Source: Bdellovibrio sp. BCCA (GTDB lineage Bacteria; Bdellovibrionota; Bdellovibrionia; Bdellovibrionales; Bdellovibrionaceae). From it: a stretch of 64,000 bases of DNA. How positions within the stretch are numbered: position 1 is the first letter of the stretch; each line of letters starts with the position of its first letter. Shown here in pieces: positions 1-64,000 of the stretch. Where the stretch lies: positions 1,674,001 to 1,738,000 of the forward strand of contig NZ_JBBNAC010000001.1 in NCBI RefSeq assembly GCF_037996825.1. The letters are read 5' to 3'. The notes under the pieces are model-generated. The model worked only from the letters and a program-made list of their open reading frames with translations. It was not told where the DNA came from and did no database searches. The translations under genes were made by a program, and so were the position numbers.

Positions 1-87
1 GTGATCTATGGTTTAGGGGGAATGATCGTTCCCTTTATCGGAATTAAAATTATTGATGTGCTCATTGTGAGTATGGGGTTGGTCTAA
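1..87 (+). CDS. kdpB: KdpB, potassium-transporting ATPase subunit B (C-terminal end only)
   Basis: The first 28 codons, open at the left edge, encode a hydrophobic tail containing PFIGIKIIDV and ending in GLV, typical of the last membrane helix of KdpB, the P-type ATPase subunit of the high-affinity K+ pump. The stop TAA shares its last A with the kdpC start codon (TAATG), so translation is probably coupled. The catalytic part lies outside the window. Confidence 0.85.
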   Translation: MIYGLGGMIVPFIGIKIIDVLIVSMGLV

Positions 88-626
88 TGAAAAACTTCAT
101 TATTTCTATCAAGATATTTATCGTTCTCAGTTTGATGACCGGTGTACTTTATCCCGTAGCGGTGACGGGTGTGGGGCAGCTGTTTTTTTCTTATAAAGCC
201 AATGGGTCCCTTCTTGAAAGGGAGGGAAGTCCGGTGGGATCAGAGTTGATTGCGCAAAAGTTTGTAAATCCAAAATATTTTTGGCCGCGTCCGTCGGCAG
301 GTGATTATGCCACGGTGGCATCAGGAGCTTCCAATGCCTCTCCTACGAGTGAAAACTTAAAAAAATCTGTGCTACAAAGAAAAGCACAAGGGTTGAGCCA
401 TGAGATGTTATTTACTTCAGGGAGTGGGTTGGACCCGCATATTTCACCCGAAGCTGCGAAGGATCAAGTGCAACGCATTGTTCAAGAACGCAAGTTGTCG
501 CAAGAACAAACAGTGCTAGTTGAAAAGCTGATAGAGGATTACACTGAAGGTCGTCAAGGAGGCCTTCTCGGCGAAAAAAGGGTGAATGTGCTAAAACTCA
601 ATCTCGCCTTGGATAAGCAATTATGA
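87..626 (+). CDS. kdpC: KdpC, potassium-transporting ATPase subunit C
   Basis: A 179-residue protein with one N-terminal membrane helix (about residues 5-30) followed by a periplasmic domain. KdpC stabilises and activates the KdpFABC K+ pump. Family hallmarks are visible: YFWPRPSAGDY near residue 65, the GSGLDPHISP segment near 110, and a final VNVLKLNLALD stretch. Length matches the family (about 190). It overlaps kdpB by one base and kdpD by four (ATGA), so the operon order kdpB-C-D-E is standard. Confidence 0.96.
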   Translation: MKNFIISIKIFIVLSLMTGVLYPVAVTGVGQLFFSYKANGSLLEREGSPVGSELIAQKFVNPKYFWPRPSAGDYATVASGASNASPTSENLKKSVLQRKAQGLSHEMLFTSGSGLDPHISPEAAKDQVQRIVQERKLSQEQTVLVEKLIEDYTEGRQGGLLGEKRVNVLKLNLALDKQL

Positions 627-3304
627 GTGATGACTGCCGTCCCAACCCGGATCGGATTCTTGAGGGGATCAAGAAAGAAGAAGAGAAAAAAGACCGAGGT
701 CATTTTCGCGTCTTTTTTGGGATGTGTCCTGGGGTCGGAAAAACTTATGCCATGTTGAAAGCCGCTATTGAACAAGTTCGTCAGGGTGCAGATCTTGTTG
801 TTGGGGTCGTCGAAACCCATGGGCGTAAGGAAACAGAAGAGCTTCTTGCGGGATTAGAAGTGATTCCTCGTCGAAAAATTATCTATAAAGACACGGTTCT
901 TGAAGAAATGGATATCGATGCGATCTTACGAAGAAAGCCTAAGATTGTTTTAGTTGATGAGTTGGCTCACACCAATGTTCCGGGTTCGCGACATCCTAAA
1001 CGTTATCAAGATGTCATTGAACTTCTCGATGCGGGAATTGACGTTTATTCGACCGTGAATGTTCAGCATATTGAAAGTCGCGCGGATTTGGTTCAGCAAA
1101 TAACCAGCGTTCGCATCAATGAGCGGATTCCTGATTCTATTTTAGATATGGCCAATCAAATTGAACTCATTGATATTACGGCGCAAGGCCTTTTAAAGCG
1201 GATGAAAGAAGGAAAGGTTTATCAAGGTGACCGGGCTGTTCGGGCGGAAGAAAATTTTTTCCGCGAAACTCATTTGACAGCGTTGCGTGAGTTGGCTCTT
1301 CGCTATACGGCAGAGAGAGTTGATCAGGATCTGCAAGATCAAATGGTCGTACAGCAAATCGTGGGACCTTGGAATACACAAGAACGTTTGCTTGTGGCTG
1401 TCAGTCACAGTCCCTATTCGGGGAGACTGATTCGGGCGACTCGTCGCATGGCTTACAGTTTGGAAGCTCCTTGGATCGCTTTGCATATTGATACCGGAGA
1501 CCGGTTGAATGACGAAGATCAGGCAATGCTCATCAAAAATCTTGCTTTAGCCCGTGAACTGGGGGCCGAGGTGATTTCTCTGCGAAATTCAAATATCGCT
1601 GAAGCTATTCGGCTGATTTCGCATGAGCGCAACGTCACGCAAATTATCATGGGGCGTCCACAACGTCATTGGTGGGAAGTTCTCAAAGGCCAAGGATCTT
1701 TGTTAGATCAACTTGTTGGAAAAAGCAGTACTGTGGACGTTCACATCATTCGTCAAGAAGAAGGGCCTCGGCGAAAGATATGGAAATGGACACCGCCTGG
1801 CTTTGATGCCGCAGGGATTGCGTACTGGTATTCGTTCTGTTTTATCGTTGGCATTAGTTTTTTAAATGGTCTTCTTGTGCCTTACGTGGGTTATCGCTCT
1901 GTGGGATTCATATATCTTATGGCGATGATGATGATCGGTCTGGTGGCAAGCCAGGGTCCGATTCTTTTCGCCGCAGTTTTGAGTGCTCTCGTCTGGAACT
2001 ATTTTTTTATTCCGCCGCGTATGACATTTGCGATTTCTGCTCCCGAAGACGTTATGATGTGTCTGGCCTATTTTTTGGTCGCACTTTTGTGTGGTGTTTT
2101 GGCAGCGCGCATTCGCAGTCGCGATAAAGATCTGGAGGGACGGGAGCAGCGCACGCGAAGTCTTTATGAGTTGGTCCGTGAGTTTTCTTCGTCGCTGACT
2201 ATTCTAGATGTGTGTTTAGCGGCCTCACAAAGTCTGGAAGGACTTTTGAATGGAAAAATTAAAATTATTCTAGCTGATGAGGAAGGAAAACTGTTACGCA
2301 AGTCTTTTAATGATCTTAAGGTGGATGATAAAGATTTCGCATTGGCTTTGTGGTCATTTGAAAATGGAAAAAATGCCGGATGGAAAACAGAGACTTTATC
2401 TGAGTCGCGCTGCTTGAGTTTGCCGTTAAAGGCCAAAGAAAAGACCGTTGGCGTTTTGTTGTTTTATCCACGTGAAAAAGCGGTGATGTCCCTCGATCAG
2501 CAGAATTTTCTGGAAAATGTTTGTGCTCAGACGGGGATGGCTTTAGATCGCATGCGACTCCAGCAAAAATCTGAAAAAATGAAAGTCTTAGAAGCTTCTG
2601 AAAACCTGCATCAGGCTTTGTTGAACTCGGTTTCTCATGAGTTGCGAACTCCGTTAACGTCTATTATTGGCTCGGCTTCAGCGGTGATGGATAAGAAAGT
2701 TTTTGCTCAGGAAAATGTGCGAGAACAACTGGTTCAAGATATTATTGATTCTTCTTTGAGGCTCAATCAGGTGGTCGAAAATCTTTTGGATATGTCACGT
2801 CTGAATTCCGGGGCTTTGCGTTTAAAACGAGAATGGGTGGACCTCGTTGATCTTCTTTCAGGCATTCCTGCAAAGCTTGGGCGACTGGCGGCTCACCACA
2901 AGCTGATTATTCAGAGCGAGTCAGGATCTTGCTACGCTCAAGTGGATGAAAAACTTTTTGAGCATGTGTTATTAAATCTTCTGAGCAATGCAGTTCGCTA
3001 TGCTCCGCCAGAGACGGAGATCTCTTTGGAATTAGAGCAGGAAGATAAGAAGATTTTTTTAAGAGTGAAAGATCAAGGTCCTGGAATTCCTTCGCAAAGC
3101 TTGCAGAAGATTTTTGAAGCTTTTTATCGTGTGCCCGGTAGCGCCACAGGCGGAGTAGGGTTAGGCCTTGCTATCGTGAAAGCTCTTGTTGAAGCCCATG
3201 GTGGTCGCGTTTATGCTCAGAACAGGCGGGACACAACAGGTGCGGAGTTTGTGATTGAACTTCCTTATGAAAGACCGCCCCAGGCTTTGCAGGAGGGATC
3301 ATGA
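623..3304 (+). CDS. kdpD: KdpD, sensor histidine kinase for K+ limitation
   Basis: 893 residues with full KdpD architecture. The N-terminal KdpD domain carries a Walker A motif (GMCPGVGKT, residues 33-41), then a universal-stress-protein-like domain (about 250-370), four membrane helices (about 396-497), a GAF-like region, and the kinase core. The phospho-acceptor H-box SHELRTPL is near residue 672, the N-box NLLSNAVRYAP near 785, and G-boxes DQGPGIP and GVGLGLAIVKAL follow. It senses K+ limitation or turgor and phosphorylates KdpE. It overlaps kdpC and kdpE by 4 bp each. No residue looks damaged. Confidence 0.97.
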   Translation: MSDDCRPNPDRILEGIKKEEEKKDRGHFRVFFGMCPGVGKTYAMLKAAIEQVRQGADLVVGVVETHGRKETEELLAGLEVIPRRKIIYKDTVLEEMDIDAILRRKPKIVLVDELAHTNVPGSRHPKRYQDVIELLDAGIDVYSTVNVQHIESRADLVQQITSVRINERIPDSILDMANQIELIDITAQGLLKRMKEGKVYQGDRAVRAEENFFRETHLTALRELALRYTAERVDQDLQDQMVVQQIVGPWNTQERLLVAVSHSPYSGRLIRATRRMAYSLEAPWIALHIDTGDRLNDEDQAMLIKNLALARELGAEVISLRNSNIAEAIRLISHERNVTQIIMGRPQRHWWEVLKGQGSLLDQLVGKSSTVDVHIIRQEEGPRRKIWKWTPPGFDAAGIAYWYSFCFIVGISFLNGLLVPYVGYRSVGFIYLMAMMMIGLVASQGPILFAAVLSALVWNYFFIPPRMTFAISAPEDVMMCLAYFLVALLCGVLAARIRSRDKDLEGREQRTRSLYELVREFSSSLTILDVCLAASQSLEGLLNGKIKIILADEEGKLLRKSFNDLKVDDKDFALALWSFENGKNAGWKTETLSESRCLSLPLKAKEKTVGVLLFYPREKAVMSLDQQNFLENVCAQTGMALDRMRLQQKSEKMKVLEASENLHQALLNSVSHELRTPLTSIIGSASAVMDKKVFAQENVREQLVQDIIDSSLRLNQVVENLLDMSRLNSGALRLKREWVDLVDLLSGIPAKLGRLAAHHKLIIQSESGSCYAQVDEKLFEHVLLNLLSNAVRYAPPETEISLELEQEDKKIFLRVKDQGPGIPSQSLQKIFEAFYRVPGSATGGVGLGLAIVKALVEAHGGRVYAQNRRDTTGAEFVIELPYERPPQALQEGS

Positions 3305-3993
3305 AAGACGGAGTGAAAAGAGTTCTAGTCATTGATGACGAAGCCTCTATTCGTAAGCTTTTGAGGGTGAGTCTTGAAGCCAACAGTTATCATGTTGATG
3401 AAGCAACTCAAGCTCGTGAGGGGTTGTCGTTGGTGGCATCCCTCCGACCTGATCTCGTGCTTTTGGATTTGGGTCTGCCTGATATGACAGGCTTAGAAGT
3501 TCTTAAAGAAATTCGTGGATGGTCGCAAGTTCCCGTGATCGTGTTAACGGTGCAGGACTCTGATAATGATAAAATCAATGCTTTGGATGGTGGAGCCGAC
3601 GATTACATCACGAAGCCTTTTAGTGTTCCTGAACTTTTAGTGCGTATGCGCGTGGCTCTGCGACATTCGCAACAAGCATTTTCTGATAAGACGGATTTAG
3701 TAAGTGGCCCAGTGAAGGTCGATCTTCCTGGTCACACGGTGACGGTGGAAGGGGAGCACGTGAAGCTGACCGCCACAGAGTTTAATATTTTAAAGGTCCT
3801 TATGAAACATAAGGGAAAAGTGGTCACTCATCGTATGCTTCTTAATGAAGTATGGGGACCACAATCGGTGGAGCATACGCATTACCTGCGTGTTTATGTG
3901 GGAGCTTTGAGGAAGAAACTAAAGCTGCGTGACAGTACGCCAGAAGTGATTGTCACAGAAGCCGGTGTTGGATACCGGCTTCTGGATTTATAG
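3301..3993 (+). CDS. kdpE: KdpE, OmpR-type response regulator
   Basis: 230 residues: an N-terminal receiver domain (acidic pair in VIDDE, phospho-acceptor Asp near residue 56 in LVLLDLGLPD, Lys in DYITKPFS near 105) and a C-terminal winged-helix DNA-binding domain with the TEFNILKVLMKHKGKVVT and YLRVYVGALRKKL segments. It activates kdp transcription when phosphorylated by KdpD. Its start overlaps the kdpD stop (ATGA). It is the last gene of the operon and ends 2 bp before the convergent next gene. Confidence 0.96.
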   Translation: MKDGVKRVLVIDDEASIRKLLRVSLEANSYHVDEATQAREGLSLVASLRPDLVLLDLGLPDMTGLEVLKEIRGWSQVPVIVLTVQDSDNDKINALDGGADDYITKPFSVPELLVRMRVALRHSQQAFSDKTDLVSGPVKVDLPGHTVTVEGEHVKLTATEFNILKVLMKHKGKVVTHRMLLNEVWGPQSVEHTHYLRVYVGALRKKLKLRDSTPEVIVTEAGVGYRLLDL

Positions 3994-3995
3994 AA

Positions 3996-4634
3996 TTACT
4001 TTAAGAAAGATTTTTTTAACTGGGCTACGCCGTCGTCGGAAGGTTTGCCAAGCCAGATCGAAAAGATCTTTTCAATAAGACCTGTTGAACCTTTGATTTC
4101 AGAAACATTACCATTTGTTGTTTCATACAGAATCGCTTCGCTGCCATCTTTAAGATGTGCACCGACGACAGTCAGAGCCTTTCCTTCTTTAGCTTCTCCG
4201 CCTTTAGAGACGGAATCCAAGAACTGTTTTACTGAAGAGTCTTCAGTATCAATTTTGTTAACCTTAAGTGCTTCTTTAAAAGACTTTTGAACATTTTCAG
4301 CATCGACGTCGCGGACAAAATGCATTTGCACGGCAACGGCCTTTTGATCTTTCAAGGAGCCTAACGCTTCAGCGTCGGCCTTTTTGAAAGACTCAGGAGA
4401 TGCTACAAAGAGTTGGCCCACATATACTTTCACATTAACGAACACAACTTTTTTCGCGCGAAGACCTGCTCCAACAGAAGTGAGCTTAATGGCTTCACCC
4501 TCGACGTTGGCTGTTGCTCCTGTAGACAACGAAATTTTTTCGATTTTTTCACCGGCTCCCTCTGGAGTTAAAAGAGCGGCAGAGGCATTTACAGACAAAA
4601 GAAGGGCGACAATAGAGGTGCAAAGCAGTTTCAT
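3996..4634 (-). CDS. Secreted chalcone-isomerase-like protein
   Basis: 212 residues with an N-terminal signal peptide (hydrophobic core, cleavage after SASA near residue 20). The body resembles bacterial chalcone-isomerase-like proteins (Chalcone_3 type): the GAGLRAKKVVFVNVKVYVGQLF strand region, the KKADAEAL stretch and the MHFVRDVDAENVQKSFKEAL helix. These bacterial homologues generally lack plant enzyme activity and are thought to bind small or fatty molecules. Its function here is unknown and it is likely periplasmic. It is monocistronic and convergent with kdpE. Confidence 0.7.
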   Translation of the reverse strand: MKLLCTSIVALLLSVNASAALLTPEGAGEKIEKISLSTGATANVEGEAIKLTSVGAGLRAKKVVFVNVKVYVGQLFVASPESFKKADAEALGSLKDQKAVAVQMHFVRDVDAENVQKSFKEALKVNKIDTEDSSVKQFLDSVSKGGEAKEGKALTVVGAHLKDGSEAILYETTNGNVSEIKGSTGLIEKIFSIWLGKPSDDGVAQLKKSFLK

Positions 4635-4750
4635 AAAAATCCTTTCTCATACTGGTAGAATTTAGGATTTGCGCCAGACCACAAAATGTCAACGAGGAAA
4701 ACTTTTGTTGGCAGTCCAGGGTCTGTACATTAAGATTTTAATAACGGCGC

Positions 4751-6118
4751 ATGAGCGAAAAACGACCTTCTTCTTTATTCAGACAGAAACTCGAACTTTT
4801 GATTCTCAGTCAATCAGAAGAGGTCCTAAATCGCGTCAAACAGGTCGTGTCCGCACATCACTTTACGTTTCGTCACCTTGCGTACTCAGAGCTTCCTCAA
4901 GGTCCCTTAGGTGATCTTATAAAAGCGCAATTGGTGTTGGTAGCTCAGGATAAAGAAGAATCCATTCAAGACTTTTCAGCAAGAGTGGATGAAGCTTTAC
5001 GTCTTTTTCCACGTTCGCGCATCGTGACGGTGATGGGGACGGCGTTTTCAAAAGAAAATTTGGAAAGTCAAAATCCGCGTATAACACCTCTTTCGCAGGT
5101 AGAATTTTTTTCGACGCTGAAGTTTGAATATCTCTGTCTGTATCGTTGTCGCTCGCAATATTTTGAAATTCAAGTCACAGATTTATTTCCTATGACAACA
5201 ATGGTGTTCCCGGCGTTTATTCGTTTGGAACTCAATCAAAGATATTTGGCCGTGGTGTATAGCAACACCGTGTTGTCCGATGACCGATTTGCACGTCTTG
5301 GAAGGGCCGAGGGTCTTTTTATCCAGATGAAGGACAGTGAAAAGTATCTTCAGTACATTAATAATTACTATGACACTTCAGGAGCGGCTCTTAAAAAACG
5401 GGCGCGGGCTTTGTTCTTGGCTGTTTGTTTTTATTCTTTGCATTTGAATGAAAACATTCTTTTTGATTTTAAAGCGTCCGGTGAAAGTGTTGCGGTTGAA
5501 GCTTATCAAAATTTAAAAAAAGTGGGCGAAGAGCTTTTTACGATCATGCGCAGTGAAGAAAATCTGTGGGATGTGTTTCGTGAAGCCGTTGATAGTGAGT
5601 TGAGTTCCTACTGGCGCTCACCATGGATTGCTACCTACGCTGCACTGATGTCGATTAAGTCCGGGCAAGGTGATCCGATGACGGCTTTCTTGTCAGGACT
5701 TCTTACGGATGTGGGGCTTTATGATTTACAAGAAAGTGTCACTCGAAAGTACTATCTTGAGGACGATAAAAAAACTTTGGATGAAGAAAACAGCTATCAA
5801 AAACATCCCTTGCTGTCTTTGAATCGCTGTCTGATTAAAAAAGTTCCTTTGGAAGAATCTGTTAAGACTGTTTTAGTGTGCACGCACGAGCGTGCGGATC
5901 AAAAAGGGTTCCCCAATCAAGTTCCCGCCGACAAACTTCCGGTGGAGGCCCAGTTTGTCCTCTTTGCAGAAAAAATTGATCAGGGTGTTTTAACCACGAT
6001 GAAACAAACGGGTGTGGGCTTCCGTTTTCTAAAAGAAAAAATCTGGGAAGCTGAAAATGCCACACCAACGAATTTTAGCTCTGCCTTTTTAGCTGGCATC
6101 GCCGAGTCTCTCATTTAA
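4751..6118 (+). CDS. Eroded HD-GYP-family protein with receiver-like N-terminus
   Basis: 455 residues. Residues about 15-115 look like a degenerate receiver fold. Residues about 155-235 form a beta-rich module (RLELNQRYLAVVY...LFIQMKDSEKYLQYI) also seen in the proteins at 47291-48217 and 55005-56384. The C-terminal half aligns with HD-GYP domains: GLLTDVGL near residue 316 replaces LLHDIG, so the metal His is Thr. KHPLLSL near 350 and THERADQKGFP near 376 are recognisable. Because ligands are missing, c-di-GMP hydrolysis is unlikely and a binding or regulatory role is inferred. It is a single gene, divergent from the chalcone-isomerase-like gene. Confidence 0.7.
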   Translation: MSEKRPSSLFRQKLELLILSQSEEVLNRVKQVVSAHHFTFRHLAYSELPQGPLGDLIKAQLVLVAQDKEESIQDFSARVDEALRLFPRSRIVTVMGTAFSKENLESQNPRITPLSQVEFFSTLKFEYLCLYRCRSQYFEIQVTDLFPMTTMVFPAFIRLELNQRYLAVVYSNTVLSDDRFARLGRAEGLFIQMKDSEKYLQYINNYYDTSGAALKKRARALFLAVCFYSLHLNENILFDFKASGESVAVEAYQNLKKVGEELFTIMRSEENLWDVFREAVDSELSSYWRSPWIATYAALMSIKSGQGDPMTAFLSGLLTDVGLYDLQESVTRKYYLEDDKKTLDEENSYQKHPLLSLNRCLIKKVPLEESVKTVLVCTHERADQKGFPNQVPADKLPVEAQFVLFAEKIDQGVLTTMKQTGVGFRFLKEKIWEAENATPTNFSSAFLAGIAESLI

Positions 6119-6214
6119 GCATGACACCTCTTGTAAGAAACAGAATCCTTTTGCGCGCTCTCCGCGTTTTGCATTTAATAAAGTGGCTTTAAAAAATAGA
6201 AATGAGGAGTAAAA

Positions 6215-6703
6215 ATGCTTAAAAAAATGGCAGTAACGCTCTCCCTTTGCTTGGTGGCATTGGCGGGAAGTGTAGAAGCTAAGGAGTTGTCCAACCGTTT
6301 AGGAGTGGGTGTAAAGAAAAACACCTCTTTGGATTTGCCAGAGCTTGCGGCAGTTTATCACTTTGCGCCGGATCTTTCAGTGACGGGTGGCTTGGGTATC
6401 GACACGCAAAAAGATTACTCAAAGTTTTCATTCAATGCAGGTGTGCGTCGTGTGGTCTTTAAAGAAGACAATATGAACTTCTACATGGGCGGCTCTGTAG
6501 GGCTTGTGAATTTTGAAACAGCGGGAGACAAAGAATCTGGTTTTGAATTGAACGCTCTTTTTGGCGGAGAGTTCTTCTTTACAGGTTTGGATTCATTGGC
6601 ATTCACATTTGAAGGTGGCGTGGGCGTGATTTCGGCTGACAATGTTCGTTTCAGAACTATTGCGGATGGTCCGTTCAACGCGGGTATTATTTTCTATTTC
6701 TAA
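6215..6703 (+). CDS. Small outer-membrane beta-barrel-like protein
   Basis: 162 residues with a signal peptide ending at about VEA-KE (residue 22). The rest alternates hydrophobic and polar residues in strand-sized stretches (LSVTGGLGI, FSFNAGVRRVVF, NFYMGGSVGLVNF, FTFEGGVGVISA) and ends in IIFYF. A terminal Phe is the usual outer-membrane assembly signal. It is probably a small eight-stranded barrel. A Shine-Dalgarno GAGG sits about 7 bp upstream. The RidA gene follows 12 bp later. No specific family is recognised. Confidence 0.6.
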   Translation: MLKKMAVTLSLCLVALAGSVEAKELSNRLGVGVKKNTSLDLPELAAVYHFAPDLSVTGGLGIDTQKDYSKFSFNAGVRRVVFKEDNMNFYMGGSVGLVNFETAGDKESGFELNALFGGEFFFTGLDSLAFTFEGGVGVISADNVRFRTIADGPFNAGIIFYF

Positions 6704-6715
6704 GCGAGGATTTAA

Positions 6716-7093
6716 ATGAAAAAAGTTATTCACACAGACAATGCTCCTAAAGCAGTAGGTCCTTATTCTCAAGCCGTGCAAATGGGCGACTTTTTGTTCT
6801 GCTCTGGACAAATTTCCATTGATCCAAAAACGAATGAGGTTTTCACAGGCGATATCAAAACTCAAACTGAAATGGTGATGAGAAATATCGATGCTGTTCT
6901 TTCTGCGGCGGGCATGAATTTCAGCAATATCGTAAAAACGACAATCTTCATCACAAACATGAGTGACTTCGTGACTGTGAATGAAGTTTACGCGAAAGCA
7001 TTTAAAGATGCTCCTCCGGCACGTTCCACTGTGGCTGTAGCAGGGCTTCCAAAAGGTGTTAACGTGGAGATCGAAGTCATTGCGCATCGCTAA
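6716..7093 (+). CDS. ridA: RidA/YjgF family enamine/imine deaminase
   Basis: 125 residues, full length for RidA. It hydrolyses reactive enamine/imine intermediates (for example 2-aminoacrylate) made by PLP enzymes, protecting cellular PLP proteins. Visible signatures are NAPKAVGPYSQAV at the N-terminus, FCSGQI and the C-terminal PARSTVAVAGLPKGVNVEIEVIA with the substrate-binding Arg near residue 104. It is cytosolic and probably a homotrimer. It lies 12 bp after the barrel gene and just before or overlapping a DUF218 gene. Confidence 0.95.
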   Translation: MKKVIHTDNAPKAVGPYSQAVQMGDFLFCSGQISIDPKTNEVFTGDIKTQTEMVMRNIDAVLSAAGMNFSNIVKTTIFITNMSDFVTVNEVYAKAFKDAPPARSTVAVAGLPKGVNVEIEVIAHR

Positions 7094-7655
7094 GTCTTTG
7101 CTGCGATCGAAATCTTTTTGGGCTTTGCTGCTTTTAAGCGGTGTTGTGGTTTATCGTTTTTACGATGAATACCAAAAAGTCCAAAAAGAGACGGTGCAGT
7201 CCTGGTTAAAAACACCCACAGCGGATTGCGCTGTGGTGTTGACCGGAGGCGCGGGCAGGGTGCGGGAAGGTTTCGATCTTCTCGCCAACCAAAACGTAAA
7301 GAAGTTGATTATCTCCGGCGTTTATTCCAACGCACGACTTCGTGAAATTATGCCTGTGTGGTCTTTTTATGGAAATCTTTCTGAGAATGACGTTGTCTTA
7401 GATCGTCGCTCTGAAACAACCTACGGTAATGCCCAACAAAGTCTTCCGATTGTGGAGGCATTGAAATGTCGCGATATTTTATTAGTGACGTCACGGCTTC
7501 ATATGTATCGCTCTTACCAAACTTTTCGAGCGACGTTTCCTGAAAACATTTACATTCAAAAACACTCCATTGTGGGTGGTCGATACGAGTCTTCCGTCTG
7601 GGAGACGAACTTTGAAGCTTTAAAATCCCTGTTTTACTCTCTTTGGGCTTACTAA
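7080..7655 (+). CDS. Membrane-anchored DUF218 (YdcF/SanA-like) protein
   Basis: About 190 residues: one N-terminal membrane helix (FWALLLLSGVVVYRF) and a DUF218 fold with AVVLTGGAGRVREGFDLL, KLIISGV, the acidic/ETTYGNAQ motif (RRSETTYGNAQQS) and ILLVTSRLHMYRS. DUF218 proteins include SanA and ElyC, which affect envelope integrity; their biochemical activity is not settled. The start is uncertain. GTG 7056 is deep inside ridA with no spaced ribosome site. TTG 7080 has GGAG about 10 bp upstream. TTG 7098 is also possible. It overlaps the ridA 3' end. Confidence 0.75.
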   Translation: MRIAKSLLRSKSFWALLLLSGVVVYRFYDEYQKVQKETVQSWLKTPTADCAVVLTGGAGRVREGFDLLANQNVKKLIISGVYSNARLREIMPVWSFYGNLSENDVVLDRRSETTYGNAQQSLPIVEALKCRDILLVTSRLHMYRSYQTFRATFPENIYIQKHSIVGGRYESSVWETNFEALKSLFYSLWAY

Positions 7656-7695
7656 ATCAGGACCTTGATCTAATCGCATTTTTGTACGTATTTCC

Positions 7696-7727
7696 GATAA
7701 GTCACTAGAGAAATCGAGGGACTTATC
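7696..7727 (+). promoter_or_regulatory. Inverted repeat covering the mlaE ribosome binding site
   Basis: GATAAGTC (7696-7703) and GACTTATC (7720-7727) are perfect 8-bp arms. The second arm directly abuts the mlaE ATG, and the Shine-Dalgarno GAGGG (7716-7720) sits at the inner edge of that arm. In mRNA this hairpin could mask initiation; as DNA it could be an operator. Which applies is not determined. Confidence 0.4.
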
Positions 7728-8552
7728 ATGACTTCTTTACTGGCGCAGATAGATTCGCTAGGAAGATCTGTTACAAAGAATTTGGAGTACACGGCACGTG
7801 TCCTCTTGATGGTCTATCTTTCACTTCGTGCAACGATTTTAGATAAAGCCCAAGGATTTCGACAAATTTTCGGCGTCATTTCTGCGCAGATTTATTTTAC
7901 AGGTTGGCAGGCTCTTCCGTTGATTTCCGTTTTAGCTCTCGGTGTGGGATCTATCATGATTCTGCAGTCGCTATCGAACCTAAGTCTTTTAGGTGGAACG
8001 CAAATGATCGGAAACTTTCTGATCGTGATGGTTTTGCGCGAGGCGGGACCTTTGCTGGTGGCTCTTGTCGTGATTGCGCGTTCCGGAACTGCGGTGGCTT
8101 CTGAGGTCGGAAATATGCGGGCAAATAGAGAAATCGAAGCTCTTGAAAGTATGGGGATTAATCCCTTGAGTTTCATCGTTTTCCCTCGTGTTATCGGTGG
8201 AATCATCAGTGTTCTAGGATTGGCCTTTTACTTTAACGTCATTGCCTTGATCGGTGGCTTTCTTGTCACGCGATTTGTGCAGGATATGCCATTTACGTTT
8301 TATACGGACTCTTTGATGAAGGCTTTTGCTAAAGAAGACGTCCTGATTTTCCTGCTTAAAAACGGATTTAGCGGCATGATTATTTTCGTTGTTTCTTGTT
8401 TTCAAGGACTCTCTGTGAAACGCAGTCCGCACGAAGTTCCCCAGGTCACAACTCAGGCTGTGGTGAACAGTATTATTTTCGTCGTTATTTTTAATCTAAT
8501 GATTTCAGCTTTGTTTTATTTAAATCAACTTCGCACTTTAGGGGTGGTCTAA
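7728..8552 (+). CDS. mlaE: MlaE-family lipid ABC transporter permease
   Basis: 274 residues with the conserved MlaE core: about five membrane helices and the LREAGPLLVALVVIARSGTAVASEVGNMR segment (near residues 104-132) followed by EIEALESMGINPLSFIVFPRV, the coupling region that contacts the ATPase. MlaE forms the inner-membrane channel that moves phospholipid between membranes with an MCE protein (MlaD). Its stop overlaps the ATPase start by one base (TAATG), so mlaE, mlaF-like and mlaD are one operon. Confidence 0.93.
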   Translation: MTSLLAQIDSLGRSVTKNLEYTARVLLMVYLSLRATILDKAQGFRQIFGVISAQIYFTGWQALPLISVLALGVGSIMILQSLSNLSLLGGTQMIGNFLIVMVLREAGPLLVALVVIARSGTAVASEVGNMRANREIEALESMGINPLSFIVFPRVIGGIISVLGLAFYFNVIALIGGFLVTRFVQDMPFTFYTDSLMKAFAKEDVLIFLLKNGFSGMIIFVVSCFQGLSVKRSPHEVPQVTTQAVVNSIIFVVIFNLMISALFYLNQLRTLGVV

Positions 8553-9262
8553 TGAAAATCGAAAATCTTAAGTTTGAAGGTGTATCGTTCACTCATGACG
8601 GACAAGATCCGATTGTTCAAAATGTTGAATTTGACTTCCCGATGAATGAAATTTTATGGGTGAAAGCCGAAGAGGGTGCGGGTAAAAGTTCGCTTTTGCA
8701 AATTCTTGCGGGTTTACAAATTCCCCAGTCGGGAAAGTATTTGATTAACGGTGAAAACGTTGTCGACATGTCGTTTGAAGAGTTTTTGCCGTATCGTTTG
8801 CAAATCGGTTATTCGTTTGACTATGGTGGTTTGATTAACAATCGCACGTTGTTTGATAATCTGATGTTGCCTCTTCTTTATCATAAAGTCGTAACGCCGG
8901 CCGAAGCCAAAGAACGTGTTGAAAGCATGTTTAAGGAATTTGGTGTTGAAAAATTCGCTCATGAAAGACCAGCGCATGTGCCGGGTCGTGTGCGTAAGTT
9001 GACTTGTTTAATGCGTGCGTTAGTGATGCGTCCGCAAGTTCTTTTGTTGGATGATCCGAGTGTGGGTTTAGGGCAGGACAGCGTTTATCTCTTTGTCGAT
9101 CACGTCCATAAACTTCGCAAAGAAGGTTTCTTTAATCATGTTTTCATTAGTTCTTATGATGAAAAGTTCATGAATCTGTTTGCTTATCAAATTATTCACT
9201 TGGATGAAGGTCAGCTATACTATCAAGCTGTAGATCCTGAGAAAAGAGTTGTTCATCTATGA
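8552..9262 (+). CDS. MlaF-like ABC ATPase with degenerate catalytic motifs
   Basis: 236 residues, by position the ATPase of the Mla complex between mlaE and mlaD. Walker A reads AEEGAGKSS (residues 39-47; the first Gly is Ala, Lys kept). The Q-loop reads YSFDYGGL (Gln replaced by Asp, near 90). The signature reads HVPGRVRKL instead of LSGG (near 143). Walker B is LLLDDPSVGL (catalytic Glu is Asp, near 169). The D-loop is GLGQ and the H-switch His is missing in ISSYDEK (near 200). ATP binding may remain but normal hydrolysis is doubtful. The reading frame is intact and overlaps both neighbours, so it is not a decayed pseudogene. Confidence 0.85.
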   Translation: MKIENLKFEGVSFTHDGQDPIVQNVEFDFPMNEILWVKAEEGAGKSSLLQILAGLQIPQSGKYLINGENVVDMSFEEFLPYRLQIGYSFDYGGLINNRTLFDNLMLPLLYHKVVTPAEAKERVESMFKEFGVEKFAHERPAHVPGRVRKLTCLMRALVMRPQVLLLDDPSVGLGQDSVYLFVDHVHKLRKEGFFNHVFISSYDEKFMNLFAYQIIHLDEGQLYYQAVDPEKRVVHL

Positions 9263-10215
9263 TGAAGGTGAAGTTCAATAAATTTGAAAGAGTCGCGGGA
9301 TTGTTCGTGATGCTCGCTATTCTTGGGGTGATCCTCACGGCATTGAGTGCCGCCATCAAGCAAGGCTGGTTTGAGCCTAAGGTTCGCTATACGACAACTT
9401 TCGAAAACGCCGATGGAATTCATCAGGGAACTCTGGTTCAGATGTCGGGTCTTCGTGCGGGCGCTGTTGAAACTGTGGAATTGGAAAATGATAATAAAAT
9501 CCGCGTGGGATTTTATGTTTTAGGAAAATTCCAAAACAGAATTCGCGAAAACAGCACCGTGCAGCTGATTCGTCCTTTTATCATCGGTGAAAGAGTTTTG
9601 GATCTTTCTGTTGGCACTGAGCAATTTGAGATCATTCCGGCGCAGAGTGCGGTGAAGTCTCTTGAAACAGTGGATTTGATGACTCTGATGAGCGGTAAAA
9701 ATATGAACACTTACCTCTCAAAATTGGGCGGTATCTTAGAGAGCATGCAAGTCATTATGGATGCTTTTGCGGATAAAAGCCGTGCAGAGAGTCTGGTTCG
9801 TGTGATCGATAGACTTGATCCCTTAGTAAAAAATCTAAACACGATGTCTGTGGAAGTGATCAAACTTTCCAAGCAGGCGACGCATGATGATGGCGTGCAA
9901 AAACTCATGGGGAACTTGGCGATCACGACAAAAGAAATCAATAAGATTTTGCCTGAACTCAATGAGCAAAATCCGGATCTTGCCAAAGATCTTGCAACGA
10001 TGACACAAAACTTGGCGACTGTGACAAAAGCTTTAGGGCCTGCAATGCAAGCTGTTGAGCCGGAGCTTCCGGGGGCTAGCATGAAACTGGTTCAGGCCTT
10101 GAATGAAACCGTCGTGGTTTTAAAAGCAATGCAAAAGAGCTTCTTCATGCGCGGAAGTGTGCGTGAAGTGAAAGAAGAAGAAGCCACAGAGCGCCTTCCA
10201 GCCAATAGTAAGTAA
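9259..10215 (+). CDS. mlaD: MlaD-like MCE-domain protein
   Basis: 318 residues: one N-terminal membrane helix (VAGLFVMLAILGVILTALSAA), then an MCE domain (about 40-120) with GIHQGTLVQMSGLRAGAVETVEL and STVQLIRPFIIGERVLDLSVG, followed by a long helical tail (about 150-300). It forms the periplasmic ring or tunnel that receives lipid from the MlaE-ATPase complex. It is longer than E. coli MlaD (183), with the extra length helical as in longer MCE proteins. It overlaps the ATPase gene by 4 bp (ATGA). Confidence 0.93.
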   Translation: MMKVKFNKFERVAGLFVMLAILGVILTALSAAIKQGWFEPKVRYTTTFENADGIHQGTLVQMSGLRAGAVETVELENDNKIRVGFYVLGKFQNRIRENSTVQLIRPFIIGERVLDLSVGTEQFEIIPAQSAVKSLETVDLMTLMSGKNMNTYLSKLGGILESMQVIMDAFADKSRAESLVRVIDRLDPLVKNLNTMSVEVIKLSKQATHDDGVQKLMGNLAITTKEINKILPELNEQNPDLAKDLATMTQNLATVTKALGPAMQAVEPELPGASMKLVQALNETVVVLKAMQKSFFMRGSVREVKEEEATERLPANSK

Positions 10216-10256
10216 AAAAGTCTTGAATCCCCCTTTGAAAATCCTATGATAAGGGG

Positions 10257-11507
10257 GTGTTAGTTGGTCACTTATTCCGTCATTTTATTTTTTCTAAAAG
10301 AGCTGGGGCTTTGATTCGCAGAATCTCCTGGCTTTCGTTGATTGGAATTTCGATCAGTGTGACAGCCTTTCTGGTCGTTCTATTTGTGATGAATGGAATG
10401 AATGCGTCTATTAAAAAACGCATCTTAGGTTTAGAACCTCATCTTTACGTTCAAGCTTCAGGAATTTCTACAGCGGCGGGCCTTGAAGCTCATCCTGTAT
10501 TCCAGCGCCTTAAAGAGGAACCTGAAAACAAAGCCTACGTTTATGAAACTCAAGACGTGATCATTCGCAGTCAAGACGGGCAATTCCGTGGAGGCGTGGC
10601 TCGGGGAGTGACGAAGGACAGTCTTGGTTACTTTATCGAGCAGCTTCAAAAAATGGAGAAAAAGAATCAGGATAAAGATTCTCCTGCGTATTTCTGGGAT
10701 CCTCATGATGTTCCAGAGACTGGCGAAGTGATTATGGGTGTGGATTTGGCGCAGTCTTTGGGCGTTTTTGAAGGCGATTATGTGACTTTGGTAGCGCCGT
10801 CAGGTTTGTTATTGCCTCCAGGGGAAACACCTAAGTTTGAAAGAGTGAAAATCAAACGTATCGTGACGACGAGTCTTCCGGATGTGGATTCGCAGTATAT
10901 CTTTTATCAACGAGAGAAAACTTTAAACTCGTTGGTTAATGAAGGCATGCGCAAGCTGGGGATCGAAGTGTGGCTTGCGGATGAAAGCAAAGTTGAAAAT
11001 GTGAAAGAAGATCTGCTTAAGTTTTCTGACGTGAGTGTGGAAACTTGGATGGACCGCAACTCGGCGTTGTTGTATGCACTTAAGCTGGAAAAGCTGACTA
11101 TTGGAACCTTCTTAGGGCTTGCAGGAATTATCGCGGCAAGCTCTATTTTAACGGTGTTGGCTCTTTTGTTGTCGCAAAAAAGAAGAGACATTGCGATTTT
11201 GCGTACAATTGGTTTTTCAGGAAAGCAAACGGTTCGTACGTTCACGCTTTTGGGGTTTTTATTGGCATCCGTCGGAGTTTTAACCGGAGTGATCGTCGGA
11301 ACAGGATTGAGTCTTTATATTCAAGCTCATCCGCTTAAATTAATTTCGTCGCAAATTTATTACGACCCGTCATTGCCAGCTTTGGTTGATTACGGACTTG
11401 TCTTTGGTGTTCTGGTTGTCAGTGCTTTGATTGCCTGGTTCGGATCTTATCTTCCGGCAAGAACCGCATCGGAAGTGAAGCCTTCCGATGCTCTAAGAAT
11501 GAAATAA
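10257..11507 (+). CDS. LolC/LolE-like lipoprotein-release ABC permease
   Basis: 416 residues with the FtsX/MacB-type layout: membrane helix near residues 20-45 (LIRRISWLSLIGISISVTAFLVV), a large periplasmic domain (about 50-270) and three C-terminal helices with KRRDIAILRTIGFSGKQTVR and a closing PARTASEVKPSDALR. LolC/E extracts lipoproteins from the inner membrane with LolD. No lolD lies next to it. It follows mlaD by 41 bp, so co-transcription with the mla genes is plausible. Start is GTG with AAGGGG directly abutting, which is unusual spacing. Confidence 0.87.
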   Translation: MLVGHLFRHFIFSKRAGALIRRISWLSLIGISISVTAFLVVLFVMNGMNASIKKRILGLEPHLYVQASGISTAAGLEAHPVFQRLKEEPENKAYVYETQDVIIRSQDGQFRGGVARGVTKDSLGYFIEQLQKMEKKNQDKDSPAYFWDPHDVPETGEVIMGVDLAQSLGVFEGDYVTLVAPSGLLLPPGETPKFERVKIKRIVTTSLPDVDSQYIFYQREKTLNSLVNEGMRKLGIEVWLADESKVENVKEDLLKFSDVSVETWMDRNSALLYALKLEKLTIGTFLGLAGIIAASSILTVLALLLSQKRRDIAILRTIGFSGKQTVRTFTLLGFLLASVGVLTGVIVGTGLSLYIQAHPLKLISSQIYYDPSLPALVDYGLVFGVLVVSALIAWFGSYLPARTASEVKPSDALRMK

Positions 11508-12329
11508 TTAAACGCTTACTTGATAGTCGCGAAGAGCGTCTGTCAAAGATGTCTTTAGGTCTGTGCTTGGTTTTCTTTTTCCAATGATCAACGCACAAGG
11601 TACGCCGTATTTTCCTGCTGCAAAATCTTTCATTTGTGTTCCGGGAATCACGACACAGTTTGCTGGCACGCGACCTTTGTATTCAACAGGAGAAGATCCC
11701 GTTACATCAATGATCTTTGTACTCGCAGTGATAGTCACGCCTGCGCCAAGAACCGCACCTTCTTCAATCACGGCACCTTCAACAACGATGCAACGGCTGC
11801 CAACAAAGGCATTATCTTCGACGATCACAGGACTTGCTTGCACAGGTTCAAGAACGCCGCCGATACCAACACCGCCAGAAAGATGCACGTTTTTGCCGAT
11901 CTGTGCGCAAGAACCCACTGTAGCCCAAGTGTCGACCATGGTGCCAGAGCCCACGTAAGCACCGATGTTCACGTAAGAAGGCATCAGGATCGCGCCTTTT
12001 TCAATGAACGAACCTTTGCGAGCTAGAGCGTGGGGTACAACGCGCACGCCATCTTCTTCGCTCCATTGTTTTACAGGGATTTTATCAAAATAAGTAAAAT
12101 CGCCGGCTTTCATCACATCCATTTTTTGAATGCGGAAGTAAAGCAAGATCGCTTTTTTAATCCACTCGTGAGTGATCCAGCCTTCCGATTTTTTTTCGCA
12201 GACACGCAATCGTCCTGCATCCAGACCTTCAATGGTTTCAAAAACGGCTTTCAGTTCATTCGTGGTAAGTAAGTCGACAGTCTTTCCGCCTTGAACGTCT
12301 GAATAGATTTGATTCACTTCATTTTGCAT
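11508..12329 (-). CDS. dapD: DapD, tetrahydrodipicolinate N-succinyltransferase
   Basis: 273 residues, the family length. It succinylates tetrahydrodipicolinate in the succinylase route to meso-diaminopimelate and lysine. The C-terminal left-handed beta-helix is obvious from hexapeptide repeats (IEKGAILMPSYVNIGAYVGSG, GVGIGGVLEPVQASPVIVEDNAFVG, VIEEGAVLGAGVTI). It is cytosolic and trimeric. It ends directly against the convergent LolC/E-like gene. The M14 peptidase gene lies upstream on the same strand, 17 bp away. Confidence 0.97.
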   Translation of the reverse strand: MQNEVNQIYSDVQGGKTVDLLTTNELKAVFETIEGLDAGRLRVCEKKSEGWITHEWIKKAILLYFRIQKMDVMKAGDFTYFDKIPVKQWSEEDGVRVVPHALARKGSFIEKGAILMPSYVNIGAYVGSGTMVDTWATVGSCAQIGKNVHLSGGVGIGGVLEPVQASPVIVEDNAFVGSRCIVVEGAVIEEGAVLGAGVTITASTKIIDVTGSSPVEYKGRVPANCVVIPGTQMKDFAAGKYGVPCALIIGKRKPSTDLKTSLTDALRDYQVSV

Positions 12330-12346
12330 AAACTCTCCTACAAAAA

Positions 12347-12997
12347 CTATTTTTCTAAAACCTTCAGGGATTCCATGATGGCCGGAACATGGATTTCGAT
12401 GATCTTCTCTGCAGAAAGACCTCTTTCGATTTCGTATGTCAGTGTCGGCATATTGCGCTCGATCCCCGTGTAAGTGCCAAGGCAGCCTGGGGTGGGGTAT
12501 CCAATGTCGTCATCGATTTTGTAACCCGTTCTTTGTGCCAAGACTTCGGCGACAGGACGGCAGTTTCCATTCATATTTAAAACCGGATGCCATGAATGCA
12601 AAGACAAAATGAAAACAGGTTTTTTGGTTTCAAGGTAAGTCATCAAACCTTTGTTTTCATTTTCGCTGCCTGCAAAAGGTCCTGGATGATAGCGTGGAGT
12701 TTTTACTTCAGGGGACCAATCTTTAGTTGGCATATTGCGATTTAAATCGACACCGTTGCCATTGCCACGAGTTTTGAAAATCACACCTTCAAAGTTAAAC
12801 TGCGGAACCAAAGTCAGATTGAGTTTGTAAGGAAAAGACTCCATGAATCTTTTCAGAAGTTCCTGGGATGCGATGACCCCCTCAATTTCGTCGCCGTGAA
12901 CGCCGCCCAGGATAAGAACCTCCGGGCCTCCATTTGTAAACTCATAGGCGATGACCGGCATGCCTTTGGAAGTGTAAGTAAAAATAGAAGTTTTCAT
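12347..12997 (-). CDS. M14-family zinc carboxypeptidase, MpaA-like
   Basis: 216 residues from ATG 12997, chosen because AAGGA lies 9 bp upstream; an in-frame extension to 13057 would run into the lysA start. Zinc and catalytic residues are visible: HGDE (H34, E37), DLNRN (84-88), LSLHS (H134) and TYE (E189). MpaA-type enzymes remove meso-diaminopimelate from murein peptides (L-Ala-gamma-D-Glu-mDAP). Placement between dapD and divergent lysA, both diaminopimelate genes, supports that substrate. No signal peptide, so it is cytosolic. Other M14 specificities remain possible. Confidence 0.8.
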   Translation of the reverse strand: MKTSIFTYTSKGMPVIAYEFTNGGPEVLILGGVHGDEIEGVIASQELLKRFMESFPYKLNLTLVPQFNFEGVIFKTRGNGNGVDLNRNMPTKDWSPEVKTPRYHPGPFAGSENENKGLMTYLETKKPVFILSLHSWHPVLNMNGNCRPVAEVLAQRTGYKIDDDIGYPTPGCLGTYTGIERNMPTLTYEIERGLSAEKIIEIHVPAIMESLKVLEK

Positions 12998-13040
12998 GAC
13001 AAAGTATCCTTCTTGCGCCATGATGTTAGCAGAGGTCGGT

Positions 13041-14216
13041 ATGGAATACATCAACAATGAGTTATGCCTAGGTCCGTTAAAGAAAGCGCTCTTGCCTTTG
13101 TGTGCGAACTATATGCGGCCTATCTACGTTTACGACCTCGATTTTATCTCGCAAAGATATCAAGCCATGAAAAAAGCGTTGGGAAAGACGCGTCTTTTTT
13201 ACGCGGTGAAAGCCAATCCCAATGTGGAAATCCTGCAACATCTCAAAAAATTAGGAGCTGGTGCGGACGTGGTTTCTTTAGGAGAAATTAAACGTGCTTT
13301 AGAGAGCGGTTTTACCGTGCAAGACATCGTCTATAGCGGTGTTGGAAAAACCCGCCATGAGATCACGGAAGCTTTGAAGCTTGGCATTTATCAAATCAAT
13401 GTGGAAAGCTTGCCGGAGCTGGAGCGCATTGGAACGATTGCCAATGAGCTTGGTAAAACGGCTTCGGTGGCTTTGCGCTTGAATCCCGATATTGATATCA
13501 AAACTCATCCCTATATTGCGACCGGCCTAAAAGATAATAAATTTGGAATGGAGCTTTCGCTAATTCCCGAGTTGATCCAATGTTTGGAAAAGCATGCGGG
13601 CTCCATTGATCTTGTCGGCGTGAGCTTGCATTTGGGTTCTATGATGATGGAGTTTTCGGGTTATCAAGAAGCGCTTAAAACTTTGAAAACGATCTTTGTG
13701 GATTTACAAAAAAAGTTTCCTGCTTTAAAGCGCTTTGATTTCGGCGGAGGCGTTGGGATTTTCTATGATCGCTTGGATTTAGAACTTGAAGAAAGTCTTT
13801 TGCGTGATTATGCGAAAATCACTTTGGACACTTTAAGCGACTTAAACTGTGAATTGCAAAGTGAACCGGGGCGCTGGCTTGTAGGTCACTGTGGCGTTTT
13901 GATTACTCAGGTGCAGTACATTAAAAAGACATCAGCGAAAACTTTTGTGGTCGTTGATTCAGGTATGAATCATTTGATTCGTCCTTCATTATACGAGGCA
14001 GATCATATGATCATGCCGCTCGTAAAAAAATTAGAAAATATCAAAGCCGATATCGTAGGGCCTATTTGCGAGTCTGCAGATTTTTTTGCTAAAGATAAAA
14101 CTCTCACAAGTATCTCGGAAGGTGATTTTGTCGCCGTCATGGATGCTGGCGCTTATGGATACTCCATGGCCAGCGTCTACAACCTTCAGGAACTGCCGTT
14201 AGAGATTTGTATTTAG
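13041..14216 (+). CDS. lysA: LysA, diaminopimelate decarboxylase
   Basis: 391 residues from ATG 13041 (AGAGG just upstream; an upstream in-frame ATG at 12996 lies inside the divergent gene's start). PLP-dependent conversion of meso-diaminopimelate to lysine. PLP Lys57 lies in FYAVKANPN; HLGSMMMEFSGY, DFGGGVG, SEPGRWLV and GPICESAD (near 339, catalytic Cys) are all present. It ends soon after AGAYGYSMASVYN, so the C-terminal RPRPAEV stretch usual in the family is missing or altered. Its tail overlaps convergent ddl by 4 bp. Confidence 0.95.
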   Translation: MEYINNELCLGPLKKALLPLCANYMRPIYVYDLDFISQRYQAMKKALGKTRLFYAVKANPNVEILQHLKKLGAGADVVSLGEIKRALESGFTVQDIVYSGVGKTRHEITEALKLGIYQINVESLPELERIGTIANELGKTASVALRLNPDIDIKTHPYIATGLKDNKFGMELSLIPELIQCLEKHAGSIDLVGVSLHLGSMMMEFSGYQEALKTLKTIFVDLQKKFPALKRFDFGGGVGIFYDRLDLELEESLLRDYAKITLDTLSDLNCELQSEPGRWLVGHCGVLITQVQYIKKTSAKTFVVVDSGMNHLIRPSLYEADHMIMPLVKKLENIKADIVGPICESADFFAKDKTLTSISEGDFVAVMDAGAYGYSMASVYNLQELPLEICI

Positions 14217-15238
14217 TTATAGCGCTCTAAAGCCCAACGCAATTGCAGCTCAATAAAATCAGTCATATTGATTTTAGCTTCGGCAAGTTGCTGTGGAATA
14301 AAAGAAGCCTTTGTAAGACCAGGAAGAGTATTGGTCTCTAAGTAAATAATCTCATCATTTGCACAAAGAATCACATCGGTTCTTGTATAACCGTAGCAGT
14401 TAAGCGCCTTGTGTGCCTTCATGGAAACTTCTTGCAAGGCCTTCATTTGTTCCGGCTTTACCTCTGCAGGAGTGATTTCAGTAGAGCCCTGGCCCAGGTA
14501 TTTTCCGCTATAGTCAAAGTTGCGACCTGACTGCATGATCACTTCAGAAGCTGGCAAGGCTTGATGGCCTTGGGGTGTCTGCAAAATCCCGATGGTGCAC
14601 TCGCGACCGACGATAAATTTTTCTGCGAGGTACGGAGTTTCCGGTTTCTTGGAAATCTCTTTGATCGCATTTTCTAAAATAGATTCGCTATCGACAATAA
14701 ATAAACCAATGCTGGAGCCATTCGCTGTCGGCTTTAAAACGATTTTTGAATGACGTTTAAAAAATGCACGAAGAGCTTCAAAGCTTTCTGCAGATTTTGG
14801 ATTTACTGAAAGTTCATCTGTCGTTTTAATTCCCGCTGCGGCAACGGTTTTCTTTGCACGCACTTTATCGAAACAGTCGCGACTGGCCAGAGAGCCCGAT
14901 CCCGTGAAGGGAATACGAAACTCTTCAAGCAAGGCCTGCATCTCTCCGTTTTCACCTTCGGTGCCGTGAAAACCCATAAAGACAACGTGATTTTTTAATA
15001 AAGGCATTGCTTCTTTTAATCCCGAGGCGATTTGTGTTCCTGCTTTCGGAGAGAATTCCTGAGTGAAAGCATCGGCGTGCTGAAGAAGATCCGTTTTTTG
15101 AATCTCATGAACGCCTCCAGATTTTGTTAGGAACCAGATTTTCGTAAATCCATATTGCTGACACAAGTTCTGTGCTGAAGCCGTTGAAACCAATCTTTCA
15201 TCTGAAGAGCCGCCAAAGAAGAGAACTGTGTTTTGCAT
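14213..15238 (-). CDS. ddl: D-alanine--D-alanine ligase
   Basis: 341 residues, ATP-grasp fold. It makes the D-Ala-D-Ala end of the murein stem peptide in the cytosol. Signatures are FFGGSSDER near the N-terminus, MGFHGTEGENGEMQALLE, FTGSGSLASRDCFDK, KPTANGSSIG (ATP and substrate loop) and YLETNTLPGLT at the C-terminus. It lies 1 bp after murI on the same strand, so the two D-amino-acid/murein genes form an operon, probably with the IMPDH-family gene upstream. Confidence 0.95.
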   Translation of the reverse strand: MQNTVLFFGGSSDERLVSTASAQNLCQQYGFTKIWFLTKSGGVHEIQKTDLLQHADAFTQEFSPKAGTQIASGLKEAMPLLKNHVVFMGFHGTEGENGEMQALLEEFRIPFTGSGSLASRDCFDKVRAKKTVAAAGIKTTDELSVNPKSAESFEALRAFFKRHSKIVLKPTANGSSIGLFIVDSESILENAIKEISKKPETPYLAEKFIVGRECTIGILQTPQGHQALPASEVIMQSGRNFDYSGKYLGQGSTEITPAEVKPEQMKALQEVSMKAHKALNCYGYTRTDVILCANDEIIYLETNTLPGLTKASFIPQQLAEAKINMTDFIELQLRWALERYN

Positions 15239-15239
15239 A

Positions 15240-16046
15240 TTATAAATCTACCACGCGGAATTCATCCGCTTTAACAGGTTTTAAAATTCTATGAGCCACT
15301 TCTGTAAAGTGGACAGAGTGGTCTGTTGTCATAATATCAATATGACGATTTTCGTTCGAGGTGTTTTTGCCAAGGCGCCCTTGTGTGAAATCGTGATGAA
15401 GCCATCTGGCGATTGCTTCGCCAGAATCTACAAGTTCAATGGAAGAGCCCGTCACACGCGCGATAGAATTTTTTAAAATTGGATAGTGCGTGCAACCCAG
15501 AATCAAAGTGTCGATATGGTTTTGTAAAAGAGGACTAAGATAACGGAACACAATCAAGTTCGTCACAGGATCTGAATCCCAACCTTCTTCCGCTAAAGGG
15601 ACAAAAAGGGGGCAAGCTTGATCAAAGACTTGCGCCTTTGAGTTCATCTCCATGATTTTTTTTGTATAAGCTTGGCTGTTGATCGTGGCTCTGGTTCCTA
15701 GAACACCAATGCGGCCTGTAGGAGAAACTTCTAAGGCTCTTTGTGAGCCGGGTTCGATCACATTGTAAATAGGCAAACCATCGAACTCGTGCTCTGTCAG
15801 TTGGCTTGAGGCCGTATTACAGGCAATGACGATGGCTTTGACATTCTGTTTTTCGAGAAACTGAATATTCTGTTCAGAATATTTGCGAATTGTCTGTGGA
15901 GACTTCGACCCATAGGGAAGGCGAGCGGTGTCCCCCAAGTAAAGAAAATTTTCCTGGGGGAATTGCAAAGCAAGTTCTTTGAGAACGGTGAGACCACCGA
16001 TCCCAGAATCAAACACGCCGATGGGTCGAGAATCTGAATTCGACAT
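15240..16046 (-). CDS. murI: MurI, glutamate racemase
   Basis: 268 residues. It converts L- to D-glutamate for murein precursor synthesis. Both catalytic cysteines are visible in VIACNTASS (near residue 75) and LGCTHYPILK (near 184), together with GVFDSGIGGLTVLKEL at the N-terminus and the DTARLPYGSKS loop. It sits 2 bp downstream of the IMPDH-family gene and 1 bp upstream of ddl on the minus strand, which indicates one transcript. Confidence 0.97.
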   Translation of the reverse strand: MSNSDSRPIGVFDSGIGGLTVLKELALQFPQENFLYLGDTARLPYGSKSPQTIRKYSEQNIQFLEKQNVKAIVIACNTASSQLTEHEFDGLPIYNVIEPGSQRALEVSPTGRIGVLGTRATINSQAYTKKIMEMNSKAQVFDQACPLFVPLAEEGWDSDPVTNLIVFRYLSPLLQNHIDTLILGCTHYPILKNSIARVTGSSIELVDSGEAIARWLHHDFTQGRLGKNTSNENRHIDIMTTDHSVHFTEVAHRILKPVKADEFRVVDL

Positions 16047-16048
16047 TC

Positions 16049-17098
16049 TTAAATTCTTACCCCGTGGGCACGAGACTCGGCAACACCATTTGCTGACATC
16101 TCCATAAAGAGAGCTTTCTCACGAATTTCAGCAATAGTTGTCGCGTTAACGTAGCTCATTCCAGAGCGAATTCCGCCCGCAACTTCAAGGATCACGTCTT
16201 TCACGTGTCCTTTAACATTCACTTGCGTAGATTCTCCTTCAGGAGCCATTCCCTCTGGAACGCCACCACGCCATGAATCTTGAGCAGAACGAGAAGCCAT
16301 TCCACGGTATTGTTTCTTACCGTTTTTGATTTCTCCTGGAGTTTCAATGGTTCCAGAAAGCATGCTTCCAAGCATCACGGTGCTTGCGCCCGCGGCGAAA
16401 GCTTTCACCATATCACCTGACGTACGAATACCGCCGTCAGCGATCACCGGCACACCGTAGCTGTCAGCGATCTCAGCGCAAAGAGCGATCGCTGTTAATT
16501 GCGGAACTCCGCAACCTGTGATGATACGAGTTGTACACATAGAGCCAGGACCGATACCCACTTTGATAGCGTCAGCGCCAGCTTCGATCAAATCGCGAGC
16601 CGCATCTGGAGTCGCCATGTTTCCTGCGATGATTTCAACTTGTGGGTACGTGTCTTTAAGCCATTTCAAAGTTTCCATCATTTGGATGGAGTGACCATGA
16701 GCGATGTCGATTGTGATCAGGTTTACACCTGCATCAATCAAAGACTTCGCACGTGTTTTAAATTCTTCGCCCACACCAACGCTGGCAGAAATATTTTTTA
16801 CGCCTGCTTCTTTCAAGCGACGAGCTTGAGAAGCTTGTTCTTCTGTCGTGATAAAGCGGTGAAGAATACCAATGCCGCCCAACTGATTCATTGCCAAGGC
16901 CATGTCGTATTCAGTGACGGTGTCCATGTTGGCGCTGATGATCGGCATCTCGATGGAGATTTTTTTCGTCAACTTTGAAGTAAGATGTGGGTCACGACGA
17001 GAACGGATGTCTGAACGTGCAGGAGTGATAAGGACGTCGTCGAAAGTCAGACCGCGACCACGATTTTTAATATCTTTCCAATTAAACATGAGCGTCAT
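16049..17098 (-). CDS. IMP dehydrogenase/GMP reductase family protein, probably GMP reductase
   Basis: 349 residues, a TIM barrel without the CBS pair normal in IMP dehydrogenase; the length fits GMP reductase (about 347). Conserved: [33 protein letters not shown] with the catalytic Cys, [15 protein letters not shown] and [10 protein letters not shown]. The C-terminal flap ([18 protein letters not shown]) resembles GMP reductase as much as IMP dehydrogenase, so the reaction (GMP to IMP, or IMP to XMP) cannot be fixed from sequence alone. Its start overlaps the preceding membrane protein gene by 17 bp, implying coupling. Confidence 0.85.
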
Positions 17099-17762
17099 GT
17101 TTTCTTACCTCGCTTCTATAAATATTGAACAAAATATGAGTTGAAACCAAAAGCAAATAAGTGTCCAGCGCTGACAAGATAAGACTTGCGAGCGGCGTTT
17201 TCCAAATAAGGCGATACGAATCAAAAAAAGAAGAAAGGATCACCGGAATAAAAAGATGGAAAAGCAAAAACACCCCTAAAACTTTACCCCAATTGTGGCG
17301 GACAATCGATGCTGATTTTTTAAGCGCGTCTTCTTGACCCTCGTCGTATTTTTGGGAAGAGGTCACGACCAACGGAACAAGACTGTATTCAATAAACTTC
17401 CAGACTCCTGGAAGAATAAAAAGCAACGACCAAAGAAGGGTTTTTCCCCACGACCTTAAAGTCTCAATGTAAATCTGATTCAGATTTTTCCCTAAGAAAT
17501 CGCCAAGAGATTTTGTCCAGCCCGTCAGAGTATTTAAAGAGTAAAGAGCTACGGCCGTAAGGATCACTGGAAAAACAATGCTCGAAATAATCGAAAGAAA
17601 GCCAAAGAAATAAACCTGATTTTGAGCTCCATTAGGGTCTCTCAGCGCATTTTCGATATGAAGATTCAGGTACTGGTCTATGTTGCTCGACAGAACGACC
17701 AGGGCGAACAGAGGTAGGAATACTTTTTTAAAAACCTGTAGGTTTTCGGCGAAAAAATTCAC
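17082..17762 (-). CDS. Multi-pass membrane protein of unknown function
   Basis: 226 residues with about five or six hydrophobic segments (VFLPLFALVVLSS, FFGFLSIISSIVFPVILTAV, TLLWSLLFILPGVWKFIEY, VLGVFLLFHLFIPVILSSF, LILSALDTYLLLVSTHILF). The middle resembles loosely defined membrane proteins of the glycerophosphodiesterase-membrane-domain/YciC kind (ALKKSASIVRHNWGKVLGVFLL), but I cannot assign a family. It is the first gene of the transcript that continues into the IMPDH-family gene, murI and ddl. Confidence 0.6.
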   Translation of the reverse strand: MNFFAENLQVFKKVFLPLFALVVLSSNIDQYLNLHIENALRDPNGAQNQVYFFGFLSIISSIVFPVILTAVALYSLNTLTGWTKSLGDFLGKNLNQIYIETLRSWGKTLLWSLLFILPGVWKFIEYSLVPLVVTSSQKYDEGQEDALKKSASIVRHNWGKVLGVFLLFHLFIPVILSSFFDSYRLIWKTPLASLILSALDTYLLLVSTHILFNIYRSEVRKHDAHV

Positions 17763-17866
17763 TTAAGTATTTAGATCGTGAAACCCAGGGGGAGTCAAGC
17801 GGACTCTTGCCAAGAATCAAAGCTTATTTAGACCGATAAGCGGCATAATATTGATAGGAGGCCATT

Positions 17867-18754
17867 ATGGGGCTTCGGATGATGGTCACAGGTGCAAGTG
17901 GCACTATGGGCCAAGAGTTAGTAAAGCTTTTAGACAAGTCAGGAGTTGATTTTATTGCGGCTTCACGCTCTTTAGATCGTCTTCCTGCTGGAATACGTGG
18001 TTTGCAGTTGAATTATGACAGTGCTCCACTGTTGGAGCAGGCTTTTCGTGATATCGATGTCCTTTTCTTTTTGCAGCCTTTTGCTGAAAATATGGTCCAA
18101 CAAGCGACAAATGTTTTCCGAGCCGCGCGTGCTGCCGGAGTGCAATTTGTATTAAGAGTTTCGGGTTTTGGCGCTTCGGTGTCCTCACCGTATTTGTACC
18201 AGCGTGTGCAAGGTGAGGTTGATGAGCTTTTAAAAAACAGTGGTTTGCGATACTGCCTTCTTCGTCCGAATATTTTTATGCAAAGTTTTGTAAATCCTTG
18301 GGGAGAAGCCCTTCGTCAGGGCATTCTTTATCTGCCTCAGGGAGAAGGTCGGATTTCCTTTTTACATGCGCGAGATGCTGCAGAAGTGGCCGCGCGAATT
18401 CTTACAGATCCTCTGTATTTTCATAAATTCTCTTTTGATCTTACTGGAGAACGAGCTCTCTCAAATGCCGAGGTTGTCTCTTTGATTTCTTATCAAGTGC
18501 AAAGACGGGTGTGCTATGTTCCTGTCACCGAAGAGGTCGCTATTAAATCCATGCAAAAATCTGCGATCGAGCCTTGGGATGTAGAGCTCATGATGAGTAT
18601 TCATCGCGCCGCCAAAGATGGAAAGATTGCCGAGGTCTCAGAGTCATTTCGTCAGTTGATGAACCGAGATCCTCGCCGCTTTGAGGATTTTAGCAAGGAA
18701 ATGCGCGAGGAGTGGATTCCTCCTACGCCGGTTTTGGAACCACCGCTACTGTAA
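17867..18754 (+). CDS. NmrA-like NAD(P)-binding protein (atypical SDR)
   Basis: 295 residues. The N-terminal dinucleotide-binding motif VTGASGTMGQELVKLL (residues 6-21), the VLFFLQPFAENMVQQATNVFRAARAAGV helix and FVLRVSGFGA, then LRYCLLRPNIFMQSF, match the NmrA/quinone-oxidoreductase-like atypical short-chain dehydrogenases. Such proteins reduce quinones or act as redox sensors; the substrate is unknown. AGGAGG lies about 6 bp upstream of the ATG. Its 3' end overlaps the convergent thioesterase gene by 32 bp. Confidence 0.82.
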   Translation: MGLRMMVTGASGTMGQELVKLLDKSGVDFIAASRSLDRLPAGIRGLQLNYDSAPLLEQAFRDIDVLFFLQPFAENMVQQATNVFRAARAAGVQFVLRVSGFGASVSSPYLYQRVQGEVDELLKNSGLRYCLLRPNIFMQSFVNPWGEALRQGILYLPQGEGRISFLHARDAAEVAARILTDPLYFHKFSFDLTGERALSNAEVVSLISYQVQRRVCYVPVTEEVAIKSMQKSAIEPWDVELMMSIHRAAKDGKIAEVSESFRQLMNRDPRRFEDFSKEMREEWIPPTPVLEPPLL

Positions 18755-19148
18755 GGCGACTGATGCAAACCAACTTTTGATCTTCTGTGAAAATTTTAAT
18801 TTCCCACACTTGTGTTGTGCGTCCCACGTGGATCGGTGAGGCTTTGCCGATCACTTTTCCGGATCTCACGGCGCGAATATGATTTGCATTGATATCAAGT
18901 CCCATGCACTGATGAGTATCTGGAGCGTAAAGAGACGCGCCAATACTTCCCAGAGTTTCAGCTAACACCACAGAGGCTCCACCATGCAAAATTCCGAAAA
19001 CTTGATGAGTTCTATGATCCACAGGCATTTCGGCCTCAAGAAGACCATCCTCAACGCGCGTCAGTCGAATGCCCAAGTGTTCGACCATCGTGTTCTTGCT
19101 AAGAGAGTTTAATTCTTCGACGCTAGTTTTTTTCATGCGAATTTCCAT
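18723..19148 (-). CDS. Hotdog-fold thioesterase, PaaI/YdiI type
   Basis: 141 residues. The hotdog motif FGILHGGASVVLAETLGSIGA (near residues 51-71) and LDINANHIRAVRSGKVIG, then RTTQVWEIKI, match PaaI/YdiI acyl-CoA thioesterases. It hydrolyses an aryl- or acyl-CoA thioester in the cytosol; substrate unknown. The start may be ATG 19148 or ATG 19136. It is convergent with the NmrA-like gene (32-bp tail overlap) and divergent from the hemolysin III gene. Confidence 0.85.
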   Translation of the reverse strand: MEIRMKKTSVEELNSLSKNTMVEHLGIRLTRVEDGLLEAEMPVDHRTHQVFGILHGGASVVLAETLGSIGASLYAPDTHQCMGLDINANHIRAVRSGKVIGKASPIHVGRTTQVWEIKIFTEDQKLVCISRLTVAVVPKPA

Positions 19149-19221
19149 ACAATGTCCTCGATTCCAATTGTATGATGTTAAGAGAATTCTTGTTGGTCAA
19201 GAATCTCTTCAGAAAGGGAAT

Positions 19222-19872
19222 ATGAAAACGGATTTAGCAGCAGTGACAAAACCTCTTTTACGCGGGCACTTTCATCAGGCGGCTTTCTTTTTTGCTTTGG
19301 GAGCCTGTGCCATGTTGATTGCCGCAAGTCATGATGTCACAGCCGTTATTGCGAATATTATTTATTCATTAAGTCTTACCGGATTATTTGGCATCAGTGC
19401 TCTTTATCATCGACCGCAGTGGAGGCCCGAAGCTCGCATGTGGATGCGCCGTTTGGATCATGCTGCGATATTTATTTTAATTGCAGGAACCGGAACTCCA
19501 ATTGCACTGTTGGCAATTCCTGGAGAATCGGGAAAAAGATTTCTGACGATCATTTGGATTGCAGCAGCGATTGGCGTGATCCAATCTCTTTTTTGGGTGA
19601 AAGCTCCCAAGTGGTTGGCTGCTATCTTGTATATTATTATGGGCTGGCTGGCTGTTCCTTACATGTCTGAGATTAAGAACGCCTTAGGACAGGGGAGTGT
19701 TACGACTCTTTTAATCGGCGGAGTTATTTATACTTTGGGAGCTTTGGTTTATGCATTTAAGCGTCCTAATCCTGCGCCGCGAGTTTTTGGTTATCACGAA
19801 ATTTTTCATCTTCTCGTGATTGTCGCGGCGGCTTTTCACTTTGTCGTAATCGCTGGCCTTGTGATGAGATAA
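19222..19872 (+). CDS. Hemolysin III/TrhA family membrane protein
   Basis: 216 residues from ATG 19222, chosen because AGAAAGGGA lies about 5 bp upstream; a longer frame would overlap the thioesterase. Seven membrane helices and the family's histidine motifs: SALYHRP (near residue 63), RRLDHAAIFILIAGT, and C-terminal YHEIFHLLVIVAAAFHF. These form the presumed metal site shared with the PAQR family. YqfA/TrhA proteins affect membrane lipid state; the haemolysin name is historical. It converges with the TetR gene, overlapping by 37 bp. Confidence 0.9.
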   Translation: MKTDLAAVTKPLLRGHFHQAAFFFALGACAMLIAASHDVTAVIANIIYSLSLTGLFGISALYHRPQWRPEARMWMRRLDHAAIFILIAGTGTPIALLAIPGESGKRFLTIIWIAAAIGVIQSLFWVKAPKWLAAILYIIMGWLAVPYMSEIKNALGQGSVTTLLIGGVIYTLGALVYAFKRPNPAPRVFGYHEIFHLLVIVAAAFHFVVIAGLVMR

Positions 19873-20441
19873 GGCTGAAGAACGGAGTTGATTCGACTGG
19901 TAAGATGTCGCTCAATATTCTTTTCATTGAGAAAACCAAATTGAAAAATCGAACCTTGGACAAGGGCCTCTAAGGTCATTGCCAGATCATGAGCATCATG
20001 AACGGATTTTAATTCTCGATTGGAAATAGCCTCTTGGATAAGACGATAAAAAATACCTCGTGTTTCGGCAAAGTAAGACGCCACTTTTTTTCTGGCCTTG
20101 GGATCCTCAGCCTCTGTTCCAAGCCAACGCAAATGTTCGCCTAATCTTTTTGAATCCACGCTTTTTGAGATAAGACGAAGAAACTCGAAAATGCCTTGAA
20201 GGCCATTGAGTTCGGAAACCTTTGCGGTATTCATCTTCTCCATATTCTCGTCCCATTTTCGATTTCGGGCTAAATAGGCAAGATGTCTTTTTGTTTTGAA
20301 ACGTTTTACGAGCGCCGCAGGGGAAAGCCCTGTCGCTTTTGATATCTGTTCAAAAGTAAATGACTCAAATCCTTCGCGCGAAATGATCTCAAAAGCTATT
20401 AACAATATATCAGAATCACTGACTTTTTTAGGTCTACCCAT
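19836..20441 (-). CDS. TetR-family transcriptional regulator
   Basis: 201 residues from ATG 20441 (MGRPKK). The frame could extend to 20468, but that would run through a palindrome. N-terminal helix-turn-helix: DILLIAFEIISREGFESFTFEQISKATGLSPAALVKRFKTKRHL (residues about 10-53). The C-terminal ligand domain is unspecific. Divergent from clpP with a shared 50-bp promoter region holding an imperfect palindrome, so it probably controls itself and possibly clpP. Confidence 0.88.
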   Translation of the reverse strand: MGRPKKVSDSDILLIAFEIISREGFESFTFEQISKATGLSPAALVKRFKTKRHLAYLARNRKWDENMEKMNTAKVSELNGLQGIFEFLRLISKSVDSKRLGEHLRWLGTEAEDPKARKKVASYFAETRGIFYRLIQEAISNRELKSVHDAHDLAMTLEALVQGSIFQFGFLNEKNIERHLTSRINSVLQPYLITRPAITTK

Positions 20442-20451
20442 ATTTCTAGAT

Positions 20452-20469
20452 AGTAAATGACTATTCACT
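20452..20469. promoter_or_regulatory. Imperfect palindrome, candidate TetR operator
   Basis: The 18-bp AGTAAATGACTATTCACT has dyad symmetry at 6 of 9 position pairs. It lies between the divergent TetR gene (start 20441) and clpP (start 20492), a typical spot for an autoregulatory TetR site. Confidence 0.45.
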
Positions 20470-20491
20470 TATTATCAAGAAGGAGGTATTT

Positions 20492-21103
20492 ATGGCTATT
20501 CATCCTTACGTAATAGAATCCACATCCGCTGGTGAAAGAAGTTATGACGTTTATTCGAGGCTGCTCAAAGATCGTATTATTATTCTAGGTACTGCGATTA
20601 ATGATGAGGTCGCTAATTCCATCGTGGCACAGCTTCTTTTTTTGGAGGTCAATGATCCAGAAAGAGACATTCATCTTTATATCAATTCTCCCGGAGGTTC
20701 TGTTTCCGCAGGCCTCGCTATTTACGACGTCATGCAATTTGTGAAGTGTGACGTTGCGACTTATTGCCTGGGAATGGCGGCAAGCATGGGGTCTTTGCTT
20801 TTAACGGCGGGTACAACGGGAAAACGTTTTTCTATGCCGAACAGTCGTATTTTGCTTCATCAACCCCACCTAGGTGACGGTGGTATCGGTGGCCAGGTGA
20901 CGGATATTGAAATTCATGCGAAGGAACTTGTTCGTTCCAAACGACTTGTGACGGGGATTTATTCGAAACACTCTGGAAAAGAGATGAAGTATCTGGAAAA
21001 AACAATGGAGCGGGATTATTATCTCAATGCAGAAGAGGCAAAAGGTTTCGGATTGATAGATCATATTGTGCAGCCTCGCAAAGGAATCAATGGCATCAGG
21101 TGA
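20492..21103 (+). CDS. clpP: ClpP-family serine protease subunit
   Basis: 203 residues with the catalytic triad Ser98 (GMAASMGS), His123 (LLHQP) and Asp175. [16 protein letters not shown] is the substrate-binding strand. It forms the barrel protease that works with ClpX or ClpA. The loop after His123 ([16 protein letters not shown]) is about two residues longer than the usual HQPLGG...GQATD. Strong AAGGAGG upstream. No clpX follows; it is paired with a divergent TetR gene, so this is likely an accessory ClpP rather than the housekeeping clpP-clpX pair. Confidence 0.93.
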
Positions 21104-21626
21104 GATTCAGAAAATCGCGGTGGTCGGAAATGCAGGTGGTGGAAAGACCACCCTCAGTCGTCGTCTTGCGCGTATTCATGATCTTCCGTTGACTCATGTC
21201 GATGCTATTCAGTTCGTGGCGGGAATGCGGATCCGTCCGCATCGTGATTCCATTCAAAGGCTAAATGAAGTTCAAGGGCAACCGTCTTGGATTATTGATG
21301 GTTATGGACCTTTGGATATTATCGAAAAACGTTTTCAGGCTTCGGACCGGGTCGTGTTTATTGATTTTCCTTTGTGGCGCCATTATTGGTGGTGCACAAA
21401 AAGACAGATTCAAAATATATGGTCAAGACGAGAAGAATTACCGGAGGGTTGCAATGAACTCACCTGGGCGCACACCGTGAAGCTTTATAAAACTTTATGG
21501 CGTGTTCACAAGTTAATGAGACCGGAGCTTTTGCGAATTTTTGGTCGTGAGAATTTAAAAGGAAAAGTCGTGTATGTGCGAACTTTGAAAGACTGGAAGC
21601 GTCTTTCAAAGTTCGGTGTTTCTTAA
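21090..21626 (+). CDS. P-loop kinase-like protein (FlaR/adenylate-kinase-like)
   Basis: 178 residues from ATG 21090 (AAAGGA 4 bp upstream), overlapping the clpP 3' end by 14 bp. Walker [18 protein letters not shown] (residues about 9-25), then [11 protein letters not shown] and [15 protein letters not shown]...[12 protein letters not shown], as in FlaR/topology-modulation and nucleoside-kinase-like proteins. Substrate not known. It is co-transcribed with clpP. No export signal. Confidence 0.75.
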
Positions 21627-21956
21627 TTAAAGACAGTTGGCTTTATCAGAAGAAGCATCACCGTCTTGATCATCCTGACCAGAGTAGATATCAGTCACCG
21701 TGCATTTGCCATTGATGATTTTTAGAGAAACGCCCGTAAGACTGCTGCCGTCGCCAAATTGAATTTCTTCAATGCTTGGGTCTTGTTTGTATTTGCAAGC
21801 CCAGATCAAAGACATGTTTTGTCTAAATTCTTTTAAAGACATTTCTGCATATTTAGCGGCTTCTTTTTCTGCGATCTTTGCGCATTTAAGATTTGCTGAA
21901 GCGAAAGCGAAGTTCGCAGTCACCAATGTAGCAAGAACGAGAACGATTGTTTTCAT
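21627..21956 (-). CDS. Small secreted protein of unknown function
   Basis: 109 residues from ATG 21956 (AGGAG at good spacing). Signal peptide MKTIVLVLATLVTANFAFAS cleaved near residue 20. The mature part holds four cysteines (LKCAKI, WACKY, GKCTV, terminal ANCL), suggesting two periplasmic disulfides, and an acidic end (DDQDGDASSD). No family recognised. It is convergent with the P-loop kinase gene. Confidence 0.6.
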   Translation of the reverse strand: MKTIVLVLATLVTANFAFASANLKCAKIAEKEAAKYAEMSLKEFRQNMSLIWACKYKQDPSIEEIQFGDGSSLTGVSLKIINGKCTVTDIYSGQDDQDGDASSDKANCL

Positions 21957-22082
21957 ATTCACTCCTGAATTTGTTTTTTGAAATGAGAGTCCTTTTATAT
22001 TTTCACCGGCATTTTGGCTACTACATTGGTGCAAACTAAATATTCGTTTTGAGCATGGTAATATCTGCAATATGATGAGGTC

Positions 22083-22757
22083 ATGATAGATTCACAGGGG
22101 CTTTATGTGCAGGCAGATGGTAGCAATGGGGACTCCGCTCATAGAACGGGCTTAGTCTGTGCTTTGTATTGTCTGCTAGGAGAATTTAAAAAAGCCGAAG
22201 CTCTGTGTTCCACCATAATCCGCGAGTTGGAAGTTCAACCTGGGACTTATCGTCGTTCTTCTTATGGAGATACTTGGGATACAAATCCGCGATGTTTTAG
22301 TCGCGATCAAGCCAGTCGTTTGATTTTGGCATTTGCTCTTCTTGGCAAAAAAGCGAAGTTAAGAAGCTGGCTGTGGGCGATGTGCAAACGCGGATTTTTT
22401 CATCAAAATAATCTCGATGATGAAACGGGTCGCTGGAAGTTTCCTGACTTGATGGGGATCGGTGAGTGGAGCAATCTTATCCGTGGGCTTGGTTGGTGGT
22501 GGGCCTATCCCTTACTGGTTTTGTTAGACCTTAATTTTATCGGAATGGTTTTTCTAAGAAAACCTTGGGATGGAGCGAGCCTTTACGTTCCTGATCTTAA
22601 ATATGCGCAAATAAAATATCCAACACCGACAGCATGGCTCGCGGAAAAATTAAATGCAAAAGTGGATTGGTGTTCGGAGGCTCTCAACAACCACGCAGCA
22701 GAAAACAACGGCTGCGTGGAATGTGGAGTTCTGTTTGCGAGATTAGCGAAGGTCTAA
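22083..22757 (+). CDS. Uncharacterised protein, tryptophan/cysteine rich
   Basis: 224 residues with no recognisable domain. Features: an N-terminal QADGSNGDSAHRTGLVCALYCLLG segment reading like the first helix hairpin of an alpha/alpha-barrel glycosidase-like fold, RCFSRDQASRLILAFALLGK, many tryptophans (RSWLWAMC, LGWWWAYP), and a hydrophobic LLVLLDLNFIGMVF stretch. There is no signal peptide. The start has only a weak GAGG. Its end overlaps the convergent lipoprotein hydrolase by 15 bp. Function unknown. Confidence 0.55.
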   Translation: MIDSQGLYVQADGSNGDSAHRTGLVCALYCLLGEFKKAEALCSTIIRELEVQPGTYRRSSYGDTWDTNPRCFSRDQASRLILAFALLGKKAKLRSWLWAMCKRGFFHQNNLDDETGRWKFPDLMGIGEWSNLIRGLGWWWAYPLLVLLDLNFIGMVFLRKPWDGASLYVPDLKYAQIKYPTPTAWLAEKLNAKVDWCSEALNNHAAENNGCVECGVLFARLAKV

Positions 22758-23633
22758 AAATTCACTAACAACGATTGCAGTGGCTTCAGGCATTTTGCTG
22801 TTTTCTGAAGGGGTCGCTGCAACTTCACCGATGTAACTTCCATGAGTGCCTGGCAATACGGCCAAGCGTCCGTGTTGAACTGTGCGTGACATTCTGAGGG
22901 CGTGCTCAACAGTGATGGCATCTTGGTCACCGAGAAGAACCAAAGTAGGGGCCGTAATAGACTTGATTTCTTTTTCAGGAATATCTTTAAAGCCCTGCAT
23001 GCGACGGCTGTCTTGTAAGAAGAGTTGCTCTTGGTGCTTTGGATCGGGATTGATTTTGCGATCTGCAGCTAGCAACTCTTTTGGCATATTTGCCATCGAA
23101 GCTTTATTCATTCCATCCCAAAATCCTTTAAACATGCCATCGCGACGATATTGCGCGGACGCGATCACTAGCTTGTTGACTTTGTTGGGAGCAAAATGAG
23201 CGACTCTGAGAGCAATCGTTCCGCCGTTGCTAAAACCCATGACATCCGCTTTGTCGATTTTCAAGTAGTCCAACAAAGCGGCGGCATCATGAGCAGAATT
23301 GTCGAAAGTGAACGGACGATCAATCGCAACGGTGTGTCCGTGTCCTTGCTCTTCCATAGCAATGACTTTACGGTGTTTTGCTATGAGAGGAATAAACTTC
23401 GCCCAGTTCGATTCAATTGTTGAGCCGCCTCCGTGAAGCAGAAGAAGCGGAACTGGATTTTTCAGTCCTTCTGTTGGTTCATAGATTTCATAATAAAGCT
23501 TAAGACCGTTTACCGAGGCGTAACTAGATTGCATTTTAACCTCTGCCGCCTTGGCTTGAAGTTTTGAAGAGTGAGCGCAGGCGCCGAGACAAAGAAGAGA
23601 AACGGCGAGAAGAACTGTTTGGGTTAATTTCAT
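22743..23633 (-). CDS. Lipoprotein alpha/beta-hydrolase
   Basis: 296 residues. The signal sequence ends in a lipobox LGAC (Cys near residue 19), so it is lipid-anchored. Alpha/beta-hydrolase core: LLLLHGGGSTIESNW (oxyanion region), nucleophile elbow MGFSNGGTIAL (Ser near residue 135), acid in LLGDQDAIT and His in PGTHGSY. It probably hydrolyses an ester or amide at the envelope; substrate unknown. It is monocistronic. Confidence 0.85.
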   Translation of the reverse strand: MKLTQTVLLAVSLLCLGACAHSSKLQAKAAEVKMQSSYASVNGLKLYYEIYEPTEGLKNPVPLLLLHGGGSTIESNWAKFIPLIAKHRKVIAMEEQGHGHTVAIDRPFTFDNSAHDAAALLDYLKIDKADVMGFSNGGTIALRVAHFAPNKVNKLVIASAQYRRDGMFKGFWDGMNKASMANMPKELLAADRKINPDPKHQEQLFLQDSRRMQGFKDIPEKEIKSITAPTLVLLGDQDAITVEHALRMSRTVQHGRLAVLPGTHGSYIGEVAATPSENSKMPEATAIVVSEFLDLR

Positions 23634-23700
23634 GAAGCCTCCAAAAAGAAATTCAATAACTCTTCAATGGCTTTGTCTATTTCCGACTCATTGCTTCTGT

Positions 23701-24168
23701 TTATTCCTCAAGAGTTAACGCCCACAGGACCGTAAAGAAACTAATGAGGTCAAGAGGAGTGCGCCAGTAAGTCAAAGTCTTCCACATCGACACGCGATTT
23801 ATTAGCTCTTCACTTGGTGGTGAGTTGATGGAGATTTTTTGAAAGGACAGCATTTCGGGGATGAAATACAAAAAACTCCATCCTCTCATGACAATGTAGG
23901 AACCTAAAGAGATCAGAATGAAAGTGCGACGGCTGGATATGCGCCAATTTAAAAATAAAGCGGCTAGGATAAACACCGTAATTAAAATATGAACAGGTAT
24001 CCAGAATTTTTGAAGAGGAACTCCCGTGCCTTCCTGAATGAGTGTAAAGGAAGTTGGTGGTTGCAGGCTCCATTGAGGATTGATGACAAAACCTTCATAA
24101 AAACCTCCACCGACAGGCAAGGCCAATGAGAAGCCCGCAGCTACAAGTGATAGATTCGCCCAAAGCAT
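23701..24168 (-). CDS. DUF1772-like four-helix membrane protein
   Basis: 155 residues with four hydrophobic segments (LWANLSLVAAGFSLALPVGGGFYEG, FWIPVHILITVFILAALF, TFILISLGSYIVMRGWSFLY, LDLISFFTVLWAL). GGFYEGFVINPQW near residue 21 resembles the G-x-YE...P-x-W signature of DUF1772 (anthrone-oxygenase-like) proteins; assignment is tentative. GGAGA sits before the ATG. Divergent from marR with a matching operator box 19 bp upstream of its start codon, so it is the likely target of that regulator. Confidence 0.6.
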   Translation of the reverse strand: MLWANLSLVAAGFSLALPVGGGFYEGFVINPQWSLQPPTSFTLIQEGTGVPLQKFWIPVHILITVFILAALFLNWRISSRRTFILISLGSYIVMRGWSFLYFIPEMLSFQKISINSPPSEELINRVSMWKTLTYWRTPLDLISFFTVLWALTLEE

Positions 24169-24187
24169 GAAAATCTCCTTTTTGAAT

Positions 24188-24207
24188 TATCTTAATTTAC
24201 TAAGATA
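24188..24207. promoter_or_regulatory. MarR operator box 1
   Basis: TATCTTAATTTACTAAGATA is an inverted repeat (arms TATCTTA and TAAGATA; flanking bases extend it to TTATCTTA/TAAGATAA). It lies 19 bp upstream of the divergent DUF1772-like start codon. A near-identical copy lies 64 bp away beside marR. Confidence 0.7.
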
Positions 24208-24251
24208 AATTTAACAGTTTTTTTATGTGCTTTTATAGGGTAAAATGTCAA

Positions 24252-24271
24252 TATCTTGATTTAGTAAGATA
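24252..24271. promoter_or_regulatory. MarR operator box 2
   Basis: TATCTTGATTTAGTAAGATA matches box 1 at 18 of 20 positions and lies 14 bp upstream of the marR start codon. Two copies, one by each divergent gene, suggest that the MarR protein represses both promoters. Confidence 0.7.
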
Positions 24272-24285
24272 ATTTAGGGGTTACG

Positions 24286-24753
24286 ATGTCTCAAAATAGA
24301 AAAGCTAAGAGCAACTCTGCGAAGGTTTTAGCGATAGGTCCTGAATTAAGCACGGCAACCATTCTTTTTCATGAGACTGTCGCAAGCAGGTTGGATCTCA
24401 ACGCAACGGACATGAAATGTCTGACATTTATAAACTCTTCGAAGACACCAGTAACCGCCGGCGATGTAGCCCAGTTCACGCGCCTTACGACGGGAGCGGT
24501 GACGGGAATCTTGAATCGCCTTGAAAAAGCTAAATTGATTGCGAGAGTTCAAGATAAAGAGGATCGCAGAAAAGTAATCCTGGTGCCTAATGAGGCGGCA
24601 TTTAAAAAGATCAAGCCCCTTTATCAGTCATTTGCGAAATCCATGCAAAAGCTGGTGAACACCTATTCCGAAGAAGACCTCGGAATAGTCGCCGATTTTT
24701 TGAAAAGAGTGACAGAAATCCTTGAGCTAGAAGCTTCTAGATTGAGAGAGTAA
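24286..24753 (+). CDS. MarR-family transcriptional regulator
   Basis: 155 residues, winged helix-turn-helix: DVAQFTRLTTGAVTGILNRLEKAKLI (recognition helix near residue 65) and wing ARVQDKEDRRKVILVPNE. MarR proteins are dimeric repressors released by small phenolic or oxidant ligands. Twin palindromes in the 117-bp divergent region are the expected operators. It ends 2 bp before the convergent glutathione transferase gene. Confidence 0.92.
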   Translation: MSQNRKAKSNSAKVLAIGPELSTATILFHETVASRLDLNATDMKCLTFINSSKTPVTAGDVAQFTRLTTGAVTGILNRLEKAKLIARVQDKEDRRKVILVPNEAAFKKIKPLYQSFAKSMQKLVNTYSEEDLGIVADFLKRVTEILELEASRLRE

Positions 24754-24755
24754 CT

Positions 24756-25418
24756 CTATCGTGCGCTTCCACGCGCTATACCAAGCCGGTCTTCGTAGGC
24801 ATTCAGAACCTTCACGAAGGCGGGGCGTTCTTCACAACGAAGACGGTATTTGTCGATGTTCGGATGTTTCTCTAAGACTTCCGTTTTGCGAAGTTCGCGC
24901 AATACGCCTGTAAATGCGATATCCGCGACAGTAAAATCAGCACCGGTAATGAACGGTTGCTTCCTTAGCATTTCGTCGATAGTTCCAAAGAAACGCTCAA
25001 GGATACTGACATTCCAGGGGCGTTGTCCCTTCATGTGAGGATTCGAATCTCCTAGAAGATCCGCGAAAAAAATCGGCAGGGCAAAGGGCTCAATATTATT
25101 AAGCGACGTGATCAACCAACGATAGACTTGCGCACGGCCTTTAAGGTCTGAGGGAATTAATTTTCCCGATTTCTCTGCAAGATAAAGAAGAATCGCACCA
25201 GACTCTGTGAGAATGTATCCATCATCATCAATCGTCGGAACTTGTTTGAAAGGATTGATCTCGCCGTACCAGATTTCGTCTTGAAGGCCATTGGGCCCAC
25301 AATCAAGCCCGATAGTTTCGTAGGAAATCCCGCACTCTTCCAAAGCCCACATCGCACGGATGTCACGCGTGTATCCCCAAAGAAATGGCGGCAGTGATTT
25401 GAAAACATAAACCTTCAT
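24756..25418 (-). CDS. Glutathione S-transferase family protein
   Basis: 220 residues. N-terminal thioredoxin-like domain with INPFKQVPTIDDDGYILTESGAILLYLAE (the cis-Pro and ESxAI glutathione-binding motif) and an all-helical C-terminal domain ending in the FTVADIAFTGVLRELRK cap. It conjugates or reduces with glutathione in the cytosol; substrate unknown. Tail to tail with marR; not in an obvious operon. Confidence 0.92.
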   Translation of the reverse strand: MKVYVFKSLPPFLWGYTRDIRAMWALEECGISYETIGLDCGPNGLQDEIWYGEINPFKQVPTIDDDGYILTESGAILLYLAEKSGKLIPSDLKGRAQVYRWLITSLNNIEPFALPIFFADLLGDSNPHMKGQRPWNVSILERFFGTIDEMLRKQPFITGADFTVADIAFTGVLRELRKTEVLEKHPNIDKYRLRCEERPAFVKVLNAYEDRLGIARGSAR

Positions 25419-25513
25419 GCGAAACCTCAGCGCAGATAATTTTGGAGATGCTTAAGAATATACTTTTTAAAACGAATTTCCAGAAGCGCCGAGCCAAGCA
25501 AAAGAGAAAGGAA

Positions 25514-25605
25514 TGGTGCCCCGGGCCGGAATTGAACCGGCACGCCCCTGTAAAGGAAGCCCAGGATTTTAAGTCCTGTGCGTCTACCAATTTCGCCACC
25601 GGGGC
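25514..25605 (-). tRNA. tRNA-Leu (anticodon UAA)
   Basis: Reads on the minus strand from 25605: acceptor GCCCCGG, D-arm with TTGGTAGACGC, anticodon arm CAGGA-CTTAAAA-TCCTG (anticodon TAA), a long class II variable arm, T-arm GCCGG-TTCAATT-CCGGC, acceptor CCGGGGC, discriminator A and an encoded CCA (25516-25514). The long variable arm and anticodon together identify leucine. Confidence 0.97.
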
Positions 25606-25717
25606 ACGCGAAAGACAACTTGAACATTTCTTATCACAAAGGTCAATAGCAGACCCTATGAGTTAGTAAAGCTATTTAGAAATTGCTAAAATAATCAGCA
25701 AATTAGTTGGGTTTTTA

Positions 25718-26395
25718 CTAACTTAATTTTTCCTCAAACTCAGCGATGTCAGACGGAATGGAACTTTCGATTTTTAAAAATTCCTGGGTGAACGGGTGAG
25801 TAAACTCAAGGCTTAATGCATGTAACATAAGCCTTGGTGCTTGCGGAATTTGTGGAGACGGGTAGATGTCATCACCAAAAATTCCTAAGCCCGCTTCAGC
25901 AAGATGAACGCGAATTTGGTGCATACGACCTGAAAGAGGTTTCGCCTCGATCAAAAGACCTTTTTTGAATGTCTGCAGTTTGCGAAATAAAGTGTGAGCT
26001 TTGTCTCCGCCGGAGCGTACGGATTTCATTTTCATTTTTTTTAAAAGCGGATCGCGCACTTCAGCCAAATGATTTTGGACTTCCCATTGATCAGGACACT
26101 TGTGGAGTTTTGTGAGGCAGATGTATGTCTTTTGAATTCGATGTTTTTTAAACATCTCGGCCAATGGTTCATTGGCGATTTTATTTTTCGTGAAAATCAT
26201 CACGCCGGACGTATCACGGTCCAAACGGTGGTGAAGACCCAGGTAAAAATCTTTGCCACGTTCTTCTTGCAGTTGTTTTTTTAATTGTGTGAAAAAATCA
26301 GGACGTCGTTTGTCGACGGTGGGCTGCGAAGGAAGACCTGAAGGTTTCTCCGCAGCTATAAAGTATTCGTCCTCAAAGAGGATAGGAAACGTCAT
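25718..26395 (-). CDS. RluA-family pseudouridine synthase
   Basis: 225 residues. It isomerises uridine to pseudouridine in rRNA or tRNA. The catalytic motif HHRLDRDTSGVMIF (Asp near residue 60) and the AEKPSGLPSQPT and GRMHQIRVHLAEAG motifs are typical of the RluA class. It lacks an N-terminal S4 domain, resembling short RluA/RluC-like enzymes. It starts 2 bp after the DUF1524 gene stop, so the two are co-transcribed. Confidence 0.92.
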   Translation of the reverse strand: MTFPILFEDEYFIAAEKPSGLPSQPTVDKRRPDFFTQLKKQLQEERGKDFYLGLHHRLDRDTSGVMIFTKNKIANEPLAEMFKKHRIQKTYICLTKLHKCPDQWEVQNHLAEVRDPLLKKMKMKSVRSGGDKAHTLFRKLQTFKKGLLIEAKPLSGRMHQIRVHLAEAGLGIFGDDIYPSPQIPQAPRLMLHALSLEFTHPFTQEFLKIESSIPSDIAEFEEKLS

Positions 26396-26397
26396 CT

Positions 26398-27276
26398 TTA
26401 TCTTTTGTTGATCATGCAGAATTCGAGATTGTCATTGATGTACTGACGTTGCTCATCGAGTTCTTTTTCAGTGATACGGAAATCAGATATTTTGCAATTG
26501 TAGTTCGTAACGACTTCGTGAATCGCCTGAACCTCGTCTGGAGTCATGTTGAGTCTCCAGATCAATTTTACTGTCAGCCAGTTTTTCACGTATTGGCAGC
26601 GATAAGAAAGTTCCGGAGGAAGATAGCCCTCAGGACCGCGATCGCCTTTCGACATATTTTGGTGAGACTCTGCAGAGATCAAATGATCTTTGTAGCCCAT
26701 GTAGTTTGCGTAAAGGCAGCGAGTTTTATAGTCCCATTTGAAAGCGCCCGAAAGATAAGCGTTTTTCAAAGGAACCAAGTGATCGATTTGAATTTGGCGG
26801 GAAGAAGTCAGCTCTTGATTTGTGTAGTTGTCATACCAGCGGCCCGCTTCAACAACACATTTTTTATCGTTGCGATAAGTGACTTCGTCTTCGCTATCAC
26901 GAACAAGGACTTTCGCGCGCGTGTTCATGCAAGTGTCATCGGTTGGATCATTGATCCAGCGACCGAAGTGAAGTTTGCGGATATAGTCTTCACCGGGAAG
27001 AGGACGTTGCTCTTCATGCAAAGACCACTTCAAAAGATTGATCACAAGTTTTTTTGCAAGTTGAACAAATTGATGAGTGCCAAGGTCAGGGGAGAAATCG
27101 GTGTAAGTGTAAGATTTTGCAGCGGCAGCACCACCAGAAGGTCTTTCATCGACAGTGTAGTATTCGCTAAAAGTTTTTTGAGGTTTTGACGGAGCTGTTG
27201 TCGCTTGCGCGGTCTCGGCAAAAGCTTTTGCCGTCAACAGTGTCATGATCAGAATCATGGCCTTTAAGTGTTTCAT
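26398..27276 (-). CDS. Secreted DUF1524/HNH-type nuclease
   Basis: 292 residues from ATG 27276 (GGAGGGGGAC upstream). Signal peptide of about 20 residues (hydrophobic core, cleaved after AFA). The C-terminal half has the GmrSD-C/DUF1524 nuclease motif: QIDHLVPLKNAYLSGAFKW (catalytic His near residue 172), a cysteine pair spanning RCLYANY and YRC, and HQNMSKGDRGP. Exported enzymes of this family degrade DNA; in a predator that fits prey nucleic-acid digestion, which is inference. Upstream of and coupled to the pseudouridine synthase. Confidence 0.82.
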   Translation of the reverse strand: MKHLKAMILIMTLLTAKAFAETAQATTAPSKPQKTFSEYYTVDERPSGGAAAAKSYTYTDFSPDLGTHQFVQLAKKLVINLLKWSLHEEQRPLPGEDYIRKLHFGRWINDPTDDTCMNTRAKVLVRDSEDEVTYRNDKKCVVEAGRWYDNYTNQELTSSRQIQIDHLVPLKNAYLSGAFKWDYKTRCLYANYMGYKDHLISAESHQNMSKGDRGPEGYLPPELSYRCQYVKNWLTVKLIWRLNMTPDEVQAIHEVVTNYNCKISDFRITEKELDEQRQYINDNLEFCMINKR

Positions 27277-27369
27277 TCTCGGTCCCCCTCCGCGAATCGG
27301 ACACATATAACCACTAAGTCGGGGATTTGTTCAACAAAACAATATGTCAGGATTTTGTTGTTTTTACAT

Positions 27370-27421
27370 GCTGAGCGTTAAGTGCCTTATAACAGGCTTA
27401 TTTGCTTAATAGTTGCTCAGC
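27370..27421. other. Nested inverted repeat in an intergenic region
   Basis: Arms GCTGAGC (27370-27376) and GCTCAGC (27415-27421) enclose TTAAG/CTTAA and GCCT/AGGC pairs, giving a three-tier stem over 52 bp in the roughly 300-bp gap between the nuclease gene and the Cys-rich lipoprotein. There is no T-run, so it is not a simple terminator. Could be a structured leader, small RNA or operator. The rest of the gap (27277-27573) is AT-rich and promoter-like. Confidence 0.35.
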
Positions 27422-27573
27422 TTTAATATCTACTTTGGTGCATAATATTATTCGCGTGAAGAATATATAGGGTCCGGCTCATATATTGCTGCGCTTGGGC
27501 AAAAGAGTGCTTGTATCCCATCCATTGTTCGCTAAGCTTAAAGACATCCGACACATATTTAAGGAGAACATCT

Positions 27574-27768
27574 ATGAATTTCAAAATGATCATTTTGGCT
27601 TCTGCAGCGGCACTTATGATGGGCGCATGTGCTCACTCAACTCATTCTCATGAAGGTTGCAAATGCGGAGCTCACAAAGAAGCTAAAAAAGAATGCAAAG
27701 GCGGCGAGTGCGCTTTGGATAAGAAATGTGCTGACTGCGAAAAAGCAGAAAACGCACCTGCTAAATAG
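27574..27768 (+). CDS. Small cysteine-rich lipoprotein
   Basis: 64 residues from ATG 27574 (AAGGAGA about 6 bp upstream). Signal sequence with lipobox MGAC (Cys near residue 16). The mature peptide is His/Cys rich (HSTHSHEGCKCGAH, then ECKGGEC, KKCADCEKA), so metal binding is plausible. No family recognised. Monocistronic with a terminator right after. Confidence 0.65.
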   Translation: MNFKMIILASAAALMMGACAHSTHSHEGCKCGAHKEAKKECKGGECALDKKCADCEKAENAPAK

Positions 27769-27792
27769 TCCGCGCTTCCAATTTGAATTTAT

Positions 27793-27820
27793 AAAACCCT
27801 TGAGAAATCAGGGGTTTTTT
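27793..27820 (+). terminator. Rho-independent terminator
   Basis: AAAACCCTTGA and TCAGGGGTTTT pair around a GAAA tetraloop and run into six T residues, 25 bp after the lipoprotein stop. Confidence 0.85.
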
Positions 27821-27860
27821 ATTTTTACAAACTCACTATTTGTTTGTTTTCAGTTAGGAC

Positions 27861-27876
27861 TTAATCAATTGATTAA
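27861..27876. promoter_or_regulatory. Perfect 16-bp palindrome, TetR operator candidate
   Basis: TTAATCAATTGATTAA is fully self-complementary. It lies 41 bp upstream of the TetR start and adjoins a second, longer palindrome sharing the TTGATT/AATCAA half-site. Confidence 0.6.
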
Positions 27877-27900
27877 AACGTTTGATTAAATCAAATGTTT
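27876..27900. promoter_or_regulatory. Near-perfect 25-bp palindrome, TetR operator candidate
   Basis: Half-sites AAACGTTTGATT and AATCAAATGTTT flank a central A; only one of 12 pairs mismatches. It lies 17 bp upstream of the TetR gene heading the efflux operon, the expected position for autorepression. Confidence 0.7.
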
Positions 27901-27916
27901 AAATTACGTTTTGCCC

Positions 27917-28564
27917 ATGAATCAAATAACAGAGCTCAGTCCCGAAGAATTGGGACCAAGGCAAAAAATTATCGAAGCCGCCACCGTGCTTTTCGCCAAT
28001 GAAGGCCTGCACGGCACCAGCACTCGCGATATCGCCAAAGAATCCGGAATGAACTTGAGTCTTATCAGCTACTATTTTGGTGGTAAGGAAAGTCTTTATC
28101 GGACGGTCATTCAAGAGTTCGTCTTGCATGTGTTTTCGAAAATTGAAGGTGTCGTGAATGAGTTTGAACAAACCGAAGTTTGCGCGGAAAGCATTCATCG
28201 CGCTTTGGATTCATTGATCGAAACATTGATCGACATGCGTGTGGCGAATCCTCATATCGCAAAAATCATGACTCGCGAAAAGCTTTCAGGTCTTCCATTT
28301 TCTCGTGAGATTCATGAGACCATGATGACCACTGCAGGAGAAAAATTAGAAACGATCATCGCTCGCGGTCAACAGGCTGGAGTGGTGAAAGAAAAAATCA
28401 ATCCACGCTTTTTCCTGATTTGTTTGGTGGAAAGTGTGATGGGTTATTTCAATATGCTCGATTGCAATTGCTCCTGGAATAAAGGGCTTTATGCAATGCC
28501 TGAGCACCGACAAGAATTTAAAAATCAAATTTCAATGTTGTATTTAGAAGGGATCTTGAAATGA
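27917..28564 (+). CDS. TetR/AcrR-family regulator of the efflux operon
   Basis: 215 residues from ATG 27917. N-terminal helix-turn-helix: RQKIIEAATVLFANEGLHGTSTRDIAKESGMNLSLISYYFGGKESLY (about 16-61). The C-terminal domain resembles the CecR/DUF1956-type ligand domain (NPRFFLICLVESVMGYF). It is the first gene of tetR-tolC-RND, overlapping tolC by 4 bp (ATGA), so the repressor is made with the pump. Two palindromes upstream are its likely operators. Confidence 0.9.
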   Translation: MNQITELSPEELGPRQKIIEAATVLFANEGLHGTSTRDIAKESGMNLSLISYYFGGKESLYRTVIQEFVLHVFSKIEGVVNEFEQTEVCAESIHRALDSLIETLIDMRVANPHIAKIMTREKLSGLPFSREIHETMMTTAGEKLETIIARGQQAGVVKEKINPRFFLICLVESVMGYFNMLDCNCSWNKGLYAMPEHRQEFKNQISMLYLEGILK

Positions 28565-29997
28565 AAAAGGGAGCCGTAATAAGTCTTATTTTGGCGTGGC
28601 AGTCCCCATCTTTTGCGATGACTTTGCAAGAGTACTTAAAAGCTGTTGAAGCGAATAATAAATCTGTGCAGTCACTGCAGGTTTCTACGGAAGCCGTTGA
28701 GCTTGCAAAAGACGCTGGTGATATCGAGCTTGTGCCCGTGCTAACGGCAGAAGCAGGTTATATCAATGACAAAAGTCCTTTAAGTCAGTTTGCGCTTTTA
28801 GGTTCTACAGAAACGAAGACGACAAGTTATTCATTGGGTCTTGGGAAGAAGTTTTCGACGGGTACTATGGCGAGCATTACCGCAAGCACCTACGAAATTG
28901 AAAACACCGGAATTCAAGGGCCTCAAGCTGGGACATTACAAAAGTTTGGTGTGGGTTCATTGGGAGTGGGTTTAAGTCAATCACTGTGGAAAGACTTTTT
29001 TGGAAATGCCACTCGCCTTCGTTGGGAGCGTCAAGAGGCTTCCACTGCCGCAGCAGCCGGTCGTTTTGATTTGCAAAAGAAGTTATTACTGGTCAATGCG
29101 GAAGCCGCTTACTGGGATTATATCTATGCAAATGATAATCTTAAGATCAGTCAGGCCTCATTAGAGAGAGCTCGTCGTATCGAAGCTTGGACGCGCCGTC
29201 GTGTGAATGACGGAATCAGCGATCGTGCGGATCTATTGTCGGCGCAAGCGTTGGTATCTGCTCGTCAATTGCAGTTGATTTCTGCTGAAGATGATATGGC
29301 GGCAGCGAAAAGAAATATTCGTGATTATTTAGAATATAAAGATGACAAGGCATTACCTGAAATCACAGGAAATATTTCTGAACGTCGTTCATTAACTTCG
29401 ATGGTTGATGGTGGCGGAAGCGGTGGACGTCGTGTTATGGCGCTGGATGCTTATTTGGCGTCACTGGATGCGAAGGCTAAGGCTTTAGAATCTCGCGAGA
29501 CGGAAGATCAGCTTCGTCCAGATTTAGTTTTGTCTGGTTCGTACAATACGAATGCTGTTGAAAAGGATATGCCTGAGGCCACTCAAAATTGGACAGACAC
29601 CGAACGTCCCACAACAAAAGTAGGCTTAAAGCTGACATACCCATTCGACATGGGACCTAAAAACGCAGCTCGCGAAGCTGCACGCAAATCAGCTCTTGCT
29701 TCGAAACTGCAAAGCGAACGTAAAATGCTTGAAAGCGAAAGTTCGTGGATTGAACTCAATCGCCGTTACTTAGAAATGAGCAAGCGCATTGAAGCCGCGA
29801 CAGAAATTTCTCGCTTGCAGTCTGCGGCGGCAAAAGCGCAAACAGATTTGTTTAACAAAGGCCGCTCTATCACAGCGAACGTTATTACTGCTGAAGAAGA
29901 CGCGGGCACGGCGGAATTGAATTTAAGCAAATTGAAATCTGAACAAAGAAAGATGGAGGCTCAAGGACGATTGTTTATCGTTGTTGAGGAGAAGTAA
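28561..29997 (+). CDS. TolC-family outer-membrane efflux protein
   Basis: 478 residues with a signal peptide ending near SFA (residue 19). Two repeats of outer-membrane efflux helices and strands: MTLQEYLKAVEANNKSVQSLQ, and later ERARRIEAWTRRRVNDGISDRADLLSAQALVSARQLQL, characteristic of the TolC fold, with a second half ending in FNKGRSITANVITAEEDAGTAELNLSKLKSEQRKMEA. It forms the outer-membrane tunnel of a tripartite pump or type I system. It lies between tetR and the RND gene. Confidence 0.9.
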   Translation: MKKGAVISLILAWQSPSFAMTLQEYLKAVEANNKSVQSLQVSTEAVELAKDAGDIELVPVLTAEAGYINDKSPLSQFALLGSTETKTTSYSLGLGKKFSTGTMASITASTYEIENTGIQGPQAGTLQKFGVGSLGVGLSQSLWKDFFGNATRLRWERQEASTAAAAGRFDLQKKLLLVNAEAAYWDYIYANDNLKISQASLERARRIEAWTRRRVNDGISDRADLLSAQALVSARQLQLISAEDDMAAAKRNIRDYLEYKDDKALPEITGNISERRSLTSMVDGGGSGGRRVMALDAYLASLDAKAKALESRETEDQLRPDLVLSGSYNTNAVEKDMPEATQNWTDTERPTTKVGLKLTYPFDMGPKNAAREAARKSALASKLQSERKMLESESSWIELNRRYLEMSKRIEAATEISRLQSAAAKAQTDLFNKGRSITANVITAEEDAGTAELNLSKLKSEQRKMEAQGRLFIVVEEK

Positions 29998-29999
29998 CC

Positions 30000-32900
30000 A
30001 TGAATTTACCAAGTCTGTCTATTCGACGACCGATTTTTATCTCTTGTATTGTCATCTTGATGTTGATTCTGGGTGCTTTCTCTTTAAGGAAAATGCCTGT
30101 TGATATGTTCCCGGATGTGACCTTTCCGGTTTTGTTCGTGCAGGTGGCTTATCCTGGAGCCTCGCCTCTGGATTTGGAGAAACAAGTTTCAAAGCTTATT
30201 GAAGATGAAGTCGGAAGTATTTCCGGTCTTAAAACTTTGACGTCCAACAATCTGGATGGTGTTGCCGTCATCATTCTTGAGTTCCAATTAGGAACGGACA
30301 TCAAAGAGGTGGAGCAAGAGGTGCGTAACCGTATCGGGAATATCCGTCGTGATCTTCCTACGGATATTTACGAACCTGTGATCCGCCGCTTTGACCCTGC
30401 CGATCAGCCAATTGTGACTTTGGCGATCACATCTGAAATGGATGACGGAAAATCATACGATCTTGCCAATGAAGTTATCAAACCGCAGTTTGAACGTATT
30501 AAAGACGTCGGGCAAGTGGACATCTTTGGTGGTCGCAAGCAAGAGATTCACGTTCTTGTAGATAAAAACAAATTGCAAGACCGCAAAATCTCAATGCTTC
30601 AAGTGTCGCAACGTATTTTGGACACTTCAAAAGATATTCCGATCGGAAAAATTGAAAATCCAAAAGCGGAAACCACTCTTCGTACAAACGGGGAGTTTGA
30701 TTCCTTAAAACAAATCGCCGAAGTGAACGTGAATTTCGTGGGCTCGGATAAAGCGGTTTTGGTGCAGGACGTGGGTCGCGTGGTGCGCAGTCTCGAAGAT
30801 CAAAAAACCATGGGCCGTATCAAAGGGCAAAAGGCTCTTTTGATGAACGTTTACAAACAGCGTGGCGCAAATACCGTTGCGGTTGCTGAGAACGTCAAAA
30901 AGAACATTGAAAAAGTGAACTTGATGTTAAAAGAAAAAAACATCCAAGGACACGTGACGATGGTGCGTGATACGTCTCGTCCGATCCAGATGAACGTTTA
31001 CGACGTTAAAGAATCGATCATCATCGGTATTATTCTTTGCGTGATCGTGGTGTTCTTCTTCCTGGGTTCTGCGCGTTCAACATTCATCACAGCCATGGCG
31101 CTTCCGAACTCATTGCTCGGTGGTTTCGTGATCATGTATGCAATGGGTTTTACGATCAACTTGATGACTCTTTTGGCTCTTTCATTGGCCGTGGGTCTTT
31201 TGATCGATGATGCGATCGTGGTGCGGGAAAATATCTTCCGTCACTTGGAAATGGGGAAAAAACCAAAAGATGCCGCTTTGGATGGAACCAAAGAGGTGGC
31301 GATGGCCGTTATCGCAACAACATTGGTTGTGATCGCGGTGTTTGGTCCAATTTCTTTTCTTCAAGGTATCGTTGGACAATTCTTTAAACAGTTTGGTTTA
31401 ACGGTCGTATTTACGATGTTGATTTCATTGTTTGACGCTTTCACCGTGGCGCCGATGCTTTCAGCCTATATGGCGCACCCGAATGAACATAACAAAGGTG
31501 ACGGTATTGTTGGCCGTATGCTGGCGGGCTTTGACCGTTTCCAAACATGGCTTGAGGATATTTACGAAGGGGCATTGAAATACACTTTGCACAACCCGAA
31601 GAAAATTCTTTTAGCCGGAACTTTGATCTTCTTTGGATCATTGGTGACGATTGCGTTTATTCCGAAAACGTTTTTACCGTCTCCGGATAACGGGGAGTTT
31701 ATGGTGAATATTGAGTTGCCAGTGGGTTCTTCTTTGATGGCAACAAGCACCTTCACAGAAAAGATCGAAAAGATTTTTGATAATGACAAAGCTGTCGATA
31801 TGGTTCTTGCGATTGTGGGGAATGCCAACAATGAAGCTAATAAATCTTCTTTGTTCGTACGTCTAGTGGAAAGAAAAAATCGCAGTATGTCGACAACGGA
31901 TTACAAAGAGACTCTTCGTAAAAAACTTAAAGAGTTTGAAGGACAAGCCATCGTGGCCCTCGGTGATATCGATGCCGTGAACTCTGGTCAAAAACCTTTG
32001 AACGTCAATATTCAGGGTGAAAACTTAGAAGAGCTCAATGCTTACGCCGTGAAACTTGTTGAAAGAATGAAGAAGATTCCAGGGCTGGTAGACGTCGACA
32101 CAAACTTCCGTTCTGGAAAGCCAGAGTTTCATGTCGTCTTTGATCGTAAAAAATCAGAGGCACTCGGTGTTTCCACGGTTACGGCCGGGGGAGAGCTCCG
32201 TAACCGCACCGAAGGGAATGAGCAGACAATCTTCCGTGAAAACGGAATCGATTACAAAGTGCGCGTGCGTTTTGAAGAAATATTCCGTGACTTAAGAACT
32301 CAGTTTGCATCGACGCTTGTACCCAATGCGAACTTCAACATGATTCCTCTTTCGCGTATTGCGCAAGGTGAAGAAGCGTTTGGTTACTCACAGATCAATC
32401 GTCAAAACAAAGGCCGCTACATCCAGATCTCTGGAAACTTAGCTAAAGGCGGTGCTTTGGGAACGATTTCGGCAGAGATTGAAAAAATCATCAAACAAGA
32501 GCTTCCACCTCCCCAAGGAGTGGATTACAAGTTCCAAGGTCAAGCCGATGACTTTAAAGAGTTGATCGAAAACATGTTGCTAGCGATTTTCTTAGGCGTG
32601 ACGTTCATCTATCTTGTTCTGGCGAGCTTGTATGAAAGTTTCATCACACCATTTGCGATCTTGCTGGCATTGCCACTAGCGATGACGGGAGCCTTCTTGG
32701 GCTTGTTGATCTTTGGTAAAACGATCGACATCTTCTCGCTCATTGGTATCGTGCTTCTCTTAGGGGTTGTGGCGAAGAACTCAATCCTTCTTGTGGATTA
32801 TACGAATCATTTGATCCGCGAAGGTTTGGATCGAAATGCGGCATTGCTGAAAGCTTGCCGCACGCGTCTTCGTCCGATCTTGATGACGTCACTTGCATTG

Positions 32901-33101
32901 ATTTCCGGTATGATTCCTATTGCGATTGGTTTGAATGAAGCTTCTGCGATGAGAACGTCTATGGGTATTGCGATCATCGGCGGTCTGATCAGCTCGACAT
33001 TGCTGACACTTTTGATTGTGCCAGCAGCGTTTGGATTTATTGAAGACTTCAAAATGTGGTTCCGCGCAAAACTTGCGAAGATCACAGGTTATCAAGCTTA
33101 A
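30000..33101 (+). CDS. RND efflux transporter (AcrB/HAE-1-like)
   Basis: 1033 residues, full RND length: 12 membrane helices and two large periplasmic loops. Proton-relay residues are present: Asp pair in LLIDDAIVV (near 403) and Lys in GVVAKNSILLVDY (near 925). The N-terminus SIRRPIFISCIVILMLILGAFSLRKMPVDMFPD is typical. It exports drugs or other hydrophobic compounds using the proton gradient. It begins 2 bp after the tolC stop. No membrane-fusion (adaptor) protein gene is adjacent. Its tail overlaps convergent selO by 4 bp. Confidence 0.95.
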   Translation: MNLPSLSIRRPIFISCIVILMLILGAFSLRKMPVDMFPDVTFPVLFVQVAYPGASPLDLEKQVSKLIEDEVGSISGLKTLTSNNLDGVAVIILEFQLGTDIKEVEQEVRNRIGNIRRDLPTDIYEPVIRRFDPADQPIVTLAITSEMDDGKSYDLANEVIKPQFERIKDVGQVDIFGGRKQEIHVLVDKNKLQDRKISMLQVSQRILDTSKDIPIGKIENPKAETTLRTNGEFDSLKQIAEVNVNFVGSDKAVLVQDVGRVVRSLEDQKTMGRIKGQKALLMNVYKQRGANTVAVAENVKKNIEKVNLMLKEKNIQGHVTMVRDTSRPIQMNVYDVKESIIIGIILCVIVVFFFLGSARSTFITAMALPNSLLGGFVIMYAMGFTINLMTLLALSLAVGLLIDDAIVVRENIFRHLEMGKKPKDAALDGTKEVAMAVIATTLVVIAVFGPISFLQGIVGQFFKQFGLTVVFTMLISLFDAFTVAPMLSAYMAHPNEHNKGDGIVGRMLAGFDRFQTWLEDIYEGALKYTLHNPKKILLAGTLIFFGSLVTIAFIPKTFLPSPDNGEFMVNIELPVGSSLMATSTFTEKIEKIFDNDKAVDMVLAIVGNANNEANKSSLFVRLVERKNRSMSTTDYKETLRKKLKEFEGQAIVALGDIDAVNSGQKPLNVNIQGENLEELNAYAVKLVERMKKIPGLVDVDTNFRSGKPEFHVVFDRKKSEALGVSTVTAGGELRNRTEGNEQTIFRENGIDYKVRVRFEEIFRDLRTQFASTLVPNANFNMIPLSRIAQGEEAFGYSQINRQNKGRYIQISGNLAKGGALGTISAEIEKIIKQELPPPQGVDYKFQGQADDFKELIENMLLAIFLGVTFIYLVLASLYESFITPFAILLALPLAMTGAFLGLLIFGKTIDIFSLIGIVLLLGVVAKNSILLVDYTNHLIREGLDRNAALLKACRTRLRPILMTSLALISGMIPIAIGLNEASAMRTSMGIAIIGGLISSTLLTLLIVPAAFGFIEDFKMWFRAKLAKITGYQA

Positions 33102-34510
33102 GAATAAACTCCACGGAAGCTCCGAATACTCACGAGCTTCTCTTCAAAGGAAGTCCAATCGTCATTTTCGGCGATGGGCTTCCAAATATTTTCCAACTCA
33201 TCAATTAAAAGAGAGCAGGCTTTCGGTTGTTTGAAATAAGCATGCTGTGCTTTTTCTTCAGAAGCGATTTCAAAACACTCCAAAGTGTCTTTGAGTTTTA
33301 AGAAAGATTCTTTCTGATAAAGCTCACCTTGCGGAGAGCGAGCCAAGCGCTCGCGAATGCCTCCTGAATGCAGATCAAACATTGTCTGTTCGAAAAGGCA
33401 TTTTTCTTTTTCCATAAATTGGAAAAGGTGACTGACAAGATCGATGTTGAGTTCTTGAACTGCAGCCGGGTCTTGCATCGGATTTCGTAAATTCAAACGT
33501 TTTAGAAGTTCTTGATGAATTTCATAGTTAAAATCATCGGCAAAACCTTCAAGCAATTCATCCAATGGTAAATCAGGATAAGCTCCTTTTAAAGCTCCGC
33601 CCAGTTGATACAAATTCCAAAGAACACTGGCAGGTTGGCGACCGAAGGAGTAAAGACCGGAATGATCAAAGTAAGCGGCTGTGAAGTTCGGATCGTAAGT
33701 GGGAAGAAAACGGTAAGGGCCGTAGTCGAAACTTTCTCCGGTAATGTTCATGTTATCGGTATTCAGCACACCATGAACGAAACCTGCCATCATCCATGAG
33801 GCGACAAGCTTAGCCATTCTTTGCGACACAGATTGCAGAAACACAGCGGCCTGTTCTTGATCCTGATGGTTTTCAAGAGCAGGGTAGAAATGCTTCACAC
33901 AATACGCCAGCAATTTTTTGATGTTTTCAGGCTGCTGCAAAAACGCAAGTCTTTGAAAAGTTCCAAAGCGAATGTGACTGTGACTTAAACGAACAAGAAT
34001 TCCGGCGCGAGTCGGCGAAGGTTCATCGTGTCTTTCTAAACTTTCTCCGGTTTCAAAGACGGAAAAAGTTTTGCTTGTGTTCACTCCATAAGATTCCAAA
34101 AGTTCGGTGGCCAGAATTTCGCGGAAAGCGCCTTTGAGAGTCAACCTGCCGTCGCCGTTGCGAGAGTAGGGTGTTTGTCCGCTTCCTTTAGTGCCTAAAT
34201 CCAAAAGACGATCTGGCGTTTGAAACTGTGCAAATAAAAATCCGCGACCATCACCGAGTTGTGGATTGTAGGTCTGGAATTGATGGCCGTGGTAACGAAG
34301 TGCCAAAGGTGTTTTGATATTCCCTGGTATCGCTTCAAAGGCCCAGAAGTGTTTTTGCCACTGCTCAGGAGTTAAATTATCTAATCCGATTTGTTTTGCC
34401 GCGGCCTGGTTGCGATAGCGTAAAATAGCTTTAGGAAAACGCGCCGCTTCGACTTCATCGTAGAAATCAGGGCCTAATTCATAAATGGGAGGAACGTTTG
34501 CTGAAGACAC
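33098..34510 (-). CDS. selO: SelO/YdiU-family pseudokinase AMPylase
   Basis: 470 residues, family length. SelO transfers AMP from ATP to protein Ser/Thr/Tyr, linked to redox stress. Key segments: LALRYHGHQFQTYNPQLGDGRGFLF, LDLGTKGSGQTPYSRNGDGRLTLKGAFREIL (nucleotide-binding region) and the catalytic HGVLNTDNMNITGESFDYGPYRFL. It ends FRGVYS without the redox Cys or selenocysteine found near the C-terminus of some homologues. Monocistronic. Confidence 0.94.
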   Translation of the reverse strand: MSSANVPPIYELGPDFYDEVEAARFPKAILRYRNQAAAKQIGLDNLTPEQWQKHFWAFEAIPGNIKTPLALRYHGHQFQTYNPQLGDGRGFLFAQFQTPDRLLDLGTKGSGQTPYSRNGDGRLTLKGAFREILATELLESYGVNTSKTFSVFETGESLERHDEPSPTRAGILVRLSHSHIRFGTFQRLAFLQQPENIKKLLAYCVKHFYPALENHQDQEQAAVFLQSVSQRMAKLVASWMMAGFVHGVLNTDNMNITGESFDYGPYRFLPTYDPNFTAAYFDHSGLYSFGRQPASVLWNLYQLGGALKGAYPDLPLDELLEGFADDFNYEIHQELLKRLNLRNPMQDPAAVQELNIDLVSHLFQFMEKEKCLFEQTMFDLHSGGIRERLARSPQGELYQKESFLKLKDTLECFEIASEEKAQHAYFKQPKACSLLIDELENIWKPIAENDDWTSFEEKLVSIRSFRGVYS

Positions 34511-34611
34511 TCCTTTTTATGGAACTAAGTTCATGGAAACGCAATATGAGTTTTCCCTAGTTGACAATTACTTGCATTTAGAAGAAAACAGAGTTTCAAA
34601 GGTGGTAATTC

Positions 34612-35082
34612 GTGGACGAACGTATCCTTTCCGAGCCCTCTGCTCCCGCAAAAGTTGAAACTCATTGCTGTGATGTAGATCATTCCGCACACGAAACCTT
34701 TGAAGCGCAAACGGATCGTTGGGATAAGCTTGGTATTTTTCTTTCAAGTCTTTGTGCGATTCATTGTCTGGCGACACCTTTGCTTGTTCTGGCTCTTCCG
34801 GTTTTAGGAGATTTCTTTCATCAAGGTTGGGTCCACATCTCTATGGCTATTTTTGTGATTCCGGTAGGAATTTTTGCTTTCTGGTCCGGATATAAACATC
34901 ATCGTCAAACAAAAGTTTTTGCCCTAGGTGTATTGGGGCTTTTGATGGTGGGAGGAGCTTCGGTTGCTCCTCACTCATGGGTTGAGTTCTTCGAATACGA
35001 TATTGTGACCATCTTCGGCGGTTTGTTCCTTGTCACGGCTCACGTTTTGAACCGCCGGGCTTGCCTGTGCCACGCTCATTAA
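34612..35082 (+). CDS. MerC-domain membrane protein
   Basis: 156 residues from GTG 34612 (AAAGGTGG about 7 bp upstream). Four membrane helices with the MerC signature LSSLCAIHCLATPLLVLALPVLG (near residues 42-64). A histidine/cysteine-rich N-terminus (ETHCCDVDHSAHE) and C-terminus (RRACLCHAH) suggest metal binding. MerC proteins take up Hg(II); homologues outside mer operons are of unknown role, and no mer genes are here. Its end overlaps the convergent transpeptidase gene by 108 bp. Confidence 0.8.
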   Translation: MDERILSEPSAPAKVETHCCDVDHSAHETFEAQTDRWDKLGIFLSSLCAIHCLATPLLVLALPVLGDFFHQGWVHISMAIFVIPVGIFAFWSGYKHHRQTKVFALGVLGLLMVGGASVAPHSWVEFFEYDIVTIFGGLFLVTAHVLNRRACLCHAH

Positions 35083-35745
35083 ACTTTTGTGATAAGCGTA
35101 GAGCACAGCTCCGCCTTTGATCAATGGCAAGATTTTTTGGCTGATAGCCTCAGAGACGGCGGGGCATCCCCAGCTTCGTCCCATACGCCCATATTGCTCT
35201 AAAAAATCCATCGAGACATAAGAAGCCCCGTGCATGACAATCGCACGTTCAAAGGCATTGTTATTGGATTTCTCAAGGCCGTGTAAATACAAAGATTCGC
35301 CGTGATTTCCATAGTAGGTGGAGCCCGTGATATAAAACCCCAAAGATGATTTTTTAGAATCAATCTGGTTAGAAAAGCTGACGGCTTCGTCTTCGCCGCT
35401 ATTCACTCCGTGAGCTACATAATATTTCTCGACGGTTCCTTTGTTCAGGTCCAGCAAATACAGACGGCGAGAGGATGAGGGTTTGGAGTAGTCAATAATA
35501 ACAGCATAGTTTTTATTGGTGATTTTCTTTGTCGCAGGTTCATCATAAAGTTTTACTTTAAATTCCTTTTGATCGTTGATGTCGAGAAATTCAAAAGTTC
35601 TTTCAAGGGCTTCCTTCGGTACGCCGGAGTCTTTGTAGAGATCGTAGAGAAGTTTCCCCTCGATCTTTTTCGTGTACCAAGAATCAGCAAAACAAATTGA
35701 CGTTGAAAGTAAGACGGCAAAACACACTAAAGATTTCATCCCCAT
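34975..35745 (-). CDS. Secreted L,D-transpeptidase-like protein (YkuD_2 type)
   Basis: 256 residues (start at 35745 or 35739). Signal peptide to about FA-DS (residue 20). The catalytic region has H155 (LYLHGLE), H172 (VMHGASYV) and S191-x-G-C194 (GRSWGCPAVS), the HXX...SxGC motif of L,D-transpeptidases, in the YkuD_2 branch. It would cross-link or modify diaminopimelate bonds in murein; predators use such enzymes to remodel prey wall. That link is inference. Its last 36 codons overlap merC antisense. Confidence 0.85.
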   Translation of the reverse strand: MGMKSLVCFAVLLSTSICFADSWYTKKIEGKLLYDLYKDSGVPKEALERTFEFLDINDQKEFKVKLYDEPATKKITNKNYAVIIDYSKPSSSRRLYLLDLNKGTVEKYYVAHGVNSGEDEAVSFSNQIDSKKSSLGFYITGSTYYGNHGESLYLHGLEKSNNNAFERAIVMHGASYVSMDFLEQYGRMGRSWGCPAVSEAISQKILPLIKGGAVLYAYHKSLMSVAQASPAVQNVSRDKEQTAEDGHNIVFEELNP

Positions 35746-35973
35746 TTCCCCCGCAAATCACATATCAATGTCTATGCCGAGTACTTTAGTCCGTGTTGGC
35801 TGTCTAATTTCTTTGAAGCAATGGCTGTCAGCGGTGACGGCGACAGATCACGGCAGAAGTGCAGCAAAGTGTGGCACATCATGCAGCAACCTGGATCTTC
35901 TGCAAATTTACAATTGAAAACCAAATGAAAAGTTATAGTATCGGTAGTTGAGAATAAATTTTTTGGAGGCAAC

Positions 35974-36351
35974 ATGATCGATAACAAAATGAATCGTCGC
36001 GGTTTCTTTTCAACAATGGCAAAAATTGCGGGTGTGACTTTCGTAGCTCCTGCGGTTTTAACAAGCGTGTTTTCTTCTCAAGCGCAAGCTCAGAAAAAAC
36101 GCGGTGGTGGTGCTCCGGCAGCCGGTGGTGCTATGCCAATGGTAGATCCAAATGACTCAGTTGCAAAAGCAGTAAAGTATATTGAGGATCACAAGAAATC
36201 TCCGGAAGCAAAAGGCAATCATTGTGCGACTTGCGGTTTCTACGCTAAAAAAGAAACTCGTAACGGTCAGGAAGCAGGAACTTGCACTATCTTCGCTGGT
36301 AAACTTGTTTACGCGAATGCTTGGTGTGCTTCTTGGAATAAGAAAGCTTAA
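35974..36351 (+). CDS. High-potential iron-sulfur protein (HiPIP), Tat-exported
   Basis: 125 residues. A twin-arginine signal (NRRGFFSTM, Arg8-Arg9) directs folded export. The C-terminal HiPIP domain has four cysteines for a 4Fe-4S cluster: C84 and C87 (HCATCGFY), C104 (GTCTIF) and C118 (AWCASW). It carries electrons in the periplasm at high potential. A Gly/Pro/Ala-rich linker follows the signal. TGGAGG upstream; monocistronic with its own terminator. Confidence 0.93.
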   Translation: MIDNKMNRRGFFSTMAKIAGVTFVAPAVLTSVFSSQAQAQKKRGGGAPAAGGAMPMVDPNDSVAKAVKYIEDHKKSPEAKGNHCATCGFYAKKETRNGQEAGTCTIFAGKLVYANAWCASWNKKA

Positions 36352-36363
36352 GCTTTCAAAAAG

Positions 36364-36388
36364 AAAAGGGGCTTTTAAAGCCCCTTTT
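36364..36388 (+). terminator. Rho-independent terminator after HiPIP
   Basis: AAAAGGGGCTTT and AAAGCCCCTTTT form a 12-bp perfect stem with one loop base (smaller stem with larger loop in practice), ending in T residues; the A/T tails allow use from both strands. Confidence 0.85.
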
Positions 36389-36404
36389 ATATTGCTCCAG
36401 CTTC

Positions 36405-36419
36405 GCGGTCCGGGACCGC
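36405..36419. repeat. GC-rich hairpin between HiPIP terminator and fadD
   Basis: GCGGTCC and GGACCGC are perfect 7-bp arms around one G, next to AGCTTC/TTCGCT and GCCGGCG-type bases. It is much richer in G+C than its surroundings. There is no T-run. Purpose not known. Confidence 0.35.
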
Positions 36420-36443
36420 TTCGCTCTGCCGGCGTCCGCCGAT

Positions 36444-38108
36444 TTATTTAGTCGTTTCTCTTAAAGCACGACGTAATATTTTTCCGACGTTTGTTTTCGG
36501 AAGCTCTGTTCTAAACTCTACCAAACGTGGCACTTTATAGTTTGTTAAACTTTTGCGAGCGTGTGCAATTACATCTTCTGCCGTCAAGTTTGGATCTTTC
36601 TTTACGACAACCGCTTTCACGATTTCTCCAGAGTGTTCATCAGGAACCCCGATCGCAGCCACTTCTAAGACTCCAGGGTGAGAAGCAATCGCTTCTTCCA
36701 CTTCGTTTGGATAAACGTTAAAGCCTGATACCAAGATCATATCTTTTTTGCGATCGACGATCTTAAAGAAGCCGTCAGCGTCAACAACAGCCACATCGCC
36801 CGTTTTTAGCCAGCCGTCTTTAAGAACTTTCGCTGTTTCATCCGGACGGTTCCAATAACCCGCCATCACTTGAGGGCCTTTGCAAACAAGTTCTCCAGGT
36901 TCTCCCATCGGAACTTCTTGGTCGTCATCATTCACAAGTTTTACATCTGTGCTAGGAAAAGGAAGACCGATAGATCCTACTTTGTCCGTGCCATCAATGG
37001 GATTGCAAGACACAACAGGGGAGGCTTCTGTTAAGCCGTAGCCTTCGACGATCACGGATTTTGTAAGCTCCATCCATTTTTCAGCAACAGATTTTTGCAA
37101 AGTCATTGCACCTGCGACGCTCACTTTTACACGGCTAAAATTCACCGTCATAAATTCGGGATTGTTCATCAAAGCGTTGAACAAAGTATTCACGCCAGCC
37201 ATGACTGTAAATGGCGTCTTTTTAAGTTCTTTGATAAAGCCTGGAATATCACGAGGGTTCGTGATCAAAATATTTTCAGCACCATAACGAAGAAGCCCCA
37301 AACAGTTCAAAGTCAAAGCGAAGATGTGATACAAAGGAAGAGCGGCAATCGCCACCTCTTCACCTTCGCGAAGTTTTGGTTGCATCCAATCGCGGATTTG
37401 CATGACGTTCGCAAGAACGTTGCGGTGAAGAAGCATCGCTCCTTTTGCAACACCTGTTGTGCCACCTGTGTATTGAAGGAATGCAATATCATCTAAAGTC
37501 GTTGGCACTCGTTGCGAAGGTTTCATCGCGCCCAATTCCAGTGCCTGACGGAAGGTGTAAGCGTGAGGAATATTATAAGCAGGCACCATTTTTTTGATAT
37601 ATTTCACAACCGAATTAACAAGAATTCTTTTTGGAGTCGGGAAGAGATCCGCGATTTCCGTAACAACGACACTTTCGATGTCTGTGTCTTTAAGAATTTG
37701 TTCAAGCAGGTGAGCATAGTTGGCAAGAATCACAACAGCTTTGGCGCCTGAATCTTTGAATTGGTGTTGCATCTCTTTTGCTGTGTAAAGAGGATTCGTG
37801 TTTACGATTGTCAGGCCTGAGCGAAGTGCCGCGAATGCAATCACCGGAAATTGCAAAACATTCGGCATTTGAATCGCGATGCGGTCGCCTTTTTTTAGTT
37901 TTAATTCGTTTTGCAGGAAGGAAGCAAATTGATCCACCTTGCGATCTAAATCTGAGAAGGTGAGGCTCACTCCCATGTTTGTGAAAGCTTTTTTGGAAGT
38001 GAACATACGAACAGATTCTTCGTACATATCGACAAGGGAAGTGTATTTTGTGACATCCACTTCAGGGCTAACGCCTTTTGGATAGTTTTTCAGCCAAATC
38101 TTTTCCAT
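36444..38108 (-). CDS. fadD: Long-chain fatty acid--CoA ligase
   Basis: 554 residues, AMP-forming acyl-CoA synthetase. It activates fatty acids with ATP and CoA for beta-oxidation. Motifs: AMP-binding LQYTGGTTGVAKGAML (near residue 209), VEGYGLTEASPV, linker WLKTGDVAVVDADGFFKIVDRKKDMILVSGFNVYP and the C-terminal catalytic Lys in NVGKILRRALR. For a predator it allows prey lipid use. GGGAGG upstream; divergent from a lipoprotein gene with inverted repeats between. Confidence 0.95.
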   Translation of the reverse strand: MEKIWLKNYPKGVSPEVDVTKYTSLVDMYEESVRMFTSKKAFTNMGVSLTFSDLDRKVDQFASFLQNELKLKKGDRIAIQMPNVLQFPVIAFAALRSGLTIVNTNPLYTAKEMQHQFKDSGAKAVVILANYAHLLEQILKDTDIESVVVTEIADLFPTPKRILVNSVVKYIKKMVPAYNIPHAYTFRQALELGAMKPSQRVPTTLDDIAFLQYTGGTTGVAKGAMLLHRNVLANVMQIRDWMQPKLREGEEVAIAALPLYHIFALTLNCLGLLRYGAENILITNPRDIPGFIKELKKTPFTVMAGVNTLFNALMNNPEFMTVNFSRVKVSVAGAMTLQKSVAEKWMELTKSVIVEGYGLTEASPVVSCNPIDGTDKVGSIGLPFPSTDVKLVNDDDQEVPMGEPGELVCKGPQVMAGYWNRPDETAKVLKDGWLKTGDVAVVDADGFFKIVDRKKDMILVSGFNVYPNEVEEAIASHPGVLEVAAIGVPDEHSGEIVKAVVVKKDPNLTAEDVIAHARKSLTNYKVPRLVEFRTELPKTNVGKILRRALRETTK

Positions 38109-38180
38109 TCTTCCCTCCTGATGCTAATAAATTATGTTCCGAAAAAGGATAGAGTAAGTACCCAGGTTGGGTAAAGTAAA

Positions 38181-38207
38181 TTCGCGAAACAAATCTTGTT
38201 TTCGCAA
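38181..38207. promoter_or_regulatory. Inverted repeat in the fadD divergent promoter region
   Basis: GCGAAACAA (38185-38193) and TTGTTTTCGC (38197-38206) are arms with one extra base. A second short repeat, TACCCA-GGT-TGGGTA, lies at 38159-38173. Both are between fadD (start 38108) and the lipoprotein gene. Candidate sites for a fatty-acid regulator; no regulator gene is adjacent. Confidence 0.4.
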
Positions 38208-38231
38208 AAGGTATTTGCAAAACTTGAGGGG

Positions 38232-39374
38232 ATGGCATTGCTGCGACAACTGGTCCTGATCGGACTCTTTTTATCCCTGGCTTCGTGTTTTTCCCGTGAG
38301 GAAAAGAAGGTTTCTCCTGTGGAGGAGGCTCCTAAGACGGTGCAAAAAGTTACCGTGTCACCGGAGCAAGATGCGTCGAGCAAAGACAAAAGTCTCGATG
38401 TGTTCGCGCGTTATTTCGAACAGGCGGACGCCATCCATCGCGAAGCCTGGTGGGTTTTGACCAATGAACGTCCTCCCATCGGAAAATCTCCCTTTGGTAA
38501 AGTTCAAAGAGCTTTGTTGGCCTCACAAAATATCAAGCTTACGAATAAGTCTATGTTTAGTTGCGATCGCTATTTGGTGAAGCGCGATGTGCTGGGAGCG
38601 AACGGATTCCCGCAAAAAGCCGAGATTTTTGAAAAGTGCAGTGAGAAAATCGCAGCAAAAAAAATCGCTGAGTTTTCAGCTCCAAGTCTTAAAGAAATTC
38701 AGGCGACATTTTTTCCTGAGAACTTAGAAGAAATTCTAGGTCTTGGTGCGACGGTTTTAAACAAACACATCCAGTGTACTTTTAATGGCGATGAACAGGG
38801 ACAATTGCAAAAACTAAAATGCAAAGACTGGTCGCAAGATCGAACAAAAGAACAAATGATCCGTTTGGATGTCTACGATTACGAAAAAGCTGGCAAGAAT
38901 TTAATTAAATTGCGTGGCAAGGTATACGAAAACTTATCTGACACGCGCAAAATTGAAGCGGATATTCCAATGGAAGGAAAAATCTATGTCACCGAGACAG
39001 AGCTTTATCCTCCAGAGCCGACACCGACACCAAAACCATCTCCGACTCCGAAAGCGACGGCCGCACAGGAGCGAGCACCGGGTGCTCCGCCGTTGACGCT
39101 GCCTCCGGAGGGAGGAGCTGTGCAAGTCGTCCCTCCGGGAGTGGGAGTGCCTGAAGAGGGCGAACCGCCAGCATTAACCCCGCTTCATTTGCCGCCACCG
39201 CGTGGACAAGCCGTGGACCCTGACGTGATGATGCAACGACAACAAAATCAACAAGGACCTGTTCCTGAAGATCATGAAATGATAGAAGAGGTTCCTCAGC
39301 AAGATGGTGCACAACAGCCACAAGACGTTGTGCCACCAGCGCCACCTGCCGCAGGAGGAGTTTATGGCCGCTAA
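38232..39374 (+). CDS. Lipoprotein with proline-rich C-terminus
   Basis: About 380 residues. Signal sequence LVLIGLFLSLASC gives a lipobox (LASC, near residue 19). Central domain of unknown fold (about 50-250) with three conserved-looking cysteines; then a long Pro/Glu/Gln-rich tail (PTPTPKPSPTPKA, PPALTPLHLPPPRG) that is probably extended. GAGGGG directly abuts ATG 38232, so TTG 38238 is also possible. The 3' end overlaps bcp by 11 bp. No family recognised. Confidence 0.65.
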   Translation: MALLRQLVLIGLFLSLASCFSREEKKVSPVEEAPKTVQKVTVSPEQDASSKDKSLDVFARYFEQADAIHREAWWVLTNERPPIGKSPFGKVQRALLASQNIKLTNKSMFSCDRYLVKRDVLGANGFPQKAEIFEKCSEKIAAKKIAEFSAPSLKEIQATFFPENLEEILGLGATVLNKHIQCTFNGDEQGQLQKLKCKDWSQDRTKEQMIRLDVYDYEKAGKNLIKLRGKVYENLSDTRKIEADIPMEGKIYVTETELYPPEPTPTPKPSPTPKATAAQERAPGAPPLTLPPEGGAVQVVPPGVGVPEEGEPPALTPLHLPPPRGQAVDPDVMMQRQQNQQGPVPEDHEMIEEVPQQDGAQQPQDVVPPAPPAAGGVYGR

Positions 39375-39837
39375 AGTCGCATTAGGTAAAAAAGTTCCGA
39401 ATTTTAAAATCGCTTCTTCAAGTGGGGAAGATTTTTCTTTATCTGATTACAAAGGTAAAAAAGTCGTTTTGTATTTTTACCCGAAAGACAGCACTCCAGG
39501 GTGCACAACAGAAGGCATTGAATTTAACGACATGCTTTCACAGTTTAAAAAACAGAATGCGGAAGTCGTAGGAATTTCTCGTGACAGTTTGAAGTCGCAC
39601 GATAAATTTATCTGCAAATACGATTTTAAATTTCAATTGCTTTCCGATGAAGACGAAGAAGTCTGCAAGCTCTTTGACGTCATCAAAGAAAAGAATATGT
39701 ACGGCAAAAAAGTGATGGGCATCGAGCGCAGCACTTTCATCATTGACGAAGATCAAAAACTTGTCGGTGAATTCCGTAAGATCAAAGCCCAAGGCCACGC
39801 AGCCGAGATGCTGCAATTCCTTAAAGGTCTTAAATAA
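39364..39837 (+). CDS. bcp: Bcp-type thioredoxin-dependent peroxiredoxin
   Basis: 157 residues from ATG 39364 (AGGAGGAG 4-5 bp upstream). Reduces hydroperoxides. Peroxidatic Cys in YFYPKDSTPGCTTEG (near residue 46). The position five residues later, where E. coli Bcp has its resolving Cys, is not Cys (EGIEFND), so it may use a one-Cys or other mechanism; other cysteines exist at CKYDF and VCKLF. RSTFIIDEDQKLVG is the usual C-terminal strand. It overlaps the upstream lipoprotein gene. Confidence 0.93.
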   Translation: MAAKVALGKKVPNFKIASSSGEDFSLSDYKGKKVVLYFYPKDSTPGCTTEGIEFNDMLSQFKKQNAEVVGISRDSLKSHDKFICKYDFKFQLLSDEDEEVCKLFDVIKEKNMYGKKVMGIERSTFIIDEDQKLVGEFRKIKAQGHAAEMLQFLKGLK

Positions 39838-39857
39838 ACCTAAATTTTTCTTATGAG

Positions 39858-39883
39858 GGCCCCAAAAATTATTTATTGGGGTC
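39858..39883. terminator. Weak hairpin after bcp
   Basis: GGCCCCAA (39858-39865) pairs with TTGGGGTC (39876-39883) with one G-T pair around an AT loop. Only short T content follows, so termination is uncertain. Further downstream CCCC-GTAA-GGGG near 39961-39975 is another small hairpin in the 227-bp leader before the ThrRS gene. Confidence 0.35.
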
Positions 39884-40064
39884 TTGTCATGGCTTATGTT
39901 ATTTTCAGAGCATGTGTTTTTCTGTTTTCTTAAACCTCATTCTTAGTTTCTCTACGACCACCCCGTAAGGGGATCATTCTTATATTGTCGCTTTCTTAGC
40001 AAAGCGCAAACCGTCTGCATTTTTTTAATTTATATATTTTAAATCTCTTATTTGGAGTTTTCTC

Positions 40065-41321
40065 ATGTCTTTTGAAGAAAAAAACGTGAAGGCCGAGCTT
40101 TGCCTTCACGAGCACGACCATCGTGAATTAAATAAAAAGCATCACTATTATCATTCAGAGGAAAATATCGGAGCAGGTCTGCCGTTGTGGCTTCCGGCAG
40201 GCGTTGTTTTGCGGGATGAACTTGAAAAGTTCGCACGCGAGTTGGAATTCTTTGCAGGATTTCAGCGTGTCGTGAGTCCGCATATCGCTAAAGAAGACCT
40301 TTATCATCAATCGGGACATTTGCCTTATTACGAAGACTCGATGTTTCCGCCCATTGAGCTTGAAAACGTGCGCTATCGGTTAAGACCTATGTGTTGTCCT
40401 CACCATCATAAGATCTACTCGTCACAGCTACGAAGTTACAGAGATCTTCCGCTGCGACTAGCAGAATACGGGCAAGTGTATCGCTATGAGCGCTCAGGTG
40501 TGCTGTCAGGTCTTATGCGTGCGCGAGGTCTATGTCAGAACGATGCGCATCTGTATTGCCGTCCCGATCAAGTAAAAAACGAAATCAAAAAAGTTCTTCA
40601 AATGTATCAAGAAGCTTATCGTGTCTTACGAATTTCTGAATACCGTGTGCGACTTTCAAAATGGGGAGGAAGTTCTGACGGAAAATATGTTCCTTTCCCA
40701 GAGAAGTGGGTGTGGGCAGAAGGCGTCTTAAGAGATGTCCTTATCGAGTTGCAATGGCCGTTCAATGAAGAAGAGGGCGAGGCCGCGTTTTACGGGCCTA
40801 AGATTGATATTCAGCTTAAAAATATTTACGGCAAGGAAGAGTCCGCTTCCACTGTGCAATTGGATTTCATCAGCGCTGAAAGATTCGATCTTTCTTATAT
40901 CGATGAAAATGGCAAAGCTGTACGACCTTTGATTTTGCATCGAGCTCCGCTAGGTTCTCACGAAAGAATGGTGTCGTTCTTGATTGAAAAATACAAAGGG
41001 GCTTTTCCTTTATGGTTGTCGCCGGTGCAGGTCAAAATTCTTCCCATTGCAGAAAGGCATTTTGAGTGGGGAAGAGAAGTGCAAAAAGCGTTACATAACG
41101 CTTTTGTGCGTGTTGAGATTGATGAGCGCATCGAAAGTCTTTCGAAGAAAGTCGCCGAAGCCCAAGCGGAACAAGTCCCGTATGTGCTGGTGATTGGAGA
41201 CCGCGAGGTTCAAGATCAGTCGGTGAGCATACGTAAACGAGGCGAAGGAAAAAGTGTCGTAAGTTCATTGAAGAGACTGCTGCAGGATTTGAAAGAACAG
41301 ATAAGAATGAGAAGTATTTAG
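40065..41321 (+). CDS. Threonyl-tRNA synthetase-like protein lacking TGS and editing domains
   Basis: 418 residues, against about 640 for standard ThrRS. It begins at the catalytic domain (DHRELNKKHHYYH near residue 18). Zinc ligands appear kept: C110 or C111 (MCCPHHHK; MNCPGH in standard enzymes), H162 (NDAHLYC) and the His of LILHRAPLGSHER near 291. The C-terminal anticodon-binding domain (PVQVKILPIAERH to IRKRGEGK) is complete. Without the N2 domain it cannot clear Ser-tRNA(Thr) itself. Monocistronic with a terminator after it. Could be the main enzyme, or a second copy; another thrS would lie outside. Confidence 0.88.
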   Translation: MSFEEKNVKAELCLHEHDHRELNKKHHYYHSEENIGAGLPLWLPAGVVLRDELEKFARELEFFAGFQRVVSPHIAKEDLYHQSGHLPYYEDSMFPPIELENVRYRLRPMCCPHHHKIYSSQLRSYRDLPLRLAEYGQVYRYERSGVLSGLMRARGLCQNDAHLYCRPDQVKNEIKKVLQMYQEAYRVLRISEYRVRLSKWGGSSDGKYVPFPEKWVWAEGVLRDVLIELQWPFNEEEGEAAFYGPKIDIQLKNIYGKEESASTVQLDFISAERFDLSYIDENGKAVRPLILHRAPLGSHERMVSFLIEKYKGAFPLWLSPVQVKILPIAERHFEWGREVQKALHNAFVRVEIDERIESLSKKVAEAQAEQVPYVLVIGDREVQDQSVSIRKRGEGKSVVSSLKRLLQDLKEQIRMRSI

Positions 41322-41326
41322 AAATA

Positions 41327-41356
41327 AAAAGGCGCGTAAAAACCTACGCGCCTTTT
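41327..41356 (+). terminator. Rho-independent terminator after ThrRS
   Basis: AAAAGGCGCGTA and TACGCGCCTTTT form a perfect 12-bp stem with a six-base loop, 5 bp after the stop codon. Confidence 0.9.
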
Positions 41357-41371
41357 ATGCCCTGCAATTCA

Positions 41372-41392
41372 AAAAGGTACGGCGTACCTTTT
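41372..41392 (-). terminator. Rho-independent terminator after kynA
   Basis: AAAAGGTAC and GTACCTTTT pair around three bases; on the minus strand it runs into T residues and overlaps the kynA stop codon. Confidence 0.8.
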
Positions 41393-42470
41393 AGTAATTG
41401 AAGTTCATGCGTTTTGCGATCGACTCGGGAAGTGGCGGCACTTGCGAGCTTGGAATAAAGAAAGTTGTGAGATTAAAGAAGTCTCCAAAGATCTTATGCT
41501 TCGTCGTCGCTTCGGATAAGTATTTGTGACCGCTAGATCCGCCAGTACCGATTTTTTGTCCGAGCATACGCAAAGCCATCATCGCGTGACGGTAGCGCCA
41601 AGTTGTCATCGTCTCGTCAATGTCTAATAAGGCTCTGATGATACGGAAAGGCGTTTGAAGAATAGGCTGATGGCGATAAAGCGGGATCAGGATCGCCGCG
41701 TGCAAAGCTTTATAGCTGAGACGGTATTGACCTTCTTTGCGAAGCTGGTTGTAAACGTCTTCGCTAAAAAGAGCATCAAAGCTTTTCAACGTCGCTTCAA
41801 GGCCTGCGATGTCGCGGGCTTTTTCTTCTTCGGTGAGACGTGTATTTTTCTTCACAACATCAATATCTGCTTGGAACATTTTGTTCACAGCTTGTTTGTA
41901 AGAATCCCAGAAATTAAAGTTTTCGCCTTGTAGGAACGGCGTTCTTTCTAGCCACTTTTCAACGGAATCAAATAAAGATTCAGAGTTTAAAACATTCATC
42001 ATCTCTTTTTGTTGTTCTTCCGTTAAAGACTTATAAAACGGCGCCTGGTTGTAAGCCAAACGATCGCCCATGCGAAGACCAAGCTTCGTTTCAATCAAAC
42101 GCCACTGAAAACTTTGAAATCCTGAAGCCGGGTAAAGCATGTCACGGAAATCCAAGAAGTCCATTGGGGTCATGGTCTCTAGAACGTCGATTTGGTTGAT
42201 GATCATTTTCAAAATGCTCGCGATGCGCTCAAGACGGGCACTGGTAACACCAAGTTCTCTTTCAGGAATGGAGTCTTTTTTAAATGTCGCAAGGACAGAA
42301 TCCAATTCAAAAATAATTTGCTTAAACCACAACTCGTAAGTTTGGTGGACAGTGATGAAAAGCATCTCATCGTGAGCAGGCTTTCCGTATTCGGCACTTT
42401 TTGGATGTTGTGCAGATAAAAGGGCGTCAAGGCCAAGATAGTTATGATAGTGAACTGCAGGGTATTTCAT
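41391..42470 (-). CDS. kynA: Tryptophan 2,3-dioxygenase
   Basis: 359 residues from ATG 42470 (GGAG about 10 bp upstream). Haem enzyme opening the indole ring of tryptophan to N-formylkynurenine. Motifs: VHYHNYLGLDALLSAQHP, ITVHQTYELWFKQIIFELDS (substrate pocket), DFLDFRDMLYPASGFQSFQWRLIE and WRYRHAMMALRMLGQKIGTGGSSGHKYL (haem His). It is the last gene of a five-gene minus-strand cluster; its ATG overlaps the aldolase stop (ATGA). The canonical kynB and kynU are not adjacent. Confidence 0.95.
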   Translation of the reverse strand: MKYPAVHYHNYLGLDALLSAQHPKSAEYGKPAHDEMLFITVHQTYELWFKQIIFELDSVLATFKKDSIPERELGVTSARLERIASILKMIINQIDVLETMTPMDFLDFRDMLYPASGFQSFQWRLIETKLGLRMGDRLAYNQAPFYKSLTEEQQKEMMNVLNSESLFDSVEKWLERTPFLQGENFNFWDSYKQAVNKMFQADIDVVKKNTRLTEEEKARDIAGLEATLKSFDALFSEDVYNQLRKEGQYRLSYKALHAAILIPLYRHQPILQTPFRIIRALLDIDETMTTWRYRHAMMALRMLGQKIGTGGSSGHKYLSEATTKHKIFGDFFNLTTFFIPSSQVPPLPESIAKRMNFNY

Positions 42471-43492
42471 CGTGAAAGCTCCTTTAAAGCCGCGGCAAAG
42501 CCATCGATATCTTCTTTGCGAGTGTCCCAAGAGGTCATCCAGCGGCACTCGAATGTATTTTCATCCCACACGTAAAAGAAATATTTCTCACGCAGAGGTT
42601 TCACCCAAGAACTGGGGATTTTTGCAAAGACCGCATTGCTTTGCGGAACTTCGCGCACACTCACGCCAGGAATATCTTTGACGGCTTCGTAAAGATACTG
42701 CGCCATGGAGCAAGAGTGGTTGGCAATATCTTGCCATAAATTATTCTGAAAATATGCTTGAAACTGACAAGCGATAAAACGAGTTTTTGAAGGAAGTTGC
42801 GCGCTCTGTTTGCGAATATATTTGAAATTCTGCGCAAGCTCTTTATTAAAGAACACCACAGCTTCACCCATCAAAAGTCCGTTTTTAGTACCGCCAAAAG
42901 ACACTGCATCGACGCCTAAATCCGCTGTGATTTCTTTCAGAGTTTTCTTTAAATAAGCGGCGGCATTTGAAAGGCGAGAGCCATCAATATGCACGTGCAT
43001 TTTCTTTTCTTTGGCCAAGCCAATTAAAACTTTTAATTCTTCGATAGAGTAAGTCGTTCCAAGCTCGGTGGGTTGAGTAATCGACAACACTTGTCCTTGT
43101 GAGTAGTGTTGATCGCCGCGACGGATGTAGGTTTTCTCTAAATCAGCGACAGAAATTTTTCCATTCACGGAAGGCAACGCAATAAGCTTTGCGCCAGTAA
43201 AAAATTCCGGAGCGCCACACTCATCCACATTGATGTGTGCGACATCAGAACAGAAGATCGCTTGGTAGGATTCCGTCAGGGCTTTTAATGCCGTGACGTT
43301 CGCAGCTGTGCCGTTGAAAACAAAAAACACCTGCGCGTCTGAGCCAAATTGTTTTTTAAATTCCGCAATAGCTTTTTCCGTCCATTCATCAGTTCCGTAA
43401 GCAGGAGCGTGATCGACGTTGGCTTCTGCCAAAGAAGCTAAAATCTGCGGGTGAACTCCGGCATGATTGTCGCTGCCAAACCCTCGTTTCAT
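42467..43492 (-). CDS. Threonine-aldolase-family PLP enzyme
   Basis: 341 residues, fold type I PLP enzyme of the L-threonine aldolase/beta-eliminating lyase group. Visible: SDNHAGVHPQILASLAEAN, AYGTDEWT, FVFNGTAANVTALKAL, VHIDGSRLSNAAAYL and the PLP Lys in VSFGGTKNGLL (near residue 200). Usually splits L-threonine to glycine and acetaldehyde, but relatives cleave other beta-substituted amino acids. It sits in the kynA operon with 2-bp spacing to the arginase-fold gene, so a tryptophan-breakdown role is possible. Confidence 0.88.
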   Translation of the reverse strand: MKRGFGSDNHAGVHPQILASLAEANVDHAPAYGTDEWTEKAIAEFKKQFGSDAQVFFVFNGTAANVTALKALTESYQAIFCSDVAHINVDECGAPEFFTGAKLIALPSVNGKISVADLEKTYIRRGDQHYSQGQVLSITQPTELGTTYSIEELKVLIGLAKEKKMHVHIDGSRLSNAAAYLKKTLKEITADLGVDAVSFGGTKNGLLMGEAVVFFNKELAQNFKYIRKQSAQLPSKTRFIACQFQAYFQNNLWQDIANHSCSMAQYLYEAVKDIPGVSVREVPQSNAVFAKIPSSWVKPLREKYFFYVWDENTFECRWMTSWDTRKEDIDGFAAALKELSR

Positions 43493-43494
43493 AA

Positions 43495-44454
43495 CTAGGC
43501 CTTGTTCAGATTTGCGAAAATAAAATTGTGCGCGATAAGAGCCGCTAACTTACTTGTGCGATTGTCTTGATCCAATGGCGGAGAAACTTCGTAAATACCA
43601 ATACCACGAACATCAAATTCGCGATTCAGCCACAAGAAGCTCTCTAAAAATTCTTTTGTAAATAAACCCGTGGTCCAAGACTGACTGCAACCTGGGGCTT
43701 CATTGGAAGTGAAGGCATCGATGTCGATGCTTAAGAAAACTTTTTTCTTTTCTTTATCCTTCATGAAGTTTTTAAGAACGGGCAAAAGTCCTTCGGCATT
43801 CACTTGGTCTAAAGTGAAAACAGAAGCCCCGTGATTTTTCGCCCAAGTGATATGAGCTTGGCTGTTGCATTGGTTTTGAATTCCAACTTCAGCAAAGTCC
43901 ACGTGACCTTTGAATTCTGAAAGTACACGGTGAAAAGGTGTGCCCGAATTAAAACCTTTATCCGTCGGACGGACATCCATATGAGCATCAAAATTAATCA
44001 AGACGGCATTGTCTTTAAAGACATCCAAAAATCCTGCACCATCGCAGTAGCCATAATCATGACCGCCACCAAGGGAGATCCAGCGTTTTCCCGACGCAGC
44101 CAACGCACGTGCAGTTTCGCGCGCTTTCTCGTGACGATCGCCCAAAGGTTTTTCTTTATCCGCCAGATCACCCAAGTCCAAAATTTTTGGCAGGCGGATG
44201 GAAGCCAAGTGTGGAGTCATCTTGTAGAGATAAAAACGAACCTCACGGGGAGCCGCTTGCGCTCCAGGGCGTCCGCCATTCAAAGCAATGCCTTCATCGT
44301 CAGGAAGACCTAAGATGGCGAAGTCAAAATCATGTTCGGAAATTTTTTGTAGATCAGGCTTTGATAAAGGCTGGACGCATTCTCCAAGACGCGGATCTTC
44401 TTTGTCGTTTTTGGTGAAAAGAAGATGTTTGTCGATCGGATGAAACCAGCTCAT
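43495..44454 (-). CDS. Arginase/formiminoglutamase-family hydrolase
   Basis: 319 residues from ATG 44454, which overlaps the upstream stop (TAATG). Binuclear Mn site motifs: SLGGGHDYGY, INFDAHMDVRP and LSIDIDAFTSNEAPG. The family hydrolyses arginine, agmatine, formiminoglutamate or guanidino compounds. The pattern GGRPGAQAAPREVRFYLYKM at the N-terminus is close to formimidoylglutamase (HutG). Substrate not settled; no other hut genes are present. It is in the kynA cluster. Confidence 0.85.
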   Translation of the reverse strand: MSWFHPIDKHLLFTKNDKEDPRLGECVQPLSKPDLQKISEHDFDFAILGLPDDEGIALNGGRPGAQAAPREVRFYLYKMTPHLASIRLPKILDLGDLADKEKPLGDRHEKARETARALAASGKRWISLGGGHDYGYCDGAGFLDVFKDNAVLINFDAHMDVRPTDKGFNSGTPFHRVLSEFKGHVDFAEVGIQNQCNSQAHITWAKNHGASVFTLDQVNAEGLLPVLKNFMKDKEKKKVFLSIDIDAFTSNEAPGCSQSWTTGLFTKEFLESFLWLNREFDVRGIGIYEVSPPLDQDNRTSKLAALIAHNFIFANLNKA

Positions 44455-45038
44455 TATCTCAGGTTGCCCCACTTAGACATGCGGAGAATTTTTTTAACAT
44501 CTCCAGTCTCTGAATCATAGATTTTCATGGTCGCATTGCTTTTGCCAAACTGAATCGTCGCAAAAGTAGTGCTTGTGGTGTCTGACAAGAAGACAACCCA
44601 CTCTTTTCCTTCCGTCGGTGTGACGCTGTAGCGATAAGTGATCGGGTCGGCTGTTCTGTAGTCAGCGCCGTTTTGGAAATCTTTTAAATTGATTGGATAA
44701 AAACTCAAAGAGTTGAAATCACGAACAGTGATAATGCCGTCTTGGCTATACCAGTAGCCGAGCATTTTCTTAAGACCTACATACTCAACGCTTTCAATCA
44801 CGGCTTTGCAAGTTTGGACATCAAGAAGGCCCGTTGCTGTGATTGTATCGCCCGTCGTAAGCTTACGGATGTTCGTAGAAGCATCTTCTGATTTTGAATC
44901 AATAACATAGCGAGGGCAGAGATCGCCTGAATGCAAATAAACGCCTGTGAAGTCTCTTTCTATAGTCCCAACAATCGGTTGAGAAGAAAAAGCCACAGAT
45001 GAAACAGCAAGGCTGAGGACGAAAAACAATAATCTCAT
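44454..45038 (-). CDS. Secreted protein of unknown function
   Basis: 194 residues from ATG 45038 (AAGGTGGGG 4 bp upstream). Signal peptide MRLLFFVLSLAVSSVAFS. The mature part looks like an OB-fold/beta-rich domain (VGTIERDFTGVYLHSGDLCPRYVI, TTGDTITATGLLDVQTCKAVIESVEY) with two cysteines, then a C-terminal beta domain. No family recognised. Translationally coupled to the arginase-fold gene although that enzyme is cytosolic. Confidence 0.6.
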   Translation of the reverse strand: MRLLFFVLSLAVSSVAFSSQPIVGTIERDFTGVYLHSGDLCPRYVIDSKSEDASTNIRKLTTGDTITATGLLDVQTCKAVIESVEYVGLKKMLGYWYSQDGIITVRDFNSLSFYPINLKDFQNGADYRTADPITYRYSVTPTEGKEWVVFLSDTTSTTFATIQFGKSNATMKIYDSETGDVKKILRMSKWGNLR

Positions 45039-45082
45039 GCCCCACCTTGTTCCATGGCTCTTATGCTCGGTCAATAGTATTT

Positions 45083-45802
45083 CTACTCCATTTTTTGACA
45101 GATCGAGTCAACTGCTAAATTAAATAGCACTTTCCCGTGTTCAGCCGAGCAAAGGCTCGGGTTTGAACCCATTCGACCATCGGGGAAAGTTTCACGGAAC
45201 TCTTTCGGAGCCATTGGCCAATGAGGACGATCTTTCGTCGGTTTGAAATCCATCTTCGGAACATCTTTATAAGCTTCAGGATGAGTGAACATTGTGACGG
45301 AGATTTCTCCGCATGTCGCATGAAAACCATTTTCGTTACCAAAGACTTTGTTTTCGTAAGCCGTCACCTCAGGAAGATGCCACCAGTTGAAAAGTTTAAT
45401 ATCGAAAGTCTCTTGATCTTGTTTGGCTTGGCAGAACGCCGAAGTCAAAGGGGCGATATTGCCGCCGTGACCGTTGATAAATGTAAACTTATTAAAGCCG
45501 TGCTTTCCCAGGCTTTGAATGATTTCAGTCACCACTTGAATGTAAGTGATGGGAGAAAAAGTAATCGTCCCAGGGAAAGCCATGTGGTGCACAGCCATTC
45601 CAAAACACAACGGCGGAGCCACCAGAGTTTTTGTTTTTTCTCCAACAGCTTTCGCAACTTCCCACGCAGACAAATAATCAATGCCAATAAGACCCGTCGG
45701 ACCGTGTTGCTCTGTAGAGCCCACCGGAACGATGATGTGTTTTTTTGTTTTTAGGTATTTTTCAACTTGTGGCCACGTTTTTTCTTGTAGATTCATCGAC
45801 AT
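45083..45802 (-). CDS. Creatininase-family amidohydrolase
   Basis: 239 residues from ATG 45802 (GGAG 8 bp upstream). Metal-binding residues of the creatininase fold: VPVGSTEQHGPTGLIGIDYL (Glu, His, Asp), FINGHGGNIAPL (His) and GFHATCGEISVTMF (Glu). The family includes creatinine amidohydrolase and the formamide hydrolase ArfB of flavin/deazaflavin biosynthesis. It leads the kynA cluster, which makes a formamide-cleaving role possible (inference). Confidence 0.88.
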   Translation of the reverse strand: MSMNLQEKTWPQVEKYLKTKKHIIVPVGSTEQHGPTGLIGIDYLSAWEVAKAVGEKTKTLVAPPLCFGMAVHHMAFPGTITFSPITYIQVVTEIIQSLGKHGFNKFTFINGHGGNIAPLTSAFCQAKQDQETFDIKLFNWWHLPEVTAYENKVFGNENGFHATCGEISVTMFTHPEAYKDVPKMDFKPTKDRPHWPMAPKEFRETFPDGRMGSNPSLCSAEHGKVLFNLAVDSICQKME

Positions 45803-45843
45803 TGCTTGCTCCAATGATCTAAGCACACATAATATAAATATAA

Positions 45844-46689
45844 ATGTCTATCGATAACGGAACTAGTCAGCTTTCTTTTCCTTTGCGCGGAGAAATTCCT
45901 TCGGCAGAAACTCTTATTGTGCGCGACATTGACGTCGTCGGTACGGGAGCATTGCGCCGCCATCAGTTGGAAGAGTTGCAAAAAACAAAAAAATTTATTT
46001 TGCATACCCACGAAAGCATGATTCCTGAATCCGTGCAGTCGATTTATCAGGCGGAGCTCATCAGAACGTTGCAGTGGCTTCGTCCGGTGAAAACGGAGAA
46101 AAAAGACATCTTTGATTTTCTTCACGAAGAACAAGTTCTCTTTTCTAAGATATTTCCTGAGACAACCAAGGCCTTGGGGTTCGCCGTAAATAAAATCCGG
46201 GATCGCTATCTTGATGAGATGGAGTGGAGCAGTTGGCTTCTTCAAGATCATTGGCGCTATTTTGTAGGCTTTCTTCGTCAGATGTTTCCAGATAAGCCGG
46301 GGCTTATGGAAACCGCCCATTGGGAATGGGTGCAAGCGTGGATTGAAATTCAGCCTTTTGATTTGGGCCGACTAGAAAAAAACGTCGTGATCGTAAATCC
46401 TAGTTTGCAGATCGTTTCATTCTCTCAAAACAACGCTGTTTTAAAGCGAGACAAAGGTATGTACGCTTTTGTTTACAGTGGTGCGAAAGCGACTGTGGTG
46501 GAAAGAGCACTAGACGTGTATGAAGCGCAATTCATCGACTTATTACAAGAAGATAGAAAGTACACGCCTGACCAACTCACACAGAGGGCCTTGCTGAGTG
46601 ACGAAATAACACCTCAACTATCATCCGAAGAGTGGCAAAATAAGTTTTTCTCTCTCTGTCAGGACGCTATACTGATTTGCGAGACCTAA
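45844..46689 (+). CDS. Uncharacterised protein, possible DUF2063-like
   Basis: 281 residues with no clear motif. Helical N-terminal half (SVQSIYQAELIRTLQWL, FLHEEQVLFSKIFPETTKALGF) superficially like DUF2063-type DNA-binding domain proteins, and a beta-rich C-terminal half (VVIVNPSLQIVSFSQNNAVL, YAFVYSGAKATVVERAL). No signal peptide. It overlaps the start region of the barrel gene downstream by a few codons only if that gene used an upstream start. Function unknown. Confidence 0.55.
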   Translation: MSIDNGTSQLSFPLRGEIPSAETLIVRDIDVVGTGALRRHQLEELQKTKKFILHTHESMIPESVQSIYQAELIRTLQWLRPVKTEKKDIFDFLHEEQVLFSKIFPETTKALGFAVNKIRDRYLDEMEWSSWLLQDHWRYFVGFLRQMFPDKPGLMETAHWEWVQAWIEIQPFDLGRLEKNVVIVNPSLQIVSFSQNNAVLKRDKGMYAFVYSGAKATVVERALDVYEAQFIDLLQEDRKYTPDQLTQRALLSDEITPQLSSEEWQNKFFSLCQDAILICET

Positions 46690-46703
46690 CAAGGAGTGTG
46701 CGG

Positions 46704-47231
46704 ATGAAAGCAAAAATCTTAGCTCTGGTGGCTGTAGTGATTGCAAGTGTGGTGGCGGGAAATGCCGAGGCGCGCGGAAGTGCAAGCGGCGTGATGTTAA
46801 CGGGCAATGCCTTTATCTATAATTCCACCGACGATAACAACGGGACAAAGATTGAATCCAAGAATAGCATTTATGATATCAAGCTGGGATATCTAACCGG
46901 CAGCGGTTTGTATCTGGGTGGTATCTATACTCTGCGCAACTCGCAAACTGGCAGTACGACTACAGATGGAAAAGCTCTTGGCGGTTCCGTTGGTTATGTC
47001 GCGGCGAATGGCTTTTTTGTGATGGGCCACTATATTGCTTCTGCCGAATTGGGTGATCTTAAAGAGGGTAAAGGGATGCAAGGTGATCTGGGGTATCTTA
47101 CCAATGTCACGGGTGCATTTGTTGTGGGTGTTGAACTGACTTACCGTTCAATTGAATACAAAACGACAAGCGATACAAAATATAAAAAAGATGAATTGCT
47201 TCCGCTTTTGACTTTAGGATTTGTGTTCTAG
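46704..47231 (+). CDS. Outer-membrane beta-barrel-like protein
   Basis: 175 residues from ATG 46704 (AAGGAG 8 bp upstream). Signal peptide ends near AEA-RG (residue 23). Strand-like repeats (YDIKLGYLTGSGLYLGGIYTL, GSVGYVAANGFFVMGHYI, AFVVGVELTYRSIEY) and a final LLTLGFVF with terminal Phe fit an eight-stranded outer-membrane barrel. Similar in style, not closely in sequence, to the barrel gene at 6215. Terminator follows. Confidence 0.65.
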   Translation: MKAKILALVAVVIASVVAGNAEARGSASGVMLTGNAFIYNSTDDNNGTKIESKNSIYDIKLGYLTGSGLYLGGIYTLRNSQTGSTTTDGKALGGSVGYVAANGFFVMGHYIASAELGDLKEGKGMQGDLGYLTNVTGAFVVGVELTYRSIEYKTTSDTKYKKDELLPLLTLGFVF

Positions 47232-47257
47232 ATTTAAAACTGAAAATGGAATTTCGG

Positions 47258-47289
47258 AAAAAAGGGCTTCATGATGAAGCCCTTTTTTA
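47258..47289 (+). terminator. Bidirectional Rho-independent terminator
   Basis: AAAAAGGGCTTC and GAAGCCCTTTTTT pair around ATGAT between the barrel gene and the convergent HD-GYP gene; A and T tracts on both sides allow use on both strands. Confidence 0.88.
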
Positions 47290-47290
47290 T

Positions 47291-48217
47291 TTAAAGACCT
47301 TTAAGTATATCGTTCAGTAATTGAATATGTTGCAGTGGGTGCTTACCAACATGGTCGATCATCATTTTTTTCGCGGCTTCCGCTTTAGGCACACTTTCAA
47401 ACGTGATCAGGCGATCTATGGCGTTCGCAGAAGAAACGAGAACTGCCAACGGATCTTGATCTTTTTCGCGCAAACCCTTGGGGCCGGCGCCATTGATCGT
47501 TTCTTCGTGCTGAGCGATGATATTGATCACAGTTTGATCAAAGTGTTTCTTATCCTGAACTTTTGTGGCGCCATCTGTAGGGTGTCTGTTCCAAACGGCG
47601 CGGTCCGCTTCACTCATAGTATCTAAAGGCTGATTGAGATTGAGCGAAGAGTTGTGGTGGCCGTAGTCGTGTAAGATAGCGCCCAAAGTAAGAAGCTGTG
47701 TTTTCTTTGGATCGCTAATTCCTAATTTCTGTGCCAGAGCGATTGAAAGTGTTGCGACAGTCACGCCATGATGGGCGATGTTTTTATCCGTATTTTCGAT
47801 ATTCATGATCGAGGACATGGCTTGGGCATTGCTCATGATAAAGTTCACGTACTTGCCAGCCGCATCCTTGGCGTAATTGTAGGATTCGACGTTGTCGGGA
47901 TTTTCAAAAACTTCTTCGGCGTTGTTTTGTTGGGAACCTTGAATGATTTCTGAACGAGTTTGAATGTCTTTGTTCGAAGAGTTGTCGTAAGCCGTCTCGA
48001 TATTTTTTTGCAGATAGCTGCGGTAGCTTGTTTCCTCGTCTGTAAGGATGTACATTTTGCGAAGTTTTTTGTCCTTAAGACGTTTGAGGCGTTCTCCCTC
48101 GAAACTGTCGCCGCGACGAAGGTAGAGAATCATCTTTTCGTTGATTTTAACGTAAGCGTTGAAGTCGATCTTTTGATCTCCGCGCAGGGTGCTTACGCGA
48201 ATAGAAACATAATCCAT
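47291..48217 (-). CDS. HD-GYP-family protein with GAGP in place of GYP (Bd1817-like)
   Basis: 308 residues. An N-terminal module (about 15-75, DFNAYVKINEKMILYLRRGDSF) precedes the HD-GYP domain. Likely metal ligands: H150 (AHHG), H183-D184 (ILHDYGHH), H212 (RHP), H237 (AQHEE) and an Asp near 268 (ANAIDRL). GYP reads NGAGPKG, so the active-site Tyr is absent. Length and residues match what I recall of Bdellovibrio Bd1817, whose structure shows a two-metal site. May still hydrolyse or bind c-di-GMP. Divergent (33 bp) from the HPt-like gene. Confidence 0.85.
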   Translation of the reverse strand: MDYVSIRVSTLRGDQKIDFNAYVKINEKMILYLRRGDSFEGERLKRLKDKKLRKMYILTDEETSYRSYLQKNIETAYDNSSNKDIQTRSEIIQGSQQNNAEEVFENPDNVESYNYAKDAAGKYVNFIMSNAQAMSSIMNIENTDKNIAHHGVTVATLSIALAQKLGISDPKKTQLLTLGAILHDYGHHNSSLNLNQPLDTMSEADRAVWNRHPTDGATKVQDKKHFDQTVINIIAQHEETINGAGPKGLREKDQDPLAVLVSSANAIDRLITFESVPKAEAAKKMMIDHVGKHPLQHIQLLNDILKGL

Positions 48218-48250
48218 TGCCTCTGTGTCCTTCGGTTGTTATCGTAAGTT

Positions 48251-48766
48251 ATGTCGATTGATAAAGAAATTGTAGAAGATTTTGTAAATGAGTCAAAGTC
48301 CTTAATTGAAGAGTTGATAGACCTTCTCGAAAGTATTGAAGGTGACTTTTCTCAGGTTCAAAAATTGGCTGATTACGGAAACAATGTCGATCGCATTATG
48401 GGGGGAGCAAAAAGTTTGGCGATGATGGCACCACCGGATCATGCTCTGCACATGATTTCAGACTACGCCGCTCTCTGTAAGGCGGTTGGATATAAGGCTT
48501 CTCAGATCAATGACAATGAACAATTTTACGATGTCTGCGTGGCTCTTCTTTTAGACGCCACAGAGACTTTAAGTGTTCTGCTTAACAACATCGAAAAGGA
48601 AGGAAAGGTTTTGAAAGAAACCATTCCTCAAGCCTTTATCGAACGCCTTCGTTGGGTGTCTAGTCAGTTCAGCGAAGCATACAGTATGAGTGTTGGCACA
48701 GGAACAGCCCCTCAAAAACTCAGACAGTCAGAAATCGACGATCTTTTGAAAAAGCTGGGCCTCTAA
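48251..48766 (+). CDS. HPt-like protein with FliM/CheZ-type C-terminal peptide
   Basis: 171 residues. The N-terminus (VEDFVNESKSLIEELIDLLESIE) and DRIMGGAKSLAMM (residues 47-59) match the CheA HPt pattern H-x-I-K-G-G-A-x-x-L, but the phospho-His is D47 and the Lys is M50. It ends QSEIDDLLKKLGL (159-171), like FliM (LSQAEIDALL) and CheZ (VDDLLDSLGF) peptides that bind CheY. So it may bind CheY-type regulators without phosphotransfer. Divergent from the HD-GYP gene. Assignment is my own pattern match. Confidence 0.6.
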   Translation: MSIDKEIVEDFVNESKSLIEELIDLLESIEGDFSQVQKLADYGNNVDRIMGGAKSLAMMAPPDHALHMISDYAALCKAVGYKASQINDNEQFYDVCVALLLDATETLSVLLNNIEKEGKVLKETIPQAFIERLRWVSSQFSEAYSMSVGTGTAPQKLRQSEIDDLLKKLGL

Positions 48767-48865
48767 TCAAAGAGGTCGGGTGTTATTAAACACGTCTAGC
48801 TCGTTCGTCTGTCTTAAAAAAATTCACCTATAATGTAGAAAAACGCCTACAAGTGAGGTGAAGTT

Positions 48866-49234
48866 ATGAACACAAATATAAAATGGATATCAGCCGTTTT
48901 AATAGCGGCTTCTTTTAATGTTGGTTTGGCAAACGATAGAGAACATACAGCGAATCAAACCAATCAAAAAACAATAAATACTACAAATCAAAAGACGGCT
49001 GAAGATCAAATGATGAATGCAAGCGACACAGAGTTGACTCGACGTGTGCGCGAACAAATTGTCGCGGATAACAGTCTTTCTGTGAATGCGAAAAACGTTA
49101 AAATCATTTCACAAAATGGTCGTGTGACATTGAAAGGTCCTGTGGATTCAACTCAAGAACGAAACAAGATAGAGACCATTGCGAAAAGCGTCTCAGGAGC
49201 AAAAATCATTGTGAACGAGACCGTCGTCAAATAG
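48866..49234 (+). CDS. BON-domain periplasmic protein
   Basis: 122 residues. Signal peptide to about GLA-ND (residue 22), a Thr/Asn-rich linker, then one BON domain (about 55-122: SDTELTRRVREQIVADNSLSVNAKNVKIISQNGRVTLKGPVDSTQERNKI). BON proteins such as OsmY respond to envelope or osmotic stress. Followed 9 bp later by the glycine-zipper gene, likely the same transcript. GAGGTGAAG upstream. Confidence 0.88.
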   Translation: MNTNIKWISAVLIAASFNVGLANDREHTANQTNQKTINTTNQKTAEDQMMNASDTELTRRVREQIVADNSLSVNAKNVKIISQNGRVTLKGPVDSTQERNKIETIAKSVSGAKIIVNETVVK

Positions 49235-49243
49235 GGGGCAGTT

Positions 49244-49822
49244 ATGGCTAAACAAGGCAGAAAAGTGGTGTTCGGAATATTTAAAAATCGCTCCGAACTT
49301 GAAAGTTGTGTAGACCAATTACGTTTAGACGGTTTTAGAGCGGAAGACGTATCTGTGTTGATGCCTGAAAAAGGGGACACGGCGACTTTTGCGCATGAAA
49401 AACAAACGAAAGCTCCAGAGGGTGCCGCTATCGGTACAGGCACGGGAGCTGTTCTCGGTGGAGCCTTCGGATGGCTTGTCGGAATCGGTGCGATTGCAAC
49501 AATTCCAGCATTGGGACCTTTGGTTGCGGCCGGCCCGATTATGAGCGCCTTAGCAGGACTCGGTGTGGGTGGAGCCGTCGGCGGAGTCACTGGTGCTTTA
49601 GTGGGTATCGGTATTCCCGAATATGAAGCCAAACGCTATGAAAAATATGTGAAAGACGGAGGTATGTTGATCTCTGTTCATGTCGACGATAACGAGTGGG
49701 AAGATAAGGCTGAAAAAATTCTTGAAGCTGCCGGAGCTCAGGATATTTCCAACTCATCTGAAGTTGCCCAAAGAGAATTTAGAAAATCCACACCTTCAAG
49801 CGATAAATCGACACATATCTGA
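49244..49822 (+). CDS. Glycine-zipper stress-type protein
   Basis: 192 residues. The N-terminal domain KVVFGIFKNRSELESCVDQLRLDGFRAEDVSVLMP (about 8-45) is like general-stress YflT/DUF1269-type proteins; a central glycine-rich hydrophobic region (GAAIGTGTGAVLGGAFGWLVGIGAI, ALAGLGVGGAVGGVTGALVGIG) is a double glycine zipper that may insert in membranes. No signal peptide. Runs with the BON-domain gene; a terminator follows. Confidence 0.75.
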   Translation: MAKQGRKVVFGIFKNRSELESCVDQLRLDGFRAEDVSVLMPEKGDTATFAHEKQTKAPEGAAIGTGTGAVLGGAFGWLVGIGAIATIPALGPLVAAGPIMSALAGLGVGGAVGGVTGALVGIGIPEYEAKRYEKYVKDGGMLISVHVDDNEWEDKAEKILEAAGAQDISNSSEVAQREFRKSTPSSDKSTHI

Positions 49823-49827
49823 TAATA

Positions 49828-49856
49828 AAAAAGCCCCTTTTTGCGAGGGGCTTTTT
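49828..49856 (+). terminator. Bidirectional Rho-independent terminator
   Basis: AAAAAGCCCCT and AGGGGCTTTTT pair around TTTTGCG. It separates the stress operon from convergent queG and overlaps the queG stop codon. Confidence 0.9.
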
Positions 49857-50901
49857 ATTCAATTTGTTTAAGAGTCCAACTTGCGAGTTCGCCCAGTTTC
49901 TCGTGCTCCAGAAGAATTCTTACTTCCTCGGAAAGTGCTTTGATTCTTTTATTTGCGACAACAATCAAAGCATTTCTTTTTAATCCGAAAGATCCCGCGC
50001 GTGCCAGAGGGGTCCCCAAGAAATCTCGGCCGATTTTTTTTCCTGAGGCTGTGAGAATGTATCGAAGATCATCGATGAGGAGCTCTTCGTTCTCCTGTGT
50101 AAGAGTTAAATTTGTTTCAATCGAAAGCTGCCCTTTAAAAACTTTTTGATTCCAAGGGCAGACGGTTTGACATAAATCACACCCAAAAAACCAATCGCCG
50201 ATCTGAGAGCGCAATTCTTCGGAAGGCACTTGTCTTGATTCGATGGTGAGATAGGAAATGCATTTTCGTGCATCCATTTTACGCGGCTCAAGAAGAGCGC
50301 CTGTGGGACAAATATCAATGCACCTTGTGCACGTCCCGCAAAAATCCGGTAACGGTTCTATCTCAGTTTCTAACTTCAAGGATGTGTAGATCTCGCCAAT
50401 AAAAAACAAGCTGCCTTTTTTGGGGTGGATGAGGCATGTATTTTTTCCGACCCAACCAAGCCCCGCGCGTTTGGCTAAATCTCTTTCTAAAACCGGACTG
50501 CTATCTGTGAATGGAAGAAACTCTTCTTCAGGCATAAGACCCTGCAATTTTTTGCAGAGTTCTGTCATGCGTTCTTTAAACCAAAAATGATAATCCATTC
50601 CCTGAGCGTAAAGACTGACCCGTGCTTGTTTTAAAGGGAAGTCCTGCTTTTTTTCAGGATGAGGAAAATAAGGAATGGCAAAAACCAAAGCGCTTTGCGC
50701 CCGAGGCCATTTGCTGCGTGGTTCTTCTTTGATGGGAGCGTGATCTTCCAAGTACTTCATGTCTCCATGCAATCCCTGGTTGAGCCATTCTTTATAGAAC
50801 TCAAAACTTAAAGGTTTGCTTAAAGACGTGAAACCGAAGTGGGAAAATCCCAAATCTTCCAGGGTTTCATCAATGAGAGATTTCATCTCCTGTGGCGTCA
50901 C
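49855..50901 (-). CDS. queG: QueG, epoxyqueuosine reductase
   Basis: 348 residues. Reduces epoxyqueuosine to queuosine in tRNA, using cobalamin and two 4Fe-4S clusters. Cluster motifs: CGTCTRCIDICPTGAL and FFGCDLCQTVCPWNQK; also ERDLAKRAGLGWVGKNTCLI. GTG 50901 has AAAGAG 6 bp upstream; ATG 50886 has CAGGAG directly abutting. The first is preferred. Divergent from cca. Confidence 0.96.
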   Translation of the reverse strand: MTPQEMKSLIDETLEDLGFSHFGFTSLSKPLSFEFYKEWLNQGLHGDMKYLEDHAPIKEEPRSKWPRAQSALVFAIPYFPHPEKKQDFPLKQARVSLYAQGMDYHFWFKERMTELCKKLQGLMPEEEFLPFTDSSPVLERDLAKRAGLGWVGKNTCLIHPKKGSLFFIGEIYTSLKLETEIEPLPDFCGTCTRCIDICPTGALLEPRKMDARKCISYLTIESRQVPSEELRSQIGDWFFGCDLCQTVCPWNQKVFKGQLSIETNLTLTQENEELLIDDLRYILTASGKKIGRDFLGTPLARAGSFGLKRNALIVVANKRIKALSEEVRILLEHEKLGELASWTLKQIE

Positions 50902-50946
50902 GCAAAACTCTTTCTTTCGTTCCGGTCTTTTTCTACACTGAAGGAG

Positions 50947-52155
50947 ATGTCACAAGTTCAAAAGTTACTTGAATCTCACCCTCATTGGTCGGCTGTGGAA
51001 ACAATTTACCACAGACTGCAAGCTCATGGCTACAAAGCCTTTTTGGCAGGGGGCTGTGTGCGAGATGCTCTTTTGGGGATTACGGCCAATGATTTGGACG
51101 TCGCCACGGACGCGACGCCAGAACAAATTGAGGAACTTTTTGAAAAGACCGTGAACGTCGGTAAGGTCTTCGGTGTGATGAGAGTTCTGGTGGACGGCGC
51201 CGATATTGAAGTGGCGACCTTTCGTACTGACGGAACCTACAAAGACGGCCGCCGTCCCGAGGGAGTGCATTTTTCTTCACCGGAAGAAGATGCCAAGCGC
51301 CGGGATTTCACTGTGAATGCCCTTTTTTACGATTTGGCTTCAAAAAATGTTTTAGATTTTGTCGAAGGGGAGGCCGATCTTCGTAATGCGATCCTGCGCA
51401 CCGTCGGTGAAGCGGAAAGACGCTTTCGTGAAGATCATCTGCGTTTATTACGAGCGGCTCGTTTTGTTGCACAATTGGATTTCGTTTTGGAGCAAACCAC
51501 ATTTGATGCTGTTAAGCAAATGGCTGCGCTGGTGAAAACCGTGAGTGGCGAACGTCTTCGCGATGAGATGGGAAAGCTTTTAAAATCCAAAGCGGTTTCT
51601 AAAGGTTTGGAAGTGATGGTTGCTACAGAGTTGATGCAGCTTCTTTTTCCGTTTCGTTTGCGTGATAACGAATGGCTGGGAAGTTACGGAGCCAAAGAAG
51701 TTTGGCAAACGCTGGCGTTATTTTTTAGAAATGCGAAGCAGGACGAACTTTCTTCCGCTATTCAGCTTTTAAGACTTTCCACGAAAGAACAACGAGGCAT
51801 TGAAAAGGCCTGGGCTCTTTGGCAAAAGCCGGATGATTTTTTCGCTTTGAATTTAGGAAAACAACTGCAAAAACTGACGGAAGAAGGATCTTTTTGGGCC
51901 CTGCAGATCTTAATGCTTGAAGGAAGTGTTTGGGCTTCTCAAGTAAAAGATCTTTTCAAAGAATGGCAGCTTTGGCAAAACCAGCTTCCTCGTCCTTTGT
52001 TAACAGGAGAAGATCTTAAGGGGAAACTTACGGGCAAAGCTATTGGCGTCTGTCTTGCTGACGCCTTTGAGTTGCAATTAGAACGAAAGCTTCAAACTCG
52101 AGACGAGGCTTTAACGTGGTTGCAGAAGTATTTAGAAAGTGATTCGCATGGATAA
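50947..52155 (+). CDS. cca: CCA-adding tRNA nucleotidyltransferase
   Basis: 402 residues from ATG 50947. Class II nucleotidyltransferase: FLAGGCVRDALLGITANDLDVATDATP (near residues 29-55) has the GG-x-VRD and D-x-D metal motifs; RRDFTVNAL and RRFREDHLRLLRAARFVAQL are RNA/nucleotide-binding motifs B-E. It builds or repairs CCA ends. AAGGAG abuts the ATG without a gap, an unusual start. The RDD protein gene overlaps its 3' end by 8 bp. Confidence 0.92.
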   Translation: MSQVQKLLESHPHWSAVETIYHRLQAHGYKAFLAGGCVRDALLGITANDLDVATDATPEQIEELFEKTVNVGKVFGVMRVLVDGADIEVATFRTDGTYKDGRRPEGVHFSSPEEDAKRRDFTVNALFYDLASKNVLDFVEGEADLRNAILRTVGEAERRFREDHLRLLRAARFVAQLDFVLEQTTFDAVKQMAALVKTVSGERLRDEMGKLLKSKAVSKGLEVMVATELMQLLFPFRLRDNEWLGSYGAKEVWQTLALFFRNAKQDELSSAIQLLRLSTKEQRGIEKAWALWQKPDDFFALNLGKQLQKLTEEGSFWALQILMLEGSVWASQVKDLFKEWQLWQNQLPRPLLTGEDLKGKLTGKAIGVCLADAFELQLERKLQTRDEALTWLQKYLESDSHG

Positions 52156-52759
52156 TATTTATGTTCCTAGCACGTATAGACGTTTAGTCGCCCAGGCGGT
52201 GGACTCTTTAATCCGCGTTGTTTTTTATCTGCCTTTTGCGAAAGCTTTGTTTGCTTTGATTTTTACAGAGGAAGAAGTGCTGATCTCCTTAGGGCATTTG
52301 CTTTTGATGTTCCTGATTCCTGCGATTTATGAATTTGTTTTTTTAGTTCTGATGCAGGCGACACCTGGTAAATGGCTGATGGGTTTAAAGGTTGTTCCGT
52401 TTTCAAATCCAGCGCAGAAACTCCACTGGGGTCAGTGTATTCTTCGTCCTCTCACAGAGCGTTTGTCGTTGTTTTTCTCTTGGGCTATTTATGCGGCGGC
52501 CTTCTTTCGTTATGACCGCACCCATATCGCTGACTGGGTCGCAGAAACTCGGGTCGTGCAGTTCACGCCTCGCCGCAAAAGAGCCGGCCTTCGCTGGTTT
52601 TTGGGAAGTCTTTTGATTATTTTCTACATCTACGATGGTCTTCATTCCGCTAAAAATCTCATTCACGTGATCGACTGGGAAAACCGCCAGGTGGATCTTC
52701 GCGCGCTTGTGGATTCGGATTCTCTTTCGGGGGTTATGGACGATTACGAGGATCTTTAG
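52148..52759 (+). CDS. RDD-family membrane protein
   Basis: 203 residues from ATG 52148 (GTG 52139 also possible). RDD domain begins YRRLVAQAVDSLIR, with the Arg and Asp pair, and continues with three helices (VVFYLPFAKALFALIF, LLLMFLIPAIYEFVFLVLM, LFFSWAIYAAAFFR) and ATPGKWLMGLKVVP. Function of RDD proteins is poorly known (transport or Na+ tolerance). Overlaps cca by 8 bp. Confidence 0.9.
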   Translation: MDNIYVPSTYRRLVAQAVDSLIRVVFYLPFAKALFALIFTEEEVLISLGHLLLMFLIPAIYEFVFLVLMQATPGKWLMGLKVVPFSNPAQKLHWGQCILRPLTERLSLFFSWAIYAAAFFRYDRTHIADWVAETRVVQFTPRRKRAGLRWFLGSLLIIFYIYDGLHSAKNLIHVIDWENRQVDLRALVDSDSLSGVMDDYEDL

Positions 52760-52911
52760 TGTCATCAACTTACTTGGCCGCCGAGGTTCGAGTAAGCCTG
52801 ACACTTGTCGATCAGACTCGGTGAGTGATTCGTTTTATTTGCGTTGGTGTAATTCATTGTTTTGAAGGGCAGAGACAGTTGCGCGAGCGTCCTCCATCCA
52901 TGGGAAGGCCT

Positions 52912-52938
52912 TCCTGACGAGCATCGTGCTCGTCAGGA
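52912..52938. repeat. 12-bp perfect hairpin
   Basis: TCCTGACGAGCA and TGCTCGTCAGGA flank a TCG loop; all 12 pairs match. No T-run follows, so it is not a standard terminator. Confidence 0.6.
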
Positions 52939-53041
52939 GAGAGTAGTGGAGAGATTTAAAATTTTGGATAAGGGACCTTCTAAAAATAGAAGAATCAAAA
53001 AAGGAAAAACAAAAAAACAAAAATCTTCCCCTAATACCTCC

Positions 53042-53066
53042 TTTCCTGGCCACGACGGCCAGGAAA
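53042..53066. repeat. 10-bp perfect hairpin
   Basis: TTTCCTGGCC and GGCCAGGAAA flank an ACGAC loop. Its T-rich side lies upstream, so on the minus strand it could act as a weak terminator; otherwise its role is unknown. Confidence 0.55.
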
Positions 53067-53103
53067 CAGCCCTCTCAAGGATGGACAGCCCACAAAGACA
53101 TCC

Positions 53104-53146
53104 GCACAGCTGTAAAAACAGAAAATCCACTTCCATTTGGCAGTAA
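53104..53146 (+). pseudogene. Possible remnant of an HNH-nuclease gene
   Basis: The 25 bp at 53119-53143 match 54332-54356 in the HNH gene at 21 positions and translate in the same phase (NRKSTSIWQ-stop against GRKCTSKWQ). This suggests a decayed copy or recombination scar. Only a short stretch is similar, so chance is possible. Confidence 0.3.
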
Positions 53147-53447
53147 AAAAAACTTCTAATTCACTTGTTCTGTTCACTTGTGAGAGCGGTGCATTGTTTT
53201 TTATTACAGATATATTCTTCAAATATTTTTATTGACGATGTTTTTGTCTCTGTAAAAACGGCTTGGTATTGTTTTCTTTATTTGGGCCGGAAGCATCTCG
53301 AATTAATTTTTTTCATTCCGTAGAATCGAATTACGAGCCAATAAATCAGTATTTTGACCATTCGTGATTCTCTATTTACCTACAAAAAAATTGCCAAATA
53401 TTCACTTTTAAAAGTCATGGTATACAAGTTCTGAAAAGAGGTGAGTT

Positions 53448-54482
53448 ATGAATATTCGATATTTATCTGATGAAAATCTTGAACATAATTTGAAGTCATT
53501 AGTTCAAAAAGAAAGAGAAATTCTATCTGATATTCTTTTGCATATTGCCGAAGTGGATCGTCGCAAATTATATTTATCGAAAGCTTTTCCAAGCCTCTTT
53601 GATTATCTTACTAAGCATCTCGGATATTCTGCAGGAAGTGCACAGCGCAGAATTGATGCGGCTCGACTGTCCCGCGATATTCCTGAAGTTGCTGAAAGCC
53701 TTGAAATTGGAAGCTTGAATCTTTCTCAAGTGAGTCTGTTGCAGAAAGCCATCCGTCAAACTCAAAAGGAAATACATATGGCAATACCTGTAGAGACTAA
53801 GAAAGAAATATTAAATGAGCTGGTCGGTAAGTCTCATCAAGAGTCTGAAGTGCTCGTTGCTAAGGCACTCAGCATCGAAATCAAGCAAGCCGTTAAGATT
53901 CAGCATCAAGCCGATGAATCAGTTCGCTTTGAAGTGAGTCTTTCCAAGGAACAATGGCAGAAAATGGAGGAAATGCGTTCAATGTTGTCACATTCACTGC
54001 CAAATGGAAGTTGGGATGAAGTTTTGGAGTTTATTGCAGATAAAGTCATTCAGCAGAAGACTCGAAGAACTTCAAAAAACTCTGAGGCACCGAGGACTTC
54101 AAAATCTAGTGAGATAATCAAATCAGCTAAATCAGCGGATATCCGTGAGAGACAGACTGCCGTTCTGAAGCATGACACAGATGAAGATTTGGGGTCGGAT
54201 GATATTTTGAATCATTTAGAAGTAAATTCAAAAACAGAGGTTGCTATTCAAAGAGAATATATTCCCGCACCATTACGAAGAATGATTTTTCAACGAGATC
54301 AATGCTGTCAGCACGTTGATAAAACTACGGGCAGGAAATGCACTTCCAAATGGCAGTTGGAGATTGATCATATTCAACCTGTTTGGGCAGGTGGAAAAAG
54401 CACGGAAGAGAACTTGCGGCTGTTGTGTGCTGCTCATAATAGAATGAAATATAAGCAGGAGGCAGGCGTTCACTCTCTGTGA
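53448..54482 (+). CDS. HNH endonuclease
   Basis: 344 residues. Helical N-terminal region (LFDYLTKHLGYSAGSAQRRIDAARLSRDIPEV, about 46-80) and a linker rich in Ser/Thr/Lys repeats (RTSKNSEAPRTSKSSE). The C-terminal HNH domain: RRMIFQRDQCCQHVDKTTGRKC (zinc cysteines), then WQLEIDHIQPVWAGG and EENLRLLCAAHNRMK. Cuts DNA; role may be mobile or defence-like. It is AT-richer than its neighbours and has a long AT-rich promoter. GAGGTGAG upstream. Confidence 0.9.
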   Translation: MNIRYLSDENLEHNLKSLVQKEREILSDILLHIAEVDRRKLYLSKAFPSLFDYLTKHLGYSAGSAQRRIDAARLSRDIPEVAESLEIGSLNLSQVSLLQKAIRQTQKEIHMAIPVETKKEILNELVGKSHQESEVLVAKALSIEIKQAVKIQHQADESVRFEVSLSKEQWQKMEEMRSMLSHSLPNGSWDEVLEFIADKVIQQKTRRTSKNSEAPRTSKSSEIIKSAKSADIRERQTAVLKHDTDEDLGSDDILNHLEVNSKTEVAIQREYIPAPLRRMIFQRDQCCQHVDKTTGRKCTSKWQLEIDHIQPVWAGGKSTEENLRLLCAAHNRMKYKQEAGVHSL

Positions 54483-54633
54483 ACGATCGTTGATCTTTTG
54501 TAGCATCTTTTCAAGAATACACTCACTCGTTCCTGCTCTTGTGGAAATCGGAAGTCATCGGGTACATTGCATTTGGAAATTGATTGAAGATTTTAAAACA
54601 CAAAAAAACAATATAAGAACGAGGAAATAAATT

Positions 54634-55008
54634 ATGAAAAAAATGATTCTATCTACAATGATCGCGGTGATGGGTTTCTCTTCTCTTGGTCACGCTGCTT
54701 CGGATTTATTAGAATTTAAAATGGTGTATCGTGAATCTGCGGAAGAGTATGGAATTAAGGCGGACTCCAGTGATAGCGCTGTCGCTCGTCTTAATGTGAT
54801 CATCCAATACAACCAGGTGATTCCTAGCTACGCCAAAAAACAACTCGCGGAAATTATGAAAGGTCTTCATGAGATCGATCAATCTACTGAAGGTCGTATG
54901 TGCATCACACTCGGTATGGAATTGGGAGCGGGCAAATGCCGTGTTGTAAGAACGACGTACAAGAACTACATTCGTCAAATGGATAGAGTGGTTTTAGAAA
55001 CGCTCTAA
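54634..55008 (+). CDS. Small secreted protein of unknown function
   Basis: 124 residues. Signal peptide MKKMILSTMIAVMGFSSLGHA. Mature part mostly helical with a pair of cysteines (RMCITLG, GKCRVV) near the C-terminus. No family recognised. GAGGAA upstream. Overlaps the convergent HD-GYP-like gene by 4 bp. Confidence 0.6.
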   Translation: MKKMILSTMIAVMGFSSLGHAASDLLEFKMVYRESAEEYGIKADSSDSAVARLNVIIQYNQVIPSYAKKQLAEIMKGLHEIDQSTEGRMCITLGMELGAGKCRVVRTTYKNYIRQMDRVVLETL

Positions 55009-56384
55009 GTTTTCCATTTTTTAAAGACCTGAGTTGTTAAAACTAGGTCTAGCTCGCCATTTCCATTTAGGGCGGCTTCACGGAGTGTACTGATTGCCTG
55101 TGTTGCCGTCATAGCTTGTTGGCTGTCTTGAAGGGCCGTCATTTCATGAAAGCGGTAAGCAAGACCCATTAGTTTTCCCATATCAGAAATGTCTTCAGCC
55201 GTGAGCTTTTTGGGAAAGCCAGATCCGTCGCCGTTTTCTCGGTGCTGACCGATGGCATCTGAAATTTCTGGCGTTAAGGGGACTTTCTTTCCCTTCACCA
55301 TAATCACGGAGCGATCAGGGTAAAGAATGTATTCTGAAAGTTCTTCGTTGGTATAGTTCTTAGGATTTTTATCGCCCACAGAAGCAGGTAATTGCGCAAG
55401 GCCGATGTTATGTAAAAGCCCCGCCATCGCCGCACTTTCCCGTTTTTCGTGATTCCAACCCAAAAGTTGCGCAAAATAAGCGCCGTAAGCCGAAAGACAA
55501 ATGCAGTCATGGTAAAGAGAACGGGTGTTTCCCGTAAAGCGGAAGATCTCGTCAAAAATTTCTTGGGGGGAAAGATCCTTAGTTAGTTCAAAATCGGCTA
55601 CAATGTTTTTGCATTTATCGAAAATCAATTTTCCTTCTTGATAGTCCGTGCCCGCGCCGTTAAGAAACTGAGCCATGATTTCGTAGATCGCCCTTTTAGA
55701 GCGATGAAACTTTTCGGTCATTGAAACAGGCAGCTGAATATTTCTAAAACTCATTACAGTTCTCGCGTATTCAAAAAAAGCGTTCATCTGCGTTTTTTTG
55801 ATATACATCTGCTGCTTCAAAGTTTTGAATTTGTCTAAATGACGTTCGTCAACGCAGTCGCCGGTCTTTCGCAATAAAATGGAACGGTGATTGACGGGGA
55901 GGTGAACATACACATCAAAGTTGATGTTCATCTCTGCTTCCATATCTCGTAGATCTACAGGCATTAACGCTGTGATCGGGATATTATCGCCCTCCATTTC
56001 AATGGGAGCTAATTGCAAAACCATGTCGGAAATAAACTCGCGATCGAAGTTGATATGCATCACTTCATCGGCGCCATTTTTTTTAACGACGTCGAAATTA
56101 AGTGAACCTGCAGAAGCATGCAGAACGATGATGTGACAGTCAGGATAATTCATTTTGGTTGATTGAACCCACTCGTTGGTTTGAGCGGTTCCGTCTTGGC
56201 CATCGATCAGGGCAAGGATAGGAGAGAAGTTTGGTTCAGAGCTTTCAAGAATTTCGTCGATCGTGTGGAAGTGTTTAAGCTGGTACGGATAATACCCCTT
56301 CAGGATGACTTTGACGGCTTCCCAGAAGGAGTCTCGAGGACTCCCAATTAGAACGTCAACAGTCGGACCTGAAGTGGTTTTCAT
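55005..56384 (-). CDS. HD-GYP-like protein with degenerate metal site and receiver-like N-terminus
   Basis: 459 residues. Residues about 8-115 form a receiver-like fold without a clear acidic pocket. The module at about 145-210 (NFDVYVHLPVNHRSILLRKTGDC) recurs in the proteins at 4751 and 47291. The HD-GYP domain reads LLHNIGLAQLP near 324 (HD to HN), YPDRS instead of a KHP motif, and QHRENGDGSGFP near 378. Several ligands are lost, so catalysis is doubtful. It is 3 bp after cheX in the cheY-cheX operon, pointing to motility or chemotaxis. Confidence 0.75.
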   Translation of the reverse strand: MKTTSGPTVDVLIGSPRDSFWEAVKVILKGYYPYQLKHFHTIDEILESSEPNFSPILALIDGQDGTAQTNEWVQSTKMNYPDCHIIVLHASAGSLNFDVVKKNGADEVMHINFDREFISDMVLQLAPIEMEGDNIPITALMPVDLRDMEAEMNINFDVYVHLPVNHRSILLRKTGDCVDERHLDKFKTLKQQMYIKKTQMNAFFEYARTVMSFRNIQLPVSMTEKFHRSKRAIYEIMAQFLNGAGTDYQEGKLIFDKCKNIVADFELTKDLSPQEIFDEIFRFTGNTRSLYHDCICLSAYGAYFAQLLGWNHEKRESAAMAGLLHNIGLAQLPASVGDKNPKNYTNEELSEYILYPDRSVIMVKGKKVPLTPEISDAIGQHRENGDGSGFPKKLTAEDISDMGKLMGLAYRFHEMTALQDSQQAMTATQAISTLREAALNGNGELDLVLTTQVFKKWKT

Positions 56385-56387
56385 CGT

Positions 56388-56888
56388 CTAATGAACCGTA
56401 ATCTCCACATAGAAGGTGGAACCATTTGTTAAATTAAAGGGGATAACAAGAGTCGCCGCTTTATCCGCATGACTGATTTTAAAATCACCAGAAATCACAG
56501 TCGGGATGGCCATTTCAAAATTATAACCCAATTGATTCAACGTTGTTTTCGCTGAACCGTAGATCATATTCGTCATCTCACCAACGGCGTCTGAAACTTC
56601 ACCATTGATCGACGTGTGTTTTTCTCCAAGCATGTTTTCCAAAATGTGGAAAATGCTGTCCTTACCATAAGAGATCAAAAGGGTTCCCTTAAGAGGAGGA
56701 GCGACCATGCCCACCATGCCCGCAATTTCACCCTTCAAAACGAACTGTGGTTCGATGAAAGGTTTGCCGGGAGAGGCGTCGGTTTGTGCCATTGTTTTAA
56801 GTGTTTTAACAACTCCATCAACAAACGCATTGATAAGACGTTTGTCGAAAAGAGGATTTAAAGCTTCGACTTTTGGTGCTGCTGACAT
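56388..56888 (-). CDS. cheX: CheX-like CheY-P phosphatase
   Basis: 166 residues. The CheC/CheX/FliY-type motif E-x-x-N is visible in GEVSDAVGEMTNMIYGSAKTTL (near residues 96-117), where Glu and Asn dephosphorylate CheY-P. Fits CheX dimers. GGAG upstream. Lies 20 bp after cheY, so kinase output and its shut-off are co-expressed. Confidence 0.88.
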   Translation of the reverse strand: MSAAPKVEALNPLFDKRLINAFVDGVVKTLKTMAQTDASPGKPFIEPQFVLKGEIAGMVGMVAPPLKGTLLISYGKDSIFHILENMLGEKHTSINGEVSDAVGEMTNMIYGSAKTTLNQLGYNFEMAIPTVISGDFKISHADKAATLVIPFNLTNGSTFYVEITVH

Positions 56889-56908
56889 TGAATTCTCCTA
56901 GCGACTCT

Positions 56909-57334
56909 TTAAGAAGCTTTTGCTTGAGCAGCAGGGTTGTGTTTTGCCCAAACGCGTTCCATCTTGCCTTTGAGTGTTGCTGAATTAAATGGCTTCACCA
57001 CGTAATCAGAAACTCCGGCTTTAGCAGCTTCAAGAATGTGCTTTTGTTCAGACTCGGCAGTCACAAGCATAAAAGGAACAGACTTAAAACGAGGGTCCGC
57101 TTTGCATGCTTTCAAAAGGTCGATGCCTTGCATTCCTGGCATATTCCAGTCAGAAATTACAAAGCCATAAGGCTGGCCTGCATCATGAGCGGCCTGGATC
57201 ATAGGCAGGGCCGTTTTGCCATCATCGGCTTCCTCGACGTTGGTATAACCCAGCTCATTTAGCACTTTTTTAATGATTTTTCGCATAGTTGCGAAGTCAT
57301 CAACGACCAAAAACTTCGTATTTGTGGGAAACAT
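56909..57334 (-). CDS. CheY-like response regulator
   Basis: 141 residues from ATG 57334 (AGGAG 6 bp upstream). Single receiver domain: D12/D13 (VVDDF), phospho-acceptor D62 (ISDWNMPG), T92 (LVTAES), K114 (YVVKPF). Typical CheY with no output domain, plus a short Ala/Lys tail. First gene of cheY-cheX-HD-GYP-like; a sigma-28-like promoter lies upstream. Which signal it receives is not shown. Confidence 0.95.
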   Translation of the reverse strand: MFPTNTKFLVVDDFATMRKIIKKVLNELGYTNVEEADDGKTALPMIQAAHDAGQPYGFVISDWNMPGMQGIDLLKACKADPRFKSVPFMLVTAESEQKHILEAAKAGVSDYVVKPFNSATLKGKMERVWAKHNPAAQAKAS

Positions 57335-57375
57335 AATATCTCCTGAAAAGGTGAAAGCCTGTAAAATCCTCATGC

Positions 57376-57402
57376 TTATCGGTCTAGTTTTTTAAAACTA
57401 GA
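57376..57402 (-). promoter_or_regulatory. Sigma-28 (FliA)-type promoter for the cheY operon
   Basis: On the minus strand TCTAGTTT (57402-57395), 11 bp, then ACCGATAA (57383-57376). Compared with the FliA consensus TAAAGTTT-N11-GCCGATAA it matches 6/8 and 7/8 at exact spacing. The cheY ATG is 41 bp downstream. The -35 also lies in a palindrome (57383-57402). Confidence 0.6.
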
Positions 57403-57505
57403 GTCCAAACCTATTGCGAATTCCTAAAATTGTTGTCAGACTTTATTACAGGTGGTCGTGCTACATTTGGACATGAGTCCTAGGTAGCGTAAAAGGTTTA
57501 GACAG

Positions 57506-57518
57506 AGTTTTTAAAACT
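57506..57518. promoter_or_regulatory. AGTTTTTAAAACT palindrome near the luxR-type gene
   Basis: AGTTTTTAAAACT at 57506-57518 resembles AGTTTTTTAAAACT at 57386-57399. One copy near each divergent gene may be an operator pair; AT-richness makes chance possible. Confidence 0.35.
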
Positions 57519-57546
57519 AAAAACAATTTAGCGGGAGGGAGCAAGG

Positions 57547-57939
57547 ATGCTCAGAGATGTCCTCATTCAAAAAGGTCTTTCAAACAGAGAGGCAGAAGTT
57601 GCTGAACTTGTTTCAAAGGGCTTGTCCAACAAGGAAGTTGCGAATCAGCTTTTTGTTACTGAAAAAACAGTAAAATTTCACCTCACAAACATTTATAAAA
57701 AAATGAATGTTAAGTCTCGTGCGCAATTGATTGTATGGTGCTTGCCTCATCTTGGCTTTGTTGAGAGTGAAGTACGCGCTGAAAACAACAATCAAAATGC
57801 AGCTGCAGCGACTGCATTCAATAACAATGCAACTCAAACGATCCCAGCAGGATCTGCGACTGTTGCAGGTACAACAACTCTTCCTGGTAGCGGATTGAAC
57901 CGTGGTGGTAATTCCGATATCGGTATGGGTGGCATCTAA
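57547..57939 (+). CDS. Stand-alone LuxR-type HTH protein with low-complexity tail
   Basis: 130 residues. The N-terminal half is a LuxR/GerE helix-turn-helix: LSNREAEVAELVSKGLSNKEVANQLFVTEKTVKFHLTNIYKKMNVKSRAQLI (about 11-62). The rest is Asn/Ala/Gly/Thr-rich (ENNNQNAAAATAFNNNATQ, then GSGLNRGGNSDIGMGG) with no sensing domain. Probably a DNA-binding regulator controlled by its amount or by partners. GGGAGGGA upstream; divergent from the cheY operon. Confidence 0.88.
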   Translation: MLRDVLIQKGLSNREAEVAELVSKGLSNKEVANQLFVTEKTVKFHLTNIYKKMNVKSRAQLIVWCLPHLGFVESEVRAENNNQNAAAATAFNNNATQTIPAGSATVAGTTTLPGSGLNRGGNSDIGMGGI

Positions 57940-57965
57940 GTCTTAACTGGACTTTAAGATGTTTT

Positions 57966-58016
57966 AAGAGCGCGGGGGTGCGGACTTCGGTCCATACTAC
58001 CTGCGCTTTGTTTTTT
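57966..58016 (+). terminator. Rho-independent terminator with UUCG tetraloop
   Basis: AGCGC...GGAC-TTCG-GTCC...GCGCT stem (57969-58007), with inner mismatches, then TTTGTTTTTT. It ends the luxR-type transcript 30 bp before the thioesterase gene. Confidence 0.88.
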
Positions 58017-58037
58017 GGAAATAAGGAGCAAACACCA

Positions 58038-58508
58038 ATGGCAAACTCCAAGCCCGTTTCATCATCTCAAGTCATCATGACTCAGTTAGTTCTTCCTTCT
58101 CACACAAATGCCCTGGGTTCCGTATTCGGAGGAACGATCATGTCATGGATTGATATTGCGGCGGCGATAGCAGCGCAAAGACATTCCAACAAAGATGTGG
58201 TGACGGCGAGTATTGATCGTTTGGATTTTGTGGCTCCGGTTTACAAAGGTTGGGTCGTCAACCTCAAAGCCAGTGTGAATTACACTTCAAGAACTTCCAT
58301 GGAAATCGGTGTGCGTGTCGATGCCGAAGACCCAAAAACGGGAGAGACATTTCACACCGCTTCCGCTTACAGCACTTTCGTAGCTTTGGGAGCTAATGGC
58401 AAACCGATCGAAGTTCCGGGGCTTATCCTAGAGACAGAGACGGACCGACGTCGCTTTGAAGAAGCGAAAAAGCGTCGCGAAATCCGTTTGATGAATAAAA
58501 CGAAATAA
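58038..58508 (+). CDS. Acyl-CoA thioesterase, YciA-like hotdog
   Basis: 156 residues from ATG 58038 (AAGGAG 8 bp upstream). Hotdog motif: LPSHTNALGSVFGGTIMSWIDIAAAIAAQRHS (about 17-48) and DFVAPVYKGWVVNLKASVNYTSRTSMEIGVRVDAED match YciA/cytosolic acyl-CoA hydrolases. Cleaves acyl-CoA to free acid and CoA. Single gene. Confidence 0.93.
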   Translation: MANSKPVSSSQVIMTQLVLPSHTNALGSVFGGTIMSWIDIAAAIAAQRHSNKDVVTASIDRLDFVAPVYKGWVVNLKASVNYTSRTSMEIGVRVDAEDPKTGETFHTASAYSTFVALGANGKPIEVPGLILETETDRRRFEEAKKRREIRLMNKTK

Positions 58509-58931
58509 TTATTTACAGAGCACTTCAATCCAACGAAGGGCTTCTTCGGCGCGAGCACTGAGTTTTGCGCCTTCTTCTTTGCCGTGACCGGCTTGACTGC
58601 GCACGGTGAGTTCTTTTTTATCACACTCTTTCTCGGTGACTTTATTTAAAGCGGATAATTCAAAGGCAGGCTCTAAAGTATAATACAAGGTAGAGACTTC
58701 TTGCTCTTGATCCGTACCTTCATCAGGATTTTTCTTCTCGTATTCTTTCAAAGTAGTCTCAAAGGATTTCTTTAAGTCTTTAAGGTAAGAAGCTTTCTTT
58801 GAAAACGTTTTTTCTTTCAGTGCTTTTTGGTAAGCAGTTTCTGATTCCTTATAGAAATCATCCGCTTTTTTCAAGTCTGCATAGGAGATCGAAAAAGCGA
58901 GAAGGCTTAAGGCAAAGACTACTGCACGCAT
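58509..58931 (-). CDS. Small secreted helical protein of unknown function
   Basis: 140 residues. Signal peptide MRAVVFALSLLAFSISYA. The mature part is lysine/glutamate-rich and helical (coiled-coil-like FYKESETAYQKALKEKTFSKKASYLKDLKKSFETTLKEY), with cysteines KECDKK and VLCK. No family recognised. Its ATG overlaps the end of the transglycosylase-like gene by 13 bp, so the two are coupled. Confidence 0.6.
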   Translation of the reverse strand: MRAVVFALSLLAFSISYADLKKADDFYKESETAYQKALKEKTFSKKASYLKDLKKSFETTLKEYEKKNPDEGTDQEQEVSTLYYTLEPAFELSALNKVTEKECDKKELTVRSQAGHGKEEGAKLSARAEEALRWIEVLCK

Positions 58932-60049
58932 GTATCGCCTCGCTTGTCTGCATCCGTGATGTTTTGTTTCATCACCGGAAGAAGTTCTTCTGCAAACTTT
59001 TCTTCTGTTTGTCTTACATAGGCATTGGCTTTGATGATTTTATTCTTAACTTCGGCTGCGCTCATATTGTTATTTAAGCGAAGACGGTCAATCAAAGCCT
59101 TTGCGCCTGCCGGACCGTCGGGACCATAAGCTGCCAATGTTAAATAGTTCAGCGTCTCGCTGTTGCTCGCAAACTTCGTCGAGCGTCTTTCAACACTGGG
59201 TTTGATGATGTTATCGCGCACGTGAACGTAGTAGCCCATAGAATAGATTAAATTTCGTGCAATACCATCACCTGGACGAATCCAGTCGCAGTAATTCTTA
59301 GGGGAGCCAGGGGACGGTGGAGGTGATTTTAAATCTTCGCGAAGAATTTCTTTAAACGGTGTGCAGGCCGGATTTGAACTGTCCATAAGTGACTCAAGAA
59401 TATGAAAGCCGTTACCTTCCACAAACTTTTTCCCTTTGTAGTAACCGGCAATTTCATTCACAGGATCGGACGTTAACTGGCCGATTCCTTTTCCTCCTGA
59501 ATAGGCGAGATAAAAGTTAAAGGCCGTCTCGTTATTAAATTTTTTAAGTACAATGCGGGGATCGATCGGCACTCGTCCTGTAGACATGCAGCTGATGGCT
59601 TGGTTGACGGCAAAGTGCAGGAAGTCGACAGTCTTTTGATTAAGGCATGGCATGCTGGCGCCGGCATTTTCAAATTTCTTTTTAGTATCGCCGTCGCAGC
59701 TATAACCTTGATTGCCGGGTTCGCGTTGCAGGGAGGCTTCGATGCAATCTTTTTTGATCTGCTTCACCTTGGTGCCTTGAGCAAGGATAGCGCCTAAATT
59801 GTAGATGTCATTCTTGATTCCGGGAGCATAGTCGGAAGCTGCGCACACTCTTGCTGGAGCCAGTGAGTTGCGGTAGCGAAGAAACGCACGGGTTAAAGGA
59901 TCACGAGCCGCATCCATGGACTTATTAATATCCTGGTTTTGCGCGCCTTTTTTTTCACTTTTATCATTCACGCAAAGATACTGAGCAGAGCTGATCCCTG
60001 GAAGAATGAACAATGTACTAAAAATAAGAATTGATAAGAACTGTCTCAC
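58919..60049 (-). CDS. Secreted lytic-transglycosylase-like protein
   Basis: 376 residues from GTG 60049. Signal peptide to about SSA-QY (residue 22). A catalytic-like Glu (E174, KFNNETAF) is followed by SGGKGIGQLTSD (185-195), echoing the E...G-x-x-Q pattern of SLT lysozyme-fold enzymes. Ten or more cysteines suggest disulfides. It may cut murein glycan strands in the periplasm. Overall sequence is unlike standard Slt/MltC, so this is a fold-level guess. Followed by the small helical protein. Confidence 0.6.
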   Translation of the reverse strand: MRQFLSILIFSTLFILPGISSAQYLCVNDKSEKKGAQNQDINKSMDAARDPLTRAFLRYRNSLAPARVCAASDYAPGIKNDIYNLGAILAQGTKVKQIKKDCIEASLQREPGNQGYSCDGDTKKKFENAGASMPCLNQKTVDFLHFAVNQAISCMSTGRVPIDPRIVLKKFNNETAFNFYLAYSGGKGIGQLTSDPVNEIAGYYKGKKFVEGNGFHILESLMDSSNPACTPFKEILREDLKSPPPSPGSPKNYCDWIRPGDGIARNLIYSMGYYVHVRDNIIKPSVERRSTKFASNSETLNYLTLAAYGPDGPAGAKALIDRLRLNNNMSAAEVKNKIIKANAYVRQTEEKFAEELLPVMKQNITDADKRGDTCVQ

Positions 60050-60162
60050 CTTGGTCTTATCGGTGAGATCAGCCAGAGATTAAGGAAGATCTTTGGAAAA
60101 TCCAAAACCAAGGTCTGGATCACCTGTAAAAAGTGATCCACCAAATTTATCATATGTGAATT

Positions 60163-61437
60163 TTATTTTACAACGTAGTCTTTCCAACGACTGAGTAAGA
60201 CGGGAGTGAGTTGCGTGTAGCAAACAGTTCCTTCCGTAGCTGTTTCCTTACGAAGGATTTGTGCTTCGCGACCTAAATCAAAAATCTTATACTCTTCAGC
60301 GCGCGGGAAGTAGAGCTGAACATCCGTTTGCATTTCGCTCACAGTGGCGGCCATGAGTTTCTTTAACTGCTCCATGCCTTGTCCGGTTAAAGCGCTGACG
60401 AAAACTCTGGGATAGTGTTTCACTCTAAATTGACGTTCTAAAGGTGCGACATCGCACTTGTTATAAACGTGGATGATCTTTTTATCAGACCAATTGAATT
60501 CTTTAATCAAAGCTTCAACGACTTCCACTTGTCTTTCCATATTAGGTGAAGACAAATCGATCACGTGCAAAAGAACATCGGCCTCAGAGGATTCTTCAAG
60601 TGTTGCTTTAAAGGCTTCAATCAACTGAGTTGGAAGTTTGCGGATAAATCCAACCGTATCTGTGACAACGGCAGGTGGTCCATCTGGTAAAAAGATCTTA
60701 CGAGTCGTTGGATCCAAAGTCGCAAAGACTTGGTTCTTTGTCATGACTTGCGCACCCGTAAGGCGATTTAAGATCGAGCTCTTTCCAGAGTTGGTATAGC
60801 CAATCAAGGCAAAGGACGGAATTTCATGACGTTTTCTGGATTGTCTGTGTTGCGCGCGGTTTTGACGAACGCCTTCAAGCTTTTTCTTAATTAAAGCGAC
60901 TCTTTCGCGAATACGACGGCGGTCATTTTCAAGAGCGGTTTCACCGGGACCTCGGGTTCCGATGCCACCACCTTGACGAGAAAGAGACTCCAACCACGCA
61001 CCGACCATGCGAGGCATTTGATCGAGCAACTGTGCAAGTTCTACTTGAAGTTTTCCTTCAAAGGTTTGAGCTCTTTGCGCGAAAATATCGAGGATCAATT
61101 GATTGCGATCGACAACTCGGGCCTTCACGATCTGCGCTAAGTTTCTTTGTTGAACTCCGGAAAGCTGATGGTCCATGACCACGATGTTGGCGCCGCTATC
61201 GCGGACCATTTCGGCGACTTCCTCGACCTTTCCTGTTCCAATAAGAGTTGCGGGATTCCATTGCGGCAGCACTTGAATCAAAGAACCAACGACTTCGCCT
61301 CCGGCTGCGGAGACAAGCTCTTCAAGTTCCAATAAATTTTCTTTGATTTCGCTGAGAGGTTCGGATTTCAATCCGACACCGATGACAATGGCTCTGTCTT
61401 GCTGAGTGACGTGGGCTTGATTAGTCAATTCGAACAA
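60163..61437 (-). CDS. hflX: HflX, ribosome-associated GTPase
   Basis: 424 residues. N-terminal HflX domain (SAGGEVVGSLIQVLPQWNPATLIGTGKVEEV), the RGPGETALENDRRRIRERVALIKKKLE linker, and G domain: GYTNSGKSSILNRL (G1), DTVGFIRKLPTQLIEAF (G3), NKCD (G4) and SALTGQG (G5). It splits and rescues stalled ribosomes. Single gene between chrA and the transglycosylase-like gene; inverted repeat TGGATCAC/GTGATCCA follows at 60116-60140. Confidence 0.96.
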   Translation of the reverse strand: MFELTNQAHVTQQDRAIVIGVGLKSEPLSEIKENLLELEELVSAAGGEVVGSLIQVLPQWNPATLIGTGKVEEVAEMVRDSGANIVVMDHQLSGVQQRNLAQIVKARVVDRNQLILDIFAQRAQTFEGKLQVELAQLLDQMPRMVGAWLESLSRQGGGIGTRGPGETALENDRRRIRERVALIKKKLEGVRQNRAQHRQSRKRHEIPSFALIGYTNSGKSSILNRLTGAQVMTKNQVFATLDPTTRKIFLPDGPPAVVTDTVGFIRKLPTQLIEAFKATLEESSEADVLLHVIDLSSPNMERQVEVVEALIKEFNWSDKKIIHVYNKCDVAPLERQFRVKHYPRVFVSALTGQGMEQLKKLMAATVSEMQTDVQLYFPRAEEYKIFDLGREAQILRKETATEGTVCYTQLTPVLLSRWKDYVVK

Positions 61438-61485
61438 TCCTCCCTTACAGACTTAAGGTTAGCACGCTTGGGGTTTGGGTCAAAG

Positions 61486-62586
61486 TTAAATTTTTGTCGA
61501 GATCAGTGATATAAGTCCGCCTACCAAAATCAAGACAGCCGTGGGAATTCGCGCTTTCAGAATAAGAATGAGCGAGACAATGAAGAGCGCAATTCCTATC
61601 CAGGAGAAAACGATAGACTCTCCAAAAGTCCAGATAGTTGAAAGCAACAATCCCAAAGATCCTGCGACGACCCCAGCAAGAATGGCGCGAAACTTCGGTG
61701 AAGAATTGAGCTTTGCATAAAGCGGAATGCTTAAAGCAACAAACAAGAAAGCTGGTAAAAAAATTCCCAATGTTGCGACAACGGCTCCCGGAAATCCATG
61801 CATCAGGTAGCCAATAAAACTAGCCGTTGTAAAGACGGGCCCCGGAGTGAATTGACCGACTGAGATGGCATCAAAAAGCTGCGCCTCTGTGAGCCACGCG
61901 CGATTTTGCACGAACTCCGTTTGCAGAAAACTTAAAAGAACGTAACCACTTCCAAATAATAACGAACCGATTTTAAAAAAGACCCAAAACAAAGATCCCA
62001 ATTCGTTTTTTTGCAATAGAAAGCGGCCCGTGATGAAAAGAGCCATCAGTCCGCACGTCATAAGAATTAAAACTTCAGAGGAGCCGCGAGCTTTCAAATA
62101 AACACTGGCGACGAAAACAAAAAGAAGAACGACGTTTTGTTTCTGGGTCCAGAAATCTTTTTGCAAAACCTCATTGAATTTTTGAATGCGCAAAAAACTT
62201 TTAAAAAACCTTTCAAAGGCAAAGACAATCACAGCCAAAACTACGGCCTTTGCACCTAAAAGAAAATCATGTACAACAGGAAGGCTTGCGTACTGCGTGT
62301 AAAAGTACGACACGGCAGTCACAATCAAAAAAGCGGGGAGAATAAAACTAATTCCCGCAAACCAAAATCCCCACCATCCGGCTTGTTGATAGCCAATATG
62401 AATCGCAAGCTCTGTCGAGTTTGGACCGGGGATAATATTTGTGAGTGCGATAAGGTCTAAGAATTTTTCACGAGAAAGCCATTTGCGGCGATGGACGAAT
62501 TCTTCCTCCATCATGGCAATATGAGCTGCGGGGCCACCAAATGAAGTGGCCCCGAGTTTAAAAAACAACCAGATTAAATTAACCAC
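61486..62586 (-). CDS. chrA: Chromate transporter family protein (ChrA, two-domain)
   Basis: 366 residues: two CHR repeats. The first begins [35 protein letters not shown] with [13 protein letters not shown]; the second has [31 protein letters not shown] and [16 protein letters not shown]. About 10 membrane helices. ChrA proteins expel chromate; the natural substrate here is unknown. Start overlaps the end of the malic enzyme gene by 8 bp, so it is co-transcribed. Confidence 0.92.
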
Positions 62587-64000
62587 GCGCCTTCAGAACA
62601 TCTTTGATGAACTGAGCTTCAAGAGCCGTGAACACAACAGAGTTCACAATGCCATCCACAGTCGTTGTTCTTTGCAGAACGTTGGCTGATCTGCGAACAC
62701 CCATCAAGAAAGGTCCAATCACTTCTACTTTGCCGATTTGTTGGATCAGTTTGTAAGTAATGTTGGAAGATTCCAAGTTCGGGAACACAAGAACGTTGGC
62801 GCCGCCTTTAAGTTCTGAGAATGGGAAAAGTCTTTCCATGATCTCAGGATTCACAGCTGTGTCCGCTTGCATGTCTCCATCGACAATAAGGCCGGGGTGC
62901 AACTTTTTAACTATCTCTGCGGCACGCTTCATCTTCGCTGGAGTTTCTCCGGAACCGCTGAAGTTGGAGTAGCTAAGCATCGCCACACGTGGTTGGATGC
63001 CGAAGTACTCGACGATTTTTGCGGCTTGCAATGCGATTTGCGCGCACTGTTCTGCCGTTGGATTAAAGTTCACAGTCGTATCCGAAAGAACCAAGAACTT
63101 GTCCTCAAGAAGAATGAAGTTCAAGCCCGCAGGAACACCGTTTTGATAAATACCGATCGTTTGCAAGATAGGGCGAACGGCGTCAGCGTAATTGATGGAT
63201 GATCCTGTCACCATGCCATCCGCATCACCCATATGAACCATCATCGCCGCAAAATAGTTCGGCTCAGCCATGAGGCGCTCGGCCTCACGCAAGTTCACAC
63301 CTTTACGTTGGCGTAAAGCATAGAGTTTCTCTACGAATGAATAGTACTTCGGATAACTTGAAGGATGAATGATAGGTACGTCTTTCAAAGCCGGAATATC
63401 CAAAGCGTTGATTTTTTCTTTCACGCGCTCTGGATAACCCAATAAGATCGGTTGGCAGATTTTTTCTTCAACCAATGTTGCCAGGGCTTTCAAAATTTTT
63501 GTGCTCGTTCCCTCTGGGAAAACGATTCTTGGAAGTTCGCCGCCGTTAGCTACCGCATTTTGGTGAACGCGGTTGATCGCAGAACGGATGAAAACTTTTG
63601 AAGGTCCTTGAAGAGCTTCCAAAGTGTCACGGTAAGAATCCCAGTCTTCGATTTTTTTCGTCGCAACGCCTGAGTCCATCGCCGCTTTTGCAACAGCCGG
63701 AGCCACCCACATCAAGACACGTGTATCGAATGGTTTTGGAATCAAATACTCACGACCAAATTTAAAGCTCTTACCACCGTAAGTCGCAGATACTTTTTCA
63801 GGGACCTCTTCACGAGCGAGTTTTGCCAAAGCGTGAACGGCCGCGAGCTTCATCTCTTCGTTGATTTGCGTTGAACGCGTGTCCAAAGCACCACGGAAGA
63901 TAGAGGGGAAGCCCAAAACGTTATTCACTTGGTTTGGATAATCTGAACGGCCTGTCGCGATGATGGCATCCGGACGGGCGGCACGCGCTTTGTCCGGAGT
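62579..64000 (-). CDS. maeB: Malic enzyme-phosphotransacetylase fusion (MaeB), partial
   Basis: The frame continues past the right edge; 473 codons are present. Near the edge [22 protein letters not shown] is the NAD(P)-binding end of the malic enzyme domain. From about 150 residues later the phosphotransacetylase-like domain: [55 protein letters not shown] and [20 protein letters not shown]. It decarboxylates malate to pyruvate; the PTA-like part is regulatory in known MaeB enzymes. No start codon is inside the window. Confidence 0.95.

Follow-up and report, generated by a model that had tools for sequence, protein, structure and literature searches.

A long-conserved MlaF-like subunit with altered catalytic motifs in Bdellovibrionota suggests an unpowered or merely switched lipid channel

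The nucleotide-binding subunit of an MCE-ABC transporter is a protein of a known kind. At each ATP site of an ABC dimer, one chain contributes the Walker, Q- and H-residues and its partner the signature, as set out in PMC7756269. In the powered Mla system, as portrayed in PMC10212509, MlaE without ATP is open towards MlaD, and the passage of lipid from MlaD to MlaC is spontaneous and is prevented by ATP hydrolysis. The same source treats as disputed both the direction of Mla-type lipid transport (out, in or both) and the role of ATP in setting it. Here we describe a Mla locus in which the ATPase subunit has lost most of the residues of this catalytic machinery.

An intact MlaF-like gene with altered motifs

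The window, the whole stretch of 64,000 nucleotides that was analysed, comes from a Bdellovibrio chromosome (assembly 4.01 Mb). It encodes a degenerate MlaF-like ABC nucleotide-binding protein (NBD), whose best-matching named relatives are Bdellovibrio records (94 and 89%), between a permease and an MCE protein:

7728..8552, + strand: mlaE, permease of 274 aa (Pfam PF02405, 210.9 bits)
8552..9262, + strand: degenerate MlaF-like NBD of 236 aa, intact frame
9259..10215, + strand: mlaD, long-type MCE protein of 318 aa with one MCE domain at residues 41-118 (Pfam PF02470, 52.7 bits; family alignment)

The mlaE stop and the NBD start overlap in TAATG, and the NBD stop and the mlaD start in ATGA. 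A preliminary description of this DNA, made from the sequence alone, had reported an intact frame translationally coupled to both neighbours; the frame and the overlaps are as it stated, and the overlaps suggest that translation of the three genes may indeed be coupled.

The NBD matches Pfam PF00005 (ABC_tran) at 71.9 bits against a cut-off of 25, and its AlphaFold2 model is that of a regular NBD (pLDDT 94.4, pTM 0.90). All 50 of the 50 PDB entries listed for this model are ABC proteins, among them FtsE, YbbA, LolD, MacB and MlaF; since the hits of VIA-align and Foldseek are drawn from many ABC families, they show the fold and not the subfamily. Compared with MlaF (6xgz_A), the model gave a VIA Z of 26.1 and an rmsd of 2.7 over 229. 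The NCBIfam MlaF equivalog NF008809, against which the canonical MlaFs of the genome were not run, scored 72.9 bits with the NBD (cut-off 441). The AlphaFold2 model of the window MlaE (pLDDT 84.1) matches E. coli MlaE 6xbd with a TM of 0.80.

Motifs were assigned by aligning the NBD end to end with E. coli MlaF (~23% identity), and the codons of each were checked:

8666..8689, + strand: Walker A, AEEGAGKS, with E. coli G41 replaced by A39
8819..8821, + strand: Asp90, replacing the Q-loop Gln (E. coli Q92)
8978..8992, + strand: signature VPGRV, residues V143-P144-G145-R146-V147, replacing E. coli L145-S146-G147-G148-M149 (LSGG(Q/M))
9038..9055, + strand: Walker B, VLLLDD, with Asp168 replacing the catalytic Glu (E. 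coli E170)
9065..9079, + strand: D-loop, GLGQD replacing G-L-D-P, with E. coli D176-P177 replaced by G174-Q175
9155..9157, + strand: Tyr202, replacing the H-switch His (E. coli H203)

The alignment bears out every motif change named in the preliminary description. The signature has lost its Ser (to Pro144) and its second Gly (to Arg146), and Walker A fails the consensus GxxGxGK[ST] at the first Gly, which is Ala, with Lys and Ser kept. The retained residues, Walker A Lys45 (K47) and Ser46 (for T48) and Walker B Asp167 (D169), had no place in that earlier account. The 236 aa of the NBD end short of the C-terminal extension of E. coli MlaF, which it lacks.

Fixation, depth and selection

Fixation of the substitutions in related genomes had been set beforehand as a check. 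The same substitutions are found in 23 of 23 readable copies in the genus, from the window's own genome and 22 of the 23 other genus genomes (74-94% identity), and no close relative with canonical motifs, which by the preliminary description would have refuted its observation, is present among these copies; in the remaining genome (G010) the contig ends inside mlaE. The motif loss is old and fixed. Across the order, MlaE, which is better conserved than the NBD, was used as bait with a threshold of E 1e-70, and a matching locus was found in 93 of 140 genomes. The neighbouring NBD was readable in 90 and is degenerate in every one of them; contigs end at the locus in G136 and G010, and in G039 MlaE runs into an antiporter-like frame. 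Two further NBDs (G085 and G103) are without C-terminal motifs and were left out of the 88 that cover all three catalytic sites. The Q-loop Gln is kept in 1/90 (Asp in 74, Glu in 11), the Walker B Glu in 9/88 (Asp in 72) and the H-switch His in 1/88. Counted per protein, all three have been lost in 77 of the 88, a single one remains in 11, and no protein has two. Of the 90, 67 retain the Walker A Lys, and the others have Arg (13), Gln (9) or Leu (1) instead. In G029 and G035 (L051, L052), an extreme form of the motif loss, the P-loop is unrecognisable, with the adjoining mlaE and mlaD kept (MlaE 54 and 53% identical to that of the window). Given the 23 losses of the lysine and the state of the P-loop in these two genomes, nucleotide seems dispensable in some lineages.

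The G039 locus (L176, G039:C68), where MlaE is in frame with a cation/proton antiporter-like protein in an open frame of 667 aa, is probably a misassembled draft contig. In genus g30 of the same family, all 14 of 14 genomes (G057-G070) lacked this locus's MlaE in the order-wide search, and those g30 genomes covered by the MlaE count have two MlaEs each, compared to about five elsewhere.

Phylum-wide, MlaE matched at E 1e-40 in 120 of 368 genomes. Beyond the 93, we examined 20 loci; their 19 genomes comprise 4 from the order, where the match was weaker, 3 from elsewhere in the class and 12 from elsewhere in the phylum, and eight of the 120 were left out (G162, G181, G195, G196, G261, G301, G366, G367). 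Among the 18 outer loci with a readable NBD, in an alignment read by eye, 13 have lost all three catalytic residues and 4 retain one. The NBD of L220 keeps Gln and Glu and is without His or a canonical signature. Several outer rows are very divergent, and the outer lineages are mostly degenerate too. A peptide-pattern scan of named bacterial and archaeal genomes gave 61 relatives, 58 of them in records labelled Bdellovibrionota or its groups or in L071, L074, L079 and L089, which have other labels and a gene order matching the locus; as the patterns were derived from the family itself, the scan does not show that such proteins are absent from other phyla. The contigs L071 (CALQIT020000082.1) and L089 (JAQTMV010000008.1) carry the locus and its neighbours; their labels, Streptomyces griseus and Methylococcales, are probably wrong, and both are likely to be drafts from Bdellovibrionota.

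A first NBD tree drew its 88 rows from the order (44 of its 90 NBDs), the outer loci (18) and sequences labelled canonical (26); it placed the canonical rows on one side with an SH-aLRT of 86, and the outer L212, L217 and L220 outside a supported cluster of 59 pseudo rows. One row initially labelled as a canonical MlaF, C_L235, reads like FtsE. A second tree of 80 rows was computed with the catalytic columns and eight long or mislabelled rows removed (L211, L212, L214, L217, L218, L220, L053, L235), and 55 pseudo-NBDs fell on one side of a branch with an SH-aLRT of 100. The pseudo-NBDs therefore group together even without their catalytic columns. Within its own genome the nearest canonical match of the NBD is an MlaF (32%), and few non-Mla ABC proteins were included in the trees.

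The NBD frames are open across the orthologues. Median dN/dS of the NBD was 0.018 (9 unsaturated pairs of 253), and median pN/pS over all 253 pairs was 0.14 for the NBD, 0.15 for mlaE and 0.24 for mlaD. The gene is under purifying selection. Most loci of the order preserve all or some of the arrangement ridA, DUF218, mlaE, NBD, mlaD, lolCE, dapD. Some distant relatives have an extra gene of about 160-200 aa between mlaD and lolCE, with the shared pattern SRW..., IIKQQ..., GQ.VEWN (L042:9160-9639, L043:7088-7627, L081:6626-7162, L088:6703-7314, L098:6610-7191, L106:6685-7224, L112:6755-7243); it is missing in the window, and no credible match was found in the window's own genome (best E 0.218).

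At greater depth the constraint on the NBD is relaxed relative to a canonical Mla system at 3320 kb of the same genome, as seen from identities to the own-genome copies in nine genomes. Four genomes of other families gave MlaE/NBD identities of 58-63/38-46% at this locus, compared to 62-65/59-67% at the 3320 kb system, and G024 gave 75/61 and 68/74, respectively; the four genus genomes showed no clear difference. Column entropies of 88 pseudo and 23 canonical rows are best compared within a group, since the canonical set is small and closely related: the motif columns are variable in the pseudo-NBDs (mean 1.25-2.03 bits) and less so in canonical MlaFs (0.00-0.69), whereas one segment, taken without residue 90, is conserved equally well in both sets, at 1.05 bits in the pseudo and 1.10 in the canonical rows over backgrounds of 2.08 and 1.31. 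This segment is:

8768..8884, + strand: NBD residues 73-111, spanning the Q-loop and the first part of the helical subdomain, by entropy the family's most conserved stretch and the proposed seat of the MlaE coupling helix

This part of ABC NBDs helps to form the groove for the permease coupling helix. The best-conserved part of the NBD is therefore likely to be its permease-facing segment.

The residues that are kept could point to a slow but real ATPase, a homodimer binding ATP through Lys45, Ser46 and Asp167, with Asp168 as a poor base, and powering slow transport. All three binding residues are present in every genus copy, E. coli MlaF E170Q is reported in PMC7784689 to retain about 20% of its ATPase activity, and Asp is given in PMC7756269 as the second commonest change in the degenerate sites of human transporters. 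Against this, the same chain is without the Q-loop Gln, the H-switch His, the D-loop Asp and the signature Ser and Gly, the Walker A Lys is lost in 23/90 orthologues, and the motif columns are free to vary within the family. We consider a slow ATPase unlikely, although it is the strongest of the alternatives.

The MlaE coupling helix and the other Mla systems of the genome

In the window MlaE model, a short helix (135-141) lies between helices 92-132 and 146-185, and is the predicted coupling helix:

8127..8144, + strand: MlaE residues 134-139, REIEAL, start of the predicted coupling helix (AlphaFold2 model; codons checked)

At position 135 all 112 pseudo-locus rows have Glu (93/93 in the order and 19/19 of the outer rows with letters, one of the 20 being a gap), whereas all 41 canonical rows, which include E. 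coli and the four own-genome paralogues, have Gln. Position 134 is Arg or Lys in 90/93 order rows and 12/19 outer rows, compared to Glu or Gln in all 41 canonical rows. Columns 62, 208, 215, 238 and 256 also separate the two sets well. The rows comprise 38 distinct sequences among the 41 canonical and 89 among the 93 pseudo MlaEs, and the coupling-helix change may have been a single event. Permease and NBD have thus departed jointly from the canonical pair. The change from Gln to Glu is an easily read marker with which other genomes can be searched for such systems.

The preliminary description had called for a search for a second MlaF. The genome contains four other MlaE genes and, adjoining them, three MlaFs with canonical motifs (2975, 3320 and 3704 kb types); the operon itself has no second NBD chain. 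At L038:1880-4103 (3.703-3.706 Mb) a canonical MlaF, with Tyr for the first signature Gly, has as neighbours one MlaD and a pair of dissimilar MlaE-like permeases, an arrangement suggestive of a heterodimeric permease. Mycobacterial Mce systems have such a permease heterodimer, YrbE A/B, to which this pair can be likened. The MlaD of the 2975 kb system (L036:316-1686, 2.975 Mb) has 456 aa; its C-terminal part may form strands and it could be of a trans-envelope type. A protein with two MCE domains is encoded at L039:1622-2530 (2.142 Mb); the stretch examined around it contains neither an MlaE nor an ABC gene.

With three canonical MlaFs at hand, the NBD could pair on MlaE with one of them, which would supply the hydrolysis. 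In mycobacteria one ATPase is common to the Mce systems, according to PMC9947336. We surveyed seven genomes that carry this locus and few MlaEs. The 2975 kb type is present in 7/7, but the 3320 kb type is missing in 2/7 (G029, G035) and the 3704 kb type in 5/7 (G055, G131, G225, G227, G228), and sharing with either of these two was therefore rejected. No genome of the order was found with this locus and no other MlaE; in a count over 241 phylum genomes of at least 90 completeness, those of the order with the locus all had at least three MlaE matches. Because both the Walker B, Q- and H-residues and the signature of the NBD are degenerate, neither ATP site would be complete in a pair with a canonical MlaF. 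Every canonical MlaE examined differs from the window MlaE in the coupling helix. Furthermore, an A. baumannii MlaF with a Walker A mutation is described as dominant negative in PMC6365058; harm of this kind from a dead MlaF would favour keeping the coupling interfaces separate. These points weaken the suggestion in the preliminary description that a second subunit works with the ATPase, even with the 2975 kb type present in all seven genomes, and we regard such pairing as distinctly improbable.

The NBD might instead have left MlaE for another partner. A LolC/E-like permease (window 10257-11507) starts 42 bases 3' of mlaD without an adjacent lolD, an adjacency kept across the order, and the NCBIfam FtsE and LolD profiles score higher with the NBD than MlaF does, all of them far below cut-off. 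However, the best LolD-like NBD of the genome is encoded elsewhere (1.370 Mb, 271.5 bits), for which reason a role of the NBD as the LolC/E ATPase was rejected. The NBD gene overlaps both mlaE and mlaD, and the change in the NBD is accompanied by that in the MlaE coupling helix. A change of partner is thus very improbable. Decay or sequencing error, for which nothing speaks beyond the altered motifs themselves, is refuted by the identical substitutions in all 23 genus copies, which exclude chance or error, and by degeneracy across the order, open frames and low dN/dS.

A proposed lipid conduit and its relation to known systems

We therefore lean, with somewhat more confidence than doubt, towards the NBD being a dedicated pseudo-ATPase that clamps an MlaE-MlaF-MlaD lipid conduit running with little or no ATP hydrolysis. 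A pair of NBD copies would probably be seated on the MlaE dimer at its coupling helices, in the manner of E. coli MlaF, and presumably no longer runs the normal ATP hydrolysis cycle. They may hold MlaE in a conformation open to the MlaD channel or, by nucleotide binding alone, switch it near that conformation. We propose that a motor unable to cycle leaves a conduit in which lipid would follow its own gradient between the inner membrane and the periplasm or outer membrane, and would not be pumped. There is precedent for nucleotide gating in the D-loop mutant of ABCB2/B3, presented in PMC7756269 as a nucleotide-gated facilitator. No PF05494 (MlaA) or PF04333 (MlaC) match was found in the window's own genome by profile search; together with the long-type MlaD, this suggests that the conduit may make direct contact with the outer membrane at its far end, an arrangement proposed for V. 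parvula in PMC10665443. The passive or very slow transporter of the preliminary description fits the evidence and comes close to this reading.

Several points count against a pseudo-ATPase. Lys45, Ser46 and Asp167 are kept in Bdellovibrio and may still allow ATP binding and slow hydrolysis. Neither K47A nor E170Q of E. coli MlaF complements (PMC7367683), and according to PMC9947336 the Mce1 and Mce4 transporters become unstable with Walker B variants of MceG, so that related systems do need ATPase activity. The absence of the C-terminal extension, which stabilises the dimer in E. coli, and the Gln and Glu kept in L220 would also speak against it.

More tentatively, and with less than even confidence, we suggest that Bdellovibrionota may possess an ancient MlaE-MlaD conduit in which both ABC subunits are pseudoenzymes. 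It would form an unpowered or nucleotide-gated lipid bridge, kept apart from the powered Mla pumps by its re-specified coupling interface, and in predatory members it could carry bulk lipid either way during growth inside prey. The main text of a B. bacteriovorus Tn-seq paper (PMC6561027) does not mention Mla, lipid or ABC. Collectively, these results suggest that a motor NBD lost its fuel-burning parts long ago and conserved the part that should grip the transporter, turning a pump into an unpowered or merely switched lipid channel.

A long-conserved natural MlaEFD with a disabled motor offers an evolutionary test of the Mla direction and ATP question, and the three intact Mla systems in the same genome permit direct comparison. 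If the Bdellovibrio MlaEFD works, an MCE-ABC conduit can run without hydrolysis. We found no description of a catalytically stripped MlaF conserved at phylum level in open-licence PMC papers.

Like MlaF of the MlaFEDB systems of E. coli, P. aeruginosa and A. baumannii, the NBD has the NBD fold and is encoded with MlaE and MlaD. Unlike it, all its catalytic motifs are altered and it has no C-terminal extension; the MlaE coupling helix reads [RK]E[IV][ED]A in place of the [EQ]Q[IVL]DA of the MlaFEDB type, and the Bdellovibrio genome has no MlaA or MlaC. The three-component MlaEFD of Veillonella parvula, which we compared by its description in PMC10665443, similarly consists of MlaE, an NBD and a long MlaD without MlaA or MlaC, and the portion of that source used here reports no degenerate MlaF. 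MceG of mycobacterial Mce1 and Mce4 is likewise the NBD of an MCE transporter, and the Mce1 and Mce4 permeases are described as having an EExDA motif in a candidate coupling-helix loop (PMC9947336). MceG has canonical motifs, needs its Walker B and is common to several systems, whereas the Bdellovibrio NBD is stripped and has its own operon. E. coli PqiB and YebT are also MCE proteins, and their operons (pqiA-pqiB-ymbA and yebS-yebT) are given in PMC5561183 as having no ABC ATPase; unlike Bdellovibrio MlaD, they have several MCE domains, and their partners PqiA and YebS are not MlaE. Substitutions of the same kinds occur in heterodimeric ABC transporters that have one degenerate site (TM287/288, TAP and ABCG5/G8), for which PMC7756269 lists Walker B Glu to Asp and a changed signature, H-loop and D-loop. 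These transporters keep one complete composite site across their two chains, whereas in the Bdellovibrio NBD both half-sites are degenerate in one chain. In contrast to the heterodimers investigated to date, the Bdellovibrio ABC transporter would be degenerate at both of its nucleotide sites.

Follow-up and report, generated by a model that had tools for sequence, protein, structure and literature searches.

The window analysed here, 64,000 nucleotides of Bdellovibrio sp. BCCA DNA, carries on its forward strand (48251-48766) an open reading frame for a protein of 171 amino acids, with its ATG at 48251 and its stop codon at 48764-48766, that is present in single copy in the 4.01-Mb genome. Its product, referred to below as the pseudo-HPt protein, has a body of the CheA-P1-type HPt kind (residues 5-146; 48263-48688), a disordered and variable linker (residues 147-158; 48689-48724) and a terminal peptide, QSEIDDLLKKLGL (residues 159-171; 48725-48763), whose likeness by sequence is to the CheY-binding C-terminus of CheZ and N-terminus of FliM. 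Within helix B of the body lies N44-x-x-D47-R48 (48380-48394), the codon of D47 being 48389-48391 and that of the amide three residues earlier 48380-48382. Divergently oriented, as had been noticed on first reading, is a gene for an HD-GYP protein (47291-48217, reverse strand), which proves to be the orthologue of Bd1817 (PDB 3TM8) and whose pairing with the pseudo-HPt gene is conserved across families. Only 33 bp (48218-48250) separate the two start codons, and with such close spacing the promoters must overlap coding sequence. Close divergent spacing (median 35 bp) is retained in most related loci, and an HD-GYP gene adjoins the pseudo-HPt gene in 63 loci, the neighbour cluster on which that count rests being a mixture of more than one HD-GYP subtype. 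About 6 kb away is a compact cheY-cheX-HD-GYP cluster on the reverse strand (55005-57373), comprising a CheY (56909-57373) that has the canonical active-site residues and whose true start is probably the internal Met of MFPTNTKFLVVDD, a CheX phosphatase (56388-56888) with an intact ExxN motif (GEMTNMIYG), and a second HD-GYP-type (HD_5) protein (55005-56384).

The protein is predicted with confidence to consist of a CheA-P1-type HPt domain from which a disordered linker leads to a terminal helix. An AlphaFold2 model built on 63 relatives (pLDDT 87.7, pTM 0.84) has body helices at residues 5-29, 38-57, 65-83, 90-112 and 127-146, mostly with pLDDT above 90, a fall to below 50 at 147-157, and a last helix at 159-168; the four helices of an HPt bundle, together with the fifth that P1 domains have, are accordingly all present in the predicted fold, and the first-pass annotation's assignment of an HPt fold can be sharpened to a five-helix one of the P1 type. 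CheA P1 domains are the top PDB matches (1I5N with Z 14.4 and rmsd 2.5 over 125 residues, then 2LP4, 3KYJ, 3KYI and 8C5V, the next row being at Z 12.1), and P1 in complex with CheY6 is among these top structures. Foldseek alone gives an E-value of only 0.08 with a probability of 1.00, its first four rows being P1 domains. The model of a further protein, a distant relative 37% identical to the window protein (pLDDT 83.9), again has P1 domains at the top with Z 14.7, two designed repeat proteins reaching Z 14.3. Independent agreement with the structure-based assignment comes from sequence profiles, hhalign against 20 CheA P1 domains of the same order giving a probability of 94.5 and E 8e-8, and 94.7 and E 6e-8 when distant members are added. 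Searches of Pfam, NCBIfam and PDB sequences with the single protein matched no curated family; a weak match to ATG17 is probably coiled-coil noise.

What has become of the P1 active site? In both hhalign alignments, with and without the distant members, D47 falls on CheA His48 and M50 on Lys51, as the first-pass annotation had it, and in that against the 20 P1 domains of the order S70 falls on Glu70, so that the active-site Glu is replaced as well as the His and the Lys. Among the 103 distinct family members compared, 102 have Asp at residue 47 and the remaining one has Glu; position 50 is Met or another residue but never Lys, and position 70 is Gly, Ser, Ala, Thr or Cys but never Glu. Neither the phospho-accepting His of a functional HPt nor the Lys51 and Glu70 network of P1 is to be found in the family, which has the marks of a pseudo-HPt class: an HPt fold that has lost its His and is conserved as such. 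On the established mechanism, and to judge from the aligned residues, phosphotransfer by the P1 route is excluded because Asp stands in place of His, and position 50 lacks the Lys and position 70 the Glu; the earlier view that the protein cannot pass phosphate is upheld by both the register and the conservation.

Loss is only part of the picture. Residue 44 is Asn or Gln in 98 of the 103 (Asn 35, Gln 63), and R48 and G51 are each kept in 100. An invariant acid at the His site with an amide on the same helix face is, as far as the sequences can tell, not what simple decay leaves. Eight members in which no tail can be recognised (L148, L150, L156, L159, L161, L163, L164 and L166), some of which may be truncated reading frames, all keep Q44, D47 and R48, which argues for constraint on this site whether or not the tail is present. 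Since N/Q44-x-x-D47-R48 is near-invariant and is retained even in such copies, its position on the receiver-docking face suggests that the body acts at the receiver, possibly in dephosphorylation. Four of the tail-less members (L161, L163, L164 and L166) form a subfamily retaining Q44-xx-D47-R48, and three of these (L163, L164 and L166) each occur as a second copy alongside another family member of the same genome. Another second copy, L167 (3823-4311, reverse strand), has Glu for D47 and has lost the amide with the tail kept, and its product is a possible tail-only variant with a dead body. One outlier, L067 (4676-5194, forward strand), retains the Asp and has Arg in place of N44, Leu in place of R48 and His in place of M50. 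D102, K77 and R132 were also considered as an active site, and are less likely candidates, being on helices C-E and off the receiver face of P1.

The alpha4-beta5-alpha5 face of CheY is the binding site of the FliM and CheZ peptides alike. In E. coli, CheZ closes with SQDQVDDLLDSLGF and FliM opens with MGDSILSQAEIDALL; the window genome's own FliM opens with MNQVLSQSEVDALL, and the tail of family f18 is QSSIDDLMSSLGL or near it. Seven of the 14 terminal residues of the pseudo-HPt protein are identical to those of the E. coli CheZ tail, whereas at least six identities occur in only 3 of 1536 C-termini otherwise unrelated, one of the three being CheZ itself, so that the resemblance exceeds chance. 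When the tail was turned into a degenerate DNA pattern, the pattern matched the 4-Mb genome once, at the pseudo-HPt gene, and its reversed control not at all. Among 18 degenerate matches to FliM/CheZ-type peptides, only those in the pseudo-HPt gene and in FliM belong to a clear gene and fall at one end of its protein. Most family members end in a CheZ/FliM-like peptide, which is strongly conserved after a poorly conserved linker; the likeness of the last 13 residues to these peptides, remarked on at the outset, thus stands far above background and is shared by relatives. Judged by sequence, the protein has the CheZ arrangement of a C-terminal CheY-binding peptide following a flexible linker. 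The tail is degenerate in family f17 and absent from some copies, and such loss or degradation in some lineages counts against regulation of CheY as the family's role. It would also be expected if the resemblance were fortuitous and the protein had some structural or regulatory function that does not involve CheY, a reading made highly improbable by the strength of the match and by the adjacency of cheY in f18.

A search of the order found relatives in 60 of 119 genomes, 59 of them genuine after removal of a CheA match in G110 (the matches in G110 and the second match in G084 were left out of presence counts as CheA proteins), and a profile search of the phylum found the family in 134 of 291 genomes, 133 of which have FliM. 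Within the order the gene is present in 59 of the 101 genomes with FliM and in none of the 18 without it; CheX is encoded in all 59 carriers versus 24 of the 42 other genomes with FliM, and CheA in 56 of the 59, none being detected in the other three. No CheZ exceeded the cut-off among the 119 genomes. Fisher p-values for the distribution are below 1e-5, and are descriptive only, as they ignore shared ancestry. The family is phylum-wide and almost confined to flagellated genomes.

The surroundings of the gene are most telling in f18, where the usual order in one gene row is HD-GYP, cheY, pseudo-HPt, cheX. In the 17 f18-type loci (L128-L143 and L148) cheY is directly upstream in every case, with gaps of 5-64 bp, and cheX is directly downstream in 13 and in the other four on the other side, beyond the Bd1817-type HD-GYP gene. 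The best match of the f18 CheY in the window genome is the CheY at 56909, with 52% identity (46% for the next paralogue), which marks it as the likely binding partner, and the CheX encoded beside it is a relative of the usual downstream neighbour in f18; both CheX proteins, that of the window and that of L129, match PF13690, with ExxN as GEMTN and GEICN respectively. The order in the window cluster is shuffled relative to f18, where the pseudo-HPt gene usually sits between cheY and cheX. In about 30 carriers, including all 20 of the genus, CheX is on the same contig within about 12 kb. The f18 linkage to cheY and cheX is strong support for CheY as the partner, and it is from the tail and this linkage that we infer CheY binding. 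Of the first-pass proposal of a CheY-binding scaffold or decoy, the CheY partner gains from the f18 linkage; the role of scaffold or decoy is not established.

The neighbours could be read otherwise. The protein might be an adaptor that presents CheY-P to CheX or to the Bd1817-type HD-GYP partner, joining chemotaxis to c-di-GMP signalling, and that the conserved neighbours are cheX and HD-GYP genes, with CheX encoded in every carrier of the order, is what it would lead one to expect; however, linkage may reflect only a shared pathway, and the idea of a contact with CheX or the HD-GYP protein seems improbable. Inhibition on the kinase side is very unlikely: a pseudo-P1 filling the site at which the kinase domain of CheA takes up P1, with the tail serving only to concentrate the protein near CheY, would be in keeping with the P1-like body and with the prevalence of CheA in carriers, but not with the three carriers in which CheA was undetected, nor with conserved gene partners that are cheY and cheX rather than cheA.

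The pseudo-HPt protein most likely arose from the P1 (HPt) domain of a CheA and serves to regulate CheY. The best explanation in outline, to which we assign a probability of roughly 0.42, has three components: tethering by the tail, P1-like docking and dephosphorylation of CheY-P. The flexible CheZ/FliM-type C-terminal peptide would tether CheY, probably phospho-CheY, and the HPt-like body would then dock with the face formed by helices A and B covering the active site of the receiver, in the manner of the CheA P1 domain. Docking of this kind is favoured because in the P1-CheY6 structure it is helices A and B that are turned towards the receiver, with His51 7.5 A from the acceptor Asp (PMC2817712). 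The docked body would take no phosphate, since Asp now occupies the place of His48, Met that of Lys51 and a small residue that of Glu70; D47 and the near-invariant N/Q44, one turn apart, would instead probably position a water and speed dephosphorylation of CheY-P.

The pose and the catalysis that we infer deserve separate scrutiny. The CheY-P phosphatases known so far work by inserting an acid together with an amide (PMC3510030, PMC3035606), both being required in the ExxN of CheX and the DxxxQ of CheZ (PMC3510030), and an acid alone can serve, RapH Q47E remaining active and Spo0E perhaps using an acid (PMC3035606). Against this, Asn and Gln exchange freely at position 44 and yet RapH Q47N is dead (PMC3035606), for which reason a strictly catalytic amide there is doubtful. 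Further, the amide precedes the acid, the reverse of the order in CheX, CheZ and NarX; D47 and R48 could be structural; and, with a CheX of intact ExxN encoded nearby, the need for another phosphatase is not obvious. The Asn/Gln exchange would suit binding better than catalysis, and so would fit a protein acting only as decoy or buffer for CheY-P, its tail competing with FliM and its body with CheA P1. The tail core QSEIDDLL is almost that of the genome's own FliM (QSEVDALL), a His-less HPt competitor is known in plant AHP6 (PMC6963811), and what the His-less Hpt domains of CheA proteins do has been stated to be undetermined (PMC10782961). Nevertheless, an invariant Asp with an amide at -3 and an Arg at +1, retained where the tail is missing, goes beyond what a passive surface would require, and competition of this sort is possible though on the unlikely side. 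We prefer dephosphorylation of CheY-P by the acid-amide pair D47/N44 to a pure decoy, though by a small margin only.

The handling of CheY-P in the Bdellovibrio order has no description in the open-access literature searched, and a search on the gene beside Bd1817 gave nothing relevant. A His-less HPt is here a phylum-wide single-domain family with CheY as its named likely partner, which makes the role of such a domain directly testable. Should it prove to be a phosphatase, one fold would both donate phosphate to CheY and remove it, a phosphate-passing domain having been turned into a phosphate-removing one.

HPt domains without the phospho-His are already known in CheA3 and ChpA (as extra Hpt domains), in FimL, which has Gln at the site (PMC3019171), and in Arabidopsis AHP6. 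The present family is like them in fold; unlike them it has the invariant Asp and the CheZ/FliM-type tail, a combination reported for none of them in the literature searched. No description of the family was found in that open-access literature, which is not proof of novelty. With CheA P1 (1I5N, 3KYJ) it shares the five-helix fold, the Gly after the active site, the receiver-facing helices A and B and the profile match, and it differs in the three replaced residues and in being stand-alone and tailed, with no kinase domains. CheX (of the CheC/CheX/FliY class) is a genetic neighbour with acid and amide likewise three residues apart, but its fold is unrelated and their order is reversed. A diverged CheZ is rejected: both models match CheA P1, and no member passes the cut-off of the CheZ profile (PF04344), to which 6 of 63 members have weak matches (best E 0.038). 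The CheZ fold is also absent from the structure matches listed, an absence that would not suffice by itself. Nor is there a conserved DxxxQ, the order on helix B being N/Q-x-x-D, and the fold is that of HPt/P1 and not the CheZ hairpin. The parallels with CheZ are a helical body, a flexible linker, a very similar C-terminal peptide (QxxIDDLLxxLG) and an acid and an amide on one helix, so that the proposed chemistry would be parallel and the fold different. Tentatively, and at rather less than even odds, the family may be a new structural class of CheY-P phosphatase, in which the His of an HPt has become Asp with an amide one turn away and a tail of the CheZ type has been acquired convergently.
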